Below, piece by piece: positions 1-64,000 of a stretch of DNA of 64,000 bases. Location of the stretch: assembly GCF_013391105.1 (NCBI RefSeq), contig NZ_CP058335.1, positions 3,224,001 through 3,288,000 on the forward strand. Reading direction: 5' to 3'. The notes under the pieces were generated by a model that saw only the letters and a list, made by a program, of their open reading frames with translations, was not told the DNA's origin and did no database searches. Position 1 is the stretch's first letter, and each line of letters opens with the position of its first letter. Source of the stretch: Natronomonas salina. GTDB lineage: Archaea; Halobacteriota; Halobacteria; Halobacteriales; Haloarculaceae. Made by a program: the position numbers and the translations under genes.

Positions 1-47
1 CGGCTGGCCGACTCACGGTCGATAGGTGGCGCCCGGGGACAAGAGGT

Positions 48-1421
48 TTACCCGGAGCGCCGGCGGTAGGCGATGGCGCCGACGGCGGCGACGAGCACGA
101 GGAGCGCGCCGACCGCGATCGGGACGAGGGGGAGCGACTCGCCGCGGTGGACGTCCCGGCCGGTCAGGTCGCCCGCGAAGGTGTCGAACCGCGAGGGGGC
201 GAAGGAGTAGAGGGCGTCGGCGCAGGCGTCGACCTCCGCCTCGGAGAAGTTCGCGTCGCCGTGAACCTCGTAGCGCCCCTCGACGCCCTGCTCGCGCATC
301 GTCGGGCCCTCGGAGCCGGGGCCGCCGCGCTCGGCGTCGTACGTCTCGTAGGGGGTGTACATCTCCCAGACGACCTCGCCCTCCGGGGTCACCTCGACGA
401 CCCGGTGGCCCATGCGGTCGGAGACGAGCGTGTTGCCGTTCGGGAGGCGGTCGGCGTCCCGCGGCTCGTTCAGCCCGGTGACCTGCCAGACGCGCTCCCA
501 GGACCCCGAGTCGGCGTCGTAGGCGTACTCGACGACGCGGTCGTTGAGGCTATCGGCGACGAGGGCGGTGTGCTCGCCGTCCGGCCCCCAGAGGTGGTCG
601 GGGTTGTGCTGGCGGTGGAGGACGTCGTGGTCGCCGTCCTCGCCGAGGGTCAGTTCGACCGCCTTCGAGGTGCGGTTGACGAAGACGACCTGGTCGAAGT
701 TCCGGACCGACGCCATGAACCACTCGCCGGTGGCGTCGACGGCGTCGGACTCGCTGACGTTCACGCGGTCGATATCGTTGACGTGCGTCCAGTCGTCCGG
801 CGGGCCGCCGCCGGACTCGGGGTAGTGGTCGGGGTGGTCCTCGAAGCGCCACTCCCAGGTCACCTCGCCCTGCGTGCGGTTGTAGACGAGCAGTCGCTCG
901 TGGCCCTCGCCCTTGTCGGCGATCGCGAGCTCGTCGCCGTCGATCAGGTCGACGTCGTGGGCGTCGGTCACCTGCGGGTTCTCGGCGTCGTCCGGAGGTC
1001 CGTCGAAGCGCTTCTTCCACTCGTACTCGCCGGAGTCGGGGTTCAGCTCCCCGACGATGCTCGCGCCGCTCTCGGTGGTGACGAACAGGAGGTTGTCGTT
1101 CGGGAGCCGGTCGACGTCGTAGGCCCACCAGCGGCCGGCGGCGGAGGCGTTCCGGGCCCACTCGAAGGTCCCGTCGGGGGCGTAGGAGACGAGCAGCGCC
1201 GCCCGCTTCTCGTAGCCGTCGTCGGTGAGTTCCGTCCCCTGGATGCTCACAACCGTCGACTCGTCGGGCTGCTCTGTCATCGTCCCGACGCACTCGTCGC
1301 CCGGCCCCTCCGCCGCCGCGGCCGGGGTTCCGAACCCGGTCATCGCCGGCAGCGACAGCGCCAGGAGCGTCGCGAGGAGGAGGGCGGCGCCCGGCGCCAG
1401 GAGCGTGCGTGGTTCTGGCAT
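48..1421 (-). CDS. Arylsulfotransferase (ASST)-like membrane-anchored propeller protein
   Basis: The 457-residue protein resembles the arylsulfotransferase family (extracytoplasmic six-bladed propeller). An N-terminal hydrophobic segment (about residues 9-33) is followed by repeated blade motifs of the type 'RLPNGNTLVSDRMGHRVVEV' and a C-terminal membrane helix (about 430-452) ending in 'YRRRSG'. It probably sits outside the cell, anchored at one or both ends. The start is the ATG at 1421, directly before the signal-like segment; the open frame extends further upstream, but that part is low-complexity R/P/A-rich and not protein-like. Whether it transfers sulfate is not shown: many archaeal homologues are only propeller-fold proteins. 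Family assignment is fairly safe, enzymatic role uncertain. Confidence 0.8.
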   Translation of the reverse strand: MPEPRTLLAPGAALLLATLLALSLPAMTGFGTPAAAAEGPGDECVGTMTEQPDESTVVSIQGTELTDDGYEKRAALLVSYAPDGTFEWARNASAAGRWWAYDVDRLPNDNLLFVTTESGASIVGELNPDSGEYEWKKRFDGPPDDAENPQVTDAHDVDLIDGDELAIADKGEGHERLLVYNRTQGEVTWEWRFEDHPDHYPESGGGPPDDWTHVNDIDRVNVSESDAVDATGEWFMASVRNFDQVVFVNRTSKAVELTLGEDGDHDVLHRQHNPDHLWGPDGEHTALVADSLNDRVVEYAYDADSGSWERVWQVTGLNEPRDADRLPNGNTLVSDRMGHRVVEVTPEGEVVWEMYTPYETYDAERGGPGSEGPTMREQGVEGRYEVHGDANFSEAEVDACADALYSFAPSRFDTFAGDLTGRDVHRGESLPLVPIAVGALLVLVAAVGAIAYRRRSG

Positions 1422-1461
1422 GGTATCACTCCCGGCGGCCGGTCTAATCAGTCGTTCGGCA

Positions 1462-2427
1462 TCAGTCGCAGAACCGGTCGAGGCCGGCCTGCCGTCGCCG
1501 GGCGCCGTCGGGGTCGGGGTCCCAGGGGCTCCGCTCGGCGCGGACGGCCTCGGGGTCGGCGGCTGGCGGGGCCGCGGCCTCGTAGCCGTCGCAACCGTCG
1601 CCGCACTCCCGGGCTGGGTCGACGAACCGGCCCTTCCAGGTGCAGTAGGGGAGTTCGTCGCCGGGGGCGAAGCCCGGCCCGCGCGCCTCGCCCGAGGCAC
1701 AGGCCGGCAGCGCCGAGGGCCGCCAGCCCTTGCCGTAGGCGCGCTCGGCGACGCGGCGGCGGAGCCGCGCCTTCTCGTCCGCCGTCACCGGCTCGACGTC
1801 GACGCGGGCCGGGTGCTCGTCGAGCACCGCGATGCCCGGTTCGTCGGACGGCAGCGGCGTCGCCTCGCGGACGACCTCGAAGTCGCCGGTCTCGGCGTCG
1901 AACCGGCGGACGCCGACCTCCGGGGGGATGCGGTTCAGGTGAGCGCCGGTGACGTACGACTCGGTGACGAGGACGACCTCGTCGAACAGCGCCAGCGAGA
2001 CGTCCTTGCGGAGCTGGAGTTCGAGGTCGCCGGGGCGGCCGAGGTCCGGCTTGTTCTCGTAGGCGCGGAGCCCCGAGAACCAGTCGGGGTAGCGGGCGGT
2101 CTGGCGGACGTACCGGCGGCCGTTCCGGCGTTCGGCCTCGAAGAAGCCGACGTCGACCGCGCGGTCGACCACGTCGCGGGCGTGCTCCGGCGAGGCGTCG
2201 ACGGCGTCCTTCCAGTAGCGGGCGCGGCCGACGCCGACGCCGCTCTCGACGGCCAGCCCGGGGATGGTCTCGGGAGTGATGGCGACCCGGTCGTCGAAGC
2301 CGGGGCCCGGAAGCACCTCGACGGCGTCGACGACGCGGGTGTGGGTGCCGAGCTGCCGGGCGACGACGCCGTCGCTGGCGGCCTCGACGGCGGCACACAT
2401 CGCCAGCTCGAAGGCGTACTCCCGCAC
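1462..2427 (-). CDS. DUF5787-like haloarchaeal protein, possible PD-(D/E)XK nuclease fold
   Basis: This 321-residue protein resembles the haloarchaeal DUF5787 family (name from memory). I chose the GTG at 2427 because the protein pattern begins at 'VREYAFELAMCAA'; an ATG at 2475 would add 16 P/S-rich residues. The middle part contains 'YENKPDLGRPGDLELQLRKD' followed by 'LFDEVVLVTESYV', an arrangement reminiscent of the E-x-K / hydrophobic-strand core of restriction-endonuclease-like folds. The C-terminal third has spaced cysteines ('PACASG', 'PYCTWKGR', 'ECGDGC', final 'FCD') that could bind a metal or an Fe-S cluster. It is followed downstream by the ASST-like gene and preceded by a HAD hydrolase on the same strand. 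The function is unknown. Confidence 0.65.
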   Translation of the reverse strand: MREYAFELAMCAAVEAASDGVVARQLGTHTRVVDAVEVLPGPGFDDRVAITPETIPGLAVESGVGVGRARYWKDAVDASPEHARDVVDRAVDVGFFEAERRNGRRYVRQTARYPDWFSGLRAYENKPDLGRPGDLELQLRKDVSLALFDEVVLVTESYVTGAHLNRIPPEVGVRRFDAETGDFEVVREATPLPSDEPGIAVLDEHPARVDVEPVTADEKARLRRRVAERAYGKGWRPSALPACASGEARGPGFAPGDELPYCTWKGRFVDPARECGDGCDGYEAAAPPAADPEAVRAERSPWDPDPDGARRRQAGLDRFCD

Positions 2428-2511
2428 TGGCGGAGGGGACGTGCTCGGCGGTGAAAAGGGGCCCGCTCGCCACACCGACAGACCGACCGCGGAGGCGGCA
2501 CAAACGACGGG

Positions 2512-3189
2512 TCAGCTCTCGATGCCGAGCGTCGATGCGACGTCCCGGAGGTCGTCGACGACCGCGTCGGGGTCGCCGGCGAAGCCGTCCCACGGGACCT
2601 TCCCGCGGTCGAGCCAGACGCCGGTCATGCCGGCGTGGGAGGCGCCGAGGACGTCGTAGAACAGCGCGGTGACGTGGGCGATGCAGTCGATGGGGGTCCC
2701 CGTCCGCGCCGCCGCGTGGCGGTACAGCTCGACGCTGGGCTTGAACGTCTCGACCTCGTCGGCGCTGATCGCGTCCGCCAGGAGGTCGTCGATGCCGGCG
2801 TGGTCGACCATGGAGTCGAGCATCTCCGGATTACCGTTCGAGACCACGTACGTCTCGACGCCGGCGTCGCGGAGGGCGGAGAGCCCCTCGCGGACGTCGT
2901 CGAACACCGCCAGCTCGTGGTAGGTCTCGAGGACGGCCTCCCGCTCGCTCTCGGGGAGGTCCACGTCGTGGGTGGCGAGGGCGTGTTCGAGGGCGGCGCG
3001 GTTGAGCGCGTAGAAGGTGTCGTAGGCGTCGACCTCGTTGGCGACGGTGGTGTACAGCAGCGACCGCGAGCGCCAGTGGTTCGAGACGGCGACGGGGTCG
3101 TCGACGGCGTCGGCCAGCGCCGACTGGACGGCGTCCACGTCGACGAGCGTGCTGAAGGAGTCGAAGGTGACGGTCTCGACGTCGGGCAT
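2512..3189 (-). CDS. Haloacid dehalogenase type II (HAD superfamily hydrolase)
   Basis: The 225-residue protein has the four HAD motifs: nucleophile Asp in 'VTFDSFSTLVD' (D10), Ser in 'VVSNGN', Lys in 'TFKPS' and the acidic motif in 'FYDVLGASHAGM'. The residue two after the nucleophile is Phe rather than the Asp usual in HAD phosphatases, and 'HWRSRSLLYT' matches the Arg/Tyr cap region of L-2-haloacid dehalogenases. It therefore probably hydrolyses a 2-haloacid or related substrate by an aspartyl-ester mechanism in the cytoplasm. The start is the ATG at 3189, with a TATA-like box 27-35 bases upstream; the longer open frame upstream is not protein-like. The substrate is not predictable. Confidence 0.85.
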   Translation of the reverse strand: MPDVETVTFDSFSTLVDVDAVQSALADAVDDPVAVSNHWRSRSLLYTTVANEVDAYDTFYALNRAALEHALATHDVDLPESEREAVLETYHELAVFDDVREGLSALRDAGVETYVVSNGNPEMLDSMVDHAGIDDLLADAISADEVETFKPSVELYRHAAARTGTPIDCIAHVTALFYDVLGASHAGMTGVWLDRGKVPWDGFAGDPDAVVDDLRDVASTLGIES

Positions 3190-3215
3190 GGGTCGGCCTC
3201 GACTTGGGGCCACAC

Positions 3216-3224
3216 GGGTATAGG
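3216..3224 (-). promoter_or_regulatory. TATA-like box of the HAD hydrolase gene
   Basis: On the minus strand 'CCTATACCC' lies 27-35 bases before the ATG at 3189. This fits a leaderless or near-leaderless haloarchaeal promoter. Confidence 0.5.
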
Positions 3225-3323
3225 CGTGCAGGTCGGTGACACGGTCGCAGCGGGCCCGCGGCGGCAGCAGCGAGCCCGGTCGAACGGTTCCAGGGCGCTC
3301 TTCGACGGTGGACAAAGCGGAAG

Positions 3324-3331
3324 CGTTATCA
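3324..3331 (+). promoter_or_regulatory. TATA-like box of the eif2g super-operon
   Basis: 'CGTTATCA' lies 33-40 bases before the eif2g ATG, in the divergent region shared with the HAD gene. It is the only A/T-rich core-promoter candidate there. Confidence 0.45.
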
Positions 3332-3363
3332 CTCGCACGGGCGGACGTTCACGTCATTACTAA

Positions 3364-4593
3364 ATGACGCAAGAACACCGACAACCGGAGGTGAACATCG
3401 GACTGGTGGGTCACGTCGACCACGGGAAGACGACGCTCGTCCAGGCGCTCTCGGGCGAGTGGACCGACCAGCACTCCGAGGAGATGAAACGCGGCATCTC
3501 CATCCGCCTCGGGTACGCCGACGCGACGTTCCGGGAGTGCCCGGACCTCGACGAGCCGGAACGGTACACCGTCGAGGACACCTGTCCGGACGGCTCCGAG
3601 AGCGAGCACGTCCGGACGGTGTCGTTCGTGGACGCGCCGGGCCACGAGACGCTGATGGCGACGATGCTGTCGGGGGCGGCCATCATGGACGGCGCGGTGC
3701 TCGTCGTCGGTGCCAACGAGCCGGTGCCGCAGGCCCAGACCGAGGAGCACCTCATGGCCCTGGACATCATCGGCATCGAGAACATCGTCGTCGCCCAGAA
3801 CAAGGTCGACCTCGTCGACCGCGAGCAGGCCCAGCGCAACTACGAGCAGATCAAGGAGTTCGTCGCGGGCACGGTCGCGGAGGACGCGCCGGTCGTCCCC
3901 ATCTCCGCCCAGCAGGACGTCAACATGGACCTGCTGATGCAGACCATCGAGGAGGAGATCCCGACGCCGGAGCGGGACCCCGACGCGGACGCCCGGATGC
4001 AGGTCGCCCGGTCGTTCGACATCAACCGTCCGGGGACGACCTGGGAGGACCTGACGGGCGGCGTCCTCGGCGGGTCGCTGACGCAGGGTCGCCTGACGGT
4101 CGACGAGGACCTCGAGATCAGGCCCGGCCGCGAGGTCGAGGAGGGCGGCGCCGCCGAGTACCAGCCGGTCGAGACGACCGTCCGGTCGCTGCAGGCCGGC
4201 GGCAGCTTCGTCGACGAGGCGACGCCGGGCGGGCTGCTCGGCGTCGGCACGGGACTCGACCCGTCGCTGACGAAGGGCGACGCGCTGGCCGGGCAGGTCG
4301 CCGGGCCGCCGGGGAGCCTGCCGCCGACCCACGACGCCTTCACGATGGGCGTCGACCTGCTCGACCGCGTCGTCGGCGAGGACGCCGAGGAGATCGAGCC
4401 GATCAGCACCGGCGAGCCGCTGATGCTCACGGTCGGGACGGCCACGACGGTCGGCTCTGTCACGAGCGCGCGCGACGACGAGTGCGAGGTCAAGCTGAAG
4501 CGCCCCGTCTGCGCGCCGGAGGGGTCGAAGATCGCCATCAACCGCCGCGTCGGCGCGCGCTGGCGGCTCATCGGCGTCGGAACGCTCAGGTGA
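3364..4593 (+). CDS. eif2g: Translation initiation factor aIF2 subunit gamma
   Basis: The GTPase subunit of the heterotrimeric initiation factor that delivers Met-tRNAi to the small ribosomal subunit. At 409 residues it has the usual length. G1 is 'GHVDHGKTT' (residues 16-24), followed by '[13 protein letters not shown]' (G3), 'QNKVD' (G4) and 'ISAQ' (G5), then the two beta-barrel domains. The zinc-knuckle region between G2 and G3 keeps only two Cys ('ECPDLDEP', 'DTCPDG') of the four usual in archaea, a loss that from memory also occurs in other haloarchaea. It opens a tightly packed super-operon: its stop codon is immediately followed by the ATG of the PIN gene. Confidence 0.97.
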
Positions 4594-4968
4594 ATGGACG
4601 TGGTGCTCGACACGAACGCGCTGATGATGCCGGTCGAGGTCGGGGTCCGGACGTTCGAGGAACTCGACCGCCTGCTCGGCGACTACGAGGCCGTGGTGCC
4701 GCGGGCGGTCGTCGACGAGCTGGAGAAGCTCGCGGCCGGCAACGGCGAGGAGGCGACCGCGGCGAGCGTCGGCGCGGACCTCGCGGCCCGGGAGTGCGAG
4801 ACCGTCGAGCACGGCGCCAACTACGCGGACGATGCGGTGCTGGAGATCGCCGGCGGGCGCGACTACGCGGTCACGAACGACGGCCCGCTTCGGCGGCGGT
4901 TACTGGAGGCGAACGTTCCCGTAATTAGTTTACGGGGGCGAAACAAACTGGAAATCACTGAACCATAG
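4594..4968 (+). CDS. PIN-domain protein (Fcf1/Utp24-like ribonuclease family)
   Basis: This 124-residue single PIN domain is of the type encoded next to aIF2-gamma and Rpo7 in many archaea and related to Fcf1/Utp24-type nucleases. Acidic residues expected of a metal-dependent ribonuclease are visible: D6 in 'VVLDTNALM', E43 near 'VVDELEKLA', an Asp in 'ANYADDAVLEIA', and the Asp of 'VTNDGPLRRRL'. It begins on the base after the eif2g stop and ends one base before rpo7, so it is almost certainly cotranscribed and translationally linked. A role in rRNA processing fits the context but is inferred. Some databases label such proteins 'twitching motility PilT', which is misleading. Confidence 0.85.
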   Translation: MDVVLDTNALMMPVEVGVRTFEELDRLLGDYEAVVPRAVVDELEKLAAGNGEEATAASVGADLAARECETVEHGANYADDAVLEIAGGRDYAVTNDGPLRRRLLEANVPVISLRGRNKLEITEP

Positions 4969-4969
4969 C

Positions 4970-5539
4970 ATGTACAAACGGGTACGACTTCGGGACACGG
5001 TCGAGGTGCCGCCGCGGCACCTCGCGGATGTGTCGCCCGAGCTGGTCCGGCGGCTGCTGCAGGACAAGCTCGAAGGACGGATGGACGAGGGCGTGGGGAG
5101 CGTCGTCTCCGTGACGGAGGTCCACGACATCGGCGACGGCGCCGTCCTCCCGAACCGGCCGGGGGTGTACTACGAGGCGGAGTTCGACGCCGTCACGTTC
5201 GACCCCCAGATGCAGGAGGTCGTCGACGGCGAGGTCGTCGAGGTCGTCAACTTTGGCGCCTTCGTCGGGATCGGCCCGGTCGACGGGCTGCTCCACGTCT
5301 CGCAGATCTCCGACGAGTACCTCGCCTACGACGAGGAGGGCCAGCAGCTGGCCTCGCGGGACTCCAACCGGACGCTCGGCGTCGGCGACTCGGTACGCGC
5401 ACGCATCGTCACGAAGAGCATCGACGAGCGGAACCCCCGCGACTCGAAGATCGGCCTGACGGCCAAGCAGCCCGGACTGGGCAAGCACGGCTGGCTCGAG
5501 GAGGACCGACAGCGCCGCGAGGCGCAGGCGGGTGATTAG
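4970..5539 (+). CDS. rpo7: DNA-directed RNA polymerase subunit Rpo7 (E')
   Basis: This 189-residue protein is the Rpb7 homologue that, with Rpo4, forms the RNA polymerase stalk and binds emerging RNA. The N-terminal RNP-like domain starts 'MYKRVRLRDTVEVPP'. The C-terminal S1/OB domain contains 'GEVVEVVNFGAFVGIGPVDG' and 'LLHVSQI', with 'KIGLTAKQPGLG' near the end. Length and both domains match the archaeal family. It is separated from the PIN gene by one base and abuts spt4, the standard rpoE1-rpoE2 arrangement. Rpo4 is not encoded in the window. Confidence 0.96.
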   Translation: MYKRVRLRDTVEVPPRHLADVSPELVRRLLQDKLEGRMDEGVGSVVSVTEVHDIGDGAVLPNRPGVYYEAEFDAVTFDPQMQEVVDGEVVEVVNFGAFVGIGPVDGLLHVSQISDEYLAYDEEGQQLASRDSNRTLGVGDSVRARIVTKSIDERNPRDSKIGLTAKQPGLGKHGWLEEDRQRREAQAGD

Positions 5540-5737
5540 ATGGCCGATCGACTGGTCTGCCGGGACTGCCACCGCGTCCTCGACGTCGACGACGGCGAGC
5601 AGTGTCCCTCCTGCGGCTCGAACTCGCTGACGGAGGACTGGGCGGGCTACGTCGTCATCGCCCACCCCGAGAGCAGCGTCATCGCCGAGGAGATGGAGGT
5701 CACGGAACCCGGCCGCTACGCGCTGAAGGTCCGCTAG
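5540..5737 (+). CDS. spt4: Transcription elongation factor Spt4 (RpoE'')
   Basis: This 65-residue zinc-ribbon protein partners Spt5 (NusG) to increase RNA polymerase processivity. Two CxxC knuckles, 'CRDCHRVL' and 'QCPSCGSN', are followed by 'DWAGYVVIAHPESSVIAEEM', a typical Spt4 pattern. Its ATG follows the rpo7 stop without a gap, so the two should be made together. Size and motifs leave little doubt. Older annotation calls it RNA polymerase subunit E''. Confidence 0.95.
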   Translation: MADRLVCRDCHRVLDVDDGEQCPSCGSNSLTEDWAGYVVIAHPESSVIAEEMEVTEPGRYALKVR

Positions 5738-5738
5738 G

Positions 5739-6278
5739 ATGCCGACCATCCTCGCCAAGCTCCCGGACGACCTCCGGGGCGAACTGAAGGACCCGCTTGG
5801 ACCGATCTACACCGACACCGAGGCGCTGCTGGCCGACGCCGGCGACTCCATAGTCGCCGTCGGCGACATGGTCACCTACCACCTCCTGCAGGCGGACCGC
5901 CGGCCGGACGTCGCGCTCGTCGACGGGAAGACGAAGCGCGAGCGCGTCGAGCGCGAGGTGGCCGAGGCCATCGACGGCTTCGACGAGCGTCTCGACGCCG
6001 TCAACCCGCCGGCGACGCTGACCGACGAGCTGCTGGAGGCCCTCGCCGACGCGCTGGACAGCGACGGGACGACCGTCATCACCGTCGAGGGCGAGGAGGA
6101 CCTGGCGGCGCTGGCCGCGGTCGTCGCGGCTCCCGACGGCGCCGCGATCGTCTACGGGCAGCCCGACGAGGGGATGGTTCTGGCGACCGTCGACGACGAC
6201 CTCCGGGCCGAGTGCCGGGACCTGCTGGAGGCCATGGAGAGCGACTACGAGCGCATCGCCGACATCCTGTCGGACTGA
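5739..6278 (+). CDS. GTP-dependent dephospho-CoA kinase (DUF359 family)
   Basis: This 179-residue member of the former DUF359 family carries out the last step of archaeal coenzyme A synthesis, phosphorylating dephospho-CoA with GTP; this function was assigned in Thermococcus. Family hallmarks visible are 'GPIYTDTEAL', 'VAVGDMVTYHLL', 'ALVDGKTKRERV', 'NPPATLTDELLEAL' and 'TVEGEEDLAALA'. It starts one base after spt4. Its presence in this information-processing operon is a conserved archaeal arrangement rather than a functional link to transcription. Confidence 0.9.
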   Translation: MPTILAKLPDDLRGELKDPLGPIYTDTEALLADAGDSIVAVGDMVTYHLLQADRRPDVALVDGKTKRERVEREVAEAIDGFDERLDAVNPPATLTDELLEALADALDSDGTTVITVEGEEDLAALAAVVAAPDGAAIVYGQPDEGMVLATVDDDLRAECRDLLEAMESDYERIADILSD

Positions 6279-6387
6279 CCGAGTCGGATTCGGCTCGCCA
6301 CCGAGTGACGTCGAGCACCGGACCGGGGCGACCTGCTGCTTCGAAATCCTTTTACGCGCTTCGGCGGAAATCTGGGGTAACGTAACC

Positions 6388-6759
6388 ATGGACGTCGAAA
6401 TCATAGACGAGGACGAGAACCCGATGTTGCACCGGACTGACGTCCGGTTCCAGCTGACCCACGACGACGCGACGCCCTCCCGGCTGTCGGTCCGCGACTC
6501 GCTGGCCGCCAAGCTGAACAAGGGCTCCGACGAGGTCGTCGTCCAGAAGCTCGACACCAAGTACGGCATGCGGAAGACCGTCGGCTACGCGAAGGTCTAC
6601 GACAGCGCCGATGCCGCCCGCGACGTCGAGCAGGACTACACCCTCGCGCGCAACAAGATCACCGAGGATGGCGCCGAAGAAGCCGAGCCCGAAGGCGACG
6701 AGGAGCCCGAGGCGGAAGCGGAAGGCGACGAGGCCGAAGCCGAGGCGGAGGAGGCGTAG
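6388..6759 (+). CDS. rps24e: Small ribosomal subunit protein eS24
   Basis: This 123-residue eS24 homologue starts 'MDVEIIDEDENPMLHRTDV' and contains the family core 'KYGMRKTVGYAKVYDS'. The last 25 or so residues form a highly acidic E/A/D tail that compensates for the basic core in a salt-in cytoplasm. A TATA-like 'CCTTTTACG' lies near 6348, so the ribosomal pair may have its own promoter in the 109-base gap after the kinase gene. The stop codon abuts the rps27ae ATG. Confidence 0.95.
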   Translation: MDVEIIDEDENPMLHRTDVRFQLTHDDATPSRLSVRDSLAAKLNKGSDEVVVQKLDTKYGMRKTVGYAKVYDSADAARDVEQDYTLARNKITEDGAEEAEPEGDEEPEAEAEGDEAEAEAEEA

Positions 6760-6894
6760 ATGGCCCGACACGAGTTCTACAACGACGACGGCACGACGGA
6801 CAAGGAGCAGTGCCCGCGCTGCGGCGACACCTTCCTCGGTGACTACGGCGACCGCAAGCACTGCGGGAAGTGCAGCTACACCGAGTTCGAGTAG
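6760..6894 (+). CDS. rps27ae: Small ribosomal subunit protein eS27-type zinc ribbon (S27Ae)
   Basis: This 44-residue protein starts '[17 protein letters not shown]' and carries two zinc knuckles, 'CPRCGDTF' (C18, C21) and '[10 protein letters not shown]' (C35, C38). This is the S27Ae ribosomal zinc ribbon, in eukaryotes fused to ubiquitin. It starts on the base after rps24e stops and ends three bases before the GTG of kae1-bud32. This order is standard in archaea. Confidence 0.95.
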
Positions 6895-6897
6895 GTC

Positions 6898-8499
6898 GTG
6901 ACCCGCGTTCTCGGCATCGAGGGGACCGCCTGGTGTGCCAGCGCGGCCGTCTTCGCCGCCGAGTCCGACGCCGTTTCTATCGAGTCCGACGCCTACCAGC
7001 CGGATAGCGGCGGGATCCACCCGCGGGAGGCCGCCGAGCACATGCGCGAGGCGGTCCCGGCCGTCGTCGAAGACGTCCTCGACACCGTCGCCGAGGAGTA
7101 CGGACCGCCGGCGGAGGCGCTGGACGCTATCGCCTTCTCGCGCGGCCCCGGGCTCGGTCCGTGTCTCCGCATCGTCGGCACCGCCGCCCGCGCGCTCGCC
7201 GGCTCGCTGGACCTGCCGCTGGTCGGCGTCAACCACATGGTCGCCCACCTGGAGATCGGCCGCCACCGGTCGGGCTTCGAGTCGCCCATCTGCCTGAACG
7301 CCTCCGGCGCGAACGCCCACGTCCTCGGCTACCACGACGGCCGCTACCGCGTGCTCGGCGAGACGATGGACACCGGCGTCGGTAACGCCCTCGACAAGTT
7401 CACCCGCCACGTCGGCTGGACGCACCCCGGCGGCCCGAAGGTCGAGGCCCACGCGAGGGAGGGCGAGTACGTCGACCTCCCATACGTCGTCAAGGGGATG
7501 GACTTCTCCTTCTCCGGCATCATGTCCGCCGCCAAGCAGGAGTACGACGCCGGGACGCCCGTCGAGGACGTCTGCCGCGGGCTCGAGGAGACCGTCTTCG
7601 CGATGCTCGCGGAGGTGAGCGAGCGGGCGCTGTCGCTGACCGGCGCCGGCGAGTTGGTCCTGGGGGGCGGCGTCGCCCAGAACGACCGCCTCCGGGAGAT
7701 GCTCGAGTCGATGTGCGAGGAGCGCGGCGCCGACTTCTACGCGCCGGAGGCCCGCTTCCTCCGGGACAACGCCGGCATGATCGCCGTCCTCGGCGCGAAG
7801 ATGTACGAGGCCGGCGACACCGTCGCCGTCGAGGACTCGCGGGTGCTGCCGGACTTCCGGCCCGACGAGGTGCCGGTGACGTGGCGCTCCGGCGAGGGGG
7901 TCGAGACGCCGGCCGCCGACGAGGAGCGCGTCCAGGGCGCCGAGGCGGTCGTCGACCTCGACGACGGAGCGGGGCGGGCGTACAAGCGCCGGCTCTCGAA
8001 GTCCTACCGCCACCCGGAACTCGACGCGAGGCTGCGGACGCGCCGGACGCGCTCGGAGGCCCGCCTCACCAGCGAGGCACGCGGCCTCGGCGTCCCGACG
8101 CCGGTGGTCTTCGACGTCGACCCGGAGGAGGGTAGCCTCGAGTTCGAGTACGTCGGCGAGTCCGACCTGCGGGACGCGCTGACCGAGTCGGGCGTCCGCG
8201 ACGTCGGCCGGCACCTGGCTCGCTGTCACGCGGCCGGGTTCGTCCACGGCGACCCGACGCCGCGGAACGTGCGGACCTCCGAGGACTTCACCTATCTCAT
8301 CGACTTCGGCCTCGGCTACTACACCGACGACGTCGAGGACTACGCGATGGACCTCCACGTCTTCGAGGGCGCCCTCGGCGGGACGGCCGACGACCCGACC
8401 GCGCTGGTCGAGGCCTTCGAGGACGCCTACCGCGAGGTCGGCGACCCCGCCGTCGTCGAGCAGTTGCGGGCGATCGAGGGCCGCGGGCGCTACCAGTAG
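6898..8499 (+). CDS. Fused KEOPS subunits Kae1-Bud32 (tRNA t6A modification)
   Basis: The 533-residue fusion has an N-terminal Kae1/TsaD domain (about 1-325) that transfers threonylcarbamoyl to A37 of ANN-decoding tRNAs, with metal-binding His in 'GVNHMVAHLEIG', 'GGPKVE' and 'LGGGVAQNDRLREML'. The C-terminal Bud32 kinase/ATPase domain (about 330-533) shows 'AYKRRLSKSYRHPELD', the catalytic loop 'HGDPTPRNV' (most archaea have HGDLTTSN) and 'IDFGLGYYTDDVEDYA'. The Kae1-Bud32 fusion is known from many euryarchaea. The start is a GTG three bases after rps27ae, so it is the last gene of the super-operon. Confidence 0.95.
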   Translation: MTRVLGIEGTAWCASAAVFAAESDAVSIESDAYQPDSGGIHPREAAEHMREAVPAVVEDVLDTVAEEYGPPAEALDAIAFSRGPGLGPCLRIVGTAARALAGSLDLPLVGVNHMVAHLEIGRHRSGFESPICLNASGANAHVLGYHDGRYRVLGETMDTGVGNALDKFTRHVGWTHPGGPKVEAHAREGEYVDLPYVVKGMDFSFSGIMSAAKQEYDAGTPVEDVCRGLEETVFAMLAEVSERALSLTGAGELVLGGGVAQNDRLREMLESMCEERGADFYAPEARFLRDNAGMIAVLGAKMYEAGDTVAVEDSRVLPDFRPDEVPVTWRSGEGVETPAADEERVQGAEAVVDLDDGAGRAYKRRLSKSYRHPELDARLRTRRTRSEARLTSEARGLGVPTPVVFDVDPEEGSLEFEYVGESDLRDALTESGVRDVGRHLARCHAAGFVHGDPTPRNVRTSEDFTYLIDFGLGYYTDDVEDYAMDLHVFEGALGGTADDPTALVEAFEDAYREVGDPAVVEQLRAIEGRGRYQ

Positions 8500-8525
8500 C
8501 GGGGGCGGCCGCGGCGAGGGGCGTG

Positions 8526-8533
8526 CCTATAAG
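8526..8533 (+). promoter_or_regulatory. TATA-like box of the DUF5808-like gene
   Basis: 'CCTATAAG' lies 25-32 bases before the ATG at 8558, consistent with a leaderless transcript. This position also favours ATG 8558 over the GTG at 8549. Confidence 0.55.
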
Positions 8534-8557
8534 TTCCGGCCAGCCATAGTGGCGAGT

Positions 8558-8833
8558 ATGTCCGAGAAGCCGCAGTCCGGCGAACTGTTCGGTATCCCGT
8601 ACAACTTCGACAGGCCGTCGCTCGGGCGGATGACGTCGGCCTACTGGCAGCCCGGCGAGGGGATGCTCGTCGAGAAGCCGTTCGGCATCGGGTACACGCT
8701 GAACCTCGCGAACTGGCGGTCGTGGGTCGTCCTCGGGGTCGCCGGGGCGCTCTACTACCAGCAGCAACAGTCCAGCGAGGAGTTCGACGGCGAGTCGGGC
8801 GACGAGCCGGTGGAAGTCGTCGTGGACGACTAG
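8558..8833 (+). CDS. DUF5808-like small protein
   Basis: This 91-residue protein starts 'MSEKPQSGELFGIPYNF' and contains 'RPSLGRMTSAYWQPGEGM' and 'EKPFGIGYTLNLANW', the pattern I associate with DUF5808. A short hydrophobic stretch, 'WVVLGVAGALYY' (about 58-69), may be one weak membrane segment, followed by an acidic tail. The start is ATG 8558, supported by the TATA spacing. It stands alone between the KEOPS gene and hisS, and its function is unknown. Confidence 0.7.
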   Translation: MSEKPQSGELFGIPYNFDRPSLGRMTSAYWQPGEGMLVEKPFGIGYTLNLANWRSWVVLGVAGALYYQQQQSSEEFDGESGDEPVEVVVDD

Positions 8834-8896
8834 CGAGGTCGCGAGCGAAGCGAGCGACCTCGGAGATGCGAGCGGGGAGCGGAGCGACCCGCGAGC
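8834..8896. repeat. Intergenic REP-like hairpin element
   Basis: A perfect 9-bp inverted repeat, CGAGGTCGC (8834-8842) and GCGACCTCG (8854-8862), encloses the G/A-rich motif GAGCGAAGCGA. It is followed by a second G/A-rich block, 'GAGCGGGGAGCGGAGCGACC'. Haloarchaeal intergenic regions often carry such GCGAGCGAAGCGAGC elements. Lying just after a stop codon it could act as an RNA hairpin or terminator, but no T-tract follows. Confidence 0.5.
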
Positions 8897-8940
8897 AGCT
8901 AGTCCTGGTGGCCGTTAGGTAGCCCCGACCACAATCGGTC

Positions 8941-8947
8941 CTTTTAG
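8941..8947 (+). promoter_or_regulatory. TATA-like box of hisS
   Basis: 'CTTTTAG' lies 26-32 bases before the hisS ATG, the usual distance for leaderless haloarchaeal genes. Confidence 0.5.
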
Positions 8948-8972
8948 TGCGCCCCGCTTCGAATCCCGTTGC

Positions 8973-10271
8973 ATGTACGACGGGCTGAAGGGATTCAGGG
9001 ACTTCTACGCCGGCGAGATGTCCGCCCGCCGGGCGGTCACCGACACCATCGAGGAGCGCGTCCGCCGGTACGGCTTCCGCGAGGTCGGGACGCCGCGGCT
9101 CGAGCGGACGCAGATGTACGTCGACAAGTCCGGCGAGGAGATCGTCGACGAACTCTACAACTTCGAGGACAAGGGCGGCCGCGACGTCGCGCTGACGCCG
9201 GAGCTGACGCCGACGGTCGCCCGGATGGTCGTCGCCCGCCAGCAGGCGCTGGCCAAGCCGATCAAGTGGTTCTCGACGCGGCCGTTCTGGCGCTACGAGC
9301 AGGTCCAGCAGGGGCGCTTCCGGGAGTTCTACCAGACGAACGTCGACATCTTCGGGTCGCCGGAGCCGGAGGCCGACGCCGAGATCCTCGCCGCGGCGGC
9401 CGACGTCCTGACCGACCTCGGGCTCACCGCCGACGACTTCGAGTTCCGGGTCTCCCACCGGGACATCCTGGGCGGCCTGCTGGAGTCGCTGGACAGCGAC
9501 GTCGACACGCAGGCGGCCATCCGCGGGGTCGACAAGAACCAGAAGCTCGACGAGCCGGAGTACTACGACCTGCTGGTCTCGGCGGGCCTCGACCGCGAGG
9601 AGGCCGAGGCGTTCGACGAGGTGCTGGCGACCGACGACCTCGCGGACCTCGTCGAGTTCGCGGGGACCGACCGGGTCGACGCCGCGGTCGAGAACCTGCG
9701 GAACGTCCTCGCCGCAGCGGAGGACTTCGGCGCCCGCGAGTTCTGCACCGTCTCCCTGGAGACCGCCCGCGGGCTGGACTACTACACCGGCGTCGTCTTC
9801 GAGTGCTTCGACACCGCCGGCGAGGTCTCGCGGTCGGTCTTCGGCGGCGGCCGCTACGACGACCTCATCGAGGGCTTCGGCGGCGAGCCCACGCCCGCCG
9901 TCGGCGTCGGCATCGGCCACGAGACGCTGTCGCTGCTCTGCCAGCGCGCCGGCGTCTGGCCCGACGAGGAGCTGTCGACCGACTACTACGTCCTGACCGT
10001 CGGCGACACCCGCGAGGAGGCCGCCGAGATCGCCCGCCAGCTCCGCGAACTCGGCCACGTCGTCGAGGTGAACCTCACGGGCCGCGGGTTCGGCGACCAG
10101 CTGTCCTACGCCGACGGCATCAACGCCGAGACCGTCGTCGTGGTCGGCGAGCAGGATCTGGAAGACGACGCGGTGACGATCAAGGACATGGAGTCCGGCG
10201 ACCAGAAGCAGGTCCCCCTGGACGACTTCCCGCCCGAGGAGGGCCGGCCGACCTACGAGGACTTCGAGTAA
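8973..10271 (+). CDS. hisS: Histidyl-tRNA synthetase
   Basis: This 432-residue class II synthetase charges tRNA-His in the cytoplasm. It begins 'MYDGLKGFRDFYAGEM'. Motif 2 is in 'FSTRPFWRYEQVQQGRFREF', and the histidine-binding signatures are 'LETARGLDYYTG' and motif 3 in 'GGGRYDDLIEGFGG'. A C-terminal anticodon-binding domain follows (about 330-425). The length is typical. The gene has its own promoter and is followed after 30 bases by truA, so both may be on one transcript. Confidence 0.97.
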   Translation: MYDGLKGFRDFYAGEMSARRAVTDTIEERVRRYGFREVGTPRLERTQMYVDKSGEEIVDELYNFEDKGGRDVALTPELTPTVARMVVARQQALAKPIKWFSTRPFWRYEQVQQGRFREFYQTNVDIFGSPEPEADAEILAAAADVLTDLGLTADDFEFRVSHRDILGGLLESLDSDVDTQAAIRGVDKNQKLDEPEYYDLLVSAGLDREEAEAFDEVLATDDLADLVEFAGTDRVDAAVENLRNVLAAAEDFGAREFCTVSLETARGLDYYTGVVFECFDTAGEVSRSVFGGGRYDDLIEGFGGEPTPAVGVGIGHETLSLLCQRAGVWPDEELSTDYYVLTVGDTREEAAEIARQLRELGHVVEVNLTGRGFGDQLSYADGINAETVVVVGEQDLEDDAVTIKDMESGDQKQVPLDDFPPEEGRPTYEDFE

Positions 10272-10301
10272 ATCCACCGCGAGCACGTCAGAGCGTCCAC
10301 C

Positions 10302-11126
10302 ATGCGCGCTTTCCGACTCGCCTACGACGGCACGGGGTACCGCGGGTTCCAGCGGCAGCCGCACGGCGAGACGGTCGAGGACGCGGTCTTCGACGCGCTC
10401 CGGGACCTGAATCTGGAGGTCGAAGTCGACGGCGCGCCGACCGGGTACGCCGCTGCGGGCCGGACCGACGCCGGCGTCTCGGCGCGCGCCCAGACGGTCG
10501 CCTTCGAGACCCCGGCGTGGCTGACGCCGCGGGCGTTCAACGGCGAACTGCCCGCCGACGTCCGGGCGTGGGCCCACGCCGACGTCGACGGGTCCTTCCA
10601 CGCGACGCACCACGCCGTCGAGCGGCGCTACCGATACTTCCTGTACGCTGCGGATACCGACATCGAGCGAGCGAGGACCGCCGCAGAGCGTCTCTCCGGG
10701 ACCCACGACTTCCACAACTTCACGCCCGACGAGACGGGGACCGAACGGGACCTGACGATGGCCGTCGAACGGGACGGCGAGTTCTTCGTCGTCGACTGCA
10801 GCGCCAGCGGGTTCGCCCGACAGCTCGTCCGGCGGCTGGTCTCGGCCCTGGAGCTGATCGCCACCGGCGAGCGCGACGTCCGGTTCCTCGACCGCGCGCT
10901 CTCCGACGAACCTCTCTCTGGGGGCGACGGCATCCCGCCAGCGCCTCCCGAACCGCTGGTCCTGATGGACGTCCGGTACCCGTCCGTCGACTTCGCCGTC
11001 GACGAGGAGGCGGCCGCCAGCGCCCGCGAGGTGTTCGAGCGGCGGCGGCGCGAGCGGCTGTCGGGCGCCCGGGTCGCCGGGTCGCTGGCGCCGGACGCGC
11101 CGGTGGCGGAAAACGGAGACCGGTGA
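10302..11126 (+). CDS. truA: tRNA pseudouridine synthase A family (TruA/Pus3-like)
   Basis: The 274-residue enzyme isomerises uridine to pseudouridine in the tRNA anticodon arm (positions 38-40 in the family). The catalytic Asp lies in 'AAGRTDAGVSARAQ', and further family motifs are 'HHAVERRYRYFLY', 'GTHDFHNFT' and 'SGFARQLVRRLV'. It sits between hisS and pepF with short gaps. The C-terminal 35 residues are R/A-rich and less conserved. Confidence 0.93.
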   Translation: MRAFRLAYDGTGYRGFQRQPHGETVEDAVFDALRDLNLEVEVDGAPTGYAAAGRTDAGVSARAQTVAFETPAWLTPRAFNGELPADVRAWAHADVDGSFHATHHAVERRYRYFLYAADTDIERARTAAERLSGTHDFHNFTPDETGTERDLTMAVERDGEFFVVDCSASGFARQLVRRLVSALELIATGERDVRFLDRALSDEPLSGGDGIPPAPPEPLVLMDVRYPSVDFAVDEEAAASAREVFERRRRERLSGARVAGSLAPDAPVAENGDR

Positions 11127-11163
11127 CGACGGGTTTAGGAGCGGCGCCGCCGTAGCCGGGGCC

Positions 11164-12954
11164 ATGAGTTCGGTTCCGGAGCGCGGCGACATCGACGAGG
11201 CGTACACCTGGGATCTCTCGGATCTCTTCGCGGACGACGAGGCGTGGGAGGCGGCCTACGAGCGCGTCGAGGAGCGGCTGGACGACTTGGAGGCCTACGA
11301 GGGACGGGTCACCGAGGACGCCGAGACGCTCCAGGAGGTCCTGGAGCTGCGGGAGTCCATCATGCGGGAGGTCTCGAACGTGGCCGCGTACGCGCGGATG
11401 CGTCGCGACGAGGACACGACCGACCAGCAGTACCAGGCGCTGGCGGCCCGCTCGCAGTCGCTGGCCGCCGACGCCTCGAGCGCGGCGAGCTTCATCGAGC
11501 CGGAGATCCAGGGGGTCGACCGCGAGACCATCGACGAGTTCGTCGACGAGAACCCCGACCTGGCGGAGTACGAGCACTACTTCGAGGACACGCTCCGGAT
11601 GAAGGAGCACACCCGCTCGGCGGAGATCGAGGAGCTGCTGGCCGACCTCGGTGAGGTGACTGGCGCCGCCGGCGACGTCTACAACATGCTGACGAACGCA
11701 GACATGGAGTTCCCGGCGGTCGACGATCCCGACGGCGAGCCCCGGCGGATCACGCTGTCGAACTTCACGAAACTCCAGAAGCACCCCGACCGCGAGTTCC
11801 GACGGGAGGTCTACGAGACGTTCTACGACGAGTGGGCCGACTACCGCAATTCCATCGCGACGGCCTACAAGAACAGCGTGAAGGCCGACTTGAAGCTCGC
11901 GGCGGCCCGGAACTACGACTCGGCGCGGGAAGCCGCTCTCGACGGCCCGAACGTCCCCGTCGAGGTCTACGACACGCTCGTCGACACCGTCGAGTCGGAC
12001 CTCGACGTCCTCCACCGCCACGCCGACCTGAAGCGCGACTGCCTCGGCGTCGACGAGCTGAAGATGTGGGACGTCTACGCGCCGCTGGCCGGCGGCGAGA
12101 GCCCCGACCTGGAGTACGAGCAGGCCAAGGAGTACGTCGTCGACGCCGTCGAGCCGCTCGGGGAGGCCTACCAGGAGCGGATGGCCGAGGGCCTCGAGTC
12201 CCGCTGGGTCGACGTCTACGAGACGGCGAACAAGCAGTCCGGCGCCTACAGCGGCGGCACCTACGACAGCCAGCCGTACATCCTGATGAACTACCAGGAC
12301 GACATCTCGTCGATGTACACGCTGGCCCACGAGCTCGGCCACTCGATGCACTCCGAGCTGACCAGCGAGGAGCAGCCCTACGTCTACTCGGGCTACGAGA
12401 TCTTCGTCGCCGAGGTGGCCTCGACGGTCAACGAGGCGCTGCTCACCCACCACCTGCTGGAGACCGTCGAGGACGAGCGGTTCCGCCGGCACGTCCTCGA
12501 CGAGTACCTCGAGCGGTTCCGGTCGACGCTGTTCCGCCAGACGATGTTCGCGTCCTTCGAGCACCGCGCCCACGAGGTCAGCGAGGCCGGCGAGGCGCTC
12601 ACCCCCGACCGCCTCGACGACATCTACGAGGGGCTCAAGGCGGACTACTACGAGCCGGCCGACGTCGACGACCGCATCGGCCGCGAGTGGATGCGCATCC
12701 CGCACTTCTACCGCGCCTACTACGTCTACCAGTACGCGACCGGCATCAGCGCCGCCGTCGCCATCGTCGACCGCATCCGCGAGGAGGGCGAGGACGCGGC
12801 GGCCGACTACCGCGAGTTCCTCCGCTCGGGCTCCCGCGGCTACCCGCTGGAACTGCTCGAGACGGCCGGCATCGACATGTCGTCGCCCGAACCCGTCGAG
12901 TCGGCCATCGAGACCTACGACGACCTCGTCGGCGAGTACGAGTCGCTCCGGTAG
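11164..12954 (+). CDS. pepF: Oligoendopeptidase F (M3B metallopeptidase)
   Basis: This 596-residue zinc peptidase probably degrades cytoplasmic oligopeptides. The zinc motif HExxH is in 'TLAHELGHSMHSEL' (about residues 386-394), with the third ligand Glu expected in 'YEIFVAEVASTVNEALL'. The N-terminal 'MSSVPERGDIDEAYTWDLSDLF' is typical of PepF, and the length matches the family. The following gene is pan, the proteasome ATPase, which has its own promoter; the pairing hints at a peptide-turnover neighbourhood, but that is inference. Confidence 0.95.
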   Translation: MSSVPERGDIDEAYTWDLSDLFADDEAWEAAYERVEERLDDLEAYEGRVTEDAETLQEVLELRESIMREVSNVAAYARMRRDEDTTDQQYQALAARSQSLAADASSAASFIEPEIQGVDRETIDEFVDENPDLAEYEHYFEDTLRMKEHTRSAEIEELLADLGEVTGAAGDVYNMLTNADMEFPAVDDPDGEPRRITLSNFTKLQKHPDREFRREVYETFYDEWADYRNSIATAYKNSVKADLKLAAARNYDSAREAALDGPNVPVEVYDTLVDTVESDLDVLHRHADLKRDCLGVDELKMWDVYAPLAGGESPDLEYEQAKEYVVDAVEPLGEAYQERMAEGLESRWVDVYETANKQSGAYSGGTYDSQPYILMNYQDDISSMYTLAHELGHSMHSELTSEEQPYVYSGYEIFVAEVASTVNEALLTHHLLETVEDERFRRHVLDEYLERFRSTLFRQTMFASFEHRAHEVSEAGEALTPDRLDDIYEGLKADYYEPADVDDRIGREWMRIPHFYRAYYVYQYATGISAAVAIVDRIREEGEDAAADYREFLRSGSRGYPLELLETAGIDMSSPEPVESAIETYDDLVGEYESLR

Positions 12955-12978
12955 GCCGGAATCCCGGGCGGGCGGTGT

Positions 12979-13025
12979 GGTACAGTGTACCGCAAGCATC
13001 TCCCACACCCAAAGTCACTTTTAGG
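12979..13025 (+). promoter_or_regulatory. pan promoter with upstream perfect palindrome
   Basis: A TATA-like 'CACTTTTAGG' (13016-13025) lies 27-36 bases before the pan ATG. Upstream, 12979-12991 is a perfect palindrome, GGTACA-G-TGTACC, centred about 30 bases before the TATA box, where an activator or repressor could bind. No regulator is identifiable from the sequence. Confidence 0.5.
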
Positions 13026-13051
13026 CTCCAACGCCTATCACCCGACAACCA

Positions 13052-14269
13052 ATGTCGCATAGTCCCTCGTTACCCGACCGGCCGACGCTCGACCTCGACG
13101 CCGAGATGTCGGACTCAGAGCGGCTGGCCGCGCTTCGGGACCACTACGTCGACGTCTCCAGGGTCCACGAGGAGCTCGCGGACCAGCTGGAGACCGCCAG
13201 GGAACGGAAGTCGGAACTCAGAGAGGAGGTCTCGGACCTGCAGGAAGAGAACGAGGCCCTGAAGACCTCCTCGCTGTACCTCGCGACCGTCGAGGAACTC
13301 ACCGACGACCAAGTCCTCCTCAAGCAGCATGGCAACAACCAGGAGGTGCTCACCGACGTCTCGCCACGCCTGTACGACAAGCTGGAGGCCGGCGACCGCG
13401 TCGCCATCAACGACTCCTTCGCCATCCAGACCGTCCTCGACTCCGAGACGGACGCCCGCGCCCAGGCGATGGAGATCTCCGAGAAGCCCGACGTCCACTA
13501 CGACGAGATCGGGGGGCTCGAAGAGCAGATCCGGGAGGTCCGCGAGGCCGTCGAGGACCCCCTGACCAACCCCGAGAAGTTCGAGAAGGTCGGCATCGAG
13601 CCGCCGACGGGCGTGCTCCTCCACGGCCCGCCGGGGACCGGGAAGACGATGCTGGCGAAGGCCGTCGCCAACCAGACCGACGCGACCTTCATCAAGATGG
13701 CCGGTTCCGAGCTGGTCCAGAAGTTCATCGGCGAGGGCGCCCGCCTCGTCCGCGACCTCTTCGAACTGGCCGCCGAGCGCGAGCCAGCCATCATCTTCAT
13801 CGACGAGATCGACGCCATCGCCTCAAAGCGAACCGAGTCGAAGACCTCCGGGGACGCCGAGGTCCAGCGGACGATGATGCAGCTGCTCTCCGAGATGGAC
13901 GGCTTCGACCAGCGCGGCGACATCTCCATCATCGCCGCGACCAACCGCTTCGACATGCTCGACCGCGCCATCCTCCGGCCCGGTCGCTTCGACCGCCTCA
14001 TCGAGGTGCCCGAACCGGACGAGGAGGGCCGCGAGCAGATCCTCCGCATCCACTCCCGGAAGATGAACCTCGACGAGGACGTCGACCTCGCCGACCTGGC
14101 CGACGAGACCGACGGCTTCTCCGGCGCGGAACTCGAGAGCCTCACCACCGAGGCCGGCATGTTCGCGATCCGCGACGGCCGCACCGAGGTCGAACGCCGC
14201 GACTTCGACGACGCCCTCGAGAAGGTCTCCACCGACGACGCGCCCGGCAAGCCGATCGCCTTCTACTGA
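13052..14269 (+). CDS. pan: Proteasome-activating nucleotidase PAN
   Basis: This 405-residue AAA+ unfoldase feeds substrates into the archaeal 20S proteasome. An N-terminal coiled coil (about 20-75) precedes an OB domain (about 75-145) and the ATPase domain, with Walker A 'GPPGTGKT' (192-199), Walker B '[11 protein letters not shown]', arginine-finger region '[10 protein letters not shown]' and a helical C domain. The extreme C-terminus 'IAFY' resembles the HbYX motif that docks into the 20S ring. Haloarchaea usually have two PAN paralogues; which one this is cannot be told. The gene is preceded by pepF and by a palindrome-containing promoter. Confidence 0.95.
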
Positions 14270-14489
14270 CGGGCCTCCTCTCGTTCCGCGCGTTTTCCCG
14301 ATGTCGAGCTATCGAGGGTCGAGTGCTCGTGCTCTCTTGTTCGATTACCTCGAATTTACTCTGGATTTACCAACATCTGTCCACCTTTTCCCCACTAATC
14401 AATCGGAACGTGTCGGTTGACCGCGGATAACTTGGAGTCGGCTTCGATTCTACCGACTTTCTTCTGTCGTCCGCGATACGGGTCCGACG

Positions 14490-15446
14490 ATGTTACGGTA
14501 CACTCGACGGTCCACGCTGAAGATCGCAGGCGGATCGCTCGCGGGCGCCGCGGTCGGGGCGGTCGGCCCGGCCTCGGCCCAGTCCGGCGGCTGGACGGTC
14601 GCCGAGACGCCGGTCGACAGCACGTTGCACGACGTCGCACACACCGCCGCGAACGCCCACGCGGTCGGCGACGGCGGAATCGTCCTCGAGCGTACCGAGG
14701 CCGGCTGGGAGACCGCCGCCGAGGGCGGTCCGACGGGCAACGGCAACGACCTCTACGGCGCCGCGACCACCGACGACGGCCGGCAGCTCTGGGTGGTCGG
14801 CGGCAGCGGGGCCATCGGCGAGTACGACGTCGTCACGGGCGACCTCGTCGACCGGTCGTCGCCGAACGACGTCACCGAGAACTTCAACGACGTCGGCGTC
14901 ACCGAGAGCGCCGACGGTGCGTACGTCTACGTCGCCGGCGACTCCGGGGCCGTCCACTACAGCTTCGAGAACGGCGAGGAGGGCACCTGGGGCTCAGTGA
15001 CGCCCGGGAGCGGCGCCAGCCTCGAGGCCATCGACTTCAACGACCGCTGTTCGGGCCACGTCGTCGACTCGAACGGCCGCGTCTTCGAGACCACCGACGG
15101 CGTCACCTGGGACCCGATCGGCGTCGAGGACGCCGACGTGAGCCTCTACGGCCTCGACAGCGACGCCGGAGACGACGTCAGCGTCAGCGGCGGGAACGCG
15201 ACGGTGCTGACCTACGACGGCAGCCAGTGGACCGCCGAAAGCCTCGGCGATGCGGACCTGCAGGACGTCGAGACCGAGGCCGGCGAGGGCTACACCGTCG
15301 GCGGCGGCGGGACGGTCTTCGAGCTGTCGGGCGGCGACTGGCAGCAGAACGACACACCGACCGGCGAGAACCTCACCGCCGTCGCGACCGGGACGCCGGA
15401 CCTCGCGGTCGGTGCCAGCGGCCTCGTCCTCGAGCGGAGCGTCTGA
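14490..15446 (+). CDS. Tat-exported beta-propeller-like protein (Ycf48/photosystem-stability-factor-like)
   Basis: The 318-residue protein begins with a twin-arginine signal, 'RRSTLKIAGGSLAGAAVG', with likely cleavage near 'ASAQSGG'. The mature part is made of repeated 40-50-residue units with patterns such as 'VAHTAANAHAVGDGGIVLER', 'LWVVGGSGAIGEYD' and 'LAVGASGLVLERS', typical of Ycf48/HCF136-type or BNR-like propellers. It probably folds outside the cell. The upstream 220 bases (14270-14489) are comparatively A/T-rich and hold only the presumed promoter. Neighbours give no clear role and no ligand is predictable. Confidence 0.75.
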   Translation: MLRYTRRSTLKIAGGSLAGAAVGAVGPASAQSGGWTVAETPVDSTLHDVAHTAANAHAVGDGGIVLERTEAGWETAAEGGPTGNGNDLYGAATTDDGRQLWVVGGSGAIGEYDVVTGDLVDRSSPNDVTENFNDVGVTESADGAYVYVAGDSGAVHYSFENGEEGTWGSVTPGSGASLEAIDFNDRCSGHVVDSNGRVFETTDGVTWDPIGVEDADVSLYGLDSDAGDDVSVSGGNATVLTYDGSQWTAESLGDADLQDVETEAGEGYTVGGGGTVFELSGGDWQQNDTPTGENLTAVATGTPDLAVGASGLVLERSV

Positions 15447-15461
15447 GGGAGCGGCCTGCGG

Positions 15462-15854
15462 TCAGGGCCACAGGCGGTGGGAGAGCCCCGACAGCACCTG
15501 CTGGTCGGCGAACGGCGTGTAGTCGTGGAGCGTCGGCCGCACCTCGTCCTTCTCCTCGAGGAACGCCACGAGGCCGCCGCTGTCGGTGTGTTCGTAGCCG
15601 CCGATGGTCCACGGCGGCCAGATGGTGATGTGCTCGAAGCGGCCGCCGCGGCCGTCCCAGCGGGCGTAGATCTCGCCGGCGCCCTCGCTGGCAACCAGGG
15701 CGACGGCCCCCTCCGTCGTCCGCATCGTCTCGACGTAGTCGGCGAGCGTCGCGGACCCACGGTCGGTGTGCGCCCCGAAGACGTTCCGGACCGCCTGGTG
15801 GTCCGAGTGCTCCAGCAGCACGTCCCGGATCTCGTCGGCGTCCGCGTCGGTCAT
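15462..15854 (-). CDS. Conserved haloarchaeal protein of unknown function
   Basis: This 130-residue soluble protein begins 'MTDADADEIRDVLLEHSD' and has a compact alpha/beta pattern with 'SATLADYVETMRTTEGAVALV', 'EIYARWDGRGGRFEHITIW' and a C-terminal 'LSGLSHRLWP'. The ATG at 15854 is supported by a TATA-like box 27-34 bases upstream. A CGTGTG-7-CACACG inverted repeat lies between the TATA box and the start. It is divergent from the ITPase gene. I do not recognise the family. Confidence 0.65.
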   Translation of the reverse strand: MTDADADEIRDVLLEHSDHQAVRNVFGAHTDRGSATLADYVETMRTTEGAVALVASEGAGEIYARWDGRGGRFEHITIWPPWTIGGYEHTDSGGLVAFLEEKDEVRPTLHDYTPFADQQVLSGLSHRLWP

Positions 15855-15858
15855 CGTC

Positions 15859-15888
15859 CGTGTGTAACGTTCACACGCGCATAAGTTT
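15859..15888 (-). promoter_or_regulatory. Promoter with hyphenated palindrome upstream of the 130-residue gene
   Basis: On the minus strand a TATA-like 'AAACTTAT' (15881-15888) is followed by the inverted repeat CGTGTG-TAACGTT-CACACG (15859-15877). The repeat would cover the transcription start, a good position for a repressor operator. The element also lies upstream of the divergent ITPase gene. Confidence 0.45.
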
Positions 15889-15947
15889 CCGGGTCGACTC
15901 GAGGCGCTACCGGAGGGACTTTTCCGCCGGCGCGGCTACCGCCGCGC

Positions 15948-16613
15948 ATGCTCAGGTACGTGACGACGAACGAAGGGAAGGTCCGGGAGGCCGAGGAATA
16001 CCTCGAGGAGGTGGCCGCACTCGACTACGACTACCCGGAGATCCAGGCCGACTCCCTGGAGGCCGTCGCCGCCTACGGCGCCCGGAAGGCCTACGACTAC
16101 GCCGGCGAACCGGTCGTCGTCGACGACGCCGGCCTCTACCTCGAGGGGTTCGACGGCTTCCCGGGGCCGTACTCGGCGTACGTCGAGGACACCCTCGGCG
16201 TCGAGCGGGTCGGCCGCCTGGCCCGCCGCGAAGACGCCACCGGCGCGCAGTTCCGCTGCGTCATCGCCTACTGCGACGGCGACCCCTTCGAGGCCTCCCC
16301 CGAGCCGGTCGACACCGGCGAGCGGCGGGGCCAGGACCTCGCGGCCGAGGATCGCGCGACCGCGACGACCGACGAGACGGTCGCCGGCGGCGACGGCGCC
16401 GAAGACGCGCGCGTGGCCCCGGTGAAGCTGTTCACGGGGGCCGTCCCGGGAACCATCGTCGAGCCACGGGGTGACGGCGGGTTCGGCTACGACCCCATCT
16501 TCGAGCACGACGGCCGGACCTTCGCCGAGATGAGCGCCGCCGAGAAGAACGCCATCTCCCACCGCGGTCGCGCGCTCGCGAAGTTCGCGGAGTGGTACCA
16601 GGGGCGGTCGTGA
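15948..16613 (+). CDS. XTP/dITP pyrophosphatase (RdgB/HAM1 family)
   Basis: The 221-residue nucleotide-sanitising enzyme hydrolyses ITP, XTP and dITP to monophosphates. The start 'MLRYVTTNEGKVREAEEYL' carries the substrate-binding (T/S)xNxxK motif. 'VVVDDAGLYLEGFDGFPGPYS' holds the catalytic Asp pair, and 'GGFGYDPIFEHDGRTFAEM' and 'SHRGRAL' complete the signature. It is about 30 residues longer than a typical 185-195-residue homologue because of an acidic, Gly/Thr-rich insertion around residues 105-145. Confidence 0.92.
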   Translation: MLRYVTTNEGKVREAEEYLEEVAALDYDYPEIQADSLEAVAAYGARKAYDYAGEPVVVDDAGLYLEGFDGFPGPYSAYVEDTLGVERVGRLARREDATGAQFRCVIAYCDGDPFEASPEPVDTGERRGQDLAAEDRATATTDETVAGGDGAEDARVAPVKLFTGAVPGTIVEPRGDGGFGYDPIFEHDGRTFAEMSAAEKNAISHRGRALAKFAEWYQGRS

Positions 16614-16632
16614 CCGACCCGATACCACACGA

Positions 16633-16663
16633 TATATAAAACACTGGCGACAAACTCAGTCGC
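16633..16663 (+). promoter_or_regulatory. Promoter of the glycosyltransferase gene
   Basis: A canonical TATA box 'TATATAAA' (16633-16640) lies 59-66 bases before the ATG at 16699, implying a roughly 35-base leader. An inverted repeat GCGAC-7-GTCGC (16647-16663) overlaps the predicted transcription start. Confidence 0.55.
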
Positions 16664-16698
16664 GAAATACGTAACGTTGATTACTGGACCGTTAACTT

Positions 16699-17991
16699 AT
16701 GAATACCATGTCGCCCTCCCCCCTGCGCATCACCGAGTTCGTGGGGACCGTCTTCGGCATCAGTAGCCTGCTGATGTTCGGTGTGATCTCCGGGATGGAG
16801 ATCTACACGGTGACTATCGAATCCCTGTCCGTCCACTACTCGTTCTTCGAGGGACAGGTGACCGTCGGCGTCTTCACCGCCTTCGTCGTCGTCACGGGCG
16901 TCTACGTCGTCTGGGACGTCTGGCGCGACGGCGGCGACCGCGGCATCACCGACGGCCTGACGATGAACGCGCTCGTGCCAGCGTACCGCGACGCCGGCGT
17001 CGTCGACATCTGCGTCGAGAGCCTGCTCGACAGCGACTACGGCCCCGTGTCGGTGACCGTCGTCGTCGAACCCGACGACCCGGAGACGACGGCCGTCGCG
17101 GAGACCCTGGCCGAGCGGCACGACGACGTCACCTGCCTCGTCAACGGTGACCCGGGGTCGAAGGCCAAGGCCATCAACTACGCCGTCGAGCGCTCCGAGG
17201 CGGACTACTTCGCTGTCTTCGACGCCGACGAGCGCGTCTCCGCGCCGTTCCTGGCCGTCGCCATGGAGGAGCTCCTCGGCGGCACAGACGTCTTCCAGGG
17301 TCGCCGCATCCCGCGGCCGACCGGCGTCGTCGAGACGCTGGCGTACTGCGAGCGGCTCGTCGTCCAGACGGGCTACGCGGCCGGCGAGCTGTTCGGCTTC
17401 ACGCACTGCCAGAGCTCCTCGACGGCGTTCACCCGCGAGGCCTTCGAGTCCGTCGGCGGCTACGACGACAAGCTCACCGAGGACATCGACTTCTCCCACA
17501 AGTGCTACCGCGGGGACCTGACGGTGACCCGCGACCGCAGCTGTGCGAACACGATGGAGGCCCCGCACACGGTCCGGGACCTCTGGGGGCAGCGCAAGCG
17601 CTGGCGCATCGGCCACGTCCAGGTGTTCCACTCGCGGATCGAGGAGGCACTCAACGGCGAGGTCGGCCCCGGCGACGTCCTCTCGATCGGCCGGGCCGCC
17701 GGCGCGCTCGTCGCCGGCGCGTTCCTGCTCGTGTTCATGTCGCAGGTCCCGCTGCTGCTCCTGCTCGACGTCCAGTCGGCGTTCCTGGTCCCCTACGCCT
17801 GCGTCCTCTCGGTCGTCGGGTCGGTCTGGATCCGCGACTACCTGGACGGCCACGTCGGCCGGCCCACGTGGGCCATCTGCCTGGTGCCGCTGGTGTACTT
17901 CGGCCACGGCGCCCTCACCGTGAAGTCGTTCCTCGAGTACTACCTCACCTGGGAGGGCGAGTGGTACCAGGTGACGAAGATCGGTGCCTGA
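16699..17991 (+). CDS. Membrane glycosyltransferase, family 2 (processive type)
   Basis: The 430-residue enzyme has two N-terminal membrane helices (about 10-33 and 50-68), a cytoplasmic GT2 domain (about 90-310) and three or four C-terminal helices. Catalytic features of cellulose/hyaluronan-synthase-like enzymes are present: 'FDADERV' (near residue 175), 'TEDIDF' (near 260) and 'QRKRW' (near 298). It probably transfers sugars from a nucleotide donor to a lipid or growing glycan at the membrane. The next gene, 69 bases downstream, is a flippase-like UPF0104 protein; the pair suggests sugar transfer plus membrane translocation. The product is unknown. Confidence 0.85.
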   Translation: MNTMSPSPLRITEFVGTVFGISSLLMFGVISGMEIYTVTIESLSVHYSFFEGQVTVGVFTAFVVVTGVYVVWDVWRDGGDRGITDGLTMNALVPAYRDAGVVDICVESLLDSDYGPVSVTVVVEPDDPETTAVAETLAERHDDVTCLVNGDPGSKAKAINYAVERSEADYFAVFDADERVSAPFLAVAMEELLGGTDVFQGRRIPRPTGVVETLAYCERLVVQTGYAAGELFGFTHCQSSSTAFTREAFESVGGYDDKLTEDIDFSHKCYRGDLTVTRDRSCANTMEAPHTVRDLWGQRKRWRIGHVQVFHSRIEEALNGEVGPGDVLSIGRAAGALVAGAFLLVFMSQVPLLLLLDVQSAFLVPYACVLSVVGSVWIRDYLDGHVGRPTWAICLVPLVYFGHGALTVKSFLEYYLTWEGEWYQVTKIGA

Positions 17992-18060
17992 GCGGGCGGC
18001 ACACTCGACCGCTCCGCTCGACACGCGGTCGTTTCCCCAAACGACTACACCGGTCCCCGA

Positions 18061-19104
18061 GTGGGTGCGACCGTGACAGACGCCGGCAGGGGCGCCGCGG
18101 GCTGGATGTTCGACCGCCGGACGGCCCTGAAGATCGCACTCGGGTTCGCCGTCGCCGTCGTGCTCATCTACCTGCTGGGCGCGGTCGTCGGCTGGGAGGC
18201 CACTCTCACCCGACTCCGGATGGCCGACCCGTGGTGGGTCCTCGCCGCACTCGTCTCGACCGTCCTCTGTCTGTTCGCCTGGGGGAAGACCTGGCAGATC
18301 GTCCTCTCGGCGGTCGGCGTCCGGGTCCCCTACCCGAAGCTCGTGGTGACGTTCTTCGCGGCGACGTTCGCGAACTACGTCACCCCGATGGGGCAGGCCG
18401 GCGGCGAGCCGTTCATCGCGTTCATCCTCTCGCGGGACACCGAGGCCGACTTCGAGGAGAGCCTCGCGAGCGTCGTCATCGCCGACATCCTCCGGATGCT
18501 CCCCTTCCTCAACGTCGGCCTGGTCGGCCTGGGGTACCTGACGTGGCAGGCCGACCTGCCCGACGGCCTCGAGGTGTTCGCGTACCTGCTCGTGGCCTTC
18601 GCGGTCGTGATGCCGGCCGCCATCGTCCTCGCCTGGCGGTACCGCCGGACCGTCCGCCGGGGTATCGTCCGGGGCGTGGGCTCGCTGACGAGCCGGACGA
18701 AGCGCTACGACGCCCAGACCGTCGACCGGCGCATCGGCCACCTCTACGAGTCCCTGGAGGTCATCCGGGAGTCCCCGCGGGCGCTCCTGGTCGCCGTCGG
18801 GTACGCCTACGTCGGCTGGGTGCTGTTCGCGTTGCCGCTGTACTTCTCGGGGCTTGCCCTCGGCCTCGAGGTGCCGCTGCTGCTGGTCTGTTTCCTCGTC
18901 CCCATCGCGGTCATCGCGGGGTCGACGCCGCTGCCCGGCGGGCTGGCCGCCATCGAGGGGACGCTCGTGGCGCTACTGACCGCGCTGCTGGCGTTCTCGG
19001 GCGACCAGGCGCTGGCGGTCACCACCGTCTACCGGCTGACGAGCTACTGGTTCGTCATCCTCTTCGGCGGGGCCGCCGCGCTGTGGGTGCTCGCGCGGGT
19101 GTGA
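18061..19104 (+). CDS. UPF0104 / lysylphosphatidylglycerol-synthase TM-region-like protein
   Basis: This 347-residue integral membrane protein has about seven or eight predicted helices. Family signatures are 'FFAATFANYVTPMGQAGGEP' and, near the end, 'GSTPLPGGLAAIEGTLVALL'. Members of this group are thought to flip or modify lipids; the same domain forms the C-terminal half of AglD-type glycosyltransferases. The start is GTG 18061; a second in-frame GTG at 18073 is an alternative. It follows the GT2 gene on the same strand, supporting a joint role in moving a glycolipid. A second paralogue lies at 24068-25084. Confidence 0.8.
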   Translation: MGATVTDAGRGAAGWMFDRRTALKIALGFAVAVVLIYLLGAVVGWEATLTRLRMADPWWVLAALVSTVLCLFAWGKTWQIVLSAVGVRVPYPKLVVTFFAATFANYVTPMGQAGGEPFIAFILSRDTEADFEESLASVVIADILRMLPFLNVGLVGLGYLTWQADLPDGLEVFAYLLVAFAVVMPAAIVLAWRYRRTVRRGIVRGVGSLTSRTKRYDAQTVDRRIGHLYESLEVIRESPRALLVAVGYAYVGWVLFALPLYFSGLALGLEVPLLLVCFLVPIAVIAGSTPLPGGLAAIEGTLVALLTALLAFSGDQALAVTTVYRLTSYWFVILFGGAAALWVLARV

Positions 19105-19153
19105 TCTCGAGGGCCGTGGACCGCAACACGCCCGACCGCCGAGGCGGCGGCCG

Positions 19154-19633
19154 TCACGCTCGCGGGTCGCGGTCCGGCCCGGGGTACTCGTCGTCGAACA
19201 GGAGTTCGTAGAAGCCGGCGGGGTCGAAGACGGTCGCGAAGGCGTCCGGCGAGCGAACGCTGACGTCCATCGCGCCCCGGAGGTTCGCCCCGGCCGCCGG
19301 GCTCTGCAGGCGCTCGTCCATCGAGACGACGTGGGCGGCCCCGCCCCGGTAGGCCGCCGCGAGCGCGGGGTGGTCGCCCTCCGGCTGGTCGACCACGACG
19401 GCGACCTCGTCGAACCGCGCTCGCCAGTCGTCCGCCAGGTCGGCCCCGGCAAGGTCCGCGACGACCGCCTCGGCGTCGTCGAGCAGCGGCCCGGTCGCGA
19501 CCAAGTCGAGCCAGGAGTGTCGCCGGACGTGGTCGAGGGCGTCCCGCGCCGCGCCGCCGACCAGCAGGTCCGCGGCGAGGACGTCAGCGTCCGCGACGAT
19601 CCGACCGTGGTCGACCTCGCGGTCGCTATCCAT
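19154..19633 (-). CDS. PIN-like domain protein
   Basis: This 159-residue protein has PIN-fold features: an early Asp motif 'RIVADADVLAADLL', a middle acidic segment 'LLDDAEAVVADL' and a late 'GDHPALAAAYRGGAAHVVSMDERL', in the place where PIN nucleases carry their third and fourth acidic residues. The C-terminal 'RSPDAFATVFDPAGFYELLF' is typical of a haloarchaeal subgroup I cannot name with certainty. Its ATG (19633) overlaps by eight bases the stop of a 30-residue ORF upstream (19626-19718), so the two are translationally coupled. An RNase role is inferred; a VapC-like toxin is possible. Confidence 0.7.
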   Translation of the reverse strand: MDSDREVDHGRIVADADVLAADLLVGGAARDALDHVRRHSWLDLVATGPLLDDAEAVVADLAGADLADDWRARFDEVAVVVDQPEGDHPALAAAYRGGAAHVVSMDERLQSPAAGANLRGAMDVSVRSPDAFATVFDPAGFYELLFDDEYPGPDRDPRA

Positions 19634-19718
19634 CGCGGCGCGCTCCCAGGGCCGCGGTCACGTCCTCGGTCGACACCTCGTACTCGGCCGCCCGCTCGAA
19701 GAGTTCGGCCCACGACAT
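19626..19718 (-). CDS. 30-residue microprotein overlapping the PIN-like gene
   Basis: The reading frame from ATG 19718 to TAG 19626 encodes 30 residues: 'MSWAELFERAAEYEVSTEDV' followed by a short 'TAALGARRDG'. Its last eight bases, ATGGATAG, contain the start codon of the PIN-like gene, a classic coupling overlap. The sequence is amphipathic and helix-prone. It could be an antitoxin-like or regulatory peptide for the PIN partner, but only the gene arrangement supports this. Codon usage matches its neighbours. Confidence 0.55.
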   Translation of the reverse strand: MSWAELFERAAEYEVSTEDVTAALGARRDG

Positions 19719-19758
19719 ACCGGGAGGCAGGCCGCCGACGCACTAAAGCGCGCGGGAG

Positions 19759-20829
19759 TCACCCGCGCAGGTGCCAGTAGGCCGCGCCGGCGACGAAGGC
19801 GACGCCGACGTTCGTCGCCACCGCGAGCCCGCCGATCGCGACGACGAGCCACGGCCGACCCGTCGAGGACAGCGCGACCCGCGCCAGCGAGGCCGCGACG
19901 ACGACAAGCAGCACGCCGAGCAGCGCCACCGGGAACGCCACGAGCAGGCCGGCGGCGAGCGCGAGGCCTGCGTAGAGGCAGCCGGCCAGCAGGTTCGCGG
20001 TCGCCGACCGGGCGCCGAAGGCGTGCTTGCCCGCGAGGCCGCCGGAGCCGTGGCACATCGGCAGCGCCCCCAGCGGCACCGCCGCGAGGTTCATCGCGCC
20101 CATGCTCTCGGCGAGGCGGTCCGGCGAGACGTCGGCGTCGTAGAGGTCAGAGAGCAGCAGCGACGTCGCGACGGCGGCGTTGCCGACCGTCATCGCCAGC
20201 TGGGCCGCCAGCCCCTCGGCGGCGCCGAGCGAGACGGTGGGACCGCCGCTGGAGAAGAGTGCGAGCGCCGGCAGCGTCGGCGTCGGGACGCCCGTGGCGA
20301 CCCCCGCCCACGCCGCGCCGACGGCGAGCACGACGAGCGCGACGGCGCGGCGCGAGACGACGGCGACGGCGGCGGCGAGGCCGACCCCGGCGGCGGCGAC
20401 GCCCGGCGCGGCGACGACGAGGTCGACCGCGGCGACGACCAGCAGGCAGGCGACCGCGAACTGGACGCCGCGGACGACCGGCTCGCCGACCAGGCTGGCA
20501 ATCTCGGAGAGGGCGCCGACGCGGCCGGCGACCAGCAACAGGACGCCCGCGAGCAGTCCCGCCGCGACGAGGTCGCCGTACCCGATCGCGCCGGCGATGG
20601 CCAGGCCGGCCAGGGCCTTCATCGGCTCCACCGACAGCGGCAGGCCGTAGGCGACGCCCCAGACGACCTGGAAGACGGCGAATCCGAGCAGGACGTGCGG
20701 CAGCGACGCTGGCGTCAGTAAACCGAGCGCGACGACCAGCGGGAGCACCGTGATGGAGTCCCCGATCGCGCCGGTCACCTCGCCGGCGTCGAGGGCGAAC
20801 CCGCGGCCGACGGCTTCGACAGTCGCCAT
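19759..20829 (-). CDS. MOT1-like sulfate/molybdate transporter
   Basis: The 356-residue membrane protein has about ten predicted helices. It carries the MOT1 (molybdate transporter of the MFS-like/SulP group) signatures '[19 protein letters not shown]', 'YGLPLSVEPMKALAGLAIAG' and 'ALPMCHGSGGLAGKHAFGAR'. It probably imports molybdate or sulfate. The start is ATG 20829 ('MATVEAVGRGFALDAGEV'); the extension to 20928 is not family-like. A molybdopterin-synthase fusion gene lies 7 kb away, which is compatible with molybdate use but not evidence for it. Confidence 0.8.
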   Translation of the reverse strand: MATVEAVGRGFALDAGEVTGAIGDSITVLPLVVALGLLTPASLPHVLLGFAVFQVVWGVAYGLPLSVEPMKALAGLAIAGAIGYGDLVAAGLLAGVLLLVAGRVGALSEIASLVGEPVVRGVQFAVACLLVVAAVDLVVAAPGVAAAGVGLAAAVAVVSRRAVALVVLAVGAAWAGVATGVPTPTLPALALFSSGGPTVSLGAAEGLAAQLAMTVGNAAVATSLLLSDLYDADVSPDRLAESMGAMNLAAVPLGALPMCHGSGGLAGKHAFGARSATANLLAGCLYAGLALAAGLLVAFPVALLGVLLVVVAASLARVALSSTGRPWLVVAIGGLAVATNVGVAFVAGAAYWHLRG

Positions 20830-21118
20830 ACGCGAGGGTGGAACCCGAGCCGTATGTCGCTTTCCAGCAACCGTCACGGCTTGCGGACGCCGTTCCGGGC
20901 AAACGGATGCGGTTACCAGAGGAGTCACGAACGGGTCGCGTCCGGCGACGAACGGCGGCGCGCGCCGTCGGTCACACGTCCGTCTGACGCGGATTTATGT
21001 GATGGTGGACCCTCTCTATCGGTGGGCGCGCATCGACGGCCTCAAATTTCCCCATCCTCCCCATCGCGCGCCCAGGCTTTTCACGCACGGAGCGGCGGGA
21101 ACGGGCTCCCCCGCCGCG

Positions 21119-21772
21119 CTATCCGGTCAGCATCGTCCGGACGTCCTCGAGCGACGTCTGTTCGGCGATCAGCGCCACGCGGTCGCCGGCCTCGATCTCG
21201 GTCTGCGGCATCGGGATGGTCATCGGCTCCTTGCTGCGGCCGTGGGCGTACACGCGCGCGTCGCCCGGCAGCTCCAGCTCGACGACGCGCTGGCCGACCA
21301 CCGGCGACCCCGACGGGATGTCGATACTCGTCGCCGTGAGGTACTCCGTGAGGTCGCCAAGCACGTTCAGGTCGCCGCCCAGCAGCGCGGTCTTGGCGCC
21401 GGCCGCGCCCATCCGCTCGGGGTAGACGACCTCGTCGACGTCGGCCGCGTACTTCTCGTAGATCTCCTGGCGGTAGTCCTCGTCGATGCGGAGCACCGTC
21501 CGGCAGCCGTGGCCGTTGGCGATCATGCAGGCCGTGAAGTTGACGTTGAGGTCGGCGGTCAGCGCCGCCAGCGCGTCGGCGTCGTCCAGGCCCGCCTGTT
21601 CGAGGACTCGCTCGTCGGCGCCGTCGCCCTCGACGGTCTCGAGGTCGGCGTCCCGCGCCCGCTGGGCCTTCTCCGGGTCGACATCGACGATGACCACCTC
21701 GTGGCCCTCCGTCGTGAGGATGTTCGCGGTCCGCATCCCGACGCGACCGTAACCCACGATGACGAACTTCAT
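21119..21772 (-). CDS. TrkA-N/TrkA-C potassium-uptake regulatory protein
   Basis: This 217-residue protein has an N-terminal Rossmann domain with 'MKFVIVGYGRVGMRTANIL' (NAD-binding GxGxxG) and 'VIVDVDPEKAQRARD', followed by a TrkA-C domain (about 135-217, 'GSPVVGQRVVELELPGDARV'). Such proteins sense NAD(H) or nucleotides and gate a Trk/Ktr membrane channel. No channel subunit is encoded nearby, so it must act in trans or regulate another transporter. The start is ATG 21772; the upstream open frame is a shadow. The 289-base gap upstream of the MOT1 gene (20830-21118) shows no supported gene. Confidence 0.88.
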   Translation of the reverse strand: MKFVIVGYGRVGMRTANILTTEGHEVVIVDVDPEKAQRARDADLETVEGDGADERVLEQAGLDDADALAALTADLNVNFTACMIANGHGCRTVLRIDEDYRQEIYEKYAADVDEVVYPERMGAAGAKTALLGGDLNVLGDLTEYLTATSIDIPSGSPVVGQRVVELELPGDARVYAHGRSKEPMTIPMPQTEIEAGDRVALIAEQTSLEDVRTMLTG

Positions 21773-21845
21773 GGAGCATGGTACGACACGGCACGGCAAA
21801 AAGGTGTGCGCCTGTCCCCGGCGACCGGCGGTGACCGAATCCCGG

Positions 21846-22445
21846 TCAGGCGTCGGGACCGGCGCGGCCGACGACCCGCGTCTGCTCGTGGTCCGGGAAC
21901 ACCTCGTCGACGACCGACTCGCCCCACCGCTGGCGGATGCGCGCCCTGAGTTCGGTCTCGTAGTCGCCCTTCGGGATCGCCTCGCTGGGCCCCGACTCGA
22001 CGACCAGGTTCTCCTCGACGAGTCGGTCGACCGCGCCGCGGCCGAACCCCGACAGCGGCGCGACGTAGTCGACGCCGTGGCGGTCCTCAAGGCTCTGGGC
22101 GACCGCCCGCGAGACCGTCGGCACCCGGTCGTCCCGGCGAGTGCCGTCGGCGACGACGTCGTAGTCCGCGGCGACGGCCTCCAGGGCCGCCTCGTGGACC
22201 TGCTGGATGCCCGCCCGCGGGAAACCGTCTTCGCGCATCACCTCGACGGCCTCGTCGGCGACGTCGCCGTCGAGTTCGATCGCCTCGAAGGCGAAGCCGA
22301 GGGACTCGGCCGCCTCGCGCGCGTGCTCCCAGTCGTCGGTCACGCCGACGTGGGCGGTGACGAGCGTCACGTCGTAGAACTCCTCGAGCAACAGGGCGGC
22401 CAGCGACGAGTCCTTCCCCCCGCTGAACAGCAGTCCGCACTCCAT
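21846..22445 (-). CDS. PP-loop ATPase, adenylating enzyme of unknown substrate
   Basis: The 199-residue protein starts 'MECGLLFSGGKDSSLAALLL', with the PP-loop SGGKDS at residues 8-13. This is the ATP-pyrophosphatase signature of ThiI, TtcA, ATP-sulfurylase and asparagine-synthase-like enzymes that adenylate tRNA bases or metabolites. 'VVADGTRRDDRVPT' is a further motif common in the tRNA-thiolation branch. No CxxC pair typical of TtcA is seen. The ATG directly follows the pdcd5 stop (TAG-ATG), so the two are cotranscribed. The substrate is unknown; tRNA modification is an inference. Confidence 0.8.
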   Translation of the reverse strand: MECGLLFSGGKDSSLAALLLEEFYDVTLVTAHVGVTDDWEHAREAAESLGFAFEAIELDGDVADEAVEVMREDGFPRAGIQQVHEAALEAVAADYDVVADGTRRDDRVPTVSRAVAQSLEDRHGVDYVAPLSGFGRGAVDRLVEENLVVESGPSEAIPKGDYETELRARIRQRWGESVVDEVFPDHEQTRVVGRAGPDA

Positions 22446-22796
22446 CTATCGGCGCTTGATGTCGAAGCTCTGGGAGTCGGGTTTCATCTCCTGGAGGAGT
22501 TCCTTCATCTTCTCCTCGTCGATCTTCCCCTGCAGCCGGCCACTCTGGGCCAGCGCCACGATCTGCTGTTCGACCTTCTCGCCGAACTCCGGTTTCGACA
22601 TCTGGACGCTGTTGAGCCGCTGGCGGGCCCCGTCCGTGAGCGCCTTCCGCAGCATCGCCTTCTTCTGGGCCTCGGCCTGCTGGCGCTGGGCCTCGGCGGC
22701 CTCCGACTGGCCCTCGCCGCCCTGCTGTTCCTTCAGCTGCTCCATCTTCTTCTGTCGAAGCTCGTCGAGTTCCTCGTCCGTAGGTTCGCCACTCAT
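22446..22796 (-). CDS. PDCD5-family DNA-binding protein
   Basis: This 116-residue archaeal homologue of PDCD5 (TFAR19) has the characteristic '[13 protein letters not shown]' charged helix, a Gln/Ala-rich linker and the three-helix core '[20 protein letters not shown]', with '[20 protein letters not shown]' near the C-terminus. Archaeal members bind DNA, but their cellular role is unclear. In many archaea this gene follows rps19e; here a response regulator on the opposite strand separates the two. The ATG at 22796 is clear. Confidence 0.9.
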
Positions 22797-22977
22797 ACCC
22801 CTCCATTACGGCCGCGCCTGAAAAATCGTTACGGACGACCGCTCCGGGCGGCGACCCCGTGGAGCGCGCGCAGTACCGTCCAGGACCGGACGGATCACCG
22901 GCGTCGTTCGTCTCACTTTCCGTCGGCGGGGGACGAAGTAGAATCCGGGAACACTTCAACGAACCTATAGGAAAGAC

Positions 22978-22985
22978 ACTTAAAG
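22978..22985 (+). promoter_or_regulatory. TATA-like box of the response regulator gene
   Basis: 'ACTTAAAG' lies 23-30 bases before the ATG at 23008, suggesting a leaderless transcript. The stretch 22800-22977 separates it from the divergent pdcd5 gene. Confidence 0.5.
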
Positions 22986-23007
22986 TGGCGTCCTAATATG
23001 GAAGGTA

Positions 23008-23460
23008 ATGAGGCGTCAGATCGAGAAAGGTGGAGCCGAGGCCCAGCTCCTCGTCGTCGAGGACAACCCGGGCGACGCCCGCCTCTTCCAGGAGCACCTC
23101 TCTGAGGTCGACATCACCAACCCCATCCACCACGTCTCGACCATCGACGCGGCCCTCGACTTCGTCCATCAGCGCGGCGACTACGCCGAGGAACCGTCCC
23201 CCGACGTCGTCTTCCTCGACTGGCACCTCCCGAAGGGGACCGGCGACGAGATCGTCGACCGGCTCAACGGGGAGGCCGACACCGTCGACGTCTTCACGGT
23301 CGTGCTCACCGGGTCGATGCGCGACCCCGACTCCGTCGTCCCGTCGGACCTCGGCGTCGACGCCTACCTCACCAAGCCCATCGACACCGACGAACTCATC
23401 TCACTCGTCGAGTCATCCGGGGAGCTCTCGCTCGTCGAACTGGATTCCACTTCTCGCTGA
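23008..23460 (+). CDS. Single-domain response regulator (Rcp1-like receiver)
   Basis: This 150-residue stand-alone receiver domain shows the acidic pair in 'LLVVEDNPGDARLFQEHL', the phosphoacceptor Asp in 'VVFLDWHLPKGTGDEIVDRL', the Thr in 'TVVLTGSMRDPDS' and the Lys in 'DAYLTKPIDTDELI'. The 'EDNPGD' start and 'LDWHLPKGTG' loop resemble Rcp1/CheY-like regulators that pair with phytochrome-like or PAS kinases in haloarchaea. There is no output domain, so it probably passes phosphate on or binds a partner. It lies between pdcd5 and rps19e on the opposite strand, which looks like an insertion into a housekeeping cluster. Confidence 0.9.
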   Translation: MRRQIEKGGAEAQLLVVEDNPGDARLFQEHLSEVDITNPIHHVSTIDAALDFVHQRGDYAEEPSPDVVFLDWHLPKGTGDEIVDRLNGEADTVDVFTVVLTGSMRDPDSVVPSDLGVDAYLTKPIDTDELISLVESSGELSLVELDSTSR

Positions 23461-23546
23461 CGGCCCACCGTCCGGGCCCAGAAGACCCACCCGTCCGATA
23501 GCGCCGCTGCTGGGCGGTGCGAACGAGAGAGGTGAGAACGGCGGTC

Positions 23547-24002
23547 CTACGCGTACCGCTCGAGTTCGGGGCGGTCGAGCTCCTCGATGAGCTCCTCGGC
23601 GGTCTCGTCCAGGAGGGCGCGGCCCTCGCCGGTGACGGTTCGGCCGCGACCCTTGTTCGTCTCGACGTAGCCGGCCTCCTCGAGCTGCTGGAGGGCCGTC
23701 CGGATCACGTTGCCGGAGCCGTCCTTCTGGTTCGGGGGACGGACCCGGTATCGGGTCGTGCCGTTCTCCGAGTCGCCGTAGGCCGTCTTGAGTCGCTGGA
23801 CGCCGACGGGGCCGTCGACGGCGACCTTCCGGAGCAGGCTGGCGGAGCGTCGCGCCCAGAAGTCCTCCTGCTCGGGCGGCAGTTCCCGCCCCTTGCCGGT
23901 CTTCGCGAAGGCGACCCACTCGGGCTCGTCAAGCTCGTCCGCGATCTCCTCGGCGACCGCCTCGATGAGGTCCTCGGCGGGCACGTCGAATAGCGTCGTC
24001 AT
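23547..24002 (-). CDS. rps19e: Small ribosomal subunit protein eS19
   Basis: This 151-residue eS19 homologue begins 'MTTLFDVPAEDLIEAVAEEI' and contains the family patterns 'DFWARRSASLLRKVAVDGPV', 'LKTAYGDSENG' and 'IRTALQQLEEAGYVETNKGRG' (winged-helix fold). The start is ATG 24002. The response regulator is convergent, separated by 86 bases. The usual archaeal neighbour pdcd5 follows on the same strand only after that inserted gene. Confidence 0.95.
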   Translation of the reverse strand: MTTLFDVPAEDLIEAVAEEIADELDEPEWVAFAKTGKGRELPPEQEDFWARRSASLLRKVAVDGPVGVQRLKTAYGDSENGTTRYRVRPPNQKDGSGNVIRTALQQLEEAGYVETNKGRGRTVTGEGRALLDETAEELIEELDRPELERYA

Positions 24003-24067
24003 TACGTCCCGATTCCCCACGCCGGCGTTTAACGCTGTTGGTCTCCCCCGGAACGGGCGTGACGCGC

Positions 24068-25084
24068 TCACACGCGGCCGGCGCCGAGCGCCGAGGCGAC
24101 GCCGCCGCCGACGAGCGTCGGGAGCCAGTAGATGGCCCCGCGGTGGAGGACGACCGCCGCCGCGGCCGTCGCGGCACTGACGCCGGCCAGCGGGACGAGG
24201 AGCGCGACCAGCGTCGCCTCGACGCCGCCGAGCCCGCCCGGCAGCGGCGTGACGCCGGCGATGGCGCCGACCGGGACGGCCACGAGGACGGCCGCGAACG
24301 GCGCCGCGACGCCGACCGCCTGCAGCGACAGCCACAGCGCGACGGCCTGGGCGGCCCACCCGATGGTCGAGAAGCCGAAGGCGATCAGCACCGTCCACCG
24401 GTCGGTGGCGACGGCCTCGATGGCGCGGAAGAAGCCGTCGATGCGGGCCGCGACGGCGCCCTCGCTCGGCGCCTCGAGTCGGGGGACGCGCCGCCCGACG
24501 GTCTGGGCCAGCGGCGTGATCGCCCCGTCGACGGCGCGTTCCAGCCGGGTGCGGTTCGTCCAGGCCAGGTAACCGACGACGGGGAGTGCGACCGCCATCG
24601 CGACGACGGCGACGGTCGCGTACTGGAGTCGGTCACCCGCGGCCGCGGCCACAGAGAAGTAGGTGACGCCGACCAGCGCCAGTCCCGTCGACGGGACGAA
24701 GTTCAGCGAGTCCGCGCTGGCGATGGCCGCGAGCGCGGTCTCGTACTCGGTGCCGGCGGCCTCGGAGATGAGCAGCGCGCTGATCGGTTCGCCGCCGGCC
24801 TGGCCGAACGGCGTGACGTTGTTGGCGAACAGTGCGCCGGCGTAGACCGCGATCACGGAGAGCCGGGAGATCGACGCGTCGAGGGCGCGGAGGACGGCCC
24901 GCAGCGCGAAGGCCCAGGCCGTCAGCCAGACGACGGCCATGCCCACGACGGCGGCGACGGTGGCGGGGTCGGCCATCGACAGCGCGTCGACCAGTTTCTC
25001 CACCCCGACGAGCACCGCGAGAATCGCGAGCACCACGATCGCACCGACGAAGCCGGCCGCGGTCGCCCGGGCGTCGAGGTCCAT
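24068..25084 (-). CDS. UPF0104 / flippase-like membrane protein (second paralogue)
   Basis: This 338-residue integral membrane protein has about eight helices and the same signatures as the protein at 18061: 'VYAGALFANNVTPFGQAGGE' and 'GVTPLPGGLGGVEATLVALL'. The fold is that of the transmembrane region of lysylphosphatidylglycerol synthases and AglD-type proteins. The start is ATG 25084, 72 bases from the divergent thiL. No glycosyltransferase is adjacent, unlike its paralogue. Role in lipid or glycolipid handling is inferred from the family only. Confidence 0.78.
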   Translation of the reverse strand: MDLDARATAAGFVGAIVVLAILAVLVGVEKLVDALSMADPATVAAVVGMAVVWLTAWAFALRAVLRALDASISRLSVIAVYAGALFANNVTPFGQAGGEPISALLISEAAGTEYETALAAIASADSLNFVPSTGLALVGVTYFSVAAAAGDRLQYATVAVVAMAVALPVVGYLAWTNRTRLERAVDGAITPLAQTVGRRVPRLEAPSEGAVAARIDGFFRAIEAVATDRWTVLIAFGFSTIGWAAQAVALWLSLQAVGVAAPFAAVLVAVPVGAIAGVTPLPGGLGGVEATLVALLVPLAGVSAATAAAAVVLHRGAIYWLPTLVGGGVASALGAGRV

Positions 25085-25156
25085 ACTCGAGGGGTCGACC
25101 GTCGGCCGCTTCAACGCACCGATGGCCCTTTGACGACGCGTGGCGTGGCCCCGCGT

Positions 25157-26026
25157 ATGGACGAACGGGCGGCGCTCTCGCTCGTGGGCGGGCACGTCGA
25201 GGCCGCGGGCGACGACTGCGCGGTCGTCGACGACCTCGTCGTGACGACGGACATGCTCCACGAGTCGACCGACTTCCCCGGGGGAACGACCCGCTACACC
25301 GCCGGGTGGCGCGCGGTCGCGGCCTCCCTCTCCGACGTCGCGGCGATGGGCGCCGACGCGCGGGCGGCCGTCGCCGCCTACGGCGCCCCCGAATTCCGCG
25401 ACGACGAACTCGAGGGGTTCCTCCGCGGCTGTACGGACGTCTGCGAGGCGGTCGACGCCGAGTACGTCGGCGGCGACCTGGACGGCCACGACGAGTTCAC
25501 CGTCGCGACGACCGCCGTCGGGCGGACCGACGACCCGGTGCTGCGGTCCGGTGCGTCGCCCGGCGACGCCGTCTGCGTGTCCGGCACGTTCGGACGCAGC
25601 GGTGCCGCGGTCCGACTGTTCGAGGACGGCGAGGCCGAGCGGGCCAACGACCTCTTCCGGTTCGAGCCGCGCGTCGAGACGGGACGGGTCCTGGCCCCCT
25701 ACGCCACGGCGATGATGGACTCGAGCGACGGGCTCGCCCGGTCGCTCCACCAGCTCGCGGAGTCCAGCGACTGCGGGTTCGCCGTCAAGTACGACGCCGT
25801 CCCGGTCGACCCATCTGTGGGCGTTGTGGTGGACGACAACGCCCAGCGTCGGGAGCTCGGCCTCCACTTCGGCGAGGACTTCGAGTTAGTGTTCACGGTC
25901 CCCGAGACGGACGTCGAACGCGCGATGGACGAGACGCCGGTCCAGATCAGCAGGATCGGGACGGTGACCGACGATGGCGTGACGATGGACGGTGAACCCC
26001 TGGAGGACCGGGGGTTCACCCACTGA
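25157..26026 (+). CDS. thiL: Thiamine-monophosphate kinase
   Basis: The 289-residue ATP-dependent enzyme phosphorylates thiamine monophosphate to the diphosphate cofactor. Visible motifs are 'AGDDCAVVDDLVVTTDMLHE', 'ASLSDVAAMGADARAAVAAY', 'GGDLDGHDEF', 'MMDSSDGLARSLHQLA' and 'GEDFELVFTV'. The length is slightly shorter than the bacterial enzyme. The start is ATG 25157, with the protein pattern beginning at once. Its last 11 bases overlap the 3' end of the convergent M50 protease gene. Confidence 0.93.
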   Translation: MDERAALSLVGGHVEAAGDDCAVVDDLVVTTDMLHESTDFPGGTTRYTAGWRAVAASLSDVAAMGADARAAVAAYGAPEFRDDELEGFLRGCTDVCEAVDAEYVGGDLDGHDEFTVATTAVGRTDDPVLRSGASPGDAVCVSGTFGRSGAAVRLFEDGEAERANDLFRFEPRVETGRVLAPYATAMMDSSDGLARSLHQLAESSDCGFAVKYDAVPVDPSVGVVVDDNAQRRELGLHFGEDFELVFTVPETDVERAMDETPVQISRIGTVTDDGVTMDGEPLEDRGFTH

Positions 26027-27188
26027 CGAGTTCGATGGGGACCGGCGTGAAACAGAGGAGGCCGAGGACGAACGTGAGCGCGCCGATCGCCATCCGCTTG
26101 CGGTCGAGCGGTTCGTCGAAGACCGGCGTCGTCGGGCCGACGTATGCCAGCCCGAGCGCGATGAGTCCCCAGAACGTCCAGAGGAACGGGGCGTTCGGGC
26201 TGACGTCGGTGAACAGGTAGAGGTAGCCGGCGAGGCCGAAGAGGCCGGCGGGGACGAGCGCCGCGACGGTCTCGGAGCGCTCGCCGAACATCGCCCGGAC
26301 GATGTGGCCGCCGTCGAGCTGGCCGACGGGGATGAGGTTGAGGAACGTGACGAACAGGCCGACCCAGGCGCCGAAGATGACGGGGTTGGCCGCCAGGGTC
26401 GGGTCGGCGTACCGGAGCTTTTCGCCCGTGGCCCACGCGATGAACTCCAGCAGCGGCGGGTAGCCCAGTTCGAGTTCGATGGCGCTCTCGTCGGTCAGCA
26501 CCCGCTCGGGGACCGTGATCGGGTCCAGGTGGAGGCCGACGACGGCGACGACGACCGCGGCGACCAGGCCGGCGAGCGGCCCCGCGACGCCGATGTCGAA
26601 CAGCGCCTTCCGGTTCGGGATGCGGCCCTTCATCTTGATGACGGCGCCGAAGGTCCCGATGAACGTCGGCACGGGGATGAAGTACGGGAGGCTCGCCTGG
26701 ACGTCGTGGTACCGCGAGAGGACGTAGTGGCCCAGTTCGTGGACGCCGAGGACGCCGAGGACCGCCGCGGCGAACGGCCAGCCCGCCAGGAGGTCGAGCG
26801 GCCCCTCGATGGGCTGCTCGTAGTACCAGATCGTCCCGGCGTACAGCGTCGTCACGATGGTCGCCAGCAGCATCACGATGTTCGTCCAGGGGACGCCGTC
26901 GACGCCGACGCTGCGGGGCTCGGCGACGAGGGCCTGCCGCTGTTCGCTCACCGCGACCCCGGTGATGGGGTCGGGTTCGGAGTCCGAGACGACGTCGAGG
27001 CGCACCTCGTAGCCGTACTCCCGGAAGAGGGGCCACAGTTGCTGCTCGAGTCGCCGGTACTCGGTCTGTGGACGGCCGTAGTAGACGAGCGTGCCGTCGT
27101 CCTCCGCTATCTCGGTGACGCGGAAGGCCGGCCGGAGCGACTCCGGCGGCGGACCGTCGAGGCCCGACACCGGTTCGACGGTGGTCAT
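26016..27188 (-). CDS. Site-2-protease-family (M50) intramembrane metalloprotease
   Basis: The 390-residue polytopic protein has a cytoplasmic N-terminal domain (about 1-100). The zinc motif HELGH (H150-H154) lies in a membrane helix, and the second ligand motif is 'VGQLDGGHIVRAM'. About seven helices are visible. Such enzymes cut membrane-embedded substrates, often membrane-tethered regulators. The substrate is not predictable. The upstream gene on the same strand is a small DUF7123-type protein after 97 bases; the 3' end overlaps thiL. Confidence 0.9.
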   Translation of the reverse strand: MTTVEPVSGLDGPPPESLRPAFRVTEIAEDDGTLVYYGRPQTEYRRLEQQLWPLFREYGYEVRLDVVSDSEPDPITGVAVSEQRQALVAEPRSVGVDGVPWTNIVMLLATIVTTLYAGTIWYYEQPIEGPLDLLAGWPFAAAVLGVLGVHELGHYVLSRYHDVQASLPYFIPVPTFIGTFGAVIKMKGRIPNRKALFDIGVAGPLAGLVAAVVVAVVGLHLDPITVPERVLTDESAIELELGYPPLLEFIAWATGEKLRYADPTLAANPVIFGAWVGLFVTFLNLIPVGQLDGGHIVRAMFGERSETVAALVPAGLFGLAGYLYLFTDVSPNAPFLWTFWGLIALGLAYVGPTTPVFDEPLDRKRMAIGALTFVLGLLCFTPVPIELVSG

Positions 27189-27285
27189 CAGTTGCGAGAA
27201 CGGGATTGACGGGGATAAATCCCCTGTCGGAGGACGGTACTGCGGGAGGCCGGACAGCTGACACCGGTGTCAGTCGGGACCCGTG

Positions 27286-27534
27286 TTACGGGCGGGAGAC
27301 GCGCCACGTGGTCGCGGAGGTGTACGACCACTTCTCGATCTCGAGTTCGTGGGCGGAATCGCAGAGCTTGACCATCAGCGCGCCGATCTCCTTCGGCGAG
27401 AGGCCGACGTCGTCGGCGATGAACTTGCTCTTGATGTACACCTCGCCGTCCTCGGCGCGCTGACGCAGGTAGTTCCGGAGACGCGATTCCTTGCTTTCCG
27501 TGGCGGGTTCCGTTGTTGCGCTCATCTCTGACAC
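27286..27534 (-). CDS. Small DUF7123-type haloarchaeal protein, HTH-like
   Basis: This 82-residue protein is conserved in haloarchaea (family name from memory). After a disordered start, 'SRLRNYLRQRAEDGEVYIKS' and 'KFIADDVGLSPKEIGALMVK' form a helix-turn-helix-like pattern, and 'WSYTSATTWRVSR' would be the wing. It is probably a small DNA-binding protein. A strong TATA box precedes it. The roughly 200 bases upstream (27571-27779) hold no gene. Confidence 0.75.
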   Translation of the reverse strand: MSEMSATTEPATESKESRLRNYLRQRAEDGEVYIKSKFIADDVGLSPKEIGALMVKLCDSAHELEIEKWSYTSATTWRVSRP

Positions 27535-27560
27535 CTCGACCGCTCCTTCCCCCCGGATGA

Positions 27561-27570
27561 GTATATAAAG
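27561..27570 (-). promoter_or_regulatory. TATA box of the DUF7123-type gene
   Basis: On the minus strand 'CTTTATATAC' lies 27-36 bases before the ATG at 27534. It is one of the strongest core promoters in the window. Confidence 0.65.
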
Positions 27571-27779
27571 GAGGGAATATTAGGGCTGCTTTGCAACAAT
27601 TCGGGTTAAATCGTCGGAAAAGGCACCTTTCACGAACGACGCAGAGTCCTCGAGACCTTTTACGAAGCGTTCTAATCCATCCGTTCCGCGAGAGTAGGAC
27701 ATAGATAAAGAGCGGATGTTCTACCCTTCCAATGCGACAGGCACCGGTTTCTGCAGGAATATATTGCCGGTTCGGACCT

Positions 27780-28589
27780 TCACTCGCTGCCGCCGCGCGC
27801 CTCCTCGCGCTCGTGGACCCAGAAGGTGTCCCCCTCCGTCACCTCCTTCTTGAAGAGGGGCACCTCGTCCTTCAGACGGTCGATACCGTCCTCCACAGCC
27901 CGGAACGCTTCCCTGCGGTGGCCGGCGAGCACGACGACGAACACGATGTCCTCGCCGTCCGGTATGCGCCCCGTACGGTGGTGTAGGCGCACGTCGAGGA
28001 TGCCGTCCCGTTCCTCGAGTTCCGACTCGATGGTCCGCATCCGTTCTTCGGCGACGCCCTCGTACTTCTCGAACTCCAGGAAGCGGGTCCGCTCGTCGTC
28101 GGCGTCCTCCTTCGCGCGGACGCGGCCGGTGAACGTGGCGATGGCGCCGGCGTAGTCGGCCTTCGAGGACCGCTTGATGTCGGCGACGAGAGACTCGAGA
28201 GTCTCGTGTGGTTCCGTCGCACGGATCGTGTCGACCACGGCATCCGCATCGAGGTCCGCCGCGTCGTCGACCGCCACGAGGGGCTCCGCCTGGTCGTCCG
28301 GGTGGCCGTCGACGACGATTGCGGGGAGGTCCCCATCCGCGGTGCCGATCACTGCGGCGTAGTCGTGGTTCGGCGCCAGCCTGTCGAGGGTCTCTCCGAG
28401 GGTGAGGCCGTCGCCGGAGGCCCGCCAGCCGTCGTCGAGGACGTACTCGGTGTCTCCGTGCACCGCAGCCACGCCGCCGTCGGTGCTCCGGGCTCCCACG
28501 CGAACCGTCCCGACCCGGCCGTCGAGTTCGGGGAGCAGCCGCTCGAGTGCGTCCTCGGCGCCGTCCCCGAGGACCGCGAACGCGTACAT
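27780..28589 (-). CDS. MobB-like / molybdopterin synthase catalytic subunit (MoaE) fusion
   Basis: This 269-residue protein has two parts. The C-terminal half (about 130-269) is MoaE, which transfers sulfur to precursor Z: 'AGAIATFTGRVRAKED', 'FEKYEGVAEERMRTIESE', 'LHHRTGRIPDGEDIVFVVVL' and 'VPLFKKEVTEGDTFWV' with the catalytic lysines. The N-terminal half occupies the place of MobB (molybdopterin-guanine dinucleotide GTPase) but lacks any GxxxxGKT P-loop: the start is 'MYAFAVLGDGAEDALERLLP'. It is thus probably a degenerate MobB-like domain. A partner MoaD is not in the window. The MoaE call is secure. Confidence 0.85.
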   Translation of the reverse strand: MYAFAVLGDGAEDALERLLPELDGRVGTVRVGARSTDGGVAAVHGDTEYVLDDGWRASGDGLTLGETLDRLAPNHDYAAVIGTADGDLPAIVVDGHPDDQAEPLVAVDDAADLDADAVVDTIRATEPHETLESLVADIKRSSKADYAGAIATFTGRVRAKEDADDERTRFLEFEKYEGVAEERMRTIESELEERDGILDVRLHHRTGRIPDGEDIVFVVVLAGHRREAFRAVEDGIDRLKDEVPLFKKEVTEGDTFWVHEREEARGGSE

Positions 28590-28639
28590 ACCCGTTCCTT
28601 CGTCCGAGGGCGCTTGTAGGTGTCGGCGGTCTTGACAAC

Positions 28640-28646
28640 CCTTAAG
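28640..28646 (+). promoter_or_regulatory. TATA-like box of the pyrH-lysS operon
   Basis: 'CCCTTAA' lies 26-32 bases before the pyrH ATG, consistent with a leaderless transcript covering pyrH, lysS and the two small genes after it. Confidence 0.5.
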
Positions 28647-28671
28647 AGCGGAACCCGGCAACCTGGACGCA

Positions 28672-29355
28672 ATGAGAGTAGTCGTTTCTATCGGCGGGAG
28701 CGTCCTCGCACCGGACCTCGCCGCCGACCGGGTCGAGCAACACGCGGCCGCCATCGACGAACTGGTCGCCGACGGCCACGAGGTCGCCGTCGTCGTCGGC
28801 GGCGGCGACGTCGCCCGGCAGTACATCGGCACGGCGCGGGACCTGGGCGCCACCGAGTACGACCTCGACGCCCTCGGCATCGACGTGACGCGGCTGAACG
28901 CTCGTCTCCTCGTCACCGCCCTCGAGAGCTCGGCGACCCCGGAGCCCGCCGAGACCCACGAGGCCGCCCGCGCGTCGCTCCGCCGCGGCGAGGTCGCCGT
29001 CATGGGCGGGACCGTCCCCGGCCACACCACCGACGCCGTCTCCGCGATGCTCGCCGAGATGGTCCAGGCGGACCTTCTCGTGTACGCCACGAGCGTTCCC
29101 GGGGTCTTCTCCGCGGACCCGAACGTCGACGACGACGCCGAGCGGTTCGACACCCTCTCCGCCAGCGAACTGGTCGACGTCATCTCCTCCATCGAGACCA
29201 CCGCCGGCTCGAACGCCCCGGTCGACCTGCTGGCGACGAAGATCATCGAGCGGTCGGGGCTCCGCGCGGTCGTCCTCGACGGCACCGACCCCGAGCGGAT
29301 CGTCGCCGCCGTCGAAGGCGCGTTCGACGGCACCGAGGTCGTCCCCGATGACTGA
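28672..29355 (+). CDS. pyrH: Uridylate kinase (UMP kinase)
   Basis: This 227-residue archaeal-type UMP kinase belongs to the amino-acid-kinase fold. It starts 'MRVVVSIGGSVLAPDLAADR' and has the nucleotide loops 'VVVGGGDVARQYIG' and 'MGGTVPGHTTDAVSAMLAEM', plus the C-terminal 'GSNAPVDLLATKIIERSGL'. It makes UDP for RNA, DNA and nucleotide sugars. Its last eight bases overlap the start of lysS, indicating translational coupling. Confidence 0.94.
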   Translation: MRVVVSIGGSVLAPDLAADRVEQHAAAIDELVADGHEVAVVVGGGDVARQYIGTARDLGATEYDLDALGIDVTRLNARLLVTALESSATPEPAETHEAARASLRRGEVAVMGGTVPGHTTDAVSAMLAEMVQADLLVYATSVPGVFSADPNVDDDAERFDTLSASELVDVISSIETTAGSNAPVDLLATKIIERSGLRAVVLDGTDPERIVAAVEGAFDGTEVVPDD

Positions 29356-31048
29356 CGGCCTCTACGACCTCGGTACCGGCGAGCACCGGCCGTTCTGGGC
29401 CGACGCCGCCGCGGACGAGGTAGAGGCACGCGTCGCCGAACGGGGTGAGGCGACGGAAGGGACGAGCGGGGACGGACGACCCGCGAGTCGAGAGCCCGAC
29501 GAGCCCATCGTGATCAAGGGCGGCGTCTCGCCCTCCGGCGTCCCCCACCTCGGGCACTTCAACGAGATCATGCGGGGGTACTTCGTCGCCGAGGCGCTGC
29601 GCGACCGCGGCCACGAGGTCCGGCAGGTGTTCACCACGGACGACAGGGACCGCCTCCGGAAGCTCCCGCGGAAGCTCGCGGACCTCGAGTGGAACGTCGT
29701 CGGCCTCGGCGAGGTCGACGCCGGCGCCCTGGGCCGGAACCTCGGGCGCCCCTACACGGACATCCCGGACCCCTTCGGCTGCTGTGACTCCTACGGCGAC
29801 CACTTCACGGAACTGCTCAGTCGGGCGGCCGACGCCGTCGGGGTCCCCATCGACGTCGTCTCGAACACCGACCTCTACGAGTCCGGCGAGTTCGACGACG
29901 CCGTCCGGCACGTCCTCGAGAACCGCGAGACCGCCCGCGACGTCCTGAGTGACTTCCAGGACAAGGTCGACGACGACTACGTCCCCTTCTTCGCGCGCTG
30001 CAGGGAGTGCGGCAACCTCACCGAGACCATCACCGCCATCGACCTCGCCGGCGAGGCGGTCGAGTACGTCTGCGAGGACGTCGACGCGGGCGACGACACC
30101 ATCGAGGGCTGCGGCCACGAGGGCACCGCGACGTTCCAGGAGGGGAAGCTCCCCTGGCGCTTCGAGTGGCCCGCCCAGTGGCTGACCCTCGGCGTCGACT
30201 TCGAGCCGTTCGGCAAGGACCACGCCGAGGGCTCCTGGCCCTCCGGCGAGCGGGTCGCCCGCGAGGTCTTCGACTTCGAGCCGCCGGTGCCGATGGTCTA
30301 CGAGTGGTTCACGCTCAACGGCGACGCCCTCTCCTCGTCGGCGGGCAACGTCATCACCGTCGAGGAGGTCCTCGAGCTCCTCGAGGTCGAGGTGCTGCGC
30401 TACTTCTTCACGAAGAACCCCAAGAAGCAGCGGGACTTCGACGTCGGCAGCATCGACCGCCTCGTCGACGACTTCGACCGGTTCGAGCGGGTCTACTACG
30501 GCGAAGTCGAGGCCGACGAGGACGAGCAGCGCCGCGCGGAGCGCGCCTACCCGATGGTCGTCGACGAGGTCGCCGACGAACCGCCGGTCCGCATCCCCTA
30601 CACCTTCGCGGCCGTCCTCGGGATGACCGACGACCGCGACCTCCGGGTCACGATGGCCCGCCGCTCCGGCCACCTCCCGGAGGACGCCGACGACGCGCAG
30701 ATCGACGCCGCCCTCGCCAGGATCGAGAAGGCCCGCGCCTGGGCGGTCCGCACGGACAACGAGTTCAACTACCGGCTGGCCGAGGAGCTGCCCGCCGTGG
30801 AGTTCGACCCCGAGGTGGCCGCAGCGCTGGAGGACCTCGCGGACTTCGTCGAGGCGGAGGACCCGGACGACGAGACGCTGCAGGGCGAGATATACGAGAC
30901 GGCGAAGGCCGCAGACGTCGAGGTCGGCGACCTCTTCGGGGCCGGCTACCGGCTGTTCCTCGACGAGGACCAGGGGCCGCGGCTCGGGCCGTTCCTCGCC
31001 GCGATGGACACGGAGTTCGTCGTCCGACGGCTCCGGCGGGAGGCCTGA
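29348..31048 (+). CDS. lysS: Class I lysyl-tRNA synthetase
   Basis: This 566-residue LysRS-I enzyme is the archaeal/spirochaete type, unrelated to class II LysRS. The HIGH-like signature is 'SPSGVPHLGHFNEI', the KMSKS-like loop is 'ALSSSAGNVITVEEV', and a cysteine-rich segment occurs around 'ARCREC' and 'GCGHEG'. An alpha-helical anticodon-binding domain follows. It overlaps pyrH and is one base from the DUF5817-like gene. Confidence 0.96.
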   Translation: MTDGLYDLGTGEHRPFWADAAADEVEARVAERGEATEGTSGDGRPASREPDEPIVIKGGVSPSGVPHLGHFNEIMRGYFVAEALRDRGHEVRQVFTTDDRDRLRKLPRKLADLEWNVVGLGEVDAGALGRNLGRPYTDIPDPFGCCDSYGDHFTELLSRAADAVGVPIDVVSNTDLYESGEFDDAVRHVLENRETARDVLSDFQDKVDDDYVPFFARCRECGNLTETITAIDLAGEAVEYVCEDVDAGDDTIEGCGHEGTATFQEGKLPWRFEWPAQWLTLGVDFEPFGKDHAEGSWPSGERVAREVFDFEPPVPMVYEWFTLNGDALSSSAGNVITVEEVLELLEVEVLRYFFTKNPKKQRDFDVGSIDRLVDDFDRFERVYYGEVEADEDEQRRAERAYPMVVDEVADEPPVRIPYTFAAVLGMTDDRDLRVTMARRSGHLPEDADDAQIDAALARIEKARAWAVRTDNEFNYRLAEELPAVEFDPEVAAALEDLADFVEAEDPDDETLQGEIYETAKAADVEVGDLFGAGYRLFLDEDQGPRLGPFLAAMDTEFVVRRLRREA

Positions 31049-31049
31049 G

Positions 31050-31553
31050 ATGTACTCGGTCGTCGGCTGCAAGGAGTGCCACAACCTCTGGATCGTCGAG
31101 AACCGCCCGGAGACGACGCAGTGTCGCCGGTGTGGACGACGTCACCAGTTCAAGAAGCTGAAGAAGTTCGCGGAGACGGAGACCTCCGACGCCGCCGCCC
31201 GCGTCCGCAGTTCGATGCTCGCGCGGCGCTCCGACGACGGCGAGTTCGTCGACCCCGACGAGATCGACCTCGAGGGCGTCGGCGTCAGCGACGAGGAGTT
31301 CCTCTCGGCCTCCGGACTGGACGCCGACGAGGTCTCCGAGGCCGGCGAGCGGGCGACCCAGAGCGGGGGCTCGCGGAGCCGCAAGCAGGTCGTCCTCGAC
31401 GCCCTCGACGAGCAGGAGCGTCCGACGGCCGAGGACGTCGTTACGTACGCGACCGACGCCGGCGTCCCGGAGTCCTACGTCGAGCGCACCCTGGAGAAGC
31501 TCGAACGCGCCGGCGAGGTGACCGTCACCGACGGCGTCTACCGGAGGCTCTGA
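31050..31553 (+). CDS. DUF5817-like zinc-ribbon / winged-helix protein
   Basis: The 167-residue protein starts with a zinc ribbon, 'VVGCKECHNLWIVE' and 'TQCRRCGRRHQFKKLKKF'. It ends with a winged-helix segment, 'TAEDVVTYATDAGVPESYVE' followed by 'TLEKLERAGEVTVTDGVYRR'. I associate this with DUF5817, commonly next to lysS in haloarchaea. The layout suggests an RNA- or DNA-binding factor. Spacing of one base from lysS and one base to the next gene indicates one transcript. The function is unknown. Confidence 0.75.
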   Translation: MYSVVGCKECHNLWIVENRPETTQCRRCGRRHQFKKLKKFAETETSDAAARVRSSMLARRSDDGEFVDPDEIDLEGVGVSDEEFLSASGLDADEVSEAGERATQSGGSRSRKQVVLDALDEQERPTAEDVVTYATDAGVPESYVERTLEKLERAGEVTVTDGVYRRL

Positions 31554-31554
31554 A

Positions 31555-31899
31555 GTGGCCCGCGACCCGAAGCAGTACAGCCGGCTGCTCGTCCTCGCGG
31601 GGCTGCTGCCGCTGCTCCTCGTCGACGTCGCCGTCGGGCTGCCGACCGCCGCGTTCGTCGGCGGGAGCGCGCTGCTGCTCGTCGCCGCCGCGGGCGTCCA
31701 CGTCCGCGGCGGCGAGGTCCGTGCCGGCGCCGGCTGGCTCGTCTTCGCCGCGTCCGTCGCGCTGTTCGCCGTCGTCGACGTCGGCAGCGACGTCCTCTAC
31801 GTCGTCGCCCTGGTGGCGCTGCTCGCGGCGGGCTTCCTGCTGCTCGCGAGCGAGCGGGTCGCAGAACGGACCGACGAGACCGACGAGACCGAGGAGTGA
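31555..31899 (+). CDS. Small multi-pass membrane protein
   Basis: This 114-residue protein has a GTG start one base after the preceding stop. Four short hydrophobic stretches ('LLVLAGLLPLLLVDVAVGL', 'AAFVGGSALLLVAAAGV', 'WLVFAASVALFAVVDV', 'LYVVALVALLAAGFLLLA') form two hairpins, followed by an acidic E/T/D tail. It is the last gene of the pyrH-lysS transcript. I recognise no family. Convergent hmgA starts 12 bases beyond. Confidence 0.65.
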   Translation: MARDPKQYSRLLVLAGLLPLLLVDVAVGLPTAAFVGGSALLLVAAAGVHVRGGEVRAGAGWLVFAASVALFAVVDVGSDVLYVVALVALLAAGFLLLASERVAERTDETDETEE

Positions 31900-31911
31900 C
31901 TCCCGGTGGGG

Positions 31912-33120
31912 CTACCGCCCCAGTTCCTCGTGGGCGGAGGCGAGGTGGTCGGAGGCAAGCGCGCCGAGCAGGGAGAGCTCGCCGGCCAGCGCGGCAGTGC
32001 AGATGACCTCCGCGAGCGCGTCGGCGTTCGAGCCGGCGGGGTCGCCGCCGCCGCGGACGCCGACCACGTCGAGCGACTCCGCCTGCGTCGGGAGCTTCGT
32101 CCCGCCGCCGACCGTGCCGACCTCCAGCGACGCGATGGTGAGGCTGGCGTAGAGGTCGCCGTCCCTCACGTCGGCGGTCGTGATGGCGTTGCTCCCCTCG
32201 ACGACCTGGGCGATGTCCTGGCCGGTGGCGAGGAACGCCGCCGCGACCGTGTTCGCCGCGTGGGCGTTGAACCCCAGCGAGCCGGCCTTCGCGGAGCCGA
32301 CGTGGTTCTTGCGGGTGTTGGCCTCCGCGATGGCCTCCGGCGTCGTCTTGAAGTAGCTCTCGACGACGTCCCGGGAAATCTCGACGTCCGCGGCGACGGT
32401 CCGGCCACGGCCCTGGACGCTGTTGACCGCCGCGGGCTTCTTGTCGGAACAGAGGTTCCCGGAGAGCGCGACCAGTTCGGCCGGCGTCTCGTCGGTCACG
32501 ACGTCGCAGGCGGCCTCCGTCGCGATGGTGGCCATGTTCATCCCCATCGCGTCCTTGGTGTCGTAGGCGAACCGGAGGAAGACGTTGTCGCCGACGACGT
32601 ACGGCGTGACGTCGCGCAACTCGCCGTGATTCGTCGTCGACTCGGCGGCCTCGGCCAGCGTCCCGACGTTGTCCCGGACCCACGAGGCGACCTCGCTGGC
32701 CTCGCCGACGTCGGCGACGCGGAAGACCGGCGCGCGGGTCATCGCGTTCTTCAGCACCCGCGCGGTGGCGCCGTCGGCGGCCCGGATGGCCGCACAGCCG
32801 CGGTTGACCGACGCGACGAGCGCCCCCTCCGTCGTCGCCAGCGGGAGGTACTTCGCGCCGTCGACGGCCCCGCCGTCGATGCGGACCGGGCCGACGACGC
32901 CCATCGGTACCTGCGCGGCGCCGAGCATGTTCTCGACGTTCGGTTCGGCGTCCGCGGCGTCAAAGGTGTAGGCGCCGACGGCGTCGAGGTCGGCCTCGGT
33001 CTCCTCGGTCAGGAGCAGGCGGCGGGCCTCGGCGGCGACGTCCGGGTCGGCGTGCTGTTCGAGTTCGTGCAGGCGCAGCTCGCCGTCCTGCACCCGTCCG
33101 GCGAGGTCCTCGGCGTCCAT
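31912..33120 (-). CDS. hmgA: HMG-CoA reductase (class I)
   Basis: This 402-residue NADPH-dependent enzyme makes mevalonate, the committed precursor of archaeal isoprenoid lipids, carotenoids and quinones; it is the statin target in haloarchaea. Motifs are 'ENMLGAAQVPMGVVGPVRID', 'DTKDAMGMNMATIATEA' (catalytic Asp region), 'SDKKPAAVNSVQGRGRTV' and 'GTVGGGTKLPTQAESL'. The start is ATG 33120, with 'CCTTAGTC' near -27 as possible TATA element. The nearest related gene is crtB, 28 kb away. Confidence 0.96.
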   Translation of the reverse strand: MDAEDLAGRVQDGELRLHELEQHADPDVAAEARRLLLTEETEADLDAVGAYTFDAADAEPNVENMLGAAQVPMGVVGPVRIDGGAVDGAKYLPLATTEGALVASVNRGCAAIRAADGATARVLKNAMTRAPVFRVADVGEASEVASWVRDNVGTLAEAAESTTNHGELRDVTPYVVGDNVFLRFAYDTKDAMGMNMATIATEAACDVVTDETPAELVALSGNLCSDKKPAAVNSVQGRGRTVAADVEISRDVVESYFKTTPEAIAEANTRKNHVGSAKAGSLGFNAHAANTVAAAFLATGQDIAQVVEGSNAITTADVRDGDLYASLTIASLEVGTVGGGTKLPTQAESLDVVGVRGGGDPAGSNADALAEVICTAALAGELSLLGALASDHLASAHEELGR

Positions 33121-33215
33121 ACTGGCGACTCGCGGTCCCGCGACTAAGGGTTTCCGTCCCGACGCGAGGCCGGTCGCGGGTCTCGGGGTTGGACGGGGCC
33201 GACCGGGAAGATCAC

Positions 33216-34037
33216 CTACTCTTCGGAATCGCCGCCCTCGTCGTGGGACTGCGCGGTCGCGTCGGCCGTGGGGACGAGTCCGAACGCCTCGTCGGTCGGC
33301 GCGTTGTCGGGGTCGACGTACCCGACCGCGAACACCGTGTACGTGGTGCCCCCTTCGACCGAGACGTCCGTCTCGAAGACCGTCTCGCAGCCGTCGGCGG
33401 GGCGTACCTCCACCTCGTAGCTGCCGGCGGGAACGACGGTGTAGTCGCTCGCCTCGCCGAACTCGAGGTCCTCGAAGAGCGTGAGCGACCCGTCGTCGAC
33501 GGTCACGTCGACGGCCGGCGCGTCCGGCGAGGCGTGGATCGCCCGCACCCGGGCCTCGTCGTCGCCGACGTCCTCGTCGTTCGTGTCCTCGAAGAGCGAG
33601 ACGGTGAACTCGGTGTCGTCACACGTCGCCTCACCGAGCGCGACCGCGGTGTAGTCCGCGGCGGCGAGTTCGACGTCGACCGGACCGAACACGGTCGTGC
33701 CGTCGTCGCTGAGCTGCACCTCGACGGTGTACTCGCCCGCCGGGACCTCGAGGTAGTCGGTGACCCCGCGGAACTCGAGAGCCTCGACGACCGCGTCGCC
33801 GTCGACGAGAACGTCCACTGCCGGCGCGTCGGGCGACCCGTGCGCGACGCGCAGCCGCGCCTGGTCTTCCGCATGTTCGCCTGTCTCTTCTTGACCGCTC
33901 GCCTCGTCTTCCGAATCCTCGGTCGCGTTCCCCCCACCGTTCGAATCGTGGTTGTCACCGGTCACGGCGGCGCTGCCGGCTGTCAGCAGTACTGTACCTC
34001 CCGCAAGGCCCTTCAGCACGGTTCTTCTGTTTTGCAT
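33216..34037 (-). CDS. Tat-exported protein with two DUF4397 domains
   Basis: This 273-residue secreted protein has a twin-arginine signal 'RRTVLKGLAGGTVLLTAGSA', a low-complexity acidic linker (about 28-58) and two tandem DUF4397 domains. Each starts with the hallmark 'RVAHGSPDAPAVDVLVDGD' or 'RAIHASPDAPAVDVTVDDG' and continues with 'VPAGEYTVEVQ' or 'VPAGSYEVEVR'. It ends in an acidic tail. These immunoglobulin-like domains occur on surface proteins; the ligand is unknown. Two Cys ('ATCDDTE', 'ADGCETV') may pair. The start is ATG 34037. Confidence 0.85.
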   Translation of the reverse strand: MQNRRTVLKGLAGGTVLLTAGSAAVTGDNHDSNGGGNATEDSEDEASGQEETGEHAEDQARLRVAHGSPDAPAVDVLVDGDAVVEALEFRGVTDYLEVPAGEYTVEVQLSDDGTTVFGPVDVELAAADYTAVALGEATCDDTEFTVSLFEDTNDEDVGDDEARVRAIHASPDAPAVDVTVDDGSLTLFEDLEFGEASDYTVVPAGSYEVEVRPADGCETVFETDVSVEGGTTYTVFAVGYVDPDNAPTDEAFGLVPTADATAQSHDEGGDSEE

Positions 34038-34263
34038 GGTAGAACTCCAGGTACAATTCGTGGGCGAGTGGGCAACAAATGAACACCTGACTAGTAAGGG
34101 GAGATGCCAGGAATCGGAGACGACCGGTTCGGGCGCCCACTGCTCACCACCGACGTCGAGGCTGAAGCCGGGGGCGGTGAATCCAGACCGGCGAGGGCCT
34201 CGGTCCCACTCGGTGACGGCCGCCGAGGGCGGGATTGAATACTGTCGCGGCCGCCCGTCCGGT

Positions 34264-35772
34264 ATGACCGACGCTGCGGCCCGCATCTTCACGAACGCCG
34301 AGGTCCACACACTCGGGGAGCCCGACGAACAGGAGGAGGCCGTCGCCGTCCGCGACGGCCGGATCGTCCGGGTGGGTTCGGCCTACGAGATCGAGTTCCT
34401 CCGGGGCGTCGACACCGACGTCGTCGACTGCGAGGGCGGCGTCCTCCTCCCCGGCTTCGTCGACGCGCACACCCACATGGAGATCGTCGGGCGGCGGGTC
34501 GTCCACGCCGACCTCGGGGCGGCGGCCGACCGCGAGGCGGCACTGTCTGCGCTCCGGGACGCCCCCGCGGACGACTGGATCCTCGGCTACGGCTACGACG
34601 AGTCGACGTGGCCCGCCGGCGAGTACCTCACCCGCGAGGAACTGGATTCCGTCTCGGAGACCCGCCCGGTCGTCGCCTTCCGCGAGGACCTGCACACGGC
34701 GTCGGTCAACTCGGTCGTCCTCGACCGCTACGCCGACGAACTCCCCGAAGATGGCGTCCAGCGCGAGGACGGCGAGCCGACGGGCGTCGTGACCGAGGAC
34801 GCCGCGGAACTGCTGCGGATGGAGACGGCGCCCGGCCGCGAGGAGACCAGGCGGCTCGTCCGGGCGGCTCGCGACCGCGCCCACGAACTCGGCGTCACCG
34901 GCGTTCACGACATGGTCCGGCACTCGGACGCGCCGGCGGCGTACCGCGACCTCGCCGTCGACGGCGACCTGGACCTCCGCGTGCGGCTCTACTACTGGAC
35001 GGACCATCTCGACGCCGTCGAGGAGACGGGGCTGGCGACGAACCACGGCGGCGAGTACGTGGAGGTCGGCGGGGTGAAGACCTTCACCGACGGCTCCCTC
35101 GGCGCCGGCACCGCGAAGCTCTCGGAGCCGTACGCCGACCGCGAGGGCACCGGCGAGTGGGTGGTCGATCCCGAGGAGCTGGCGGCTATCGCCGAGCGGG
35201 CGGACGACCTCGGCCTGCAGCTGGCCGTCCACGCGATCGGCGACGAGGCCATCGACGTCGCCCTGTCGGCCCTGCCGGACGACCCCGAGATGCGACACCG
35301 CATCGAGCATGCCGAACTGCTGGCGGACGTCGCGGCGTTCGAGGACGCCGGCGCCGTCGCGTCGATGCAGCCGAACTTCCTGCGGTGGGCCCGTGAGGAC
35401 GGACTTTACGAGCAGCGACTCGGCGCGGACCGGACCGCGGCATCGAACCGGTTCGCGGACGTGCTGGCGGCCGACGTCCCGCTGGCGTTCGGCAGCGACT
35501 GCATGCCGCTGGACCCCCTCTACGGCGTCCAGGAGACCGTCACGGCGCCCGAATCGGGACAGCGACTGTCGGTGGCCGAGGCGCTGCGGGCCTACACGTC
35601 CGGCGCCGCCTTCGCCGGCCACGACGAGGACCGCTTCGGCACCGTCGAGCCGGGCAAGCGAGCCGACCTCGTCGTGCTCGCGGAATCGCCGTGGGTAGTC
35701 GACCCCGAGGCTATCGCCGATATCGACGTCTCGATGACGGTCGTCGACGGCGAGGTCGTCTACCGGGACTGA
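34264..35772 (+). CDS. Amidohydrolase (YtcJ-like, amidohydrolase 3 family)
   Basis: This 502-residue metal-dependent hydrolase has the metal-binding motif 'LPGFVDAHTHMEI', a later His in 'LQLAVHAIGDEAIDVAL', 'RHRIEHAELL', and the Asp of 'LAFGSDCMPLDPL'. The C-terminal 'YTSGAAFAGHDEDRFGTVEP' and 'GKRADLVVLAESP' complete the family pattern. Substrates of this group are diverse imides and amides. The start is ATG 34264, with 'GAATACTG' about 25 bases upstream as possible TATA element; the long open frame upstream is antisense to the DUF4397 gene and not coding. Confidence 0.88.
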   Translation: MTDAAARIFTNAEVHTLGEPDEQEEAVAVRDGRIVRVGSAYEIEFLRGVDTDVVDCEGGVLLPGFVDAHTHMEIVGRRVVHADLGAAADREAALSALRDAPADDWILGYGYDESTWPAGEYLTREELDSVSETRPVVAFREDLHTASVNSVVLDRYADELPEDGVQREDGEPTGVVTEDAAELLRMETAPGREETRRLVRAARDRAHELGVTGVHDMVRHSDAPAAYRDLAVDGDLDLRVRLYYWTDHLDAVEETGLATNHGGEYVEVGGVKTFTDGSLGAGTAKLSEPYADREGTGEWVVDPEELAAIAERADDLGLQLAVHAIGDEAIDVALSALPDDPEMRHRIEHAELLADVAAFEDAGAVASMQPNFLRWAREDGLYEQRLGADRTAASNRFADVLAADVPLAFGSDCMPLDPLYGVQETVTAPESGQRLSVAEALRAYTSGAAFAGHDEDRFGTVEPGKRADLVVLAESPWVVDPEAIADIDVSMTVVDGEVVYRD

Positions 35773-35872
35773 CGGTTCTTTTCCCCTCAGCGCCGTTCTC
35801 CGAGTGGTGCTTCGCCCCCTATCGGCAACTGTATCGAAGATATCCCACCGTCCCGATTTATTGAAGACAAAA

Positions 35873-35907
35873 TTTTATCAATAGTCGGGTCCGTTGGCTA
35901 GGCCAAC
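35873..35907 (+). promoter_or_regulatory. nadABC promoter with palindrome at the transcription start
   Basis: A TATA-like 'TTTTATCA' (35873-35880) is followed by the hyphenated palindrome GTTGGC-TAG-GCCAAC (35893-35907). The palindrome covers the expected transcription start and ends 16 bases before the nadA ATG. This is where a repressor of NAD synthesis would be expected to bind; no regulator gene is adjacent. Confidence 0.5.
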
Positions 35908-35923
35908 CCAAGGTACCCAACCA

Positions 35924-37060
35924 ATGCCCGAAATGGAAACGGTCGACCTGGAGACCGACCTCAGCCTCTTCAAGTACGACAACCTGGAACAGTTACCCCC
36001 GGAGTATCGGGAATTGAACGAAGCCGCCCGTACCGAGCGTATCGAGGCGGCCCGCGAGGCTCTGGGCGACGACGTGGTCATCCTGGGCCACAACTACCAG
36101 CGCCGTGAGATCGTCGAGCACGCGGACTTCGTCGGCGACTCCTACCAGCTCTCGAAGGAGGCCGCCGACGCGGACGCCGATTACGTCGTCTTCTGCGGCG
36201 TGACGTTCATGGCCGAGTCCGCGGACATCATCACCGACGACGACCAGACGGTCGTCCTGCCGTCGATGGAGGCGTCCTGTCCGATGGCGGGGATGGCCGA
36301 GGCATTACAGGTCGACGCCGCCTGGACGGAACTCAACGCGGCGGTCGACGACGACACCGATATCGTCCCGATCACCTACATGAACAGCTACGCCGACCTG
36401 AAGGCATTCTGCGCCGAGCAGGGCGGGCTGGTCTGCACCTCCTCGAACGCCCACCGCGCCTTCGAGTACGCCTTCGAGCGCGGCGACAAGGTGCTCTTCC
36501 TCCCGGACAAGCACCTCGGCGAGAACACCGCCCACCGCCTCGGGCTGGCGGATTCGACCGCCGAGTGGGACCCCTGGGACCCCGAGTCGAAGGACGCCGA
36601 CGAGGTGGCCGACGCCGACGTGATCCTCTGGGACGGCTACTGCCAGGTCCACGAGCGGTTCACCGAGGGCCACGTCGAGGCGGTCCGCGCCGAACACGAG
36701 GGCGCCAACGTCGTCGTCCACCCCGAGTGCCGCCGGGAGGTCGTCGAGGCCGCCGACGTCGTCGGGTCGACCTCGACCATCTGCGAGACCGTCGAGAACG
36801 CCGACCCCGGCGAGACGTGGGCCATCGGCACCGAGATCCACCTCACGAACCACCTCCAGCGGTGGCACCCGGAGGTGGAGGTCCTGCCGCTGTGCGGCGA
36901 CGCCTGCATGGACTGCAACGCGATGCGGCAGGTCGACCCCAACTACCTGACGTGGGTGCTCGAGGAGCTGGTCGACGGGAACGAGCGGAACGTCGTCGAG
37001 GTCGCCCCGAGGGAGAAGGGACTCGCCGAGCTGGCCCTCGAGCGGATGCTGGAGGTCTAA
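35924..37060 (+). CDS. nadA: Quinolinate synthase A
   Basis: This 378-residue 4Fe-4S enzyme condenses iminoaspartate with dihydroxyacetone phosphate to quinolinate. Motifs visible are 'ILGHNYQRREIVEHADFVGD', 'VVFCGVTFMAESADII', 'VTSSNA'-type loop ('VCTSSNAHRAF'), 'HPECRREVVEAADVVGSTS' and 'CGDACMDCNAMRQ', which supply the three cluster cysteines. I chose ATG 35924; the frame is open a little further upstream, but only from a TTG inside the palindrome. It is the first gene of nadABC, one base before nadB. Confidence 0.95.
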   Translation: MPEMETVDLETDLSLFKYDNLEQLPPEYRELNEAARTERIEAAREALGDDVVILGHNYQRREIVEHADFVGDSYQLSKEAADADADYVVFCGVTFMAESADIITDDDQTVVLPSMEASCPMAGMAEALQVDAAWTELNAAVDDDTDIVPITYMNSYADLKAFCAEQGGLVCTSSNAHRAFEYAFERGDKVLFLPDKHLGENTAHRLGLADSTAEWDPWDPESKDADEVADADVILWDGYCQVHERFTEGHVEAVRAEHEGANVVVHPECRREVVEAADVVGSTSTICETVENADPGETWAIGTEIHLTNHLQRWHPEVEVLPLCGDACMDCNAMRQVDPNYLTWVLEELVDGNERNVVEVAPREKGLAELALERMLEV

Positions 37061-37061
37061 C

Positions 37062-38627
37062 ATGGAGGAGCGAGAGACCGAACTCCTGGTGGTCGGCAGC
37101 GGCGTCGCGGGCTGTGCCGCGGCACTGGCCGGCGCGCGAGCGGGCGCCGACGTGACGCTCGCGACGAAGGCCAGCCGGCCAGAGGATTCGACCTCCTACT
37201 GGGCCCAGGGCGGCGTCGCAGTCACCCGCGGCGACCCCGACGCGTTCAAATCCGACATACTGGAGGCCAGCGACGGCCTCGCCGACCCCGAGGCGGTCGA
37301 CATCCTCGTCTCCGAGGCCGACGAGGCGGTCCGGGAGGTCTTCGTCGAGACGCTTGACGTCGACTTCGACGGCGGTGACGAGCCCGAGTACGGCCGGGAA
37401 GCCGCCCACAGCGAGGCGCGCATCCTCCACGTCGACGCCTCCACCGGCCGGCACATCCTCGCGCCCTTCCTGAATCACCTCGCCGACCACGACCGCGTCG
37501 AGGTGCTGGAGGACACAGCCGCACTAGAACTCGTCACCCACGAGGGGCGGGTCCACGGTGCGATGCTGGAACGAGACGGGGAGTGGGCGCCCTGCTTCGC
37601 CGGCTCGACGGTGCTGGCGACGGGCGGCGTCGGCGCCTGTTACGGCCGGACGACCAACCCGCCGACGGCGACCGGGGACGGCGTCGCGATGGCCGCCCTC
37701 GCGGGGGCGGACATCGCGGACATGGAGTACGTACAGTTCCACCCGACCGCGTTCGCGAGCGAGGCGCCACGCGCCTCGGAGCGGAGCGGCGAAGCCGCGG
37801 CGCGCGGCGAGGAGGCCGAAGGCGGGGCCGGCGAGGACGGCCAGGGCACCTTCCTCCTCAGCGAGGCGGTCCGCGGCGAGGGCGCGCTGCTGCGGAACGC
37901 GGCGGGCGAACGCTTCATGCCGGACTACCACGACGACGCCGAACTCGCGCCGCGGGACGTCGTCGCCCGCGCCGTGAAGGCCGAGCGGGAGCGGACCGGT
38001 GAGGTGTACCTGGACGTCGGACCGGTGGACTTCGCTGGCGAGTTCCCGGACCTCCACGCCGAGTGCGAGGCCCGGGGCGTCGACCCGGCCGAGGGCATCC
38101 CGGTCGCGCCCGCCGAGCACTTCCTCTGCGGCGGCATCGACGTGGATACCGAGGGTCGGGCGTCGCTGGACCGCCTGTTCGCGGTCGGCGAGTGCGCCCG
38201 CACCGGCGTACACGGCGCCAACCGGCTCGCCTCCACCAGCCTGCTGGAGGCGCTCGTCTGGGGGCGCCGCGCCGGCGAAGCCGCCGCCGGCCACGAGGTC
38301 GAACGGATCGAGGCCCCGGAGCTGCGCGACACCGACCCCGACCTCCCCGACAGCTTCGCCGACGAGAAGTTCGTCCGGCTCCGCCGGGTCATGGACGAGT
38401 ACGCCGGGATCGAGCGGTCGCCGTCGGACCTCGGACGGGCGGGCGGCGTCCTCCGGCGGCTGAAGGGCGAGGTCGACGCCTACACCCGGACGCGGACCAG
38501 CCGCTCGCTGTACGAGCTCCGGAGCGCCTGCGTCACGGCGCTGCTGATCACCCGCGCGGCCGCCGAGAACGACCGCTCGCGCGGCTGTCACCACCTCGTC
38601 GAGGAGCCGACCGCCGATGCCGATTGA
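37062..38627 (+). CDS. nadB: L-aspartate oxidase
   Basis: This 521-residue flavoprotein oxidises L-aspartate to iminoaspartate for NadA. The FAD dinucleotide motif is 'LLVVGSGVAGCAAALAGARA' (near residue 8), followed by 'STSYWAQGGVAVT', 'HVDASTGRHILAPFL', 'EHFLCGGIDVDTEGRASL' and 'GANRLASTSLLEALVWG'. Between 'QFHPTAF' and 'FLLSEAVRGEG' it carries about 28 extra E/A/G/R-rich residues (about 232-260). These are encoded by a G+C hairpin-rich stretch resembling an intergenic REP element. The 3' end overlaps nadC by 11 bases. Confidence 0.95.
   Translation: MEERETELLVVGSGVAGCAAALAGARAGADVTLATKASRPEDSTSYWAQGGVAVTRGDPDAFKSDILEASDGLADPEAVDILVSEADEAVREVFVETLDVDFDGGDEPEYGREAAHSEARILHVDASTGRHILAPFLNHLADHDRVEVLEDTAALELVTHEGRVHGAMLERDGEWAPCFAGSTVLATGGVGACYGRTTNPPTATGDGVAMAALAGADIADMEYVQFHPTAFASEAPRASERSGEAAARGEEAEGGAGEDGQGTFLLSEAVRGEGALLRNAAGERFMPDYHDDAELAPRDVVARAVKAERERTGEVYLDVGPVDFAGEFPDLHAECEARGVDPAEGIPVAPAEHFLCGGIDVDTEGRASLDRLFAVGECARTGVHGANRLASTSLLEALVWGRRAGEAAAGHEVERIEAPELRDTDPDLPDSFADEKFVRLRRVMDEYAGIERSPSDLGRAGGVLRRLKGEVDAYTRTRTSRSLYELRSACVTALLITRAAAENDRSRGCHHLVEEPTADAD
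37760..37798. repeat. REP-like hairpin inside the nadB reading frame
   Basis: An 8-bp perfect stem with a CAC loop, CGAGGCGC-CAC-GCGCCTCG (37760-37778), is followed after seven bases by a second stem, GCGGC-GAA-GCCGC (37786-37798). The hairpin, G/A block, hairpin layout resembles the intergenic element at 8834-8896. It is translated in frame as the low-complexity insertion of NadB. Confidence 0.5.
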
Positions 38628-39426
38628 GCGCTCGCAGGTCGAACGCTGGCTCCGGGAGGACCTCGGCCACCACGACGTCACGAACGACGTTCCCGGGGAG
38701 ACGACTGGCCGGCTGGTCGCCAAAGAGGGTGGCGTCGTCGCCGGGCTGGAGGCCGCCGAGGCGGTGTTCGACTATCTCGGGGTCGCCGTCGACGAACGCC
38801 TCGACGACGGCGAACGGGTCGCCGCCGGGGATACAGTTCTGCGCGTCTCGGGAGGGGCCCGCGAGGTGCTCCGCGGCGAGCGGGTCGCCGTCAATATCGC
38901 GGGGCACGCCTCCGGGATCGCGACGAAGACCCGGGCGGCTGTTGACGAAGCAAGGCAGGTCTCCGACGACGTCCGCATCGCGGCCACGCGGAAGACCACG
39001 CCCGGACTCCGTGGCGTCGAGAAGCGGGCCGTCGTGGCCGGCGGCGGCGACACCCACCGGCTCGACCTCTCGCACATGGTGATGGTCAAGGACAACCACA
39101 TCGAAGAACTCGGACTGGAGGCCGCCGTCGCCCGGTTCCGCGAACGCGTCTCTTTCGCGACGAAGATCGAGGTCGAGGTCGAGGAACCCGGCGACGCGCT
39201 CCGGGCGGCCGAGGCGGGCGCCGACGTCGTCCTGCTGGACAACATGCCACCCGACGAGACGGAGCGGGCCGTCGAGACCCTCCCCGAAGGCGTGCTCGCG
39301 GAGGCCAGCGGCGGCATCACCGTCGACGAGGTCCGCGAGTACGCCGCCGCCGGCGTCGACGTCGTCTCGATGGGGAGTCTGACCCACAGCGCGCCGTCGC
39401 TCGATCTGTCGTTCCGGACCGAGTAG
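38617..39426 (+). CDS. nadC: Nicotinate-nucleotide pyrophosphorylase (carboxylating)
   Basis: The 269-residue quinolinate phosphoribosyltransferase completes the nadABC de novo NAD branch. Motifs are 'EDLGHHDVTNDV', 'NIAGHASGIATKTR', 'AATRKTTPGLRGVEKRAVVA', 'HRLDLSHMVMVKDNHI' and 'EASGGITVDEVREYAAAGVD'. The ATG lies inside the end of nadB (11-base overlap). It is followed by pspA after a promoter gap. Confidence 0.96.
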   Translation: MPIERSQVERWLREDLGHHDVTNDVPGETTGRLVAKEGGVVAGLEAAEAVFDYLGVAVDERLDDGERVAAGDTVLRVSGGAREVLRGERVAVNIAGHASGIATKTRAAVDEARQVSDDVRIAATRKTTPGLRGVEKRAVVAGGGDTHRLDLSHMVMVKDNHIEELGLEAAVARFRERVSFATKIEVEVEEPGDALRAAEAGADVVLLDNMPPDETERAVETLPEGVLAEASGGITVDEVREYAAAGVDVVSMGSLTHSAPSLDLSFRTE

Positions 39427-39453
39427 ACCCGTTCTGGCCCGGTCCGGAGTAGC

Positions 39454-39461
39454 GTTTTAAG
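39454..39461 (+). promoter_or_regulatory. TATA-like box of the pspA gene
   Basis: 'GTTTTAAG' lies 24-31 bases before the ATG at 39485, giving pspA its own leaderless promoter after nadC. Confidence 0.6.
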
Positions 39462-39484
39462 GGTTGGCGCCACAACACGGGCAC

Positions 39485-40312
39485 ATGGGTATCCTCTCGC
39501 GGGCGTCCTACGTCATCCGCTCGAAGATCAACGCCGTCCTGAACCGGGCGGAGAACCCCCACGAGACGCTCGACTACTCGTACGAACAGCTCCGCGACCA
39601 GCTGCAGGACGTCAAGAAGGGCATCGCCGATCTGACGACCCAGAAGAAGCGCCTGGAGATCCAGAAGCGCCGCCTCGAGGAGAACGTCGAGAAGCACAAC
39701 GACCAGGCCCGCGAGGCCGTCAAGCAGGACCGCGAGGACCTCGCGCGGCGGGCCCTCGAGAAGAAGAAGCAGAAGATGAGCCAGATCGAGGAGCTGGAAG
39801 AGCAGATCGCCAGCCTCCAGAACACCCAGGACAACCTCGTCGAGAAGAAGAACAAGCTGCAGAGCCGCATCGAGCAGTTCCGCACGGAGAAGGAGACGAT
39901 GAAGGCCCGCTACGAGGCCGCCGAGGCCAGCACGCGCGTAAGCGAGGCGATGACGGGCGCCGGCGACGAGATGGAGAACGTCGGTCGGTCCATCGAGCGC
40001 GCCCGGGAGCAGACCGAGGACATGGAGGCCCGGTCGGCCGCCATGGACGAACTCGAGGAGTCGGGCGCCTTCGAGGACGTCCTCTCCGACGAGGACGACA
40101 TCGACCGCGAGCTCGAGGAGATGCGCCGCGGCGGCGAGGTCGAGGCGGAACTCGAGACGCTGAAGTCCGAGACGGGCGCCGACGCCGGCGAGAGCGCGAG
40201 CGCGGACGCCGACACCGAGGCCGACGTCGAGGTCGAAGAGCCCTCCGCTGACCCCGAGATCGAGGCCGAACTCGAGGACATCAAGTCCGAGGAAAGCAAA
40301 GACGAGGAGTAG
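39485..40312 (+). CDS. pspA: PspA/IM30 family membrane-stress protein
   Basis: This 275-residue ESCRT-III-related protein begins 'MGILSRASYVIRSKINAVLN', an amphipathic membrane-binding helix. Long coiled-coil helices follow (about 25-165), with 'ENPHETLDYSYEQLRDQLQD' and 'KKKQKMSQIEELEEQIASLQ', then 'DELEESGAFEDVL' and an acidic 70-residue tail. It probably coats the inner face of the membrane under stress. The next gene, 41 bases downstream, is a four-helix membrane protein, which could be a partner. Confidence 0.92.
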   Translation: MGILSRASYVIRSKINAVLNRAENPHETLDYSYEQLRDQLQDVKKGIADLTTQKKRLEIQKRRLEENVEKHNDQAREAVKQDREDLARRALEKKKQKMSQIEELEEQIASLQNTQDNLVEKKNKLQSRIEQFRTEKETMKARYEAAEASTRVSEAMTGAGDEMENVGRSIERAREQTEDMEARSAAMDELEESGAFEDVLSDEDDIDRELEEMRRGGEVEAELETLKSETGADAGESASADADTEADVEVEEPSADPEIEAELEDIKSEESKDEE

Positions 40313-40353
40313 GCAACCTATTCCTTTCACCCCGGGTAGTGTAGGACGACCCA

Positions 40354-41409
40354 ATGGGCGGTCCCGACGACACGCTGGAGGAGCGCATTCAGGGCAGTCG
40401 ACTCAAGGCGTGGCTCCTGCTCGAGGCGAACCGGCGCGTGATCGCGGCCATCCTCCTGCTCGGCTTCTTCCTGGCGCTCGTCGCGCTGATCGAACTCTGG
40501 CCGCAGTCGCTGCGGCCGATCCTCGCCCGGAGCGACCCCGTCGAGACGATGTTCCAGGCGCTGACGACCGCGACGATCACCGCCGTCACGCTCGTCATCA
40601 CCATCAACCAGCTGGTGCTCTCCCAGGAGCTGGGCGCGGTCGGCGACCAGCGCGAGCGGATGCAGGCCGCCACTGAGTTCCGTCACGACGTCGGCGAGTA
40701 CCTGGAGGAACCCGCCGCGCCCGCGGAGCCGGCGTCGTTCCTCGACCGGCTCATCGGCGCCTCCCGAACGTCGGCGATCCGGCTGGGCGAGGCACTCGAG
40801 GACCACCCCGACGAGGACCTGCGCGACGAGATCGACGAGTACGTCGACGACCTCGTGGAGAACGCCGAGGAGGTCTCCGAGGAGCTCGGCGACGCCCAGT
40901 TCGGCAGCTACGACCTCGTCAGCGCCGTCGTGGACTACAACTACTCCTGGAAGCTCTACCGGGCGGAGTACCTCCAGGGCCAGTACGCCGACTCGCTGGA
41001 CGACGAGCAGGACGAGGCCTTCGAGCAGGTCACCGACGTGTTACAGCTGTTCGCGCCCGCCCGCGAGCACTTCAAGACGCTGTACTTCCAGTGGGAGCTG
41101 ACCGACCTCTCGCGGGGGATGCTCTACGCCGCGCTACCGGCGCTGGTCGTCTCGATCACCGCGCTCGTGTTCCTCGACCAGCCGACGGCCGCCCCCGGGG
41201 CGACCCTGGGCGTCCAGAACGTCGTCTGGCTGGTGGCGGCCGCCGCGTCGATGGTGATGCTGCCCTTCGTCATCCTGATGTCGTACATCCTCCGTATCGC
41301 GACCATCGCGAAGCGGACGCTGGCGATGGGGCCGTTCGTGCTCAGGGCCGACGAACGCACCGGCGGGGACGTCGACGCCGACCGGGGCGACTGGTCGACC
41401 GACGACTAA
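40354..41409 (+). CDS. Haloarchaeal four-helix membrane protein of unknown function
   Basis: This 351-residue protein has two N-terminal helices (about 27-50 'VIAAILLLGFFLALVALIEL' and 68-90 'LTTATITAVTLVITINQLVL'), a long helical cytoplasmic region (about 95-250) and two C-terminal helices ('MLYAALPALVVSITALVFL', 'NVVWLVAAAASMVMLPFVIL'). The acidic middle includes 'VDDLVENAEEVSEELGD'. I do not recognise a domain. It follows pspA closely and ends with a four-base overlap with the convergent thioesterase gene. A role with PspA in membrane stress is possible from the context only. Confidence 0.75.
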   Translation: MGGPDDTLEERIQGSRLKAWLLLEANRRVIAAILLLGFFLALVALIELWPQSLRPILARSDPVETMFQALTTATITAVTLVITINQLVLSQELGAVGDQRERMQAATEFRHDVGEYLEEPAAPAEPASFLDRLIGASRTSAIRLGEALEDHPDEDLRDEIDEYVDDLVENAEEVSEELGDAQFGSYDLVSAVVDYNYSWKLYRAEYLQGQYADSLDDEQDEAFEQVTDVLQLFAPAREHFKTLYFQWELTDLSRGMLYAALPALVVSITALVFLDQPTAAPGATLGVQNVVWLVAAAASMVMLPFVILMSYILRIATIAKRTLAMGPFVLRADERTGGDVDADRGDWSTDD

Positions 41410-41786
41410 GCTTCGAGTTCGGCCCGCCACGCATCGGGGACGGGAATCGACTCCCCGGACTCGAGGTCCTGGGTCACCTGGACCGTCCGCGCGGTCGCGA
41501 CCGGCTCGCCGTCGCGGGACAGTCCGACCTCGGTCGTGAAGCTCGTCGTCCCGAGGTCCGTCACCTCGACGGTCGCGTCGACGCGGTCACCCCCGAACAG
41601 TTCGGCGTGGAAATCCAGTTCCATGTGGACGACCGGCCAGCCGTAGCCCTCGAGGGCGGCTCCGAGGCGCTCCTCGAGGAACCGCTCGCGAGCCTCGGTG
41701 ACGTACTGCGGGAACACGTTGTCGTCGACGTGGCGCTCCCCCAGGTCCAGCGAGCCGACGACGAGCTCGTAGGTGGCCCCGCTCAT
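41406..41786 (-). CDS. Hotdog-fold acyl-CoA thioesterase (4HBT-like)
   Basis: The 126-residue protein has the pattern of 4-hydroxybenzoyl-CoA-thioesterase/YbgC-type enzymes: '[20 protein letters not shown]', '[20 protein letters not shown]' and '[20 protein letters not shown]'. It is expected to hydrolyse acyl-CoA esters. The start is ATG 41786, overlapping the thrS stop as ATGA, so it is translated after thrS. The substrate is unknown. Confidence 0.85.
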
Positions 41787-43708
41787 CCGACGAAGTCCGG
41801 CTCGACGCGCTTCTCGTCGACCTCGTCGCGGAGGTGCTCGCGGAACGCCTCGACGTCGACGTCCTTCGCCTCCTCCTCGAAGCGGTCGCGGACCGAGACG
41901 GTTCCCGCCTCGGCCTCGTCGTCGCCGACGACGAGCATGTAGGGGACGCGGTCGTCGTGGGCGGTCTGGATCTTCTTGCCGACCGTCCAGGAGCGCTCCT
42001 CGACCTCGACGCGGAACTCCGAGAGGTAGCGGTTGGCGACCTGCTTGGCGTAGCCGATGTTGTCGTCGGAGACCGGGAGGATGCGGACCTGCTCGGGGGC
42101 CAGCCACGTCGGGAAGTTGCCGTCGAAGTGCTCGACGAGCACCATGAAGAACCGCTCGTAGCTGCCGTACAGCGCGCGGTGGATCATCACCGGGCGATGT
42201 TCCTCGTTGTCCTCGCCGGTGTAGGTGAGGTCGAACCGCTCGGGCATGTTGAAGTCCAGCTGGACGGTCGGGCCGTCCCAGTTGCGCCCGAGGGCGTCCT
42301 CGAAGGCGAAGTCGATCTTCGGCCCGTAGAAGGCGCCGTCGCCCGGCTCGACGTCGTAGTCCATGTTGCTGTCTTCGAGGACGTCGCGGAGCTGGGACTC
42401 GGCCTGCTCCCAGATCTCGTCGGAGCCGACGGACTTCTCGGGGCGGGTCGCCAGCGCCACCTCGTAGTCGAGGTCGAAGGTCTCCAGGACCTCGTTGATC
42501 TGCTCCATGACGACGTTGACCTCCCGCTCGATGGAGTCCGGCTCGACGAACAGGTGGCCGTCGTCGATGGTGAACGCCCACACGCGGGAGAGCCCAGAGA
42601 GCTCGCCGCGCTGCTCCTTGCGGTAGACCTTGCCGTTCTCGGCGTAGCGGACCGGCAGGTCGCGGTACGACCAGCTACCCTGGTTGAAGATGGTGGCGTG
42701 GCCCGGGCAGTTCATCGGCTTGAGGCCGTACTCCTCGTCGTTGACGTCCAGCAGGAACATGTCGTCGACGTAGTTCTCGTAGTGGCCGGACTGCTTCCAC
42801 AGCTCCGTCCGGAAGAGGTGCGGCGTCTCGACGAAGTCGTAGCCCTGCGCCTCGTTGAGGTCGTCGACGAACCCCTCCAGCTCCCGGAGGACGGCCTTCC
42901 CGTTGGGGTGGTACAGCGGGAGGCCCGGCCCCGTGACGTCGGGGATGGAGAACAGGTCGAGCTCCTGACCGAGCTTGCGGTGGTCGCGCTCCTTGGCCTC
43001 CTCGCGTCGGTCGAGGAAGCGCTCGAGGTCGGACTCGCTCTCGAAGGCGGTGCCGTAGACGCGGGTCAGCGTCTCGTTGTCCTCGTCGCCGCGCCAGTAG
43101 GCGGCGGCGATGTTGAGGAGCTCGACGGCGCCGATCTCGCCGGTCGACTCGACGTGGGGGCCCTGACAGAGGTCCTGCCAGCCGTCCTGGACGTAGAAGG
43201 AGACGGGGTCCTCGTCGGCGGCCTCGTTCTCGAGGACGTCCCGCTTGTAGGGGTTGTCCTCGTAGATCTCGAAGGCCTCCTCGCGGGAGCGCTCGACGCG
43301 CTCGAGGTCGTAGTCGGCCTCGATGATGTCGTACATCTCCGCCTCGATCTCCTCGAGGTCCTCGGCGTCCAGTTCGACGCCCGTCACGTCGTAGTAGAAG
43401 CCCTCGTCGGTCGGCGGGCCGATGGCCAGCTTCGCCTCCGGGTGGAGGCGCTGGAGCGCCTGCGCGAAGACGTGGGCGGCGGTGTGCCGCAGCACCTGCA
43501 GGTACTCGTCGGACTGGTCGGTGACGATGACGACCCGGCAGTCCTCCGCCAGCGGTTCGGCCCTGTCGACGAGCTCGCCGTCGACCACGCCGGCGACCGT
43601 GTCGTCGCCGAGGCCCGGTCCGATCTCGTAGGCCACGTCCCGGACCGTCGACCCCGACTCGACCTCGAGCTCGGAGCCGTCCGGCAACGTGACGACGATA
43701 TCGCTCAT
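41783..43708 (-). CDS. thrS: Threonyl-tRNA synthetase
   Basis: This 641-residue class II enzyme is of the bacterial-like type: an N-terminal TGS domain ('[20 protein letters not shown]'), an editing domain with '[20 protein letters not shown]', and a catalytic core with '[20 protein letters not shown]', '[20 protein letters not shown]' and '[13 protein letters not shown]'. A C-terminal anticodon-binding domain follows. The length matches the bacterial form, not the archaeal one with the D-aminoacyl-deacylase-like editing domain. It is coupled to the thioesterase gene by an ATGA overlap. Confidence 0.96.
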
Positions 43709-43731
43709 GCCTACGCAAAGCCAAGGCGGGC

Positions 43732-43740
43732 GGATAAGTG
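43732..43740 (-). promoter_or_regulatory. TATA-like box of thrS
   Basis: On the minus strand 'CACTTATCC' lies 24-32 bases before the ATG at 43708. Confidence 0.55.
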
Positions 43741-43941
43741 TTAAGAGACCGCCGTCCGCTCGTCGGGTTCCACGCTGGACCCGTCGGATCGCGCTGTGGA
43801 GGCGATGTAGCGCGACGCTATCGCGCCGTTCGGTTCCGGAGCGCAGCCCTCGTCAGTTCTCCCGGCGTGGGGCTACGCTGTCCGTTCGCTGGTCTGTGGA
43901 CCTGCCGAGTGGAACCATCGACATGCGATACTCGCCGAGGC

Positions 43942-44361
43942 TCAGTTCGATGCTTCCAGCGACACCTCGGCCCGGCCGTCGATTTGCCGGCTCGGCGTGG
44001 CTTCGCCGCGGTCCGTGTTGTCGAACACGACGACGTACCTTCCCGCGGGGACGTTTTCGTCTTCGGCGTAGCCGTCGGACACGTCGAGGCCACTCGTGTA
44101 CCGATACTCGAAGTCGTCGCCTCGCTCGTAGGCAGCGAACTCTTCGTGAGGGAGGAAGAGGATGTCCAGCGTCGCGTCGTCATCGCCGCTAAATCCGAAG
44201 GAGACGCTCCGCTCGGCCTCGATATCGAATTCGACGGCTCGATACTCCCCCGGAGAGAGGCTGATGTCCTCGTCGAATATCTGCTCCGAGCCCTGCCCGA
44301 AGACCGTACACCCCGCGATGACCATCGGCAGCGCTGCGATAACAGACCGTCTGGAGGGCAT
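43942..44361 (-). CDS. Small haloarchaeal lipoprotein
   Basis: The 139-residue exported protein starts 'MPSRRSVIAALPMVIAGCTV': a twin-arginine signal and a lipobox with the lipid-anchored Cys at residue 18. The mature domain has beta-rich patterns 'LSPGEYRAVEFDIEAERSVS', 'DATLDILFLPHEEFAAYERG' and 'NVPAGRYVVVFDNTDRGEAT', resembling pre-peptidase-like extracellular beta-sandwiches. The start is ATG 44361, well placed behind a TATA box. Its role is unknown. The 43709-43941 gap shows no gene. Confidence 0.7.
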   Translation of the reverse strand: MPSRRSVIAALPMVIAGCTVFGQGSEQIFDEDISLSPGEYRAVEFDIEAERSVSFGFSGDDDATLDILFLPHEEFAAYERGDDFEYRYTSGLDVSDGYAEDENVPAGRYVVVFDNTDRGEATPSRQIDGRAEVSLEASN

Positions 44362-44382
44362 AACTGGGGCAGGCAACAGTTC

Positions 44383-44392
44383 CCTATATAGC
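44383..44392 (-). promoter_or_regulatory. TATA box of the lipoprotein gene
   Basis: On the minus strand 'GCTATATAGG' lies 22-31 bases before the ATG at 44361. Confidence 0.6.
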
Positions 44393-44583
44393 TTTCCGAG
44401 CGGGCAGCGAAGAATCGCGACATTGGACTCTAATCGCATCGACTCGCTCGTTGATTGAATCGAGCTGCAGGAGAGATTCAGCACGAACCGCCTCGATCAG
44501 CTGACCGATAACCGACTTAGCCAGATATTTCGTCTCTGACCACCGAAAACTTATGCGAGGGAGAACGGAAGTAGTCGTTCAGA

Positions 44584-45069
44584 ATGGGATACTGGGGTCG
44601 CCGAGAACTCCTCACCGGCGCCATCGCAGGGGCGGGTGGCGCAGGGACCCTCGGCTACTCGTGGCGGTGGTATTCGACGCGACGCGACGAGATTCGCCTG
44701 CGTCGGATAACCCTCGTCAACGGTAACACGGAGCCCGAGGAGGTGTACGTCCGTATCTACACGGCTGCGGGGTACGAGTTCCACGACACGGTCACACTCG
44801 AAGCCGCCGAAACCGACACGGCGAACGCCGAGGGGAGTACGACGACGCGAACCCTCGAGGGGCCGTGGAAGGAGACACCCCGCGCGTAAGCCCTCACCGT
44901 CGTCCCGTCCGCGTCGCTCCGGAACGACGGACAAGGGTGGCCGCTCACGAACGAGGACATCCGAGAGGATATCGCCGAAGACGACCCGGACTCGGCTTGT
45001 GCGGACGTTTCCATCTACGTCGACAGTTCGATGCTCACCGTCCGGGTCTCCGCGTCCGATTCCTGTTGA
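44584..45069 (+). pseudogene. Haloarchaeal exported protein gene interrupted by an in-frame TAA
   Basis: From ATG 44584 the frame encodes 101 residues ('MGYWGRRELLTGAIAGAGGA', a Tat-like signal, then 'LRRITLVNGNTEPEEVYVRI') and stops at TAA 44887-44889. The same frame continues without another stop to TGA 45067-45069, with protein-like sequence 'NDGQGWPLTNEDIREDIAED' and a final 'DSSMLTVRVSASDSC'. The whole is 162 codons and reads as one exported protein broken by one nonsense change. A TATA-like 'AAAACTTATG' (44547-44556) is intact. The function is unknown; a truncated 101-residue product is possible. Confidence 0.6.
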
Positions 45070-45374
45070 CCCCAGCGAATCTGTCCTGGATGAACCGAGA
45101 GAACGACCCTGTATACAAACTGAATCAGATTCGCAATCCAGAGGGACGTGACTCCGTCAGAATCTGGTGAGAAGTCCCGGTTGTGGCGACTGGTCGATGC
45201 TGCCCCGAGTCGAAGCGTCACTCGGCCCGCGTCCAGGCGATTAGTGAGCCTACTAGATATTCTCCTCTGGAGAACCGAGGCGATGCCTGCGTGACATCGT
45301 CAGACTCAGTTCACACGGAGACGGCGTGGCGAGAACAACTAACGACGCGCTCAGCGGGGACGGCAGGCTCTCAA

Positions 45375-45382
45375 GCTTTATC
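45375..45382 (+). promoter_or_regulatory. TATA-like box of the ABC-2 permease gene
   Basis: 'GCTTTATC' lies 26-33 bases before the ATG at 45408, which supports that start over the long upstream open frame. Confidence 0.5.
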
Positions 45383-45407
45383 ACTGCTCTTCACGACCCG
45401 TCGACAG

Positions 45408-46247
45408 ATGGCCCTCCCAGCGATCGTCAGGAAAGACATCCGCGATTCCATCCGGTCGAGATCGTTCATCGCTACCACGCTGTTGTTCGTCCTCGTCGCC
45501 GGGTTCTGGGCGGCGATTCAGCACATTCCAGCGATGTATTCAGATAGCGAAGTCCCGACTAGCACGCTGGCACTGCTCAATAGCATGGGCCAGCCGATGG
45601 CCTTCTTCGTCCCCATGCTGGGGTTGGGCATCTCCTACGGTTCCATCGCCCGTGAGCGCGATAGCGGGAGCATCAAGCTCGCGCTCAGCCTGCCGAACTC
45701 GCGACGTGACGTCGTTCTCGGGAAGTTCATCGGTCGGTGTGCCGTTCTATCTGTCGCCATCCTCAGCGGCTATTCGGTCGTTGCCGTCATCGCACTGGTA
45801 ACCTACGAGTCCTTCGCGGTCGTCGAATTCGCCCTTTACACCGTGCTGACGGTCTTCTACGGTGCGGTCTACGTCGCGATCGGCATCGGGTTCTCGTCGG
45901 CGATGCGGTCTCAGGCAACGGCGCTCGGGGGTGCGGCGGGCCTCTACGTCCTCTTTCTGCTGGGGTGGGATGTCATCGCGGCGATTCTGCAGACGATCAC
46001 CGTCGGATACGTTCCCCCGGATTCCGGCGTTCCGCCCTGGTTGATCGTCGTCTACGCACTCAACCCGACGGCGGCAGTCGGCTACGCAACGCGGGCGATA
46101 ATCCCCACGTTCGACGAGATCATGTCGTATCCGGTATCGGCCTCGTTCGCTCCCCCGAAGTGGGCCGGGTTCGCCATATTGGCTGCCTGGCTCGTTCTCT
46201 CACTCGGGTACGGCTATCGTCGGTTCCAGTCGGCAGATATTATGTAA
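45408..46247 (+). CDS. ABC-2 type transporter permease
   Basis: This 279-residue protein has six predicted helices and the layout of ABC-2 permeases: 'MALPAIVRKDIRDSIRSRSF' before helix 1, 'LGLGISYGSIARERDSGSIK' with 'LALSLPNSRRDVVLGKFIGR' between helices 2 and 3 (the coupling region), and C-terminal 'LAAWLVLSLGYGYRRFQSAD'. It would form a membrane exporter with an ATPase, but no ATPase gene lies next to it: upstream is the interrupted gene, downstream about 330 bases without a gene. The start is ATG 45408, backed by the TATA spacing. Confidence 0.85.
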   Translation: MALPAIVRKDIRDSIRSRSFIATTLLFVLVAGFWAAIQHIPAMYSDSEVPTSTLALLNSMGQPMAFFVPMLGLGISYGSIARERDSGSIKLALSLPNSRRDVVLGKFIGRCAVLSVAILSGYSVVAVIALVTYESFAVVEFALYTVLTVFYGAVYVAIGIGFSSAMRSQATALGGAAGLYVLFLLGWDVIAAILQTITVGYVPPDSGVPPWLIVVYALNPTAAVGYATRAIIPTFDEIMSYPVSASFAPPKWAGFAILAAWLVLSLGYGYRRFQSADIM

Positions 46248-46546
46248 GTACTGTAGCGGCTACCGTCCTGCTCACCTCCACTCTCGTATTCCGAATCGAT
46301 ACGTTCTCGTGACCGAGTTGTACCCTACAACGACTGACTCGACCACCCGAGCTTACAGCAGTGCGCGTCTGAAGCAGCCTGTCGTCTGAATCTGCACACC
46401 GACCGCTGGAATGCCGGCCAGCTGCAGTAAATACTCGTACCTTTGTGCGGGAATCAGGTGGCGTAGTCACTGTTAGTGGCGCTGTGCTTGGTCTCCCTGT
46501 ATCTCGGAAGCAGTACTCGTCTCCACTTGCAGAGGCAAGGCAGTGT
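46248..46546. other. Intergenic region without recognisable gene
   Basis: About 300 bases of lower G+C between the permease and the 58-residue membrane protein. I see no protein-like frame, tRNA or clear repeat. An antisense frame across it lacks any protein-like pattern. Confidence 0.4.
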
Positions 46547-46564
46547 CTTATCTTGATAGATAAG
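46547..46564. promoter_or_regulatory. Perfect inverted repeat upstream of the 58-residue gene
   Basis: CTTATCT-TGAT-AGATAAG, a 7-bp perfect inverted repeat, lies 12-29 bases before the ATG at 46576, where the TATA box and transcription start should be. Either arm could serve as core promoter (CTTATCT). It is an operator candidate. Confidence 0.4.
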
Positions 46565-46575
46565 GTAATGGGTGT

Positions 46576-46752
46576 ATGGCGTATCAAACGACCCTCGGGT
46601 GGTCACTGCTGACGTCTGGACTCGTTACCCTGCTTCTTTTCGTACTGCCCGGTGAGTCCGTCTGGTGGGGCATCGGCTTGTTGATCGCGGGACTCGTCAT
46701 CCTCGCTATCCGACGAGACGACGTTGCTGACGCGATAGAGGCCGGATTCTGA
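46576..46752 (+). CDS. 58-residue two-helix membrane protein
   Basis: The frame from ATG 46576 encodes 58 residues: 'MAYQTTLGWSLLTSGLVTLL' and 'LFVLPGESVWWGIGLLIAGL' form two hydrophobic helices joined by a short 'PGESVWW' turn, followed by 'AIRRDDVADAIEAGF'. The amphipathic C-terminus and positive-inside Arg pair look like a genuine small membrane protein. Codon use fits. I cannot name a family. Confidence 0.55.
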   Translation: MAYQTTLGWSLLTSGLVTLLLFVLPGESVWWGIGLLIAGLVILAIRRDDVADAIEAGF

Positions 46753-47128
46753 CATTCCCTCGAATTGAACTCGGTCCAGGCCTGTGAGGTGGTAGTCTTG
46801 ATGCAGACGGAACTGCTTCATGCAGTCTCGGGATTACTCAGTTAGCAGTGTATTCGGCAAGGAGATCGATAAGGGGGCTCTTCCATTGGAAGAACGGATC
46901 CAAAAAAGACGAAGTCCAACAGCAGTATTACGGCTAAGAGGACACCTACGCCGATAATCTGTTCTCCTACTATACCAATTACTTGCTCTTTAGACAGAAG
47001 CGCCTTCTCCCCATAGAGGAGTCACCTTTCAGGTCGCTTCCCCGGCGACCGAGGGGTTCGTCTCGTCGATACCCGGCACCCTTCGGCAGCGGGCGGCCAC
47101 GTCCGACGACGCATCTACTGTCAAGCGG
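46753..47128. other. Lower-G+C intergenic region with a possible small membrane ORF
   Basis: About 375 bases between the 58-residue gene and the histidine kinase. Only one protein-like frame is visible, on the minus strand (46842-46997, listed separately). The rest, including 47000-47120, shows nothing I can support. Confidence 0.4.
46842..46997 (-). CDS. Possible 51-residue single-helix protein lacking an ATG
   Basis: On the minus strand a frame reads 'LSKEQVIGIVGEQIIGVGVL' then 'LAVILLLDFVFFGSVLPMEE' and ends 'PCRIHC'. It looks like a genuine single membrane helix, but the codon before 'SKEQ' is CTG, where ATG would be expected. Either CTG initiates, or a start was lost and this is a remnant. 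There is no other in-frame ATG before the helix. Low confidence. Confidence 0.25.
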   Translation of the reverse strand: MSKEQVIGIVGEQIIGVGVLLAVILLLDFVFFGSVLPMEEPPYRSPCRIHC

Positions 47129-47136
47129 TTTTATAT
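47129..47136 (+). promoter_or_regulatory. TATA box of the histidine kinase gene
   Basis: 'TTTTATAT' lies 24-31 bases before the ATG at 47160 and fixes that start against upstream in-frame alternatives. Confidence 0.65.
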
Positions 47137-47159
47137 GTTTACCACGCAATTCAGCGCTA

Positions 47160-49607
47160 ATGGGAGCACCGGGGTCAACACAGGACGTCACGAGGGATGA
47201 TGTCCGCGAGTTCTTCAGCCGCCGCGAGGACCCCTCGACACCGTTCTTCACCGAGGAGGTCGCCGAGGCGCTGGAGTGTCCGCCGCGAACGGCGCGGCGC
47301 CGTCTCGAGGAACTCGCCGAACGGGGGGAGATACAGACGAAACGACGGGACGACTCGACGGCGATCTGGTGGACGTCTCGGGACGCACTGGCGGGCGACC
47401 ACCAGCCCGACGAGGAGCAGTTCCGCGCCTTCGTGAGCGCGGTGAAGGACTACGCGATCTTCATGCTCGACCCCGACGGGACGGTCGTCACCTGGAACGA
47501 GGGCGCCGAGCGCATCAAGGGCTACTCGGCCCCGGAGATCGTCGGCGAGCACTTCTCGACGTTCTACACGGAGGCCGACCGCGCCGAGAGCGTCCCCGAG
47601 ACGAACCTCGAGATCGCCGCCGAGGAGGGCCGCGTCGAGGACGAGGGGTGGCGCGTCCGCGCTGACGGCTCGCAGTTCTGGGCGAACGTCACTATCACCG
47701 CCATCCGGGACGACGACGGCGAACTCAGAGGGTTCACGAAGGTCACCCGCGACATGACCGAGCGGCGCGAGTACGAACAGCGACTGGAGGCCCAGACCGA
47801 GCGGCTCGAACGGCAGCGCGACGACCTCGAGGTGGAACTCGACGACATCTTCGAGCGGATCGACGACGCCTTCTTCGCGCTCGACGAGGAGTTCCAGTTC
47901 GAGTACGTCAACGAGCAGTTCGAGTCGTACTTCGGCCGATCGGCGGATGAACTGCTCGGACGGCGACCCTGGGAGGTACTCGACGTCGACGAGTCGAACC
48001 CGCTCTTCGAGGAGTTCCGGACCGCGATGGCCACCCAGGAGCCGACGAGCTTCGAGCGCTACTCCGAGCCGCTGGGGATCTGGGCGATGGTCCGGGTCTA
48101 CCCCTCCGAGACCGGCCTCTCGGTGTACTTCAGGGACATCACGGAGCGCAAGCAGCGCCAGCAGGAACTCGACCGGACGCGGGAGCTGCTGGAGAAGGCC
48201 GAGCGCATCGCCGACGTGGGCGGCTGGGAAATCGATCCGGCTACCGAGGAGGTGTTCTGGACCGAGCACCTCTTCGAGATCCTGGAGTTGCCGTACGACG
48301 CGGAACCGTCGCTCGACGAGGCGCTCGACGTCTACCACGAGGCCGACCGGCATATCGTCGAGGACGCCATCGACGAGGCGCTCGAAACCGGCGGGTCGCT
48401 CGACGTCGAGACCCGGTTCAGGACGCCGGACGGCGAGGTCCGCTGGCTCCACGTCAAGGGCGACGTCGACCTCGAGGACGGCGAGGCCATCCTGCTCCGG
48501 GGGGCGGTCCAGGACATCACCGAGCGGAAGGAGCGGGAACGCGAGCTCCAGCGGGTGCGAGACCGCATGGAGTTCGCCCTCAACGCGACCGACGCGGTCG
48601 TCTGGGACTGGAACGTCGACGCCGACGAGGCGTCCTTCTACCCATCCGCCGAGTCGCTCTACGGAACCGAGGTCGAGACCTGGGAGGACTTCGTCGACGT
48701 GATCCACCCGGAGGACCGCGAGGAGGCCCAGCAGGCCATCGAGACCGCCATCGAGACCGGCGAACCCAAACACGAGGAGATACGGATCATCCGGGACGGG
48801 GAGGTGCGGTGGATCGAGGCCCCTGGCCACCCCGTCCAGGACGCCGACGGGTCGACGCGCGTCGTGGGCGTCGCGCGCGACATCTCCGAGCGCAAGGAGT
48901 ACGAGCGTAAGCTGGAGGAGTCCAACGAGCGCCTCGAGCAGTTCGCCTACGCGGCCTCCCACGACCTCCAGGAACCGCTGCGGATGGTCTCGAGCTACCT
49001 GCAGCTCATCGAGCGGCGGTACGCCGACGACCTCGACGAGGACGGCCGGGAGTTCATCGAGTTCGCCGTCGACGGCGCCGACCGGATGCGCGCGATGATC
49101 GCGGGCTTGCTCGAGTACTCGCGGGTGGAGACGCAGGGAGACGCCTTCGAGCCGGTCGACCTGGAGACGGTCGTCGCCGACGTCCGCGAGGATCTCCAGC
49201 TACAAATCTCGGAGAGCGGCGCCGACGTCACGGCCGGCTCCCTGCCCGTCGTCGAGGGCGACGAGAACCAGCTCCGGCAGGTCTTCCAGAACCTGCTGGA
49301 CAACGCCATCGAGTACAGCGGCGACGAACCACCGGAGGTCAGTATCGACGCCGAGCGGGACGGCGACAGGTGGGTGATCTCGGTCAGCGACCAGGGCATC
49401 GGCATCGATCCCGAGAACGCCGAGCGCATCTTCGACGTGTTCCAGCGACTCCACTCCCACGAGGAACACGCCGGCACCGGCATCGGGCTCTCGCTCTGTC
49501 AGCGGATCGTCGAGCGCCACGGCGGCGACATCTGGGTCGAATCGGAACCCGGCGAGGGGGCCACGTTCTACTTCACGCTGCCGGTCGCGACCGACCGAGA
49601 GAACTGA
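47160..49607 (+). CDS. Four-PAS sensor histidine kinase with N-terminal winged helix
   Basis: This 815-residue protein has no membrane segment. Residues about 10-73 form a winged-helix-like domain ('FFTEEVAEALECPPRTARRR'). PAS domains follow at about 88-200, 228-328, 345-455 and 465-577. HisKA contains the phospho-His H601 ('AASHDLQEPLRMVSSYLQLI') and HATPase_c carries 'NLLDNAIEYS', 'DQGIGI' (744-749) and 'GTGIGLSLC' (772-780). It is a cytoplasmic sensor that would phosphorylate an unlinked response regulator; the stand-alone receiver at 23008 is one candidate. The wHTH suggests possible direct DNA contact. Ligands are unknown. Confidence 0.9.
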   Translation: MGAPGSTQDVTRDDVREFFSRREDPSTPFFTEEVAEALECPPRTARRRLEELAERGEIQTKRRDDSTAIWWTSRDALAGDHQPDEEQFRAFVSAVKDYAIFMLDPDGTVVTWNEGAERIKGYSAPEIVGEHFSTFYTEADRAESVPETNLEIAAEEGRVEDEGWRVRADGSQFWANVTITAIRDDDGELRGFTKVTRDMTERREYEQRLEAQTERLERQRDDLEVELDDIFERIDDAFFALDEEFQFEYVNEQFESYFGRSADELLGRRPWEVLDVDESNPLFEEFRTAMATQEPTSFERYSEPLGIWAMVRVYPSETGLSVYFRDITERKQRQQELDRTRELLEKAERIADVGGWEIDPATEEVFWTEHLFEILELPYDAEPSLDEALDVYHEADRHIVEDAIDEALETGGSLDVETRFRTPDGEVRWLHVKGDVDLEDGEAILLRGAVQDITERKERERELQRVRDRMEFALNATDAVVWDWNVDADEASFYPSAESLYGTEVETWEDFVDVIHPEDREEAQQAIETAIETGEPKHEEIRIIRDGEVRWIEAPGHPVQDADGSTRVVGVARDISERKEYERKLEESNERLEQFAYAASHDLQEPLRMVSSYLQLIERRYADDLDEDGREFIEFAVDGADRMRAMIAGLLEYSRVETQGDAFEPVDLETVVADVREDLQLQISESGADVTAGSLPVVEGDENQLRQVFQNLLDNAIEYSGDEPPEVSIDAERDGDRWVISVSDQGIGIDPENAERIFDVFQRLHSHEEHAGTGIGLSLCQRIVERHGGDIWVESEPGEGATFYFTLPVATDREN

Positions 49608-49667
49608 ACCCCCGACGGCGGGTGAGAAACCAGCGACGGGGGAGAAATCGACGCTATCGCCGAGCGG

Positions 49668-50960
49668 TCAGGGCCACAGTCCGCGGAGTTCGTGGGCCTT
49701 CGCGACCCGGGAGAGCGCCAGGATGTACGCCGCGGTCCGCCAGGAGACGTCCCGTTCGTCGTACTCCTCGCGGACGGCGTTCCACGCGGTGACCATCTCG
49801 TTCTCGAGTTCCTCGTTGACGCGCTCGCGGGACCACTTCCGGCGGTTGATGTCCTGGAGCCACTCGAAGTACGAGACCGTCACGCCGCCGGCGTTCGCGA
49901 GGATGTCCGGGATGACCGGGACGCCCCGCTGTTCGAGAATCGAGTCGGCGGCGAAGGTCACCGGGCCGTTCGCCCCCTCGACGACGAGGTCCGCCCGGAC
50001 CGCGCCGGCGTTCTGGCCGGTGATGACGTTGCCGATCGCACAGGGGGCGAGGACGTCCACGTCGAGTTCGAGCAGTTCGTCGTTCGCGATGACCGTCTCG
50101 GCGTTCTCGGTGACCGCCTCGGGTTCCTCGTCGTGGGAGGGGATCTCGTCGACCGGTAACCCGGAGGGGTCGTGGACGGCGCCGTTGACGTCGCTGACGG
50201 CGACGACGTCGGCCCCCCAGCTGTCGAGCAGACGGGCCGCGTTGGCGCCGACGCTGCCGAAGCCCTGGATGGCGACCGAGAGGTCATCCATCGGCTTGTC
50301 GTAGTACCGGCAGGCCTCCCGGACGATGATGGCGACGCTCCGGCCGGGCGCGGCTTCGCGGCCGTAGCTGCCGCCGATCTCGGGGGGCTTCCCGGTGACG
50401 ACGCCGGGGGTCGTCTCTCCCTGCTGGACGCTGTAGGCGTCCATGAACCACGCCATCGTCTGGGGGTCCGTCCCCATGTCGGGCGCCGGGATGTCCGTGT
50501 TCGGGCCGACGATGTCGCGGAGTTCCTCGGCGAATCGGCGGGTCAGCCGCTCGCGCTCGGTCGGCGAGAGCGTCTTCGGGTTCACCACTATGCCGCCCTT
50601 GGCGCCGCCGAGCGGCAGGTCCATCACGGCGGTCTTCCAGGTCATCCACATCGCGAGGCCGACGCACTCCTCCTCGGAGACGTGCGGGTGGAACCGGAGG
50701 CCGCCCTTGAACGGCCCGCGGGCGTCGTCGTGCTGGGCGCGGTAGCCGGTCAGCACCTCGACGGAGCCGTCGTCCCGCCGGAGGGGCACGGAGACGCGCT
50801 GGACGCGCGTCGGGTGTCGCAGCCGCTCGACGACGTTCGGATCGAGGTCGAGCTCCGCGGCCGCGTGTTCGAGCTGCCGGCGGGCGGTCTCCAGGGCCGT
50901 CTCGGACGTCTCGGGGTCCGCCGCGGTCTCGTCTGGCGGCGAGGAGGTTCCGGACGACAT
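49668..50960 (-). CDS. gdh: Glutamate dehydrogenase
   Basis: This 430-residue Glu/Leu dehydrogenase interconverts glutamate with 2-oxoglutarate and ammonia. It contains '[20 protein letters not shown]', catalytic Lys in '[15 protein letters not shown]', '[20 protein letters not shown]' and the dinucleotide-binding '[20 protein letters not shown]'. The length is typical. Three bases separate it from the small zinc-ribbon gene upstream on the same strand, so they share a transcript. Cofactor preference cannot be decided by reading. Confidence 0.95.
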
Positions 50961-50963
50961 CGG

Positions 50964-51140
50964 TTATTCGATCGGCATCGCGGTGTTCCGGAGGTCGTTA
51001 CCGCACTTGGGGCAGGTCCCCGGGCTCGTCTCGGCGCGCTCGCTCCAGCCGCAGCGTGTGCACTCGTAGACGGACTCGTCGGCGTCCGCGCCCACGTCCC
51101 AGACCTCGTACGCGCCACCGGTTGTATCGTCTCGTCCCAT
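50964..51140 (-). CDS. 58-residue rubredoxin/rubrerythrin-like zinc ribbon
   Basis: The short protein 'MGRDDTTGGAYEVWDVGADA' carries two CxxC knuckles, 'YECTRCGWSE' and 'GTCPKCGNDL', as in the rubredoxin-like domain of rubrerythrins, so it could bind iron or zinc. ATG 51140 is preferred; the frame is open to 51206, but that part is not protein-like. It lies three bases upstream of gdh, an arrangement consistent with an operon. Its role beside gdh is not known. Confidence 0.75.
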   Translation of the reverse strand: MGRDDTTGGAYEVWDVGADADESVYECTRCGWSERAETSPGTCPKCGNDLRNTAMPIE

Positions 51141-51215
51141 GCGTTGCAATATTTGCCTCAGGAGGATAACCTCGGGCCTGCGATATCGAAGGGTGACTCG
51201 ACCCACCAGGGTTGA

Positions 51216-54017
51216 CTATCGAACCCCCTCGGCGTCGAACAGGAGCGCGAACAGTTTGCGCTGGGCCTTCCGGTTGAGCTGGTAGAAGGCGGTCGGCGAG
51301 ACGCCCAGCATCTCGGCGATCTCCTCGCCGTTCGTCTCCCGCGGCGTCTCGAAGTAGCCGCTGTGGTAGGCGGTGCGGGCCGCCTCCAGTTGGCGGTCGG
51401 TCAGCCGGTCGGAGATCCGGGTCTGGAGCCGCTCGTCGGACGGGCGGTCGTTGGACCGCTCCTGTCGCGACCGGAGGTCGGCGCGGTCGTACCAGCCGGC
51501 GACCACCTCGTCGATGGTCCGGACGTCCGTCGACCCCGGGACCGTTACGACGAGCGTCGTCCCCTCGTCGTCGGCCGCGAACCGCTCCAGGACCGCGCCG
51601 TGGTCGGCCAGCGCGGTCCCGATGAAGGGCTCGGAGAGCTCCAGGCGGAGCGTCCCCCCGTCGTCGTCGATCGCGATCGGACTCGCCTCGTCGACGCCGA
51701 CGAACCCGGTGGCCGCCTCCGCCACCGCCTCGACGTCGCCGCGCTCGACGGTCACGAACACCAGGACCCGGTCGCCGAGGCGTTCGACGCCGCCCTCGAT
51801 GGCGAGGTCGCTATCCGTCCGGGCGGCCAGGTTCGCGAGCAGGCACTCCTCGCCGCCGACGTCGTAGGTGAGTTCGGTCGCCGTCCCGCCGAGGAGGGCG
51901 TCGCGGCGCCGCACCGACCCGATGGCCGAGGCGATGGTCTCGCCGAGTTCCACCAGCACGCTGTCGATCGGGTCGTCGACCGCGTTCGCCTCGGTCGCGT
52001 AGACGGTCATCGTCCCGTACATCGCCCCCTCGTAGGTCAGGGGGACGCTGATGACCGACTGGAAGCCGCGCGACAGCGCCTCGACGCGCCACTCGTCGCG
52101 CCGCGGGTTCGTGGCGACGTTGGAGACGATCGTGGGTTCGCCAGACCGCATCGTCTCGTAGGCGGGCTCTGCCGACGACTCGGCGTCCGCCGGGAGCGCG
52201 TCGAGGTAGCCCTGGCCCGTGCCGGACCACGCGTGGATCTCGAGGCCGGTCGCGGTGTGCTCGCCGATCCACGCGAAGGCGAACCGGCCGGCGGAGGTGA
52301 GCCGCTCGCAGACGGCGCGTTCGATCTCCTCGCGGGTCTCCGCCTGCACCAGCGACCGGTCGATCTCCCGGATGATGTCGTTGATCCGGTCGAGCTCGAC
52401 GAGCTGGTCGTTGCGCTGCTTGAGCGTCTCGTCGCGCTGGTGGAGCTCCTGCTCGCGGTCGATCCGGTCGAGACCGGCCTCGACGGTGGCGGCGAACAGG
52501 TCCGCCAGCTCGAGGGTCACGTCGTCGATGGAGCCGCTGACCTCGTTGCCGACGACGAGCACCCCGTGGTCGCCGATCGGGACGAACGCTGCCGCCCGGA
52601 GGTCCGTCGCCGGGGTCGCCAGCTGGGTCGCCTCCCGCACGTCGTCGTAGTAGACGACCTCGCCGCGGACGAACGTCTCGCCGACCAGCGAGTCCGCGTC
52701 CGGCGGGACCGTCGGCAGGGAGCCGTGGAGTTCGGCGAACCGCGGCGAGACGGCCATCGGCCGGAGGACGTTGTCGTCGGGGTCGTAGAGGTAACAGGCG
52801 GCGGCGTCGACGGGGAGGCCGTCGACGATATCGCTGGTGAGCAACTCGGCGGCGTCCGGCTTGGTCTCCGCCGAGAGCAGTCGCCGCGCGGTGTCGTGCA
52901 GCGTCGTCAGCGCGCGCTCGCGCTCCTTCCGCTTGGTGATCTCCCGGCAACTGTAGAGCCGCGTCCCGCCCTGGATCGAGACCTCCTTGACGTTGACGAG
53001 GAGCGTGTGCTCCTCGCCGACCTTGTCGGTCGCCGTACACTCGATGTTGGTGAGGACGCCGTGCTCGGCGAGTTCCGCCTCGTCGAAGAGGTCCTCGCCG
53101 AGCAGTTCGTCGATGGTGCCGAGCTCGTGGATCTCCTCGGCGGTGTACCCGAAGATGAAGTGGACGTTCGGACAGACGTACGTGAACGCGCCGTCGTCGT
53201 CGGTGACGAGGACGGTGTCGGTCATGTTGTTCAGCGTGATCCGGTGGAGGCGCTCGGACCGGCGCAGCTCCTCCTCGAGTTGCCCCTGCCGGGTGACGTC
53301 GGTCGCCTCGACGAGCACCGTCGATTCGCCCGCGACCGGGTGACACGACAGGTCGAGCAGCGTCCCGTCCTCGGTCTCGATGCTCGAGTGGGCGGTGCGC
53401 CCGTCGACGGCACTCCGGATCGCCGACCGGACCTCGGAGGCAGCGGCCGCGTCCAGTGCCGGCAGCTCCCAGAGCTGGCCGTCCGCCCTCGAGAAGCGGT
53501 CGGGGACGGCGGAGTTCGCCGACAGGACCCGGCCGTCCGTGTCGACGACCCACCGGTAGGCGTCGGCGTCCTCGAACAGCGTCTCGAACTGCGCGGCGCG
53601 GCGGCGCGTCCGGGCGCGCTTCTCGGCGGCGTCGACGGCTCGGTGGACGCGGTCCGGGAGGGCATCGGCGAGGTCGGCCCACGGGACGTAACCGTCGGCA
53701 CCGGCGTCGAACGCCTCGGCCGCCAGGTGCTCGGAGCCGTCCGGCGACGTGACGACCGACGGGATCCGTGGTGCGTCGTCCTGGAGCGACGAGACGAGGG
53801 CGGGGATCGCCGAATCCGATGGCGCGCCGGCGACGACGAGGCAGTCGAATGTCGGGGGCGTAGTGGCCAGTTCCTCGCGGGCCGACGCCGCAGTCGTCGC
53901 GGTCACGAACTCGACGTCGGCGTCGCCGAAGGCCGCTCGCGGGGCCTCGAAGCACTCCGGCTGGCCGACGAGCAGGAGCCGGAGCGGCTCGTCGGTCCCG
54001 GTGGAGTCCTGCGGCAT
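51216..54017 (-). CDS. Bat-type HTH-10 transcriptional regulator with receiver-like, PAS and GAF domains
   Basis: This 933-residue regulator carries, in order: a receiver-like domain (about 12-125) that lacks the phosphoacceptor Asp ('FDCLVVAGAPSDSAIP'); PAS domains (about 135-240 and 265-370, 'VTDDDGAFTYVCPNVHFIFG'); two GAF domains (about 380-540 and 560-710); a Bat domain (about 720-850); and a C-terminal HTH-10 ('LTDRQLEAARTAYHSGYFET' with 'EEIAEMLGVSPTAFYQLNRK'). It is a cytoplasmic one-component sensor of unknown signal. It is downstream of its own promoter and upstream of, but not obviously linked to, the zinc-ribbon/gdh pair. Confidence 0.9.
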   Translation of the reverse strand: MPQDSTGTDEPLRLLLVGQPECFEAPRAAFGDADVEFVTATTAASAREELATTPPTFDCLVVAGAPSDSAIPALVSSLQDDAPRIPSVVTSPDGSEHLAAEAFDAGADGYVPWADLADALPDRVHRAVDAAEKRARTRRRAAQFETLFEDADAYRWVVDTDGRVLSANSAVPDRFSRADGQLWELPALDAAAASEVRSAIRSAVDGRTAHSSIETEDGTLLDLSCHPVAGESTVLVEATDVTRQGQLEEELRRSERLHRITLNNMTDTVLVTDDDGAFTYVCPNVHFIFGYTAEEIHELGTIDELLGEDLFDEAELAEHGVLTNIECTATDKVGEEHTLLVNVKEVSIQGGTRLYSCREITKRKERERALTTLHDTARRLLSAETKPDAAELLTSDIVDGLPVDAAACYLYDPDDNVLRPMAVSPRFAELHGSLPTVPPDADSLVGETFVRGEVVYYDDVREATQLATPATDLRAAAFVPIGDHGVLVVGNEVSGSIDDVTLELADLFAATVEAGLDRIDREQELHQRDETLKQRNDQLVELDRINDIIREIDRSLVQAETREEIERAVCERLTSAGRFAFAWIGEHTATGLEIHAWSGTGQGYLDALPADAESSAEPAYETMRSGEPTIVSNVATNPRRDEWRVEALSRGFQSVISVPLTYEGAMYGTMTVYATEANAVDDPIDSVLVELGETIASAIGSVRRRDALLGGTATELTYDVGGEECLLANLAARTDSDLAIEGGVERLGDRVLVFVTVERGDVEAVAEAATGFVGVDEASPIAIDDDGGTLRLELSEPFIGTALADHGAVLERFAADDEGTTLVVTVPGSTDVRTIDEVVAGWYDRADLRSRQERSNDRPSDERLQTRISDRLTDRQLEAARTAYHSGYFETPRETNGEEIAEMLGVSPTAFYQLNRKAQRKLFALLFDAEGVR

Positions 54018-54041
54018 ATACTGCGCCCTGGGCCGGTGTAC

Positions 54042-54050
54042 GGTTAAACG
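54042..54050 (-). promoter_or_regulatory. TATA-like box of the 933-residue regulator gene
   Basis: On the minus strand 'CGTTTAACC' lies 25-33 bases before the ATG at 54017. The remaining stretch to 54280 shows no gene. Confidence 0.5.
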
Positions 54051-54280
54051 TATCAGGAGGTGTCCACGCGATCGCAGGCCAGACGAGCGGCCGGTCCGCA
54101 GCGCCGCTGGCACGGATCGGCCATCAAGCTTATCGTACCGCCATCCGGCACTCCTGATGGTCCCCGCTCTCTTTCAGACGCCTGCGTCGACCATCTCCTC
54201 ACTATCGAAGAAGCGGCGGACTGATTCCCTTACACTAATCTTCGACAATCAGGAACCAGTGAATCTGCCCGCAATTCGCT

Positions 54281-54430
54281 CTACCGTTCGAGAGAGCTGA
54301 GGCGAAGTTCGTGCCCGGTCTGTCGACCGTGATGGAGCAGGATTTCGGTCGGTCGAACGTCGTCGTCGACATTCACGATACGCTCGAACGGACAGTGTTT
54401 GCACCTCACCACTCTTCGACCCCTACTCAT
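54281..54430 (-). CDS. 49-residue C2H2-like zinc-finger protein
   Basis: From ATG 54430 the frame encodes 'MSRGRRVVRCKHCPFERIVN' and continues with 'ILLHHGRQTGHELRLSSLER'. C10 and C13 with H34 and H40 give a CxxC-x20-HxxxxxH arrangement, consistent with a single zinc finger of the kind found in haloarchaeal small proteins. The frame extends to 54517, but the added 29 residues look random. No promoter is obvious. The protein is probably real, with unknown function. Confidence 0.55.
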   Translation of the reverse strand: MSRGRRVVRCKHCPFERIVNVDDDVRPTEILLHHGRQTGHELRLSSLER

Positions 54431-54585
54431 GGATGCTTCTCCGTGAGCTCGATACTGGCGTTCCTGCGCATAGCTCGAGAACAGAAGAGGATGGACAAGT
54501 TGCTTCGGTAGACTCAAATCGCTATTTCACCGACAACGAGTGGCAAACTCGTCGAGAGACTGTTAGTGCATCGCCACTGAAGAGT

Positions 54586-54750
54586 TCAGACGTTACTGTA
54601 GGGGTTCGAGCGTCTACGTCGAACATCTGCTCGTAGATATCTCTCTAAGCCACCGGACGTCACGAGGTCCGCAATCTTGCGCCCCTCGCCAGTCAGGGGG
54701 TCCACGAAACCGCCATCGCTGAGCCATTCGTCGGCCTCCCGATCAGGGAA
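54586..54750 (-). pseudogene. Possible 3' remnant of a lost gene
   Basis: On the minus strand the last 54 codons before TGA 54586 read 'FPDREADEWLSDGGFVDPLT' and 'GEGRKIADLVTSGGLERYLR', followed by a basic tail. This is well-structured protein-like sequence, yet upstream the frame runs antisense into the metallo-beta-lactamase gene and loses sense. It looks like the C-terminus of a gene truncated where the neighbouring gene begins. The family is not recognised. Confidence 0.3.
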
Positions 54751-54805
54751 CAGACAGGCCCCGAGCAGGGAAAGACAGATACTCGCGGTCGTTGTTACTC
54801 CGACG

Positions 54806-55654
54806 ATGAACCGGACCGACGGGTGGTACGACGTCGAACACCTCTCGGCTGAGACGTGGCGAATCATCGAGGGGGAGGCGTACGGCCAGTATCTCGTCGC
54901 CGGGTCTGAACGTTCACTTCTCGTCGACGCCGGTATCGGCATCGGTGACCTTCGGGGACTCGTGACCGACCTCGCCGGGACGCCCATCTCCCTGCTGCTG
55001 ACACATTGGCACTGGGACCATATCGGCAATGCAGCCCGATTCGCGGACGACGGCGTCTCCATCCACCCAGCGGACTGCGGCGCTGATGGACGTGTCGCAC
55101 TGGACGGTCGATCCGACGAGTTCGTCGACCGGCCGGATCGCTTCGTCGAGCGCTGGAGAGCACGCGGCAACGAGTTCCCCGACGGATTCGGCCCCGACGC
55201 GTATACAATCGAGCCTGTTGAAGCTCCATCCCCGATCGAGGATGGCGACCGACTCGAACTCGGCGACCGAACGCTGGAGGTGGTCCACACGCCTGGACAC
55301 TCCCCCGGGCACGTGGCGGTCCTCGACCGAGACGCAGGCGTCCTGTACGGAGGTGACGTCATCCACCGTGACGCCGGGGTGTACGCTCATCTACAGGGCT
55401 GTGATCTGCAGGCCTACCGGGAGACGTTCGCTCGGCTGATCGACCTCCGGGATTCGGGCGCGTTCAACACGCTTCTCACGAGTCACAATCCGCCCCTCAC
55501 CGGTTCGGCGCTCGACGTTCTCGACCGCCTCGAAGCGGAGCTCCAACGCATCCTCGATGGGGTTGCCGACGGGGAACGCGTCGAGACTGATTGGGGTCCG
55601 GCCGACGAGTACGAAGTCGACGGCTCGACGATCCTCACACACGCAGCGATTTAA
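54806..55654 (+). CDS. Metallo-beta-lactamase-fold hydrolase
   Basis: The 282-residue MBL-fold enzyme has the dinuclear-metal motif 'LLLTHWHWDHIGN' (HxHxDH), then 'VVHTPGHSPGHVAVLDRDAG', 'VLYGGDVIHRDAGVYAHLQG' and the last His in 'TLLTSHNPPL'. This resembles glyoxalase-II/lactonase-type hydrolases. I chose ATG 54806 ('MNRTDGWYDVEHLSAETWRI'), after which the protein pattern starts. Its base composition is a little lower in G+C than the core genome. The substrate is unknown. Confidence 0.85.
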   Translation: MNRTDGWYDVEHLSAETWRIIEGEAYGQYLVAGSERSLLVDAGIGIGDLRGLVTDLAGTPISLLLTHWHWDHIGNAARFADDGVSIHPADCGADGRVALDGRSDEFVDRPDRFVERWRARGNEFPDGFGPDAYTIEPVEAPSPIEDGDRLELGDRTLEVVHTPGHSPGHVAVLDRDAGVLYGGDVIHRDAGVYAHLQGCDLQAYRETFARLIDLRDSGAFNTLLTSHNPPLTGSALDVLDRLEAELQRILDGVADGERVETDWGPADEYEVDGSTILTHAAI

Positions 55655-55964
55655 CCCACCGAAGGAGAGGGGGCTACCCTGTTCGATCAGTGCAAAGACG
55701 TGTCGCAGTGTGACCGCGAGTGAGTTGTGGCCCTCGAGAGAGTGCCTCTAGTCTGGCTGTAACCCTCGGCCACTGCAGGAGTACTGAGCGGGCATATCGA
55801 AGGGCGTCCGAGATTCTAGACTGGAAAACGGGGATACCCCGTGAGTGGCAACCGATGGAACGCTATTGGTTCATATCGGATATTATATTCACGCAATATC
55901 TATAGAAACTACACACCAGCGGGCAGAAATGCATAATTAACGATAGGTCGCAAGTCTGCCCGTC
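55655..55964 (+). promoter_or_regulatory. Intergenic region with the amidase promoter
   Basis: About 310 bases of lower G+C without a supported gene. 'CATAATTA' (55932-55939) lies 26-33 bases before the amidase ATG and is its probable TATA box; A/T-rich 'GGATATTATATTC' (55877-55889) may be a second core promoter. Confidence 0.5.
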
Positions 55965-57581
55965 ATGCCAGATAATGACAACCACAATCCGAGGCGGAAT
56001 GAAATCGGAAGACGGAGTGTCCTGAAAGGCGTCCTTGCCGGCGGGGCGGCGTTTCTCGGTGCCAGCAACGGCGTGACGGCGAACAACGGTGCGGGGATAG
56101 CTATCGAGGACACGGCGGGAGAGGACCTGGAGCCGCGTGATTACTTCACGTCGACAGTGACGCTCGCCAGCGATGTCCGGGATGGTGAGGTATCACCGGT
56201 CGAACTCGTCGACCGGTACCTCGGACGGATCGACGAGCGGGAAGCCGACCTGAACGCGTTCATCACCCTGACACCGGACCGGGCACGTGAAGCCGCCCAG
56301 CGAGCCGAACAGGCAGTCGAGAACGGGGACGACCTGGGCCCGTTACACGGCGTCTCGTTCGCGGTCAAGGACAATCAAGCGCTACGTGACGTGCGCTTTA
56401 CCGGCGGTTCGCTGGCGTTCGACGACCGGACCGCCGAGAGCACGACGCACGCCATCCAACGACTCATCGACGCGGGCGCGATTCCACTCGGCAAGACGAA
56501 CCTACCCGAGTTCGGCTACATGGGGAAGACGGACAACTTACTCACCGGCCCTACGTCGACGCCGTTCGACCTCGACCGGAACGCGGGCGGGTCCTCGGGC
56601 GGCAGTGCCGCGGCGGTCGCCGACGGGCTCCTCCCGTTCGCGACTGGTACCGACGGCGCCGGCTCGATCCGGATTCCGGCGTCCTTCACCGGGACGTACG
56701 GGCTGAAACTCACGTTCCGCCGAATCGGCTCCCCCAACGGCTCCCCGTTTCGACCGGGACAGACGTTCTTCCATCACAGCGTCCTCACGCGGACTGTCGC
56801 CGAGGCGGCGCTCGTTCTCTCGGTGATGGCCGGACCCATCAATCGAGACCCCCATACGAAGCCCGATACTGTCGATTACATGGGCGCACTCGACCACGGC
56901 GTCGAGGGGCTCTCGGTCGCCTACAGCCCGGATCTCGGCGTCTTTCCGGTCGACGAGCGGGTGCGGAGCGTCGTCGACGATGCCGTCTGGACGATCCGTG
57001 ATGCCGGCGCGGAGGTCACGGAGGTCGACGTCGACCTCGGGCTCAGTTACGAAGAACTCATGGAGACGGTGGCGATCAAGTGGGACGTCTCGTACGCGAA
57101 CCTCGCCTCGTCCCTGGCCGAGGACGGGATCGACATGACAGGCGAAGACAGCGACCTCTTTCCGGAGGCGCTGGTCGATATCGTCGAGAGCGGGCAGGAA
57201 CTCAGCGGCGTCGACGTCGTGGGTAACAAAGGCCCCCGGACGACGGTCTTGAACGGTATCGCGTCAGTGTTCGACGAGTACGATCTGCTCGTCACGCCCA
57301 CGCTCGCGGTGCCGCCGATCCGAAACGACGTGCTCGGACCGACCGAGATCCAGGGCGTCGAGGTGGACCCGATCATCGGCTGGCTACTCACGGTCGTGTT
57401 CAACTTGACCGGCAATCCGGCCGCGTCGGTTCCGGCGGGGCTGACCGATGGCGGGCTCCCGGTGGGAATGCAGGTGGTCGGCCCCCACCTCGCCGACGAA
57501 CGGGTCATCGCCGCGAGCGCCGCGTACGAAGACGCGAATCCCTGGTTCGACGACTATCCAGCCCTCCGGGCGAGTTGCTAA
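55965..57581 (+). CDS. Tat-exported amidase (amidase signature family)
   Basis: The 538-residue protein has a twin-arginine signal 'GRRSVLKGVLAGGAAFLGAS' and an amidase-signature domain with the catalytic triad Lys135 ('SFAVKDNQAL'), cis-Ser in 'AGGSSGGSAAAVADG' (about 208-214) and nucleophile Ser234 ('GTDGAGSIRIPASF'). It hydrolyses amides, probably outside the cell; extracytoplasmic signal-bearing amidases are less common than cytoplasmic ones such as GatA. Residues 390-460 form the variable substrate region. It stands alone behind its own promoter, with slightly lower G+C than the core. Confidence 0.9.
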   Translation: MPDNDNHNPRRNEIGRRSVLKGVLAGGAAFLGASNGVTANNGAGIAIEDTAGEDLEPRDYFTSTVTLASDVRDGEVSPVELVDRYLGRIDEREADLNAFITLTPDRAREAAQRAEQAVENGDDLGPLHGVSFAVKDNQALRDVRFTGGSLAFDDRTAESTTHAIQRLIDAGAIPLGKTNLPEFGYMGKTDNLLTGPTSTPFDLDRNAGGSSGGSAAAVADGLLPFATGTDGAGSIRIPASFTGTYGLKLTFRRIGSPNGSPFRPGQTFFHHSVLTRTVAEAALVLSVMAGPINRDPHTKPDTVDYMGALDHGVEGLSVAYSPDLGVFPVDERVRSVVDDAVWTIRDAGAEVTEVDVDLGLSYEELMETVAIKWDVSYANLASSLAEDGIDMTGEDSDLFPEALVDIVESGQELSGVDVVGNKGPRTTVLNGIASVFDEYDLLVTPTLAVPPIRNDVLGPTEIQGVEVDPIIGWLLTVVFNLTGNPAASVPAGLTDGGLPVGMQVVGPHLADERVIAASAAYEDANPWFDDYPALRASC

Positions 57582-57676
57582 CTCGCCGATCGTTACACCT
57601 GTCGCAGACACCACGGATTGCAGGAAGCGATTATTCCTGATTCCCGAACCGATTCGACCGATCTACGAGATTCAAG

Positions 57677-57790
57677 GTGGATTCGCAAGGAAGGTTTCGT
57701 TGTGACTGTGGGGTAGACGTACCGTTTGGTCAACAAGATGATGGGGTCCAGTGTGACTGTGGGGCCACGTACGCAATCACAGGGACGTAG
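57677..57790 (+). CDS. 37-residue double-CxC zinc microprotein
   Basis: From GTG 57677 the frame encodes 37 residues: 'VDSQGRFRCDCGVDVPFGQQ' and 'DDGVQCDCGATYAITGT'. Two identical CDCG knuckles (C9, C11 and C26, C28) 17 residues apart are the pattern of haloarchaeal zinc-finger microproteins. No ATG is available; the frame is open only a few codons further up. The spacing of the knuckles and the aromatic/hydrophobic positions between them argue for a real gene. The start is uncertain. Confidence 0.5.
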   Translation: MDSQGRFRCDCGVDVPFGQQDDGVQCDCGATYAITGT

Positions 57791-57831
57791 CTGACCGCTC
57801 CGTCGAACCGCTGATGGGACCGCTGCAATAA

Positions 57832-58056
57832 CCAGTTGCCGTCTCCAGTCCCACGCGTTATCCCGCAGTAACCCCGAGAAGAACTATCGAGTGTCACAAG
57901 TGTCTCAGTAGCAATGCAGCGTTGATGGAGTTGAGCTATTCGAATGGTGGTTCGCACAGGATGTTCCTCTGCAATGGCTGTCTCGGGGATTTCAAAAAAG
58001 ACAGTTCTATTAGTTTGATTTCACGAGTGAAACGGGCTGAGAGTAGCCTCACGTAG
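57832..58056 (+). pseudogene. Zinc-ribbon gene remnant without start codon
   Basis: A frame opening after TAA 57829 and ending at TAG 58054 contains 'IECHKCLSSNAALMELSYSN' and 'GGSHRMFLCNGCLGDFKKDS', i.e. CHKC and CNGC knuckles with a convincing treble-clef-like middle, followed by 'SLISRVKRAESSLT'. There is no ATG, GTG or TTG in frame before the first knuckle at 57892, so it is probably the 3' part of a decayed gene. Non-canonical initiation or an undetected frameshift are alternatives. Confidence 0.4.
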
Positions 58057-58173
58057 TTCATGGCTCTCAATTTCCCCTGCTGATTTGGACATCACTCCAA
58101 GTCGCTTTCAAACGCTCAGCTCACCCGGTCTTCCAACACGCTGGGCAGAACTAATCCAGTCCATTCGATCTAA

Positions 58174-58320
58174 TCAGAGTTTCACTTCTGTCACCGCTAC
58201 ATCTATTCCACATTTGCCGCAGTTTACCGGGTCAGGCAGTATAGGGGTCGGATGAATCGGTGAGTACAGGTAGGAGTGGTAACAGCAGAGGAGGCGGGTT
58301 TGGGCTTCGTTAATATCAAT
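58174..58320 (-). CDS. Possible 48-residue cysteine-rich ORF with ATT start
   Basis: On the minus strand, overlapping the stop of the 141-residue membrane gene (ATTGA), a frame reads 'IDINEAQTRLLCCYHSYLYS' and 'PIHPTPILPDPVNCGKCGID', ending 'VAVTEVKL'. The CC and CGKCG pair suggest a metal-binding microprotein. The only codon at the overlap is ATT, a rare initiator, so it may be a gene whose start decayed or one relying on coupling. Low confidence. Confidence 0.3.
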   Translation of the reverse strand: MDINEAQTRLLCCYHSYLYSPIHPTPILPDPVNCGKCGIDVAVTEVKL

Positions 58321-58741
58321 CGCCGTCTGTTGAAGCCTGTGTTTCGGGGGTTGAGGTGGTCGTCTCGTTCGAATCGCCTTCTACTCGTTCTAATACAGCA
58401 AGTGTGCCCGCTGCGTATGCTACGAGTCCAGCGCCTAGAACAAGGAAGCCGAGTCCGAGACGCAGTTCATTCGAAATGGGGAGCATTGGACTCACACCGA
58501 TGAGAGCGGCGAGCGTCACGAGTCCGACACTCAGTGAAGTCCACCGTTTATCGGCCCACGTATTGCCCGTGGTGTAAGCCGGATACAGGTGTCCGATGTG
58601 GAGGGAGAATTTGAGACCACAGACCCAGCAAAGCCCAGTTACAAGAGCGAGGCTGAGATAACCACTTAGCCAGTAGAGACTGCCGCTTATTCCACCCCCG
58701 ATGAGGAGGGCAATGAGGGAATCCCGGCGCGTGCGTTCCAT
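58316..58741 (-). CDS. Four-helix membrane protein
   Basis: This 141-residue protein has helices at about 9-32 ('LIALLIGGGISGSLYWLSGY'), 34-50 ('LALVTGLCWVCGLKFSLHIG'), 72-92 ('SVGLVTLAALIGVSPMLPIS') and 97-117 ('LGLGFLVLGAGLVAYAAGTL'), then a polar T/E-rich tail. The start is ATG 58741, supported by the TATA-like box 'CACTTAACAA' (58765-58774). Neighbouring small cysteine ORFs lie downstream. I recognise no family. Confidence 0.65.
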   Translation of the reverse strand: MERTRRDSLIALLIGGGISGSLYWLSGYLSLALVTGLCWVCGLKFSLHIGHLYPAYTTGNTWADKRWTSLSVGLVTLAALIGVSPMLPISNELRLGLGFLVLGAGLVAYAAGTLAVLERVEGDSNETTTSTPETQASTDGD

Positions 58742-58898
58742 ATCCCGATGGATGTTGAACTCCTTGTTAAGTGTTCACCGAAGAAAAGTGCAGGTGCGAA
58801 ACTTTCAGTTCGCAGGCTCAGTCATTCGGCCGATTCAGTCACAACTCGCTGGAACAATATCCCACCTGAATCGCTCTATGCAAGGAACGTAACGAGCG

Positions 58899-58907
58899 AA
58901 TATTTTT
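58899..58907 (+). promoter_or_regulatory. TATA-like box of the 188-residue lipoprotein gene
   Basis: 'AATATTTTT' lies 26-34 bases before the ATG at 58933. The 58742-58898 stretch carries only weak frames that I reject. Confidence 0.55.
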
Positions 58908-58932
58908 CACGTCGTAGTGGTGTTGAAATCGT

Positions 58933-59499
58933 ATGCCCTCCAAGCGGCGACAGTTCCTGCAGGTAATACCGATGGTAGCTGTCGGAATCACAGGGTGTAG
59001 TAGTCTCCTGCCGAACGAGCGGGAGGACAATCGGACGACAACACCGGACTCTCGAGGCGGATTGCAGTACGAGCCGACGACCCCGGCGGAGAACGGCTCA
59101 CGAACGCCCTACGAGGAACCGAAGTACGTGTTGCAAACACCGGTGACGGTCACCGGCAGAAACGTGCGGAGTGCCTCCTACACAGTCGCTGTTACCCTGG
59201 AAATTCGTCCCGAATCTGAAGACGACTTCCGAGAGGTGCGAAACCACACCTACGAGTTTCGTCCCGATGAGTCGGTGGGAATCGGCGAATTCGAAGCGGC
59301 CGGTGCATATCGCCTCCGCGTCGACATCGCGGGTGAGCGGTACGAGGAAACTCTCGCCGTCCCGATGCGAGACCTCGCCGATTGCAATCACCCGCGAATC
59401 GAGATCCACGTACACGACGCGGCGGTCACCATCGGCTATACGAGGACCGATGCGGGGTGTCCGCCTGTAACGGTCACACCGACTGCCGACGAAGCATAA
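58933..59499 (+). CDS. Haloarchaeal lipoprotein
   Basis: The 188-residue exported protein has a signal 'SKRRQFLQVIPMVAVGITGC' with twin-Arg and a lipobox Cys at residue 22, a low-complexity linker (about 28-55), and a beta-sandwich-like domain with 'TVTGRNVRSASYTVAVTLEI', 'NHTYEFRPDESVGIGEFEAA' and 'RLRVDIAGERYEETLAVPMR'. Two Cys in the mature part ('DLADCNHP', 'DAGCPP') could pair. It belongs to the lower-G+C accessory stretch. Its role is unknown. Confidence 0.7.
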   Translation: MPSKRRQFLQVIPMVAVGITGCSSLLPNEREDNRTTTPDSRGGLQYEPTTPAENGSRTPYEEPKYVLQTPVTVTGRNVRSASYTVAVTLEIRPESEDDFREVRNHTYEFRPDESVGIGEFEAAGAYRLRVDIAGERYEETLAVPMRDLADCNHPRIEIHVHDAAVTIGYTRTDAGCPPVTVTPTADEA

Positions 59500-59559
59500 T
59501 AACAGACCCGTCACTTCGAGAACGGCCAGCGGATCCGTCGGCGACTCCTCGCCGGTATC

Positions 59560-60324
59560 TCAGCGACCGATCGTCCCCTGTCGCGTGATCGGGGCGTCGG
59601 GGTCGATGACGAACGCGACGATGGTCGAGTCCTCGATTGCGGTGACGGGTACGTCGCTGTCTCCCATAACGAGCGCGCTCTCGGTGTACCCCACGCGCTC
59701 CGCACCGACGTCGACCGCTCCCTCGAAGACGTACAGATACGTGTGCCAGCCCGACCGTGACGGGAGCGTGGTCGTGGCGCCGGACGCGAGTCGGCAGTCG
59801 TAGAGGTGGACGTCGTTGCGGACCGACAGCGGGGCGTCGGTCCCCTCGGGACCGAACAGGTGCCGCCACTCGTTGGCAACGGGGTCGGGGATCGGTTCGT
59901 ACTGGATGCCCGGTTCGAGGTCGAGACTGTGCGGACGGACGAAGATCTGGAGCATCCGCAGCGGCGGGTCGTCGGCGAGCGTCTCCTCGGCGTGCCAGAA
60001 GCCGCTGCCGGCATTCATCACCATCAGGTGCTCGGCGTCCGTCACGAGTTCGTTGCCCTGGCGGTCGTCGTGACGCATCACCCCGTCCGGGACCCACGAG
60101 ATGATCTCCTCGTTGCGGTGCTGGTGCATCCGGATGCGCGTCCCTGGGTCCATGAACGACTCGACGACGGTCGCGAGCGGCCCGTAGCCGTGGTCGTCGT
60201 GGTCGGGGACCGCTCGACCGGGGAAGTCGAGGTGGATCCGGAACTTCCCCTGGTTCTGCGAGACGTCCGTACGCGGTGCTGTGTAGATACGAGGCTGCGT
60301 CTGCGCCGAGGGCGATTCGTCCAT
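59560..60324 (-). CDS. Pirin-family cupin protein
   Basis: This 254-residue bicupin has metal ligands in 'TRIRMHQHRNEEIISWVPDG', a third His in 'HDDRQGN'-adjacent 'VMRHDD' and 'SGFWHAEETL', matching the pirin pattern in which His and Glu residues hold a metal in the N-terminal cupin. Pirins include quercetinase-like enzymes and redox-sensitive regulators. The start is ATG 60324, with a TATA-like 'CCCATATACC' (60348-60357). It is downstream of crtB on the same strand, separated by 117 bases with its own promoter. Confidence 0.88.
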   Translation of the reverse strand: MDESPSAQTQPRIYTAPRTDVSQNQGKFRIHLDFPGRAVPDHDDHGYGPLATVVESFMDPGTRIRMHQHRNEEIISWVPDGVMRHDDRQGNELVTDAEHLMVMNAGSGFWHAEETLADDPPLRMLQIFVRPHSLDLEPGIQYEPIPDPVANEWRHLFGPEGTDAPLSVRNDVHLYDCRLASGATTTLPSRSGWHTYLYVFEGAVDVGAERVGYTESALVMGDSDVPVTAIEDSTIVAFVIDPDAPITRQGTIGR

Positions 60325-60347
60325 TGCCCTGTCGTAGCCTCTCGGCC

Positions 60348-60357
60348 GGTATATGGG
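60348..60357 (-). promoter_or_regulatory. TATA-like box of the pirin gene
   Basis: On the minus strand 'CCCATATACC' lies 24-33 bases before the ATG at 60324. Confidence 0.55.
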
Positions 60358-60441
60358 TTCTGCGTGTCGGTGCTCGACACGGGAGCGTTCATAGATCTGC
60401 GCCCCGGTTGCATTCTACATCTCCTGCCTTTGTCGTCCCTC

Positions 60442-61443
60442 TCAACTCGATTGCGGTCGGCCCGAGTCCCGTAGCGGGGCCTCGCTGGTGGTCGTCTCCT
60501 CCGCCAACCGAGACCCGGTACTTCGACCGCTGGGGGCCGTTTCCGGTACCGCGCTCACGGCCTCGAAGACCGCCTCCGGGTCGTGGGACCGGCGCCAGTG
60601 GTACCAGGTCCGGGCCGCCAGTGCGAGCCGCCGGGCCGTCGACAGCGACGGCGTCTGCGAGACGACGTCGTACCCCTGCCGCCGGATGAGGCGGTGGTGC
60701 TCCGCGTAGAGGACCGCGGCGAGCAAGACGCCGAACTGGACGTCCTCGGGGAGGTAGCGGATACCCGCGACGCCCTCGCGGTAGCGGGCCTCGGTCCGCT
60801 CGAGTTCCTCGCGGATGACGTCAGCCATCCCCTCGGAGAACGTCAGCGACTCGACGGCCGCGTGATCGACGCCGTGCCGCTGCAGCGTCTCGCGGGGCAG
60901 GTAGATCCGGTCGTACTCCGCGACGTCTTCGCGGACGTCCCGCAGGAAGTTGGTGAGCTGGAACGCCTCGGCGAGTGCCGCGGCGTGGGGCCGCGCCGCC
61001 GGGTCGAGGTCCGGCGCGAACACGTCCAGCAGGAGGTGCGCCACGGCGACGGACGAGCCCCGAAGGTACTCGTCGAGTTCGGCGGCGGTGTCGTACCGGT
61101 CCTGTTCGAGGTCCCGCGCCATGGCGTCGAGGAAGATATCGATCTCGCGGTCGTCCAGGTCGTGGGCCTCCCGGACCGCCGCGAACGCCTCGAGGGCCTC
61201 GCCGGTCGGTTCGCGCTCGCCGAGTGCCTGGGCGCGGACGGCCGCGAGGTCGCGACGCTGGTCGGCGACCGACGACGGGTCGGGGTCGTCGACCACGTCG
61301 TCGGCGACCCGGAAGAACGCGTACAGCGCGTACGTCGGGAGCCGGGCCCGTTCGGGGAGCAGTCGCGTCGCGAGGTGGAACGTCCGACCGGTGCGTCGCT
61401 GGATCGCCTTCGCAGTGTCGATCCGGGGTAGCTGAGGTGTCAT
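60442..61443 (-). CDS. crtB: Phytoene synthase
   Basis: This 333-residue squalene/phytoene synthase joins two geranylgeranyl diphosphates to phytoene, the first step of bacterioruberin and retinal carotenoids. The first Asp-rich motif is 'FFRVADDVVDDPDP' (D48-D53), the second 'TNFLRDVREDVAEYDRIYLP'. A 30-residue polar tail follows the domain. The start is ATG 61443, only nine bases beyond a 9-bp-stem hairpin (61452-61472) and 67 bases after the LOV-Bat gene on the same strand. Cotranscription with that regulator is likely. No other carotenoid gene is nearby. Confidence 0.94.
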   Translation of the reverse strand: MTPQLPRIDTAKAIQRRTGRTFHLATRLLPERARLPTYALYAFFRVADDVVDDPDPSSVADQRRDLAAVRAQALGEREPTGEALEAFAAVREAHDLDDREIDIFLDAMARDLEQDRYDTAAELDEYLRGSSVAVAHLLLDVFAPDLDPAARPHAAALAEAFQLTNFLRDVREDVAEYDRIYLPRETLQRHGVDHAAVESLTFSEGMADVIREELERTEARYREGVAGIRYLPEDVQFGVLLAAVLYAEHHRLIRRQGYDVVSQTPSLSTARRLALAARTWYHWRRSHDPEAVFEAVSAVPETAPSGRSTGSRLAEETTTSEAPLRDSGRPQSS

Positions 61444-61451
61444 GGGTCGAT

Positions 61452-61472
61452 GGGTGCGTCGTCGACGCACCC
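61452..61472 (-). promoter_or_regulatory. Perfect hairpin/palindrome just before crtB
   Basis: GGGTGCGTC-GTC-GACGCACCC: a 9-bp perfect stem with a 3-base loop, starting nine bases upstream of the crtB ATG. In RNA it could act as leader hairpin affecting crtB translation or as attenuator after the regulator gene; in DNA it could be an operator. Confidence 0.5.
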
Positions 61473-61510
61473 TGAGTTACCAGTCTCGGACGGATACCGG
61501 GGATGCCTTA

Positions 61511-63106
61511 CTAGTAAGTGTGTGGCGCGGTCCCCTCGAGGAGTGCTGCGAACACCTTCCGTTCGGCGGCCCGGAGGTGCTGATGGAACGTCGCCCGGGA
61601 GATCCCCATCATGTTCGCGAGCTCGTCACCGGAGACTGTCCGCTGCTGGTCGTAGTACCCGCTGAAGAAGGCGCTCCGCAGGGCCGTCGCCTGGCGCTCG
61701 GTGAGGGCCGCCTCGTGAGCGGCGCCGAACGCCGACTGCGTTGATGGCCGCTGGTCTGACTCACGGTGGGCGAGCAGTTCGACGTCCTCGTACCGGTCCT
61801 CCAGGAGTTCGAGGATGACGCGACCCCCGATCTCGGCGGGGATCACGACCTCGAGTTCCCCGACGCCCCGCTCGGCCGTCAGCGAGCGGAGTTCCCCGCC
61901 ACGTTCGGCGATGCGCTCGACGACCGACCCGGGCGCGAGCCGGAGCTCTACCAGTGTCGAGTCCTCACCGCCGACGCGGGCGGCCGACTCCACGTCGTCG
62001 ACGTCTACTGCCGACTCGGCCGGCGGTCCCGGGCCGCCGACAGCGTCGACGAAGAGCCGAAGGCCGGCGTCTCCGCTAGCGGCGGCGCCGCGGTAGTCGA
62101 GTCGACAGTCCCAGGCGTCGGCCAGCGCGACTGGGAAGAACGCCCGGTCCGCGATCGAGAACTCGAGTTCGACGACGTCGTCCGCCGCGAGCGCCCGGCG
62201 GTTCTGGACCGCGTTCACCGCGGTCGCCATGCTCCGCCCGACCGCCTCCAGCACCACCCGTTCGCGTTCGTCGAGCGCGTCCGCCGTGACCCCTCTGACC
62301 ACCAGGACGCCGTAAATCGCGTCGCCGTACACGAGCGGGACGGCGGCCAGGGCGCCGTCCGACGTGTCGGACCCGAAACGGGAGCCCTCGCCGGTCTCGG
62401 TGGTCACCACGGTCCGATCACGGTACGCACGGGCGGCCGCTGAGGTGCCGTCTAACTCGAGGGTCTGTTCGTCGAGCGAACCGTCGAAGCCGGCCGCAGC
62501 GGCGGTGACGAGGACCTCCCGGGCCAGGTCCGGCTCGCCGATCCAGGCCGCCGCGTAGGCGTCCGTCGCCGCGATCCGTTCGACGATCGCGCGCTCGGTC
62601 TCCCGGCGGTCGACACCGTGCATCAATAGCTCGGTCACGTCGGCGAGTAACCCGTTGATCCGGTCGACCAGCCGATCGAGGCGCTCGCGCTCGTCCGCCA
62701 GCGCCAGCTGGGCCTCCTTCCGCCGCGTGACGTCCACCTGGAAGCCAACGTAGTTCGTCACCTCGCTGTCGGCGTCTCGGAGCGGCGCGACTGTCACTTC
62801 GTTCCAGAACGGCTCCCCGTCGCTACGGTAGTTGACGAGTTCGACGGTGACCGGCCTGGCTGCCTCGATCGCCGACCGGAGTTCCGCGACTGCCGACGGG
62901 TCGGTCCGTTCGCCCTGGAGGAACCGGCAGTTCCGGCCGAGCACGGCTTCCCGCGAGTAGCCCGTGAGACGCTCGAATGCGTCGTTGACGTAGACCAGCG
63001 GGTTGTCCTCGCGGCGAGGGTCCGAGATCGTGATGCCGACCGGCGCCTCGTCCATCGCACGCTCCTTCAGCTCGAAGGCCACGTCGCGGGACTCCTCCTG
63101 CGGCAT
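61511..63106 (-). CDS. LOV-domain Bat-type transcriptional regulator
   Basis: This 531-residue regulator has an N-terminal PAS domain (about 15-130) with the complete LOV photoreceptor signature: 'LGRNCRFLQGERTDP' with photoactive Cys60, 'VNYRSDGEPFWNEV' (N92, N102) and 'YVGFQVDVT' (Q123). A coiled linker, a GAF domain (about 155-310), a Bat domain (about 315-460) and an HTH-10 ('SGYYDQQRTVSGDELANMMG', 'ISRATFHQHLRAAERKVFAA') follow. It should bind FMN and respond to blue light. The start is ATG 63106. crtB follows 67 bases downstream; in Halobacterium bat also sits near crtB1, with bop and brp. A light-driven carotenoid activator is inferred. Confidence 0.92.
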   Translation of the reverse strand: MPQEESRDVAFELKERAMDEAPVGITISDPRREDNPLVYVNDAFERLTGYSREAVLGRNCRFLQGERTDPSAVAELRSAIEAARPVTVELVNYRSDGEPFWNEVTVAPLRDADSEVTNYVGFQVDVTRRKEAQLALADERERLDRLVDRINGLLADVTELLMHGVDRRETERAIVERIAATDAYAAAWIGEPDLAREVLVTAAAAGFDGSLDEQTLELDGTSAAARAYRDRTVVTTETGEGSRFGSDTSDGALAAVPLVYGDAIYGVLVVRGVTADALDERERVVLEAVGRSMATAVNAVQNRRALAADDVVELEFSIADRAFFPVALADAWDCRLDYRGAAASGDAGLRLFVDAVGGPGPPAESAVDVDDVESAARVGGEDSTLVELRLAPGSVVERIAERGGELRSLTAERGVGELEVVIPAEIGGRVILELLEDRYEDVELLAHRESDQRPSTQSAFGAAHEAALTERQATALRSAFFSGYYDQQRTVSGDELANMMGISRATFHQHLRAAERKVFAALLEGTAPHTY

Positions 63107-63108
63107 AC

Positions 63109-63122
63109 CCGGTCTAGACCGG
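63109..63122. promoter_or_regulatory. Perfect 14-bp palindrome before the LOV-Bat start
   Basis: CCGGTCTAGACCGG is fully symmetric and ends two bases before the regulator's ATG. With the TATA-like box at 63193-63200 it lies in a roughly 60-base leader. It is a candidate operator, perhaps autoregulatory. Confidence 0.5.
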
Positions 63123-63192
63123 AAACGGCCAAGAACGTTCGCACGGCTCCCGTGGGATACCGACCCATCGTCCCGGTGAGTCACGCAGAAAG

Positions 63193-63200
63193 CTTATACG
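63193..63200 (-). promoter_or_regulatory. TATA-like box of the LOV-Bat/crtB unit
   Basis: On the minus strand 'CGTATAAG' lies 87-94 bases before the ATG at 63106, implying a leader of about 60 bases that includes the palindrome. No gene is supported in 63201-63415. Confidence 0.45.
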
Positions 63201-63415
63201 AAACTCGCCTCCCGGTACAGGTAACCGCGCCGAGGAAATGACCGTCGCGTGGAACACCACGGCGGCGGACCGGGTAGGGGTACACGGCGGCGCGGGCCGA
63301 CTCGGATTTTTCACGGTGGCCGGCATCGCCGACTGTCCAACCGGAGAATCAGTAGAATTGACGTCGTCGGAACGACCGACTGGTTCCGTGCACCTACTCG
63401 TCCGAGCGGCGGATC

Positions 63416-64000
63416 TCAGTCCTCTTCCGCCGATAGCTGTTCGAGGACGGCGGCTGGCATCTGTTCGCGCATCTCCTCGGGGATGCCGTCGGGGCCGTCG
63501 GGGATCGAGGGGATGTCCATCGTGTCGTCCAGGCCGGGGTCGAATAGCTGGAGGGCGGTGTTGATGGTCGACCAGTCGTCGTTCTCGGCGGCGTCCCGGA
63601 GGCTCTGGGTCGGCGCCGAGAGCAGCTGGCCGACGAGGGCGTCGGCCATCGACTCGAGGATCTCGCGCTGCTCGTCGGTCACCTCGCCGTCGGTCTCGGC
63701 TTCCAGCTTCGCGACCGCGGTGCGGAGCTCGCGGGCCTTCATCCGTTCTGCGCCCTCGTACATCGCGGCGATGACCTGGTCGGCGCGCTTGCGCTTGTAC
63801 TGGCTGATGAGGTGGTCGAACTCCTCGTCGATCATCGCCTCGACGGCCTCGGCGGCCTCGCGGCGCTGCTCGCGCGTGCGGTCGGTGACCGCCTCGATGG
63901 CGTCGAGGTCGCGGACTGTCACGCCGTCGACGTCGTCGGCCCCCGGGGCGACATCCCGCGGCTGGGCGATGTCGATGACGAGCGTCTCGCCGGCGTCGGC
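63416..64000 (-). CDS. hemA: Glutamyl-tRNA reductase, C-terminal part
   Basis: The frame is open to the window edge, so the 5' part lies beyond 64000. The visible 194 codons begin 'ADAGETLVIDIAQPRDVAPG', the end of the NADPH-binding domain of HemA ('DIAQPRD' family pattern). They continue into the helical dimerisation domain, 'EEFDHLISQYKRKRADQVIA' and 'VTDEQREILESMADALVGQL', followed by an acidic haloarchaeal tail with 'SIPDGPDGIPEEMREQMPAA'. The enzyme reduces glutamyl-tRNA to glutamate semialdehyde for tetrapyrrole synthesis. Confidence 0.88.
   Translation of the reverse strand, partial: ADAGETLVIDIAQPRDVAPGADDVDGVTVRDLDAIEAVTDRTREQRREAAEAVEAMIDEEFDHLISQYKRKRADQVIAAMYEGAERMKARELRTAVAKLEAETDGEVTDEQREILESMADALVGQLLSAPTQSLRDAAENDDWSTINTALQLFDPGLDDTMDIPSIPDGPDGIPEEMREQMPAAVLEQLSAEED

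Follow-up and report, generated by a model that had tools for sequence, protein, structure and literature searches.

The locus lies in a 64,000-nucleotide stretch of the Natronomonas salina genome (contig NZ_CP058335.1, positions 3,224,001 to 3,288,000), which is referred to below as the window. It consists of two overlapping genes on the minus strand, and both frames and their 8-nt overlap were found exactly where the first-pass annotation of this DNA had placed them. The features, in window coordinates, are as follows:

19154 to 19633, minus strand: PIN-like gene of Pfam family DUF7384 (PF24109), 159 amino acids, with acidic residues D15, D17, D22, D34, D87 and D106
19626 to 19718, minus strand: microprotein gene, 30 amino acids, predicted helical hairpin, sequence MSWAELFERAAEYEVSTEDVTAALGARRDG
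19626 to 19633, minus strand: stop/start overlap of 8 nt, ATGGATAG
19643 to 19647, minus strand: GGGAG, a weak Shine-Dalgarno-like motif within the microprotein gene, located 10-14 nt 5' of the DUF7384 start
19744 to 19747, minus strand: TTTA, a TATA-like box at -29 to -26 from the microprotein ATG

The larger protein belongs to DUF7384, a Pfam family without a described function. The match (E 2.2e-70, 236 bits against a Pfam gathering cut-off of 27) spans residues 8-158 of the protein and positions 3-153 of the 153 in the profile, and thus the full model. Within its own genome (3.75 Mb, one contig) the protein gave a single match at E<=0.001, and the closest named relative found, at 74% identity, comes from a Natronomonas metagenome-assembled genome (MAG). 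A full-text literature search with the name DUF7384 returned no paper; supplements lay outside its scope, and the microprotein may stand in small-proteome tables. The first-pass annotation had called this partner PIN-like, and fold prediction bore it out. AlphaFold2 returned a confident alpha/beta fold (pLDDT 94.7, pTM 0.89), and comparison of this model with PDB structures by VIA-align gave matches most of which are titled as PIN or VapC entries, the best with a Z of 10.3 and an rmsd of 2.5 over 110 residues. A model of a natural fusion of the two proteins, described below, reached a best Z of 9.2 against PDB structures, with VapC chains among its top structural matches, while Foldseek with the same model found nothing below E 0.001. 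These fold-match lists leave room for other PIN families, and the PIN-fold matches include the cyclodehydratase RohQ (Z 7.3, 116 residues). At the sequence level, 113 rows were scanned, 62 of them containing DUF7384, and 23 of the 113 hit the Pfam family PIN_3 (PF13470), with a best E of 3.3e-5 at a limit of 0.1; this family was absent from the Pfam matches of the window's own larger protein at E<=1, and a search of PDB sequences with the PIN profile produced no hit under E 0.75. The larger protein is accordingly described here as having a predicted PIN fold. DUF7384 also carries a conserved C-terminal tail, YPGPDxDPR.

The microprotein was characterized with a profile of 32 positions built from 64 relatives. 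In this profile M1 and F7 are invariant and W3, L6, R9 and R28 nearly so, and the motif of the hairpin can be written as W3..L6-F7.R9 ... L24..R27-R28. Searched against its own genome, the profile returned the locus at E 5e-15, and no hit elsewhere was better than E 0.07. Seventeen sequences from the same genus were compared in 136 pairs. Over a 26-codon core, pN/pS was 0.60 in the microprotein's own frame versus 1.39 and 1.35 in the two alternative frames; codon position 3 took 47% of the differences in the core. The 78 nt upstream, aligned without gaps, were 37% identical, versus 66% in the 26-codon core. The description of the frame as a small helix-prone protein fits the predicted helical hairpin, and the substitution pattern is of the coding type. 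Chance, or an artefact of frame calling, was ruled out by the class-wide conservation, the coding pattern and the promoter position, and on this evidence the small frame is a genuine gene.

Across separate-gene loci the microproteins, 147 distinct sequences from 158 loci, are mostly 30-42 residues long, and they are acidic as well as short, with a median net charge of -6. For the window microprotein, neither Pfam nor NCBIfam gave a match at E<=1, and PADLOC and PHROGs offered no convincing family. Neither it nor its 64 relatives gave a convincing match to a DNA-binding antitoxin domain (RHH, AbrB, Phd or HTH); the weak matches among the relatives were to RHH_4 in one (E 0.012), HTH_15 in two (best 0.079) and DUF5817_CT in three (best 0.0017). 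Against PDB sequences the hairpin profile found a designed repeat protein at E 0.0019, through repeated weak stretches, and VAPBC49 at 0.32. In 3 of the 64 microproteins there is a weak profile likeness to a SinI-type anti-repressor (NCBIfam NF046031; best E 0.003); SinI is, however, a bacterial regulator, and we regard this unreliable match only as a lead. What emerges is a class-wide microprotein family that the searched Pfam and NCBIfam models do not cover and that can now be given a PIN-fold partner.

The distribution of the two proteins was then compared over 391 genomes of the class. DUF7384 was detected in 381 of them at E<=0.001, with 380 over the cut-off. The sole genome below it (G002) has its hit in a 1353-residue frame far from its weak microprotein hit, and this hit is probably due to chance. 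Eight genomes contain two DUF7384 matches; of three that were inspected, G333 and G388 hold pieces of one disturbed gene, and in G161 the second match is under the cut-off. A draw of 196 genomes from across the phylum gave 30 matches, every one of them within the window's order, with none outside it among the genomes listed, a listing that left out 146 non-matching genomes. The microprotein profile matched 370 of the 391 class genomes at E<=0.001. Ten of the 21 genomes without such a match also lack a DUF7384 hit, the membership of the tenth (G382) having been inferred from its best microprotein E of 0.32, and the pair is thus missing from at least 10 of the 391. In the other 11, a hairpin could be read at every DUF7384 locus: six are fused to DUF7384, four are separate, and one (G034) is cut by a contig end. 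In the set of 182 DUF7384 loci examined, the hairpin motif lies beside or within the DUF7384 gene in 182 of 182 cases, 162 separate and 20 fused, counting as fused one locus (L148) first called split; some genomes are represented twice. The first-pass annotation had named a lack of conservation of the small frame next to orthologues of the larger gene as an objection; the frame is conserved there. At one of these loci (L076) only the second helix precedes a contig end. In G388 and G340 the hairpin is present and DUF7384 occurs in fragments only. In L202 (genome G346), one of the four separate cases, about 30 residues are inserted between the microprotein helices, indicating that the hairpin turn tolerates a large loop.

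To place the fused forms, a tree was built from 177 DUF7384 sequences, of which 154 are split and 23, all distinct, are fused. This unrooted tree, based on few columns, requires at least 10 changes between the split and fused states on the best topology, at least 4 of them forced by starred branches, and the counts were the same with 152 rows. The separate-gene state is the common one and, judging from its presence in most families, probably ancestral; the named Haloarcula loci in the data are of this type. Fused proteins mostly retain the hairpin motif, with W3 replaced by F in 6 of 19. The Pfam model of DUF7384 begins at the PIN domain and omits the hairpin even in a fusion, where it covers residues 50-202 of 203. 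AlphaFold2 predicted the natural fusion L158 with a pLDDT of 95.3 and a pTM of 0.92; the hairpin blocks scored 96-98 and the linker near 79. The alignment behind this model mixed fused, PIN-only and hairpin-only rows, and docking of the hairpin was read from pTM and pLDDT. On these scores the fusion is modelled as one compact unit, and a floating hairpin would be hard to square with them. Since fusion recurred in several lineages, the hairpin appears to work together with the PIN domain.

In all 158 split loci analysed, the inferred DUF7384 start codon lies within the end of the small gene; these starts were deduced rather than mapped. The overlap is 8 nt in 123 loci, 11 nt in 19, 4 nt in 10 and 14 nt in 6. 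Five of the 163 loci called split were left out: L097, where the PIN frame is disturbed; L148, which is fused; L076 and L094, which are cut by contig ends; and L010 (genome G026), where the hairpin is present and the overlap ATG is out of frame with DUF7384, either as a true exception or through an indel. A split pseudogene or a programmed frameshift was rejected as a general explanation, as the start is kept in the overlap in 158 of 158 loci and across four overlap lengths. The overlap suits the translational coupling proposed in the first-pass annotation.

Upstream of the microprotein ATG, at least three of the four positions from -29 to -26 are A or T in 81% of 151 distinct split loci, compared with a mean of 11% and a maximum of 21% at other upstream positions. 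A pair of A/T at -11/-10 is present in 45% of the 151 loci versus a mean of 11%. The signal is weaker in fused genes (42% of 19, with the -11/-10 pair in 16% versus 8%). Exact TATA tetramers occurred in 18 of 170, the background being 8.9, and the more informative measure is the A/T profile, in which one mismatch is allowed. Such promoter spacing is the layout of leaderless promoters in haloarchaea, and it suggests that the transcript is leaderless and starts at or near the microprotein ATG. A Shine-Dalgarno-like motif precedes that ATG in only 2 of 158 loci. Just 5' of the DUF7384 start, a Shine-Dalgarno-like pentamer was found at 72 of 150 distinct junctions; seven control windows lying further 5' contained one in 4-14 of 150. 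At the locus itself the motif amounts to GGAG only. For comparison, leaderless transcripts make up 72% in Haloferax volcanii, and a Shine-Dalgarno-like motif is used for reinitiation (PMC6728339). A second study, also of H. volcanii, reports 62 gene pairs with -8 overlaps, says that such overlaps reinitiate less well than shorter ones, and finds short distances enriched among subunits of heteromeric complexes (PMC10666635). The -8 and -4 loci fall inside the -8 to +10 range of coupled pairs, and the -11 (19) and -14 (6) loci fall outside the published range. The locus resembles the haloarchaeal termination-reinitiation pairs (PMC6728339, PMC10666635) in its -8 overlap class and in the Shine-Dalgarno-like motif within the first gene. 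It differs from them in that one partner has only 30-35 codons, the overlap is kept across most of the class and repeated fusion occurs as an alternative.

A leaderless first cistron followed by reinitiation is a plausible control device, and the small frame could on that account be a regulatory leader, an upstream open reading frame that sets translation of the PIN gene and whose amino acids are irrelevant. We consider this very improbable. The W, L, F and R positions are conserved across the class, the substitution pattern is of the coding type, and the species in which the genes are fused retain the same peptide as a domain.

We examined the active site of the PIN domain by counting residue conservation over 177 distinct DUF7384 sequences, to which no motif filter had been applied. 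D22 and D87 are invariant (177/177), D15 is kept in 170, D34 is acidic in 176 and D106 in 171, so that the lack of conserved acids which the first-pass annotation named as an objection to a PIN-like partner was not observed. On a mapping by secondary structure, we take D15 to be the canonical first PIN acid and D87, D106 and position 53 probably to occupy canonical sites. D17 is kept in 156 sequences and acidic in 158, having thus been lost in 21. Position 53 probably supplies the second acid and has an acidic residue in 146. D15 is absent from 7 of the 177, which requires at least 6 changes on the tree; A, G or S takes its place in L064, L082, L088, L090, L125, L127 and L170, where D22 and D87 are retained. 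Most DUF7384 members keep a PIN-like acidic site, and some lineages may be inactive given the losses of D15 and D17 and the partly acidic position 53.

The same counts bear on whether the PIN domain could be catalytically dead or non-nucleolytic, acting as an RNA-binding scaffold or with another PIN-fold activity, and the hairpin a structural element. This would account for the at least six changes by which D15 was lost and for the partial conservation of the second acid. It would also fit the observation that D22, R30, W41, Y150 and G152, all present in 177 of 177 sequences, are kept better than the canonical acids, and the presence of a cyclodehydratase, RohQ, among the fold matches. Nevertheless, the invariance of D87 and the retention of D15 (170/177) and of an acid at 106 (171/177), all at positions fitting the canonical PIN sites, lead us to regard a non-catalytic PIN domain as unlikely.

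Contact between the two proteins was sought by covariation over 166 hairpin-PIN pairs. The positions that rank together are L24, R27 and R28 of the hairpin and A16, D17, D53 and A56 of the PIN domain, which lie around the DxD motif. R28 is missing from 25 of the 166 pairs, of which 17 lack D17 as well; among the 141 pairs that keep R28, 4 are without D17. Among 58 PIN columns, the association with R28 loss is highest for D17 (phi 0.71), followed by A16 (0.59), the next column being at 0.38. In L044, L047, L058, L084 and L095, among others, DxD has become DPA or DPT and the end of microprotein helix 2 is without L24 and R28. A within-clade shuffle control reached the observed covariation in 0 of 40 trials, and it is not decisive because one clade supplies 56 of the 166 rows. 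A tree-controlled test of R28 and D17 was not significant, having too few supported contrasts. Covariation thus suggests that the end of helix 2 (L24, R28) is near the active-site lip by D15/D17. Since the R28-D17 changes occur mainly in one family and the tree test was not significant, we treat this contact as a lead only; moreover, because the hairpin persists where R28 and D17 have both been lost, a contact between these two residues cannot be essential.

The genomic setting of the pair is stable. Of 20 genomes of the genus, 17 have a DUF7384 match, always in single copy, and the three without one are incomplete, whereas PF01850 PIN genes number 2-14 matches per genome across this set of 20. 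Neighbourhoods spanning about 16 kb were compared for the window and 20 others. Among these 21, a convergent Ham1 gene lies within about 3 kb downstream in 17, and a TsaD-Bud32 fusion and ribosomal protein S24e each follow further downstream in 12; the window's own 16 kb contains Ham1 and neither of the latter two. Searches of plasmids and phages by tblastn, and a pattern-limited search of viral contigs, gave no DUF7384 match. The stable neighbourhood, the single copy in the genus and the absence of a mobile-element match together identify DUF7384 as a stable core gene.

These properties can be set against those of VapBC type II modules, whose architecture the first-pass annotation had seen here. 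The PIN fold, the small upstream partner and the overlapping genes are shared. In VapB, an arginine of the partner approaches the active-site acids, and the covariation lead hints at a possible partner arginine near the acids here too. The partner in the present pair, however, is 30-35 residues long and has no recognizable DNA-binding domain, and the DUF7384 protein ends in the conserved YPGPDxDPR tail. Moreover, unlike VapBC modules, the pair is near-universal in the class, occurs in one copy in the genus within stable surroundings and has been fused in several lineages. The VapBC label consequently fails on two counts, the DNA-binding antitoxin and the variable, mobile occurrence, and that part of the annotation was not supported; an inhibitory role of the hairpin is possible.

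Such a role would make the hairpin an antitoxin-like inhibitor that blocks the PIN site, its R28 end near the acids, and whose release or degradation frees a toxic RNase. It draws on the VapC chains among the best structural matches, on the covariation that puts L24/R28 beside D17/D53, and on the short, acidic character of the split microproteins (median net charge -6); gene order and overlap are also as in many toxin-antitoxin pairs. Its difficulties are that the gene pair is near-universal, present once per genome in the genus, in stable surroundings and without a match in the searched mobile-element collections, and that recurrent fusion takes away independent degradation of the hairpin. 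In addition, no DNA-binding domain was found, and many members of one family have lost R28 and D17 together while retaining the hairpin. We judge an antitoxin-like inhibitor of this kind, which would work like the inhibitory part of VapB without its DNA-binding part, to be unlikely.

The co-occurrence of the two proteins throughout the group, together with their several mergers, suggests instead that the tiny protein functions as part of the larger one rather than as the antidote of a classic toxin. We favour, with modest confidence, a two-gene operon that encodes a PIN-type core protein of haloarchaea, probably a nuclease, together with an obligate microsubunit. According to this scheme, transcription would begin at or near the microprotein ATG. 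The ribosome would make the hairpin first, terminate, and reinitiate at the overlapping DUF7384 start, assisted by the Shine-Dalgarno-like motif in the small gene, so that the two chains would be produced side by side. The hairpin would then dock on the PIN domain and serve there as an indispensable small subunit, the face of helix 1 formed by W3, L6, F7 and R9 being its constant part. The most likely role would be that of a housekeeping RNA endonuclease whose active site is stabilized or shaped by the hairpin. The more specific form of this proposal, in which the protein is a PIN ribonuclease of the haloarchaeal core and the hairpin an obligate subunit, assembled co-translationally and seated at its active site, is tentative and less likely than not.

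If this proposal is true, a housekeeping enzyme has been kept class-wide as two overlapping genes, with repeated gene fusion confirming the partnership. The hairpin would then rank with the smallest enzyme subunits that a genome encodes, and the pair could represent a domesticated or an ancestral form of VapBC logic. Should the PIN protein be an RNase, it would be a core RNA-processing enzyme of haloarchaea, often located near tRNA-modification and ribosomal genes. The split and fused forms in related species provide a natural experiment on why two chains stay separate.

Several other genes surround the pair. Immediately 5' of it in the window is a MOT1-like (PF16983) transporter gene (19759 to 20928, minus strand), and a MOT1-like relative lies within about 2.3 kb upstream in 7 of the 21 neighbourhoods. 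Further upstream (21846 to 22796, minus strand) the genes for a DUF7411 protein with a weak Asn-synthase match and for a PDCD5-type (PF01984) DNA-binding protein are neighbours. On the downstream side, a small DUF5808 protein is conserved in 14 of the 21 neighbourhoods, between the positions of Ham1 and TsaD-Bud32 where both are present; at L229 it is found about 1.05-1.67 kb downstream of DUF7384.
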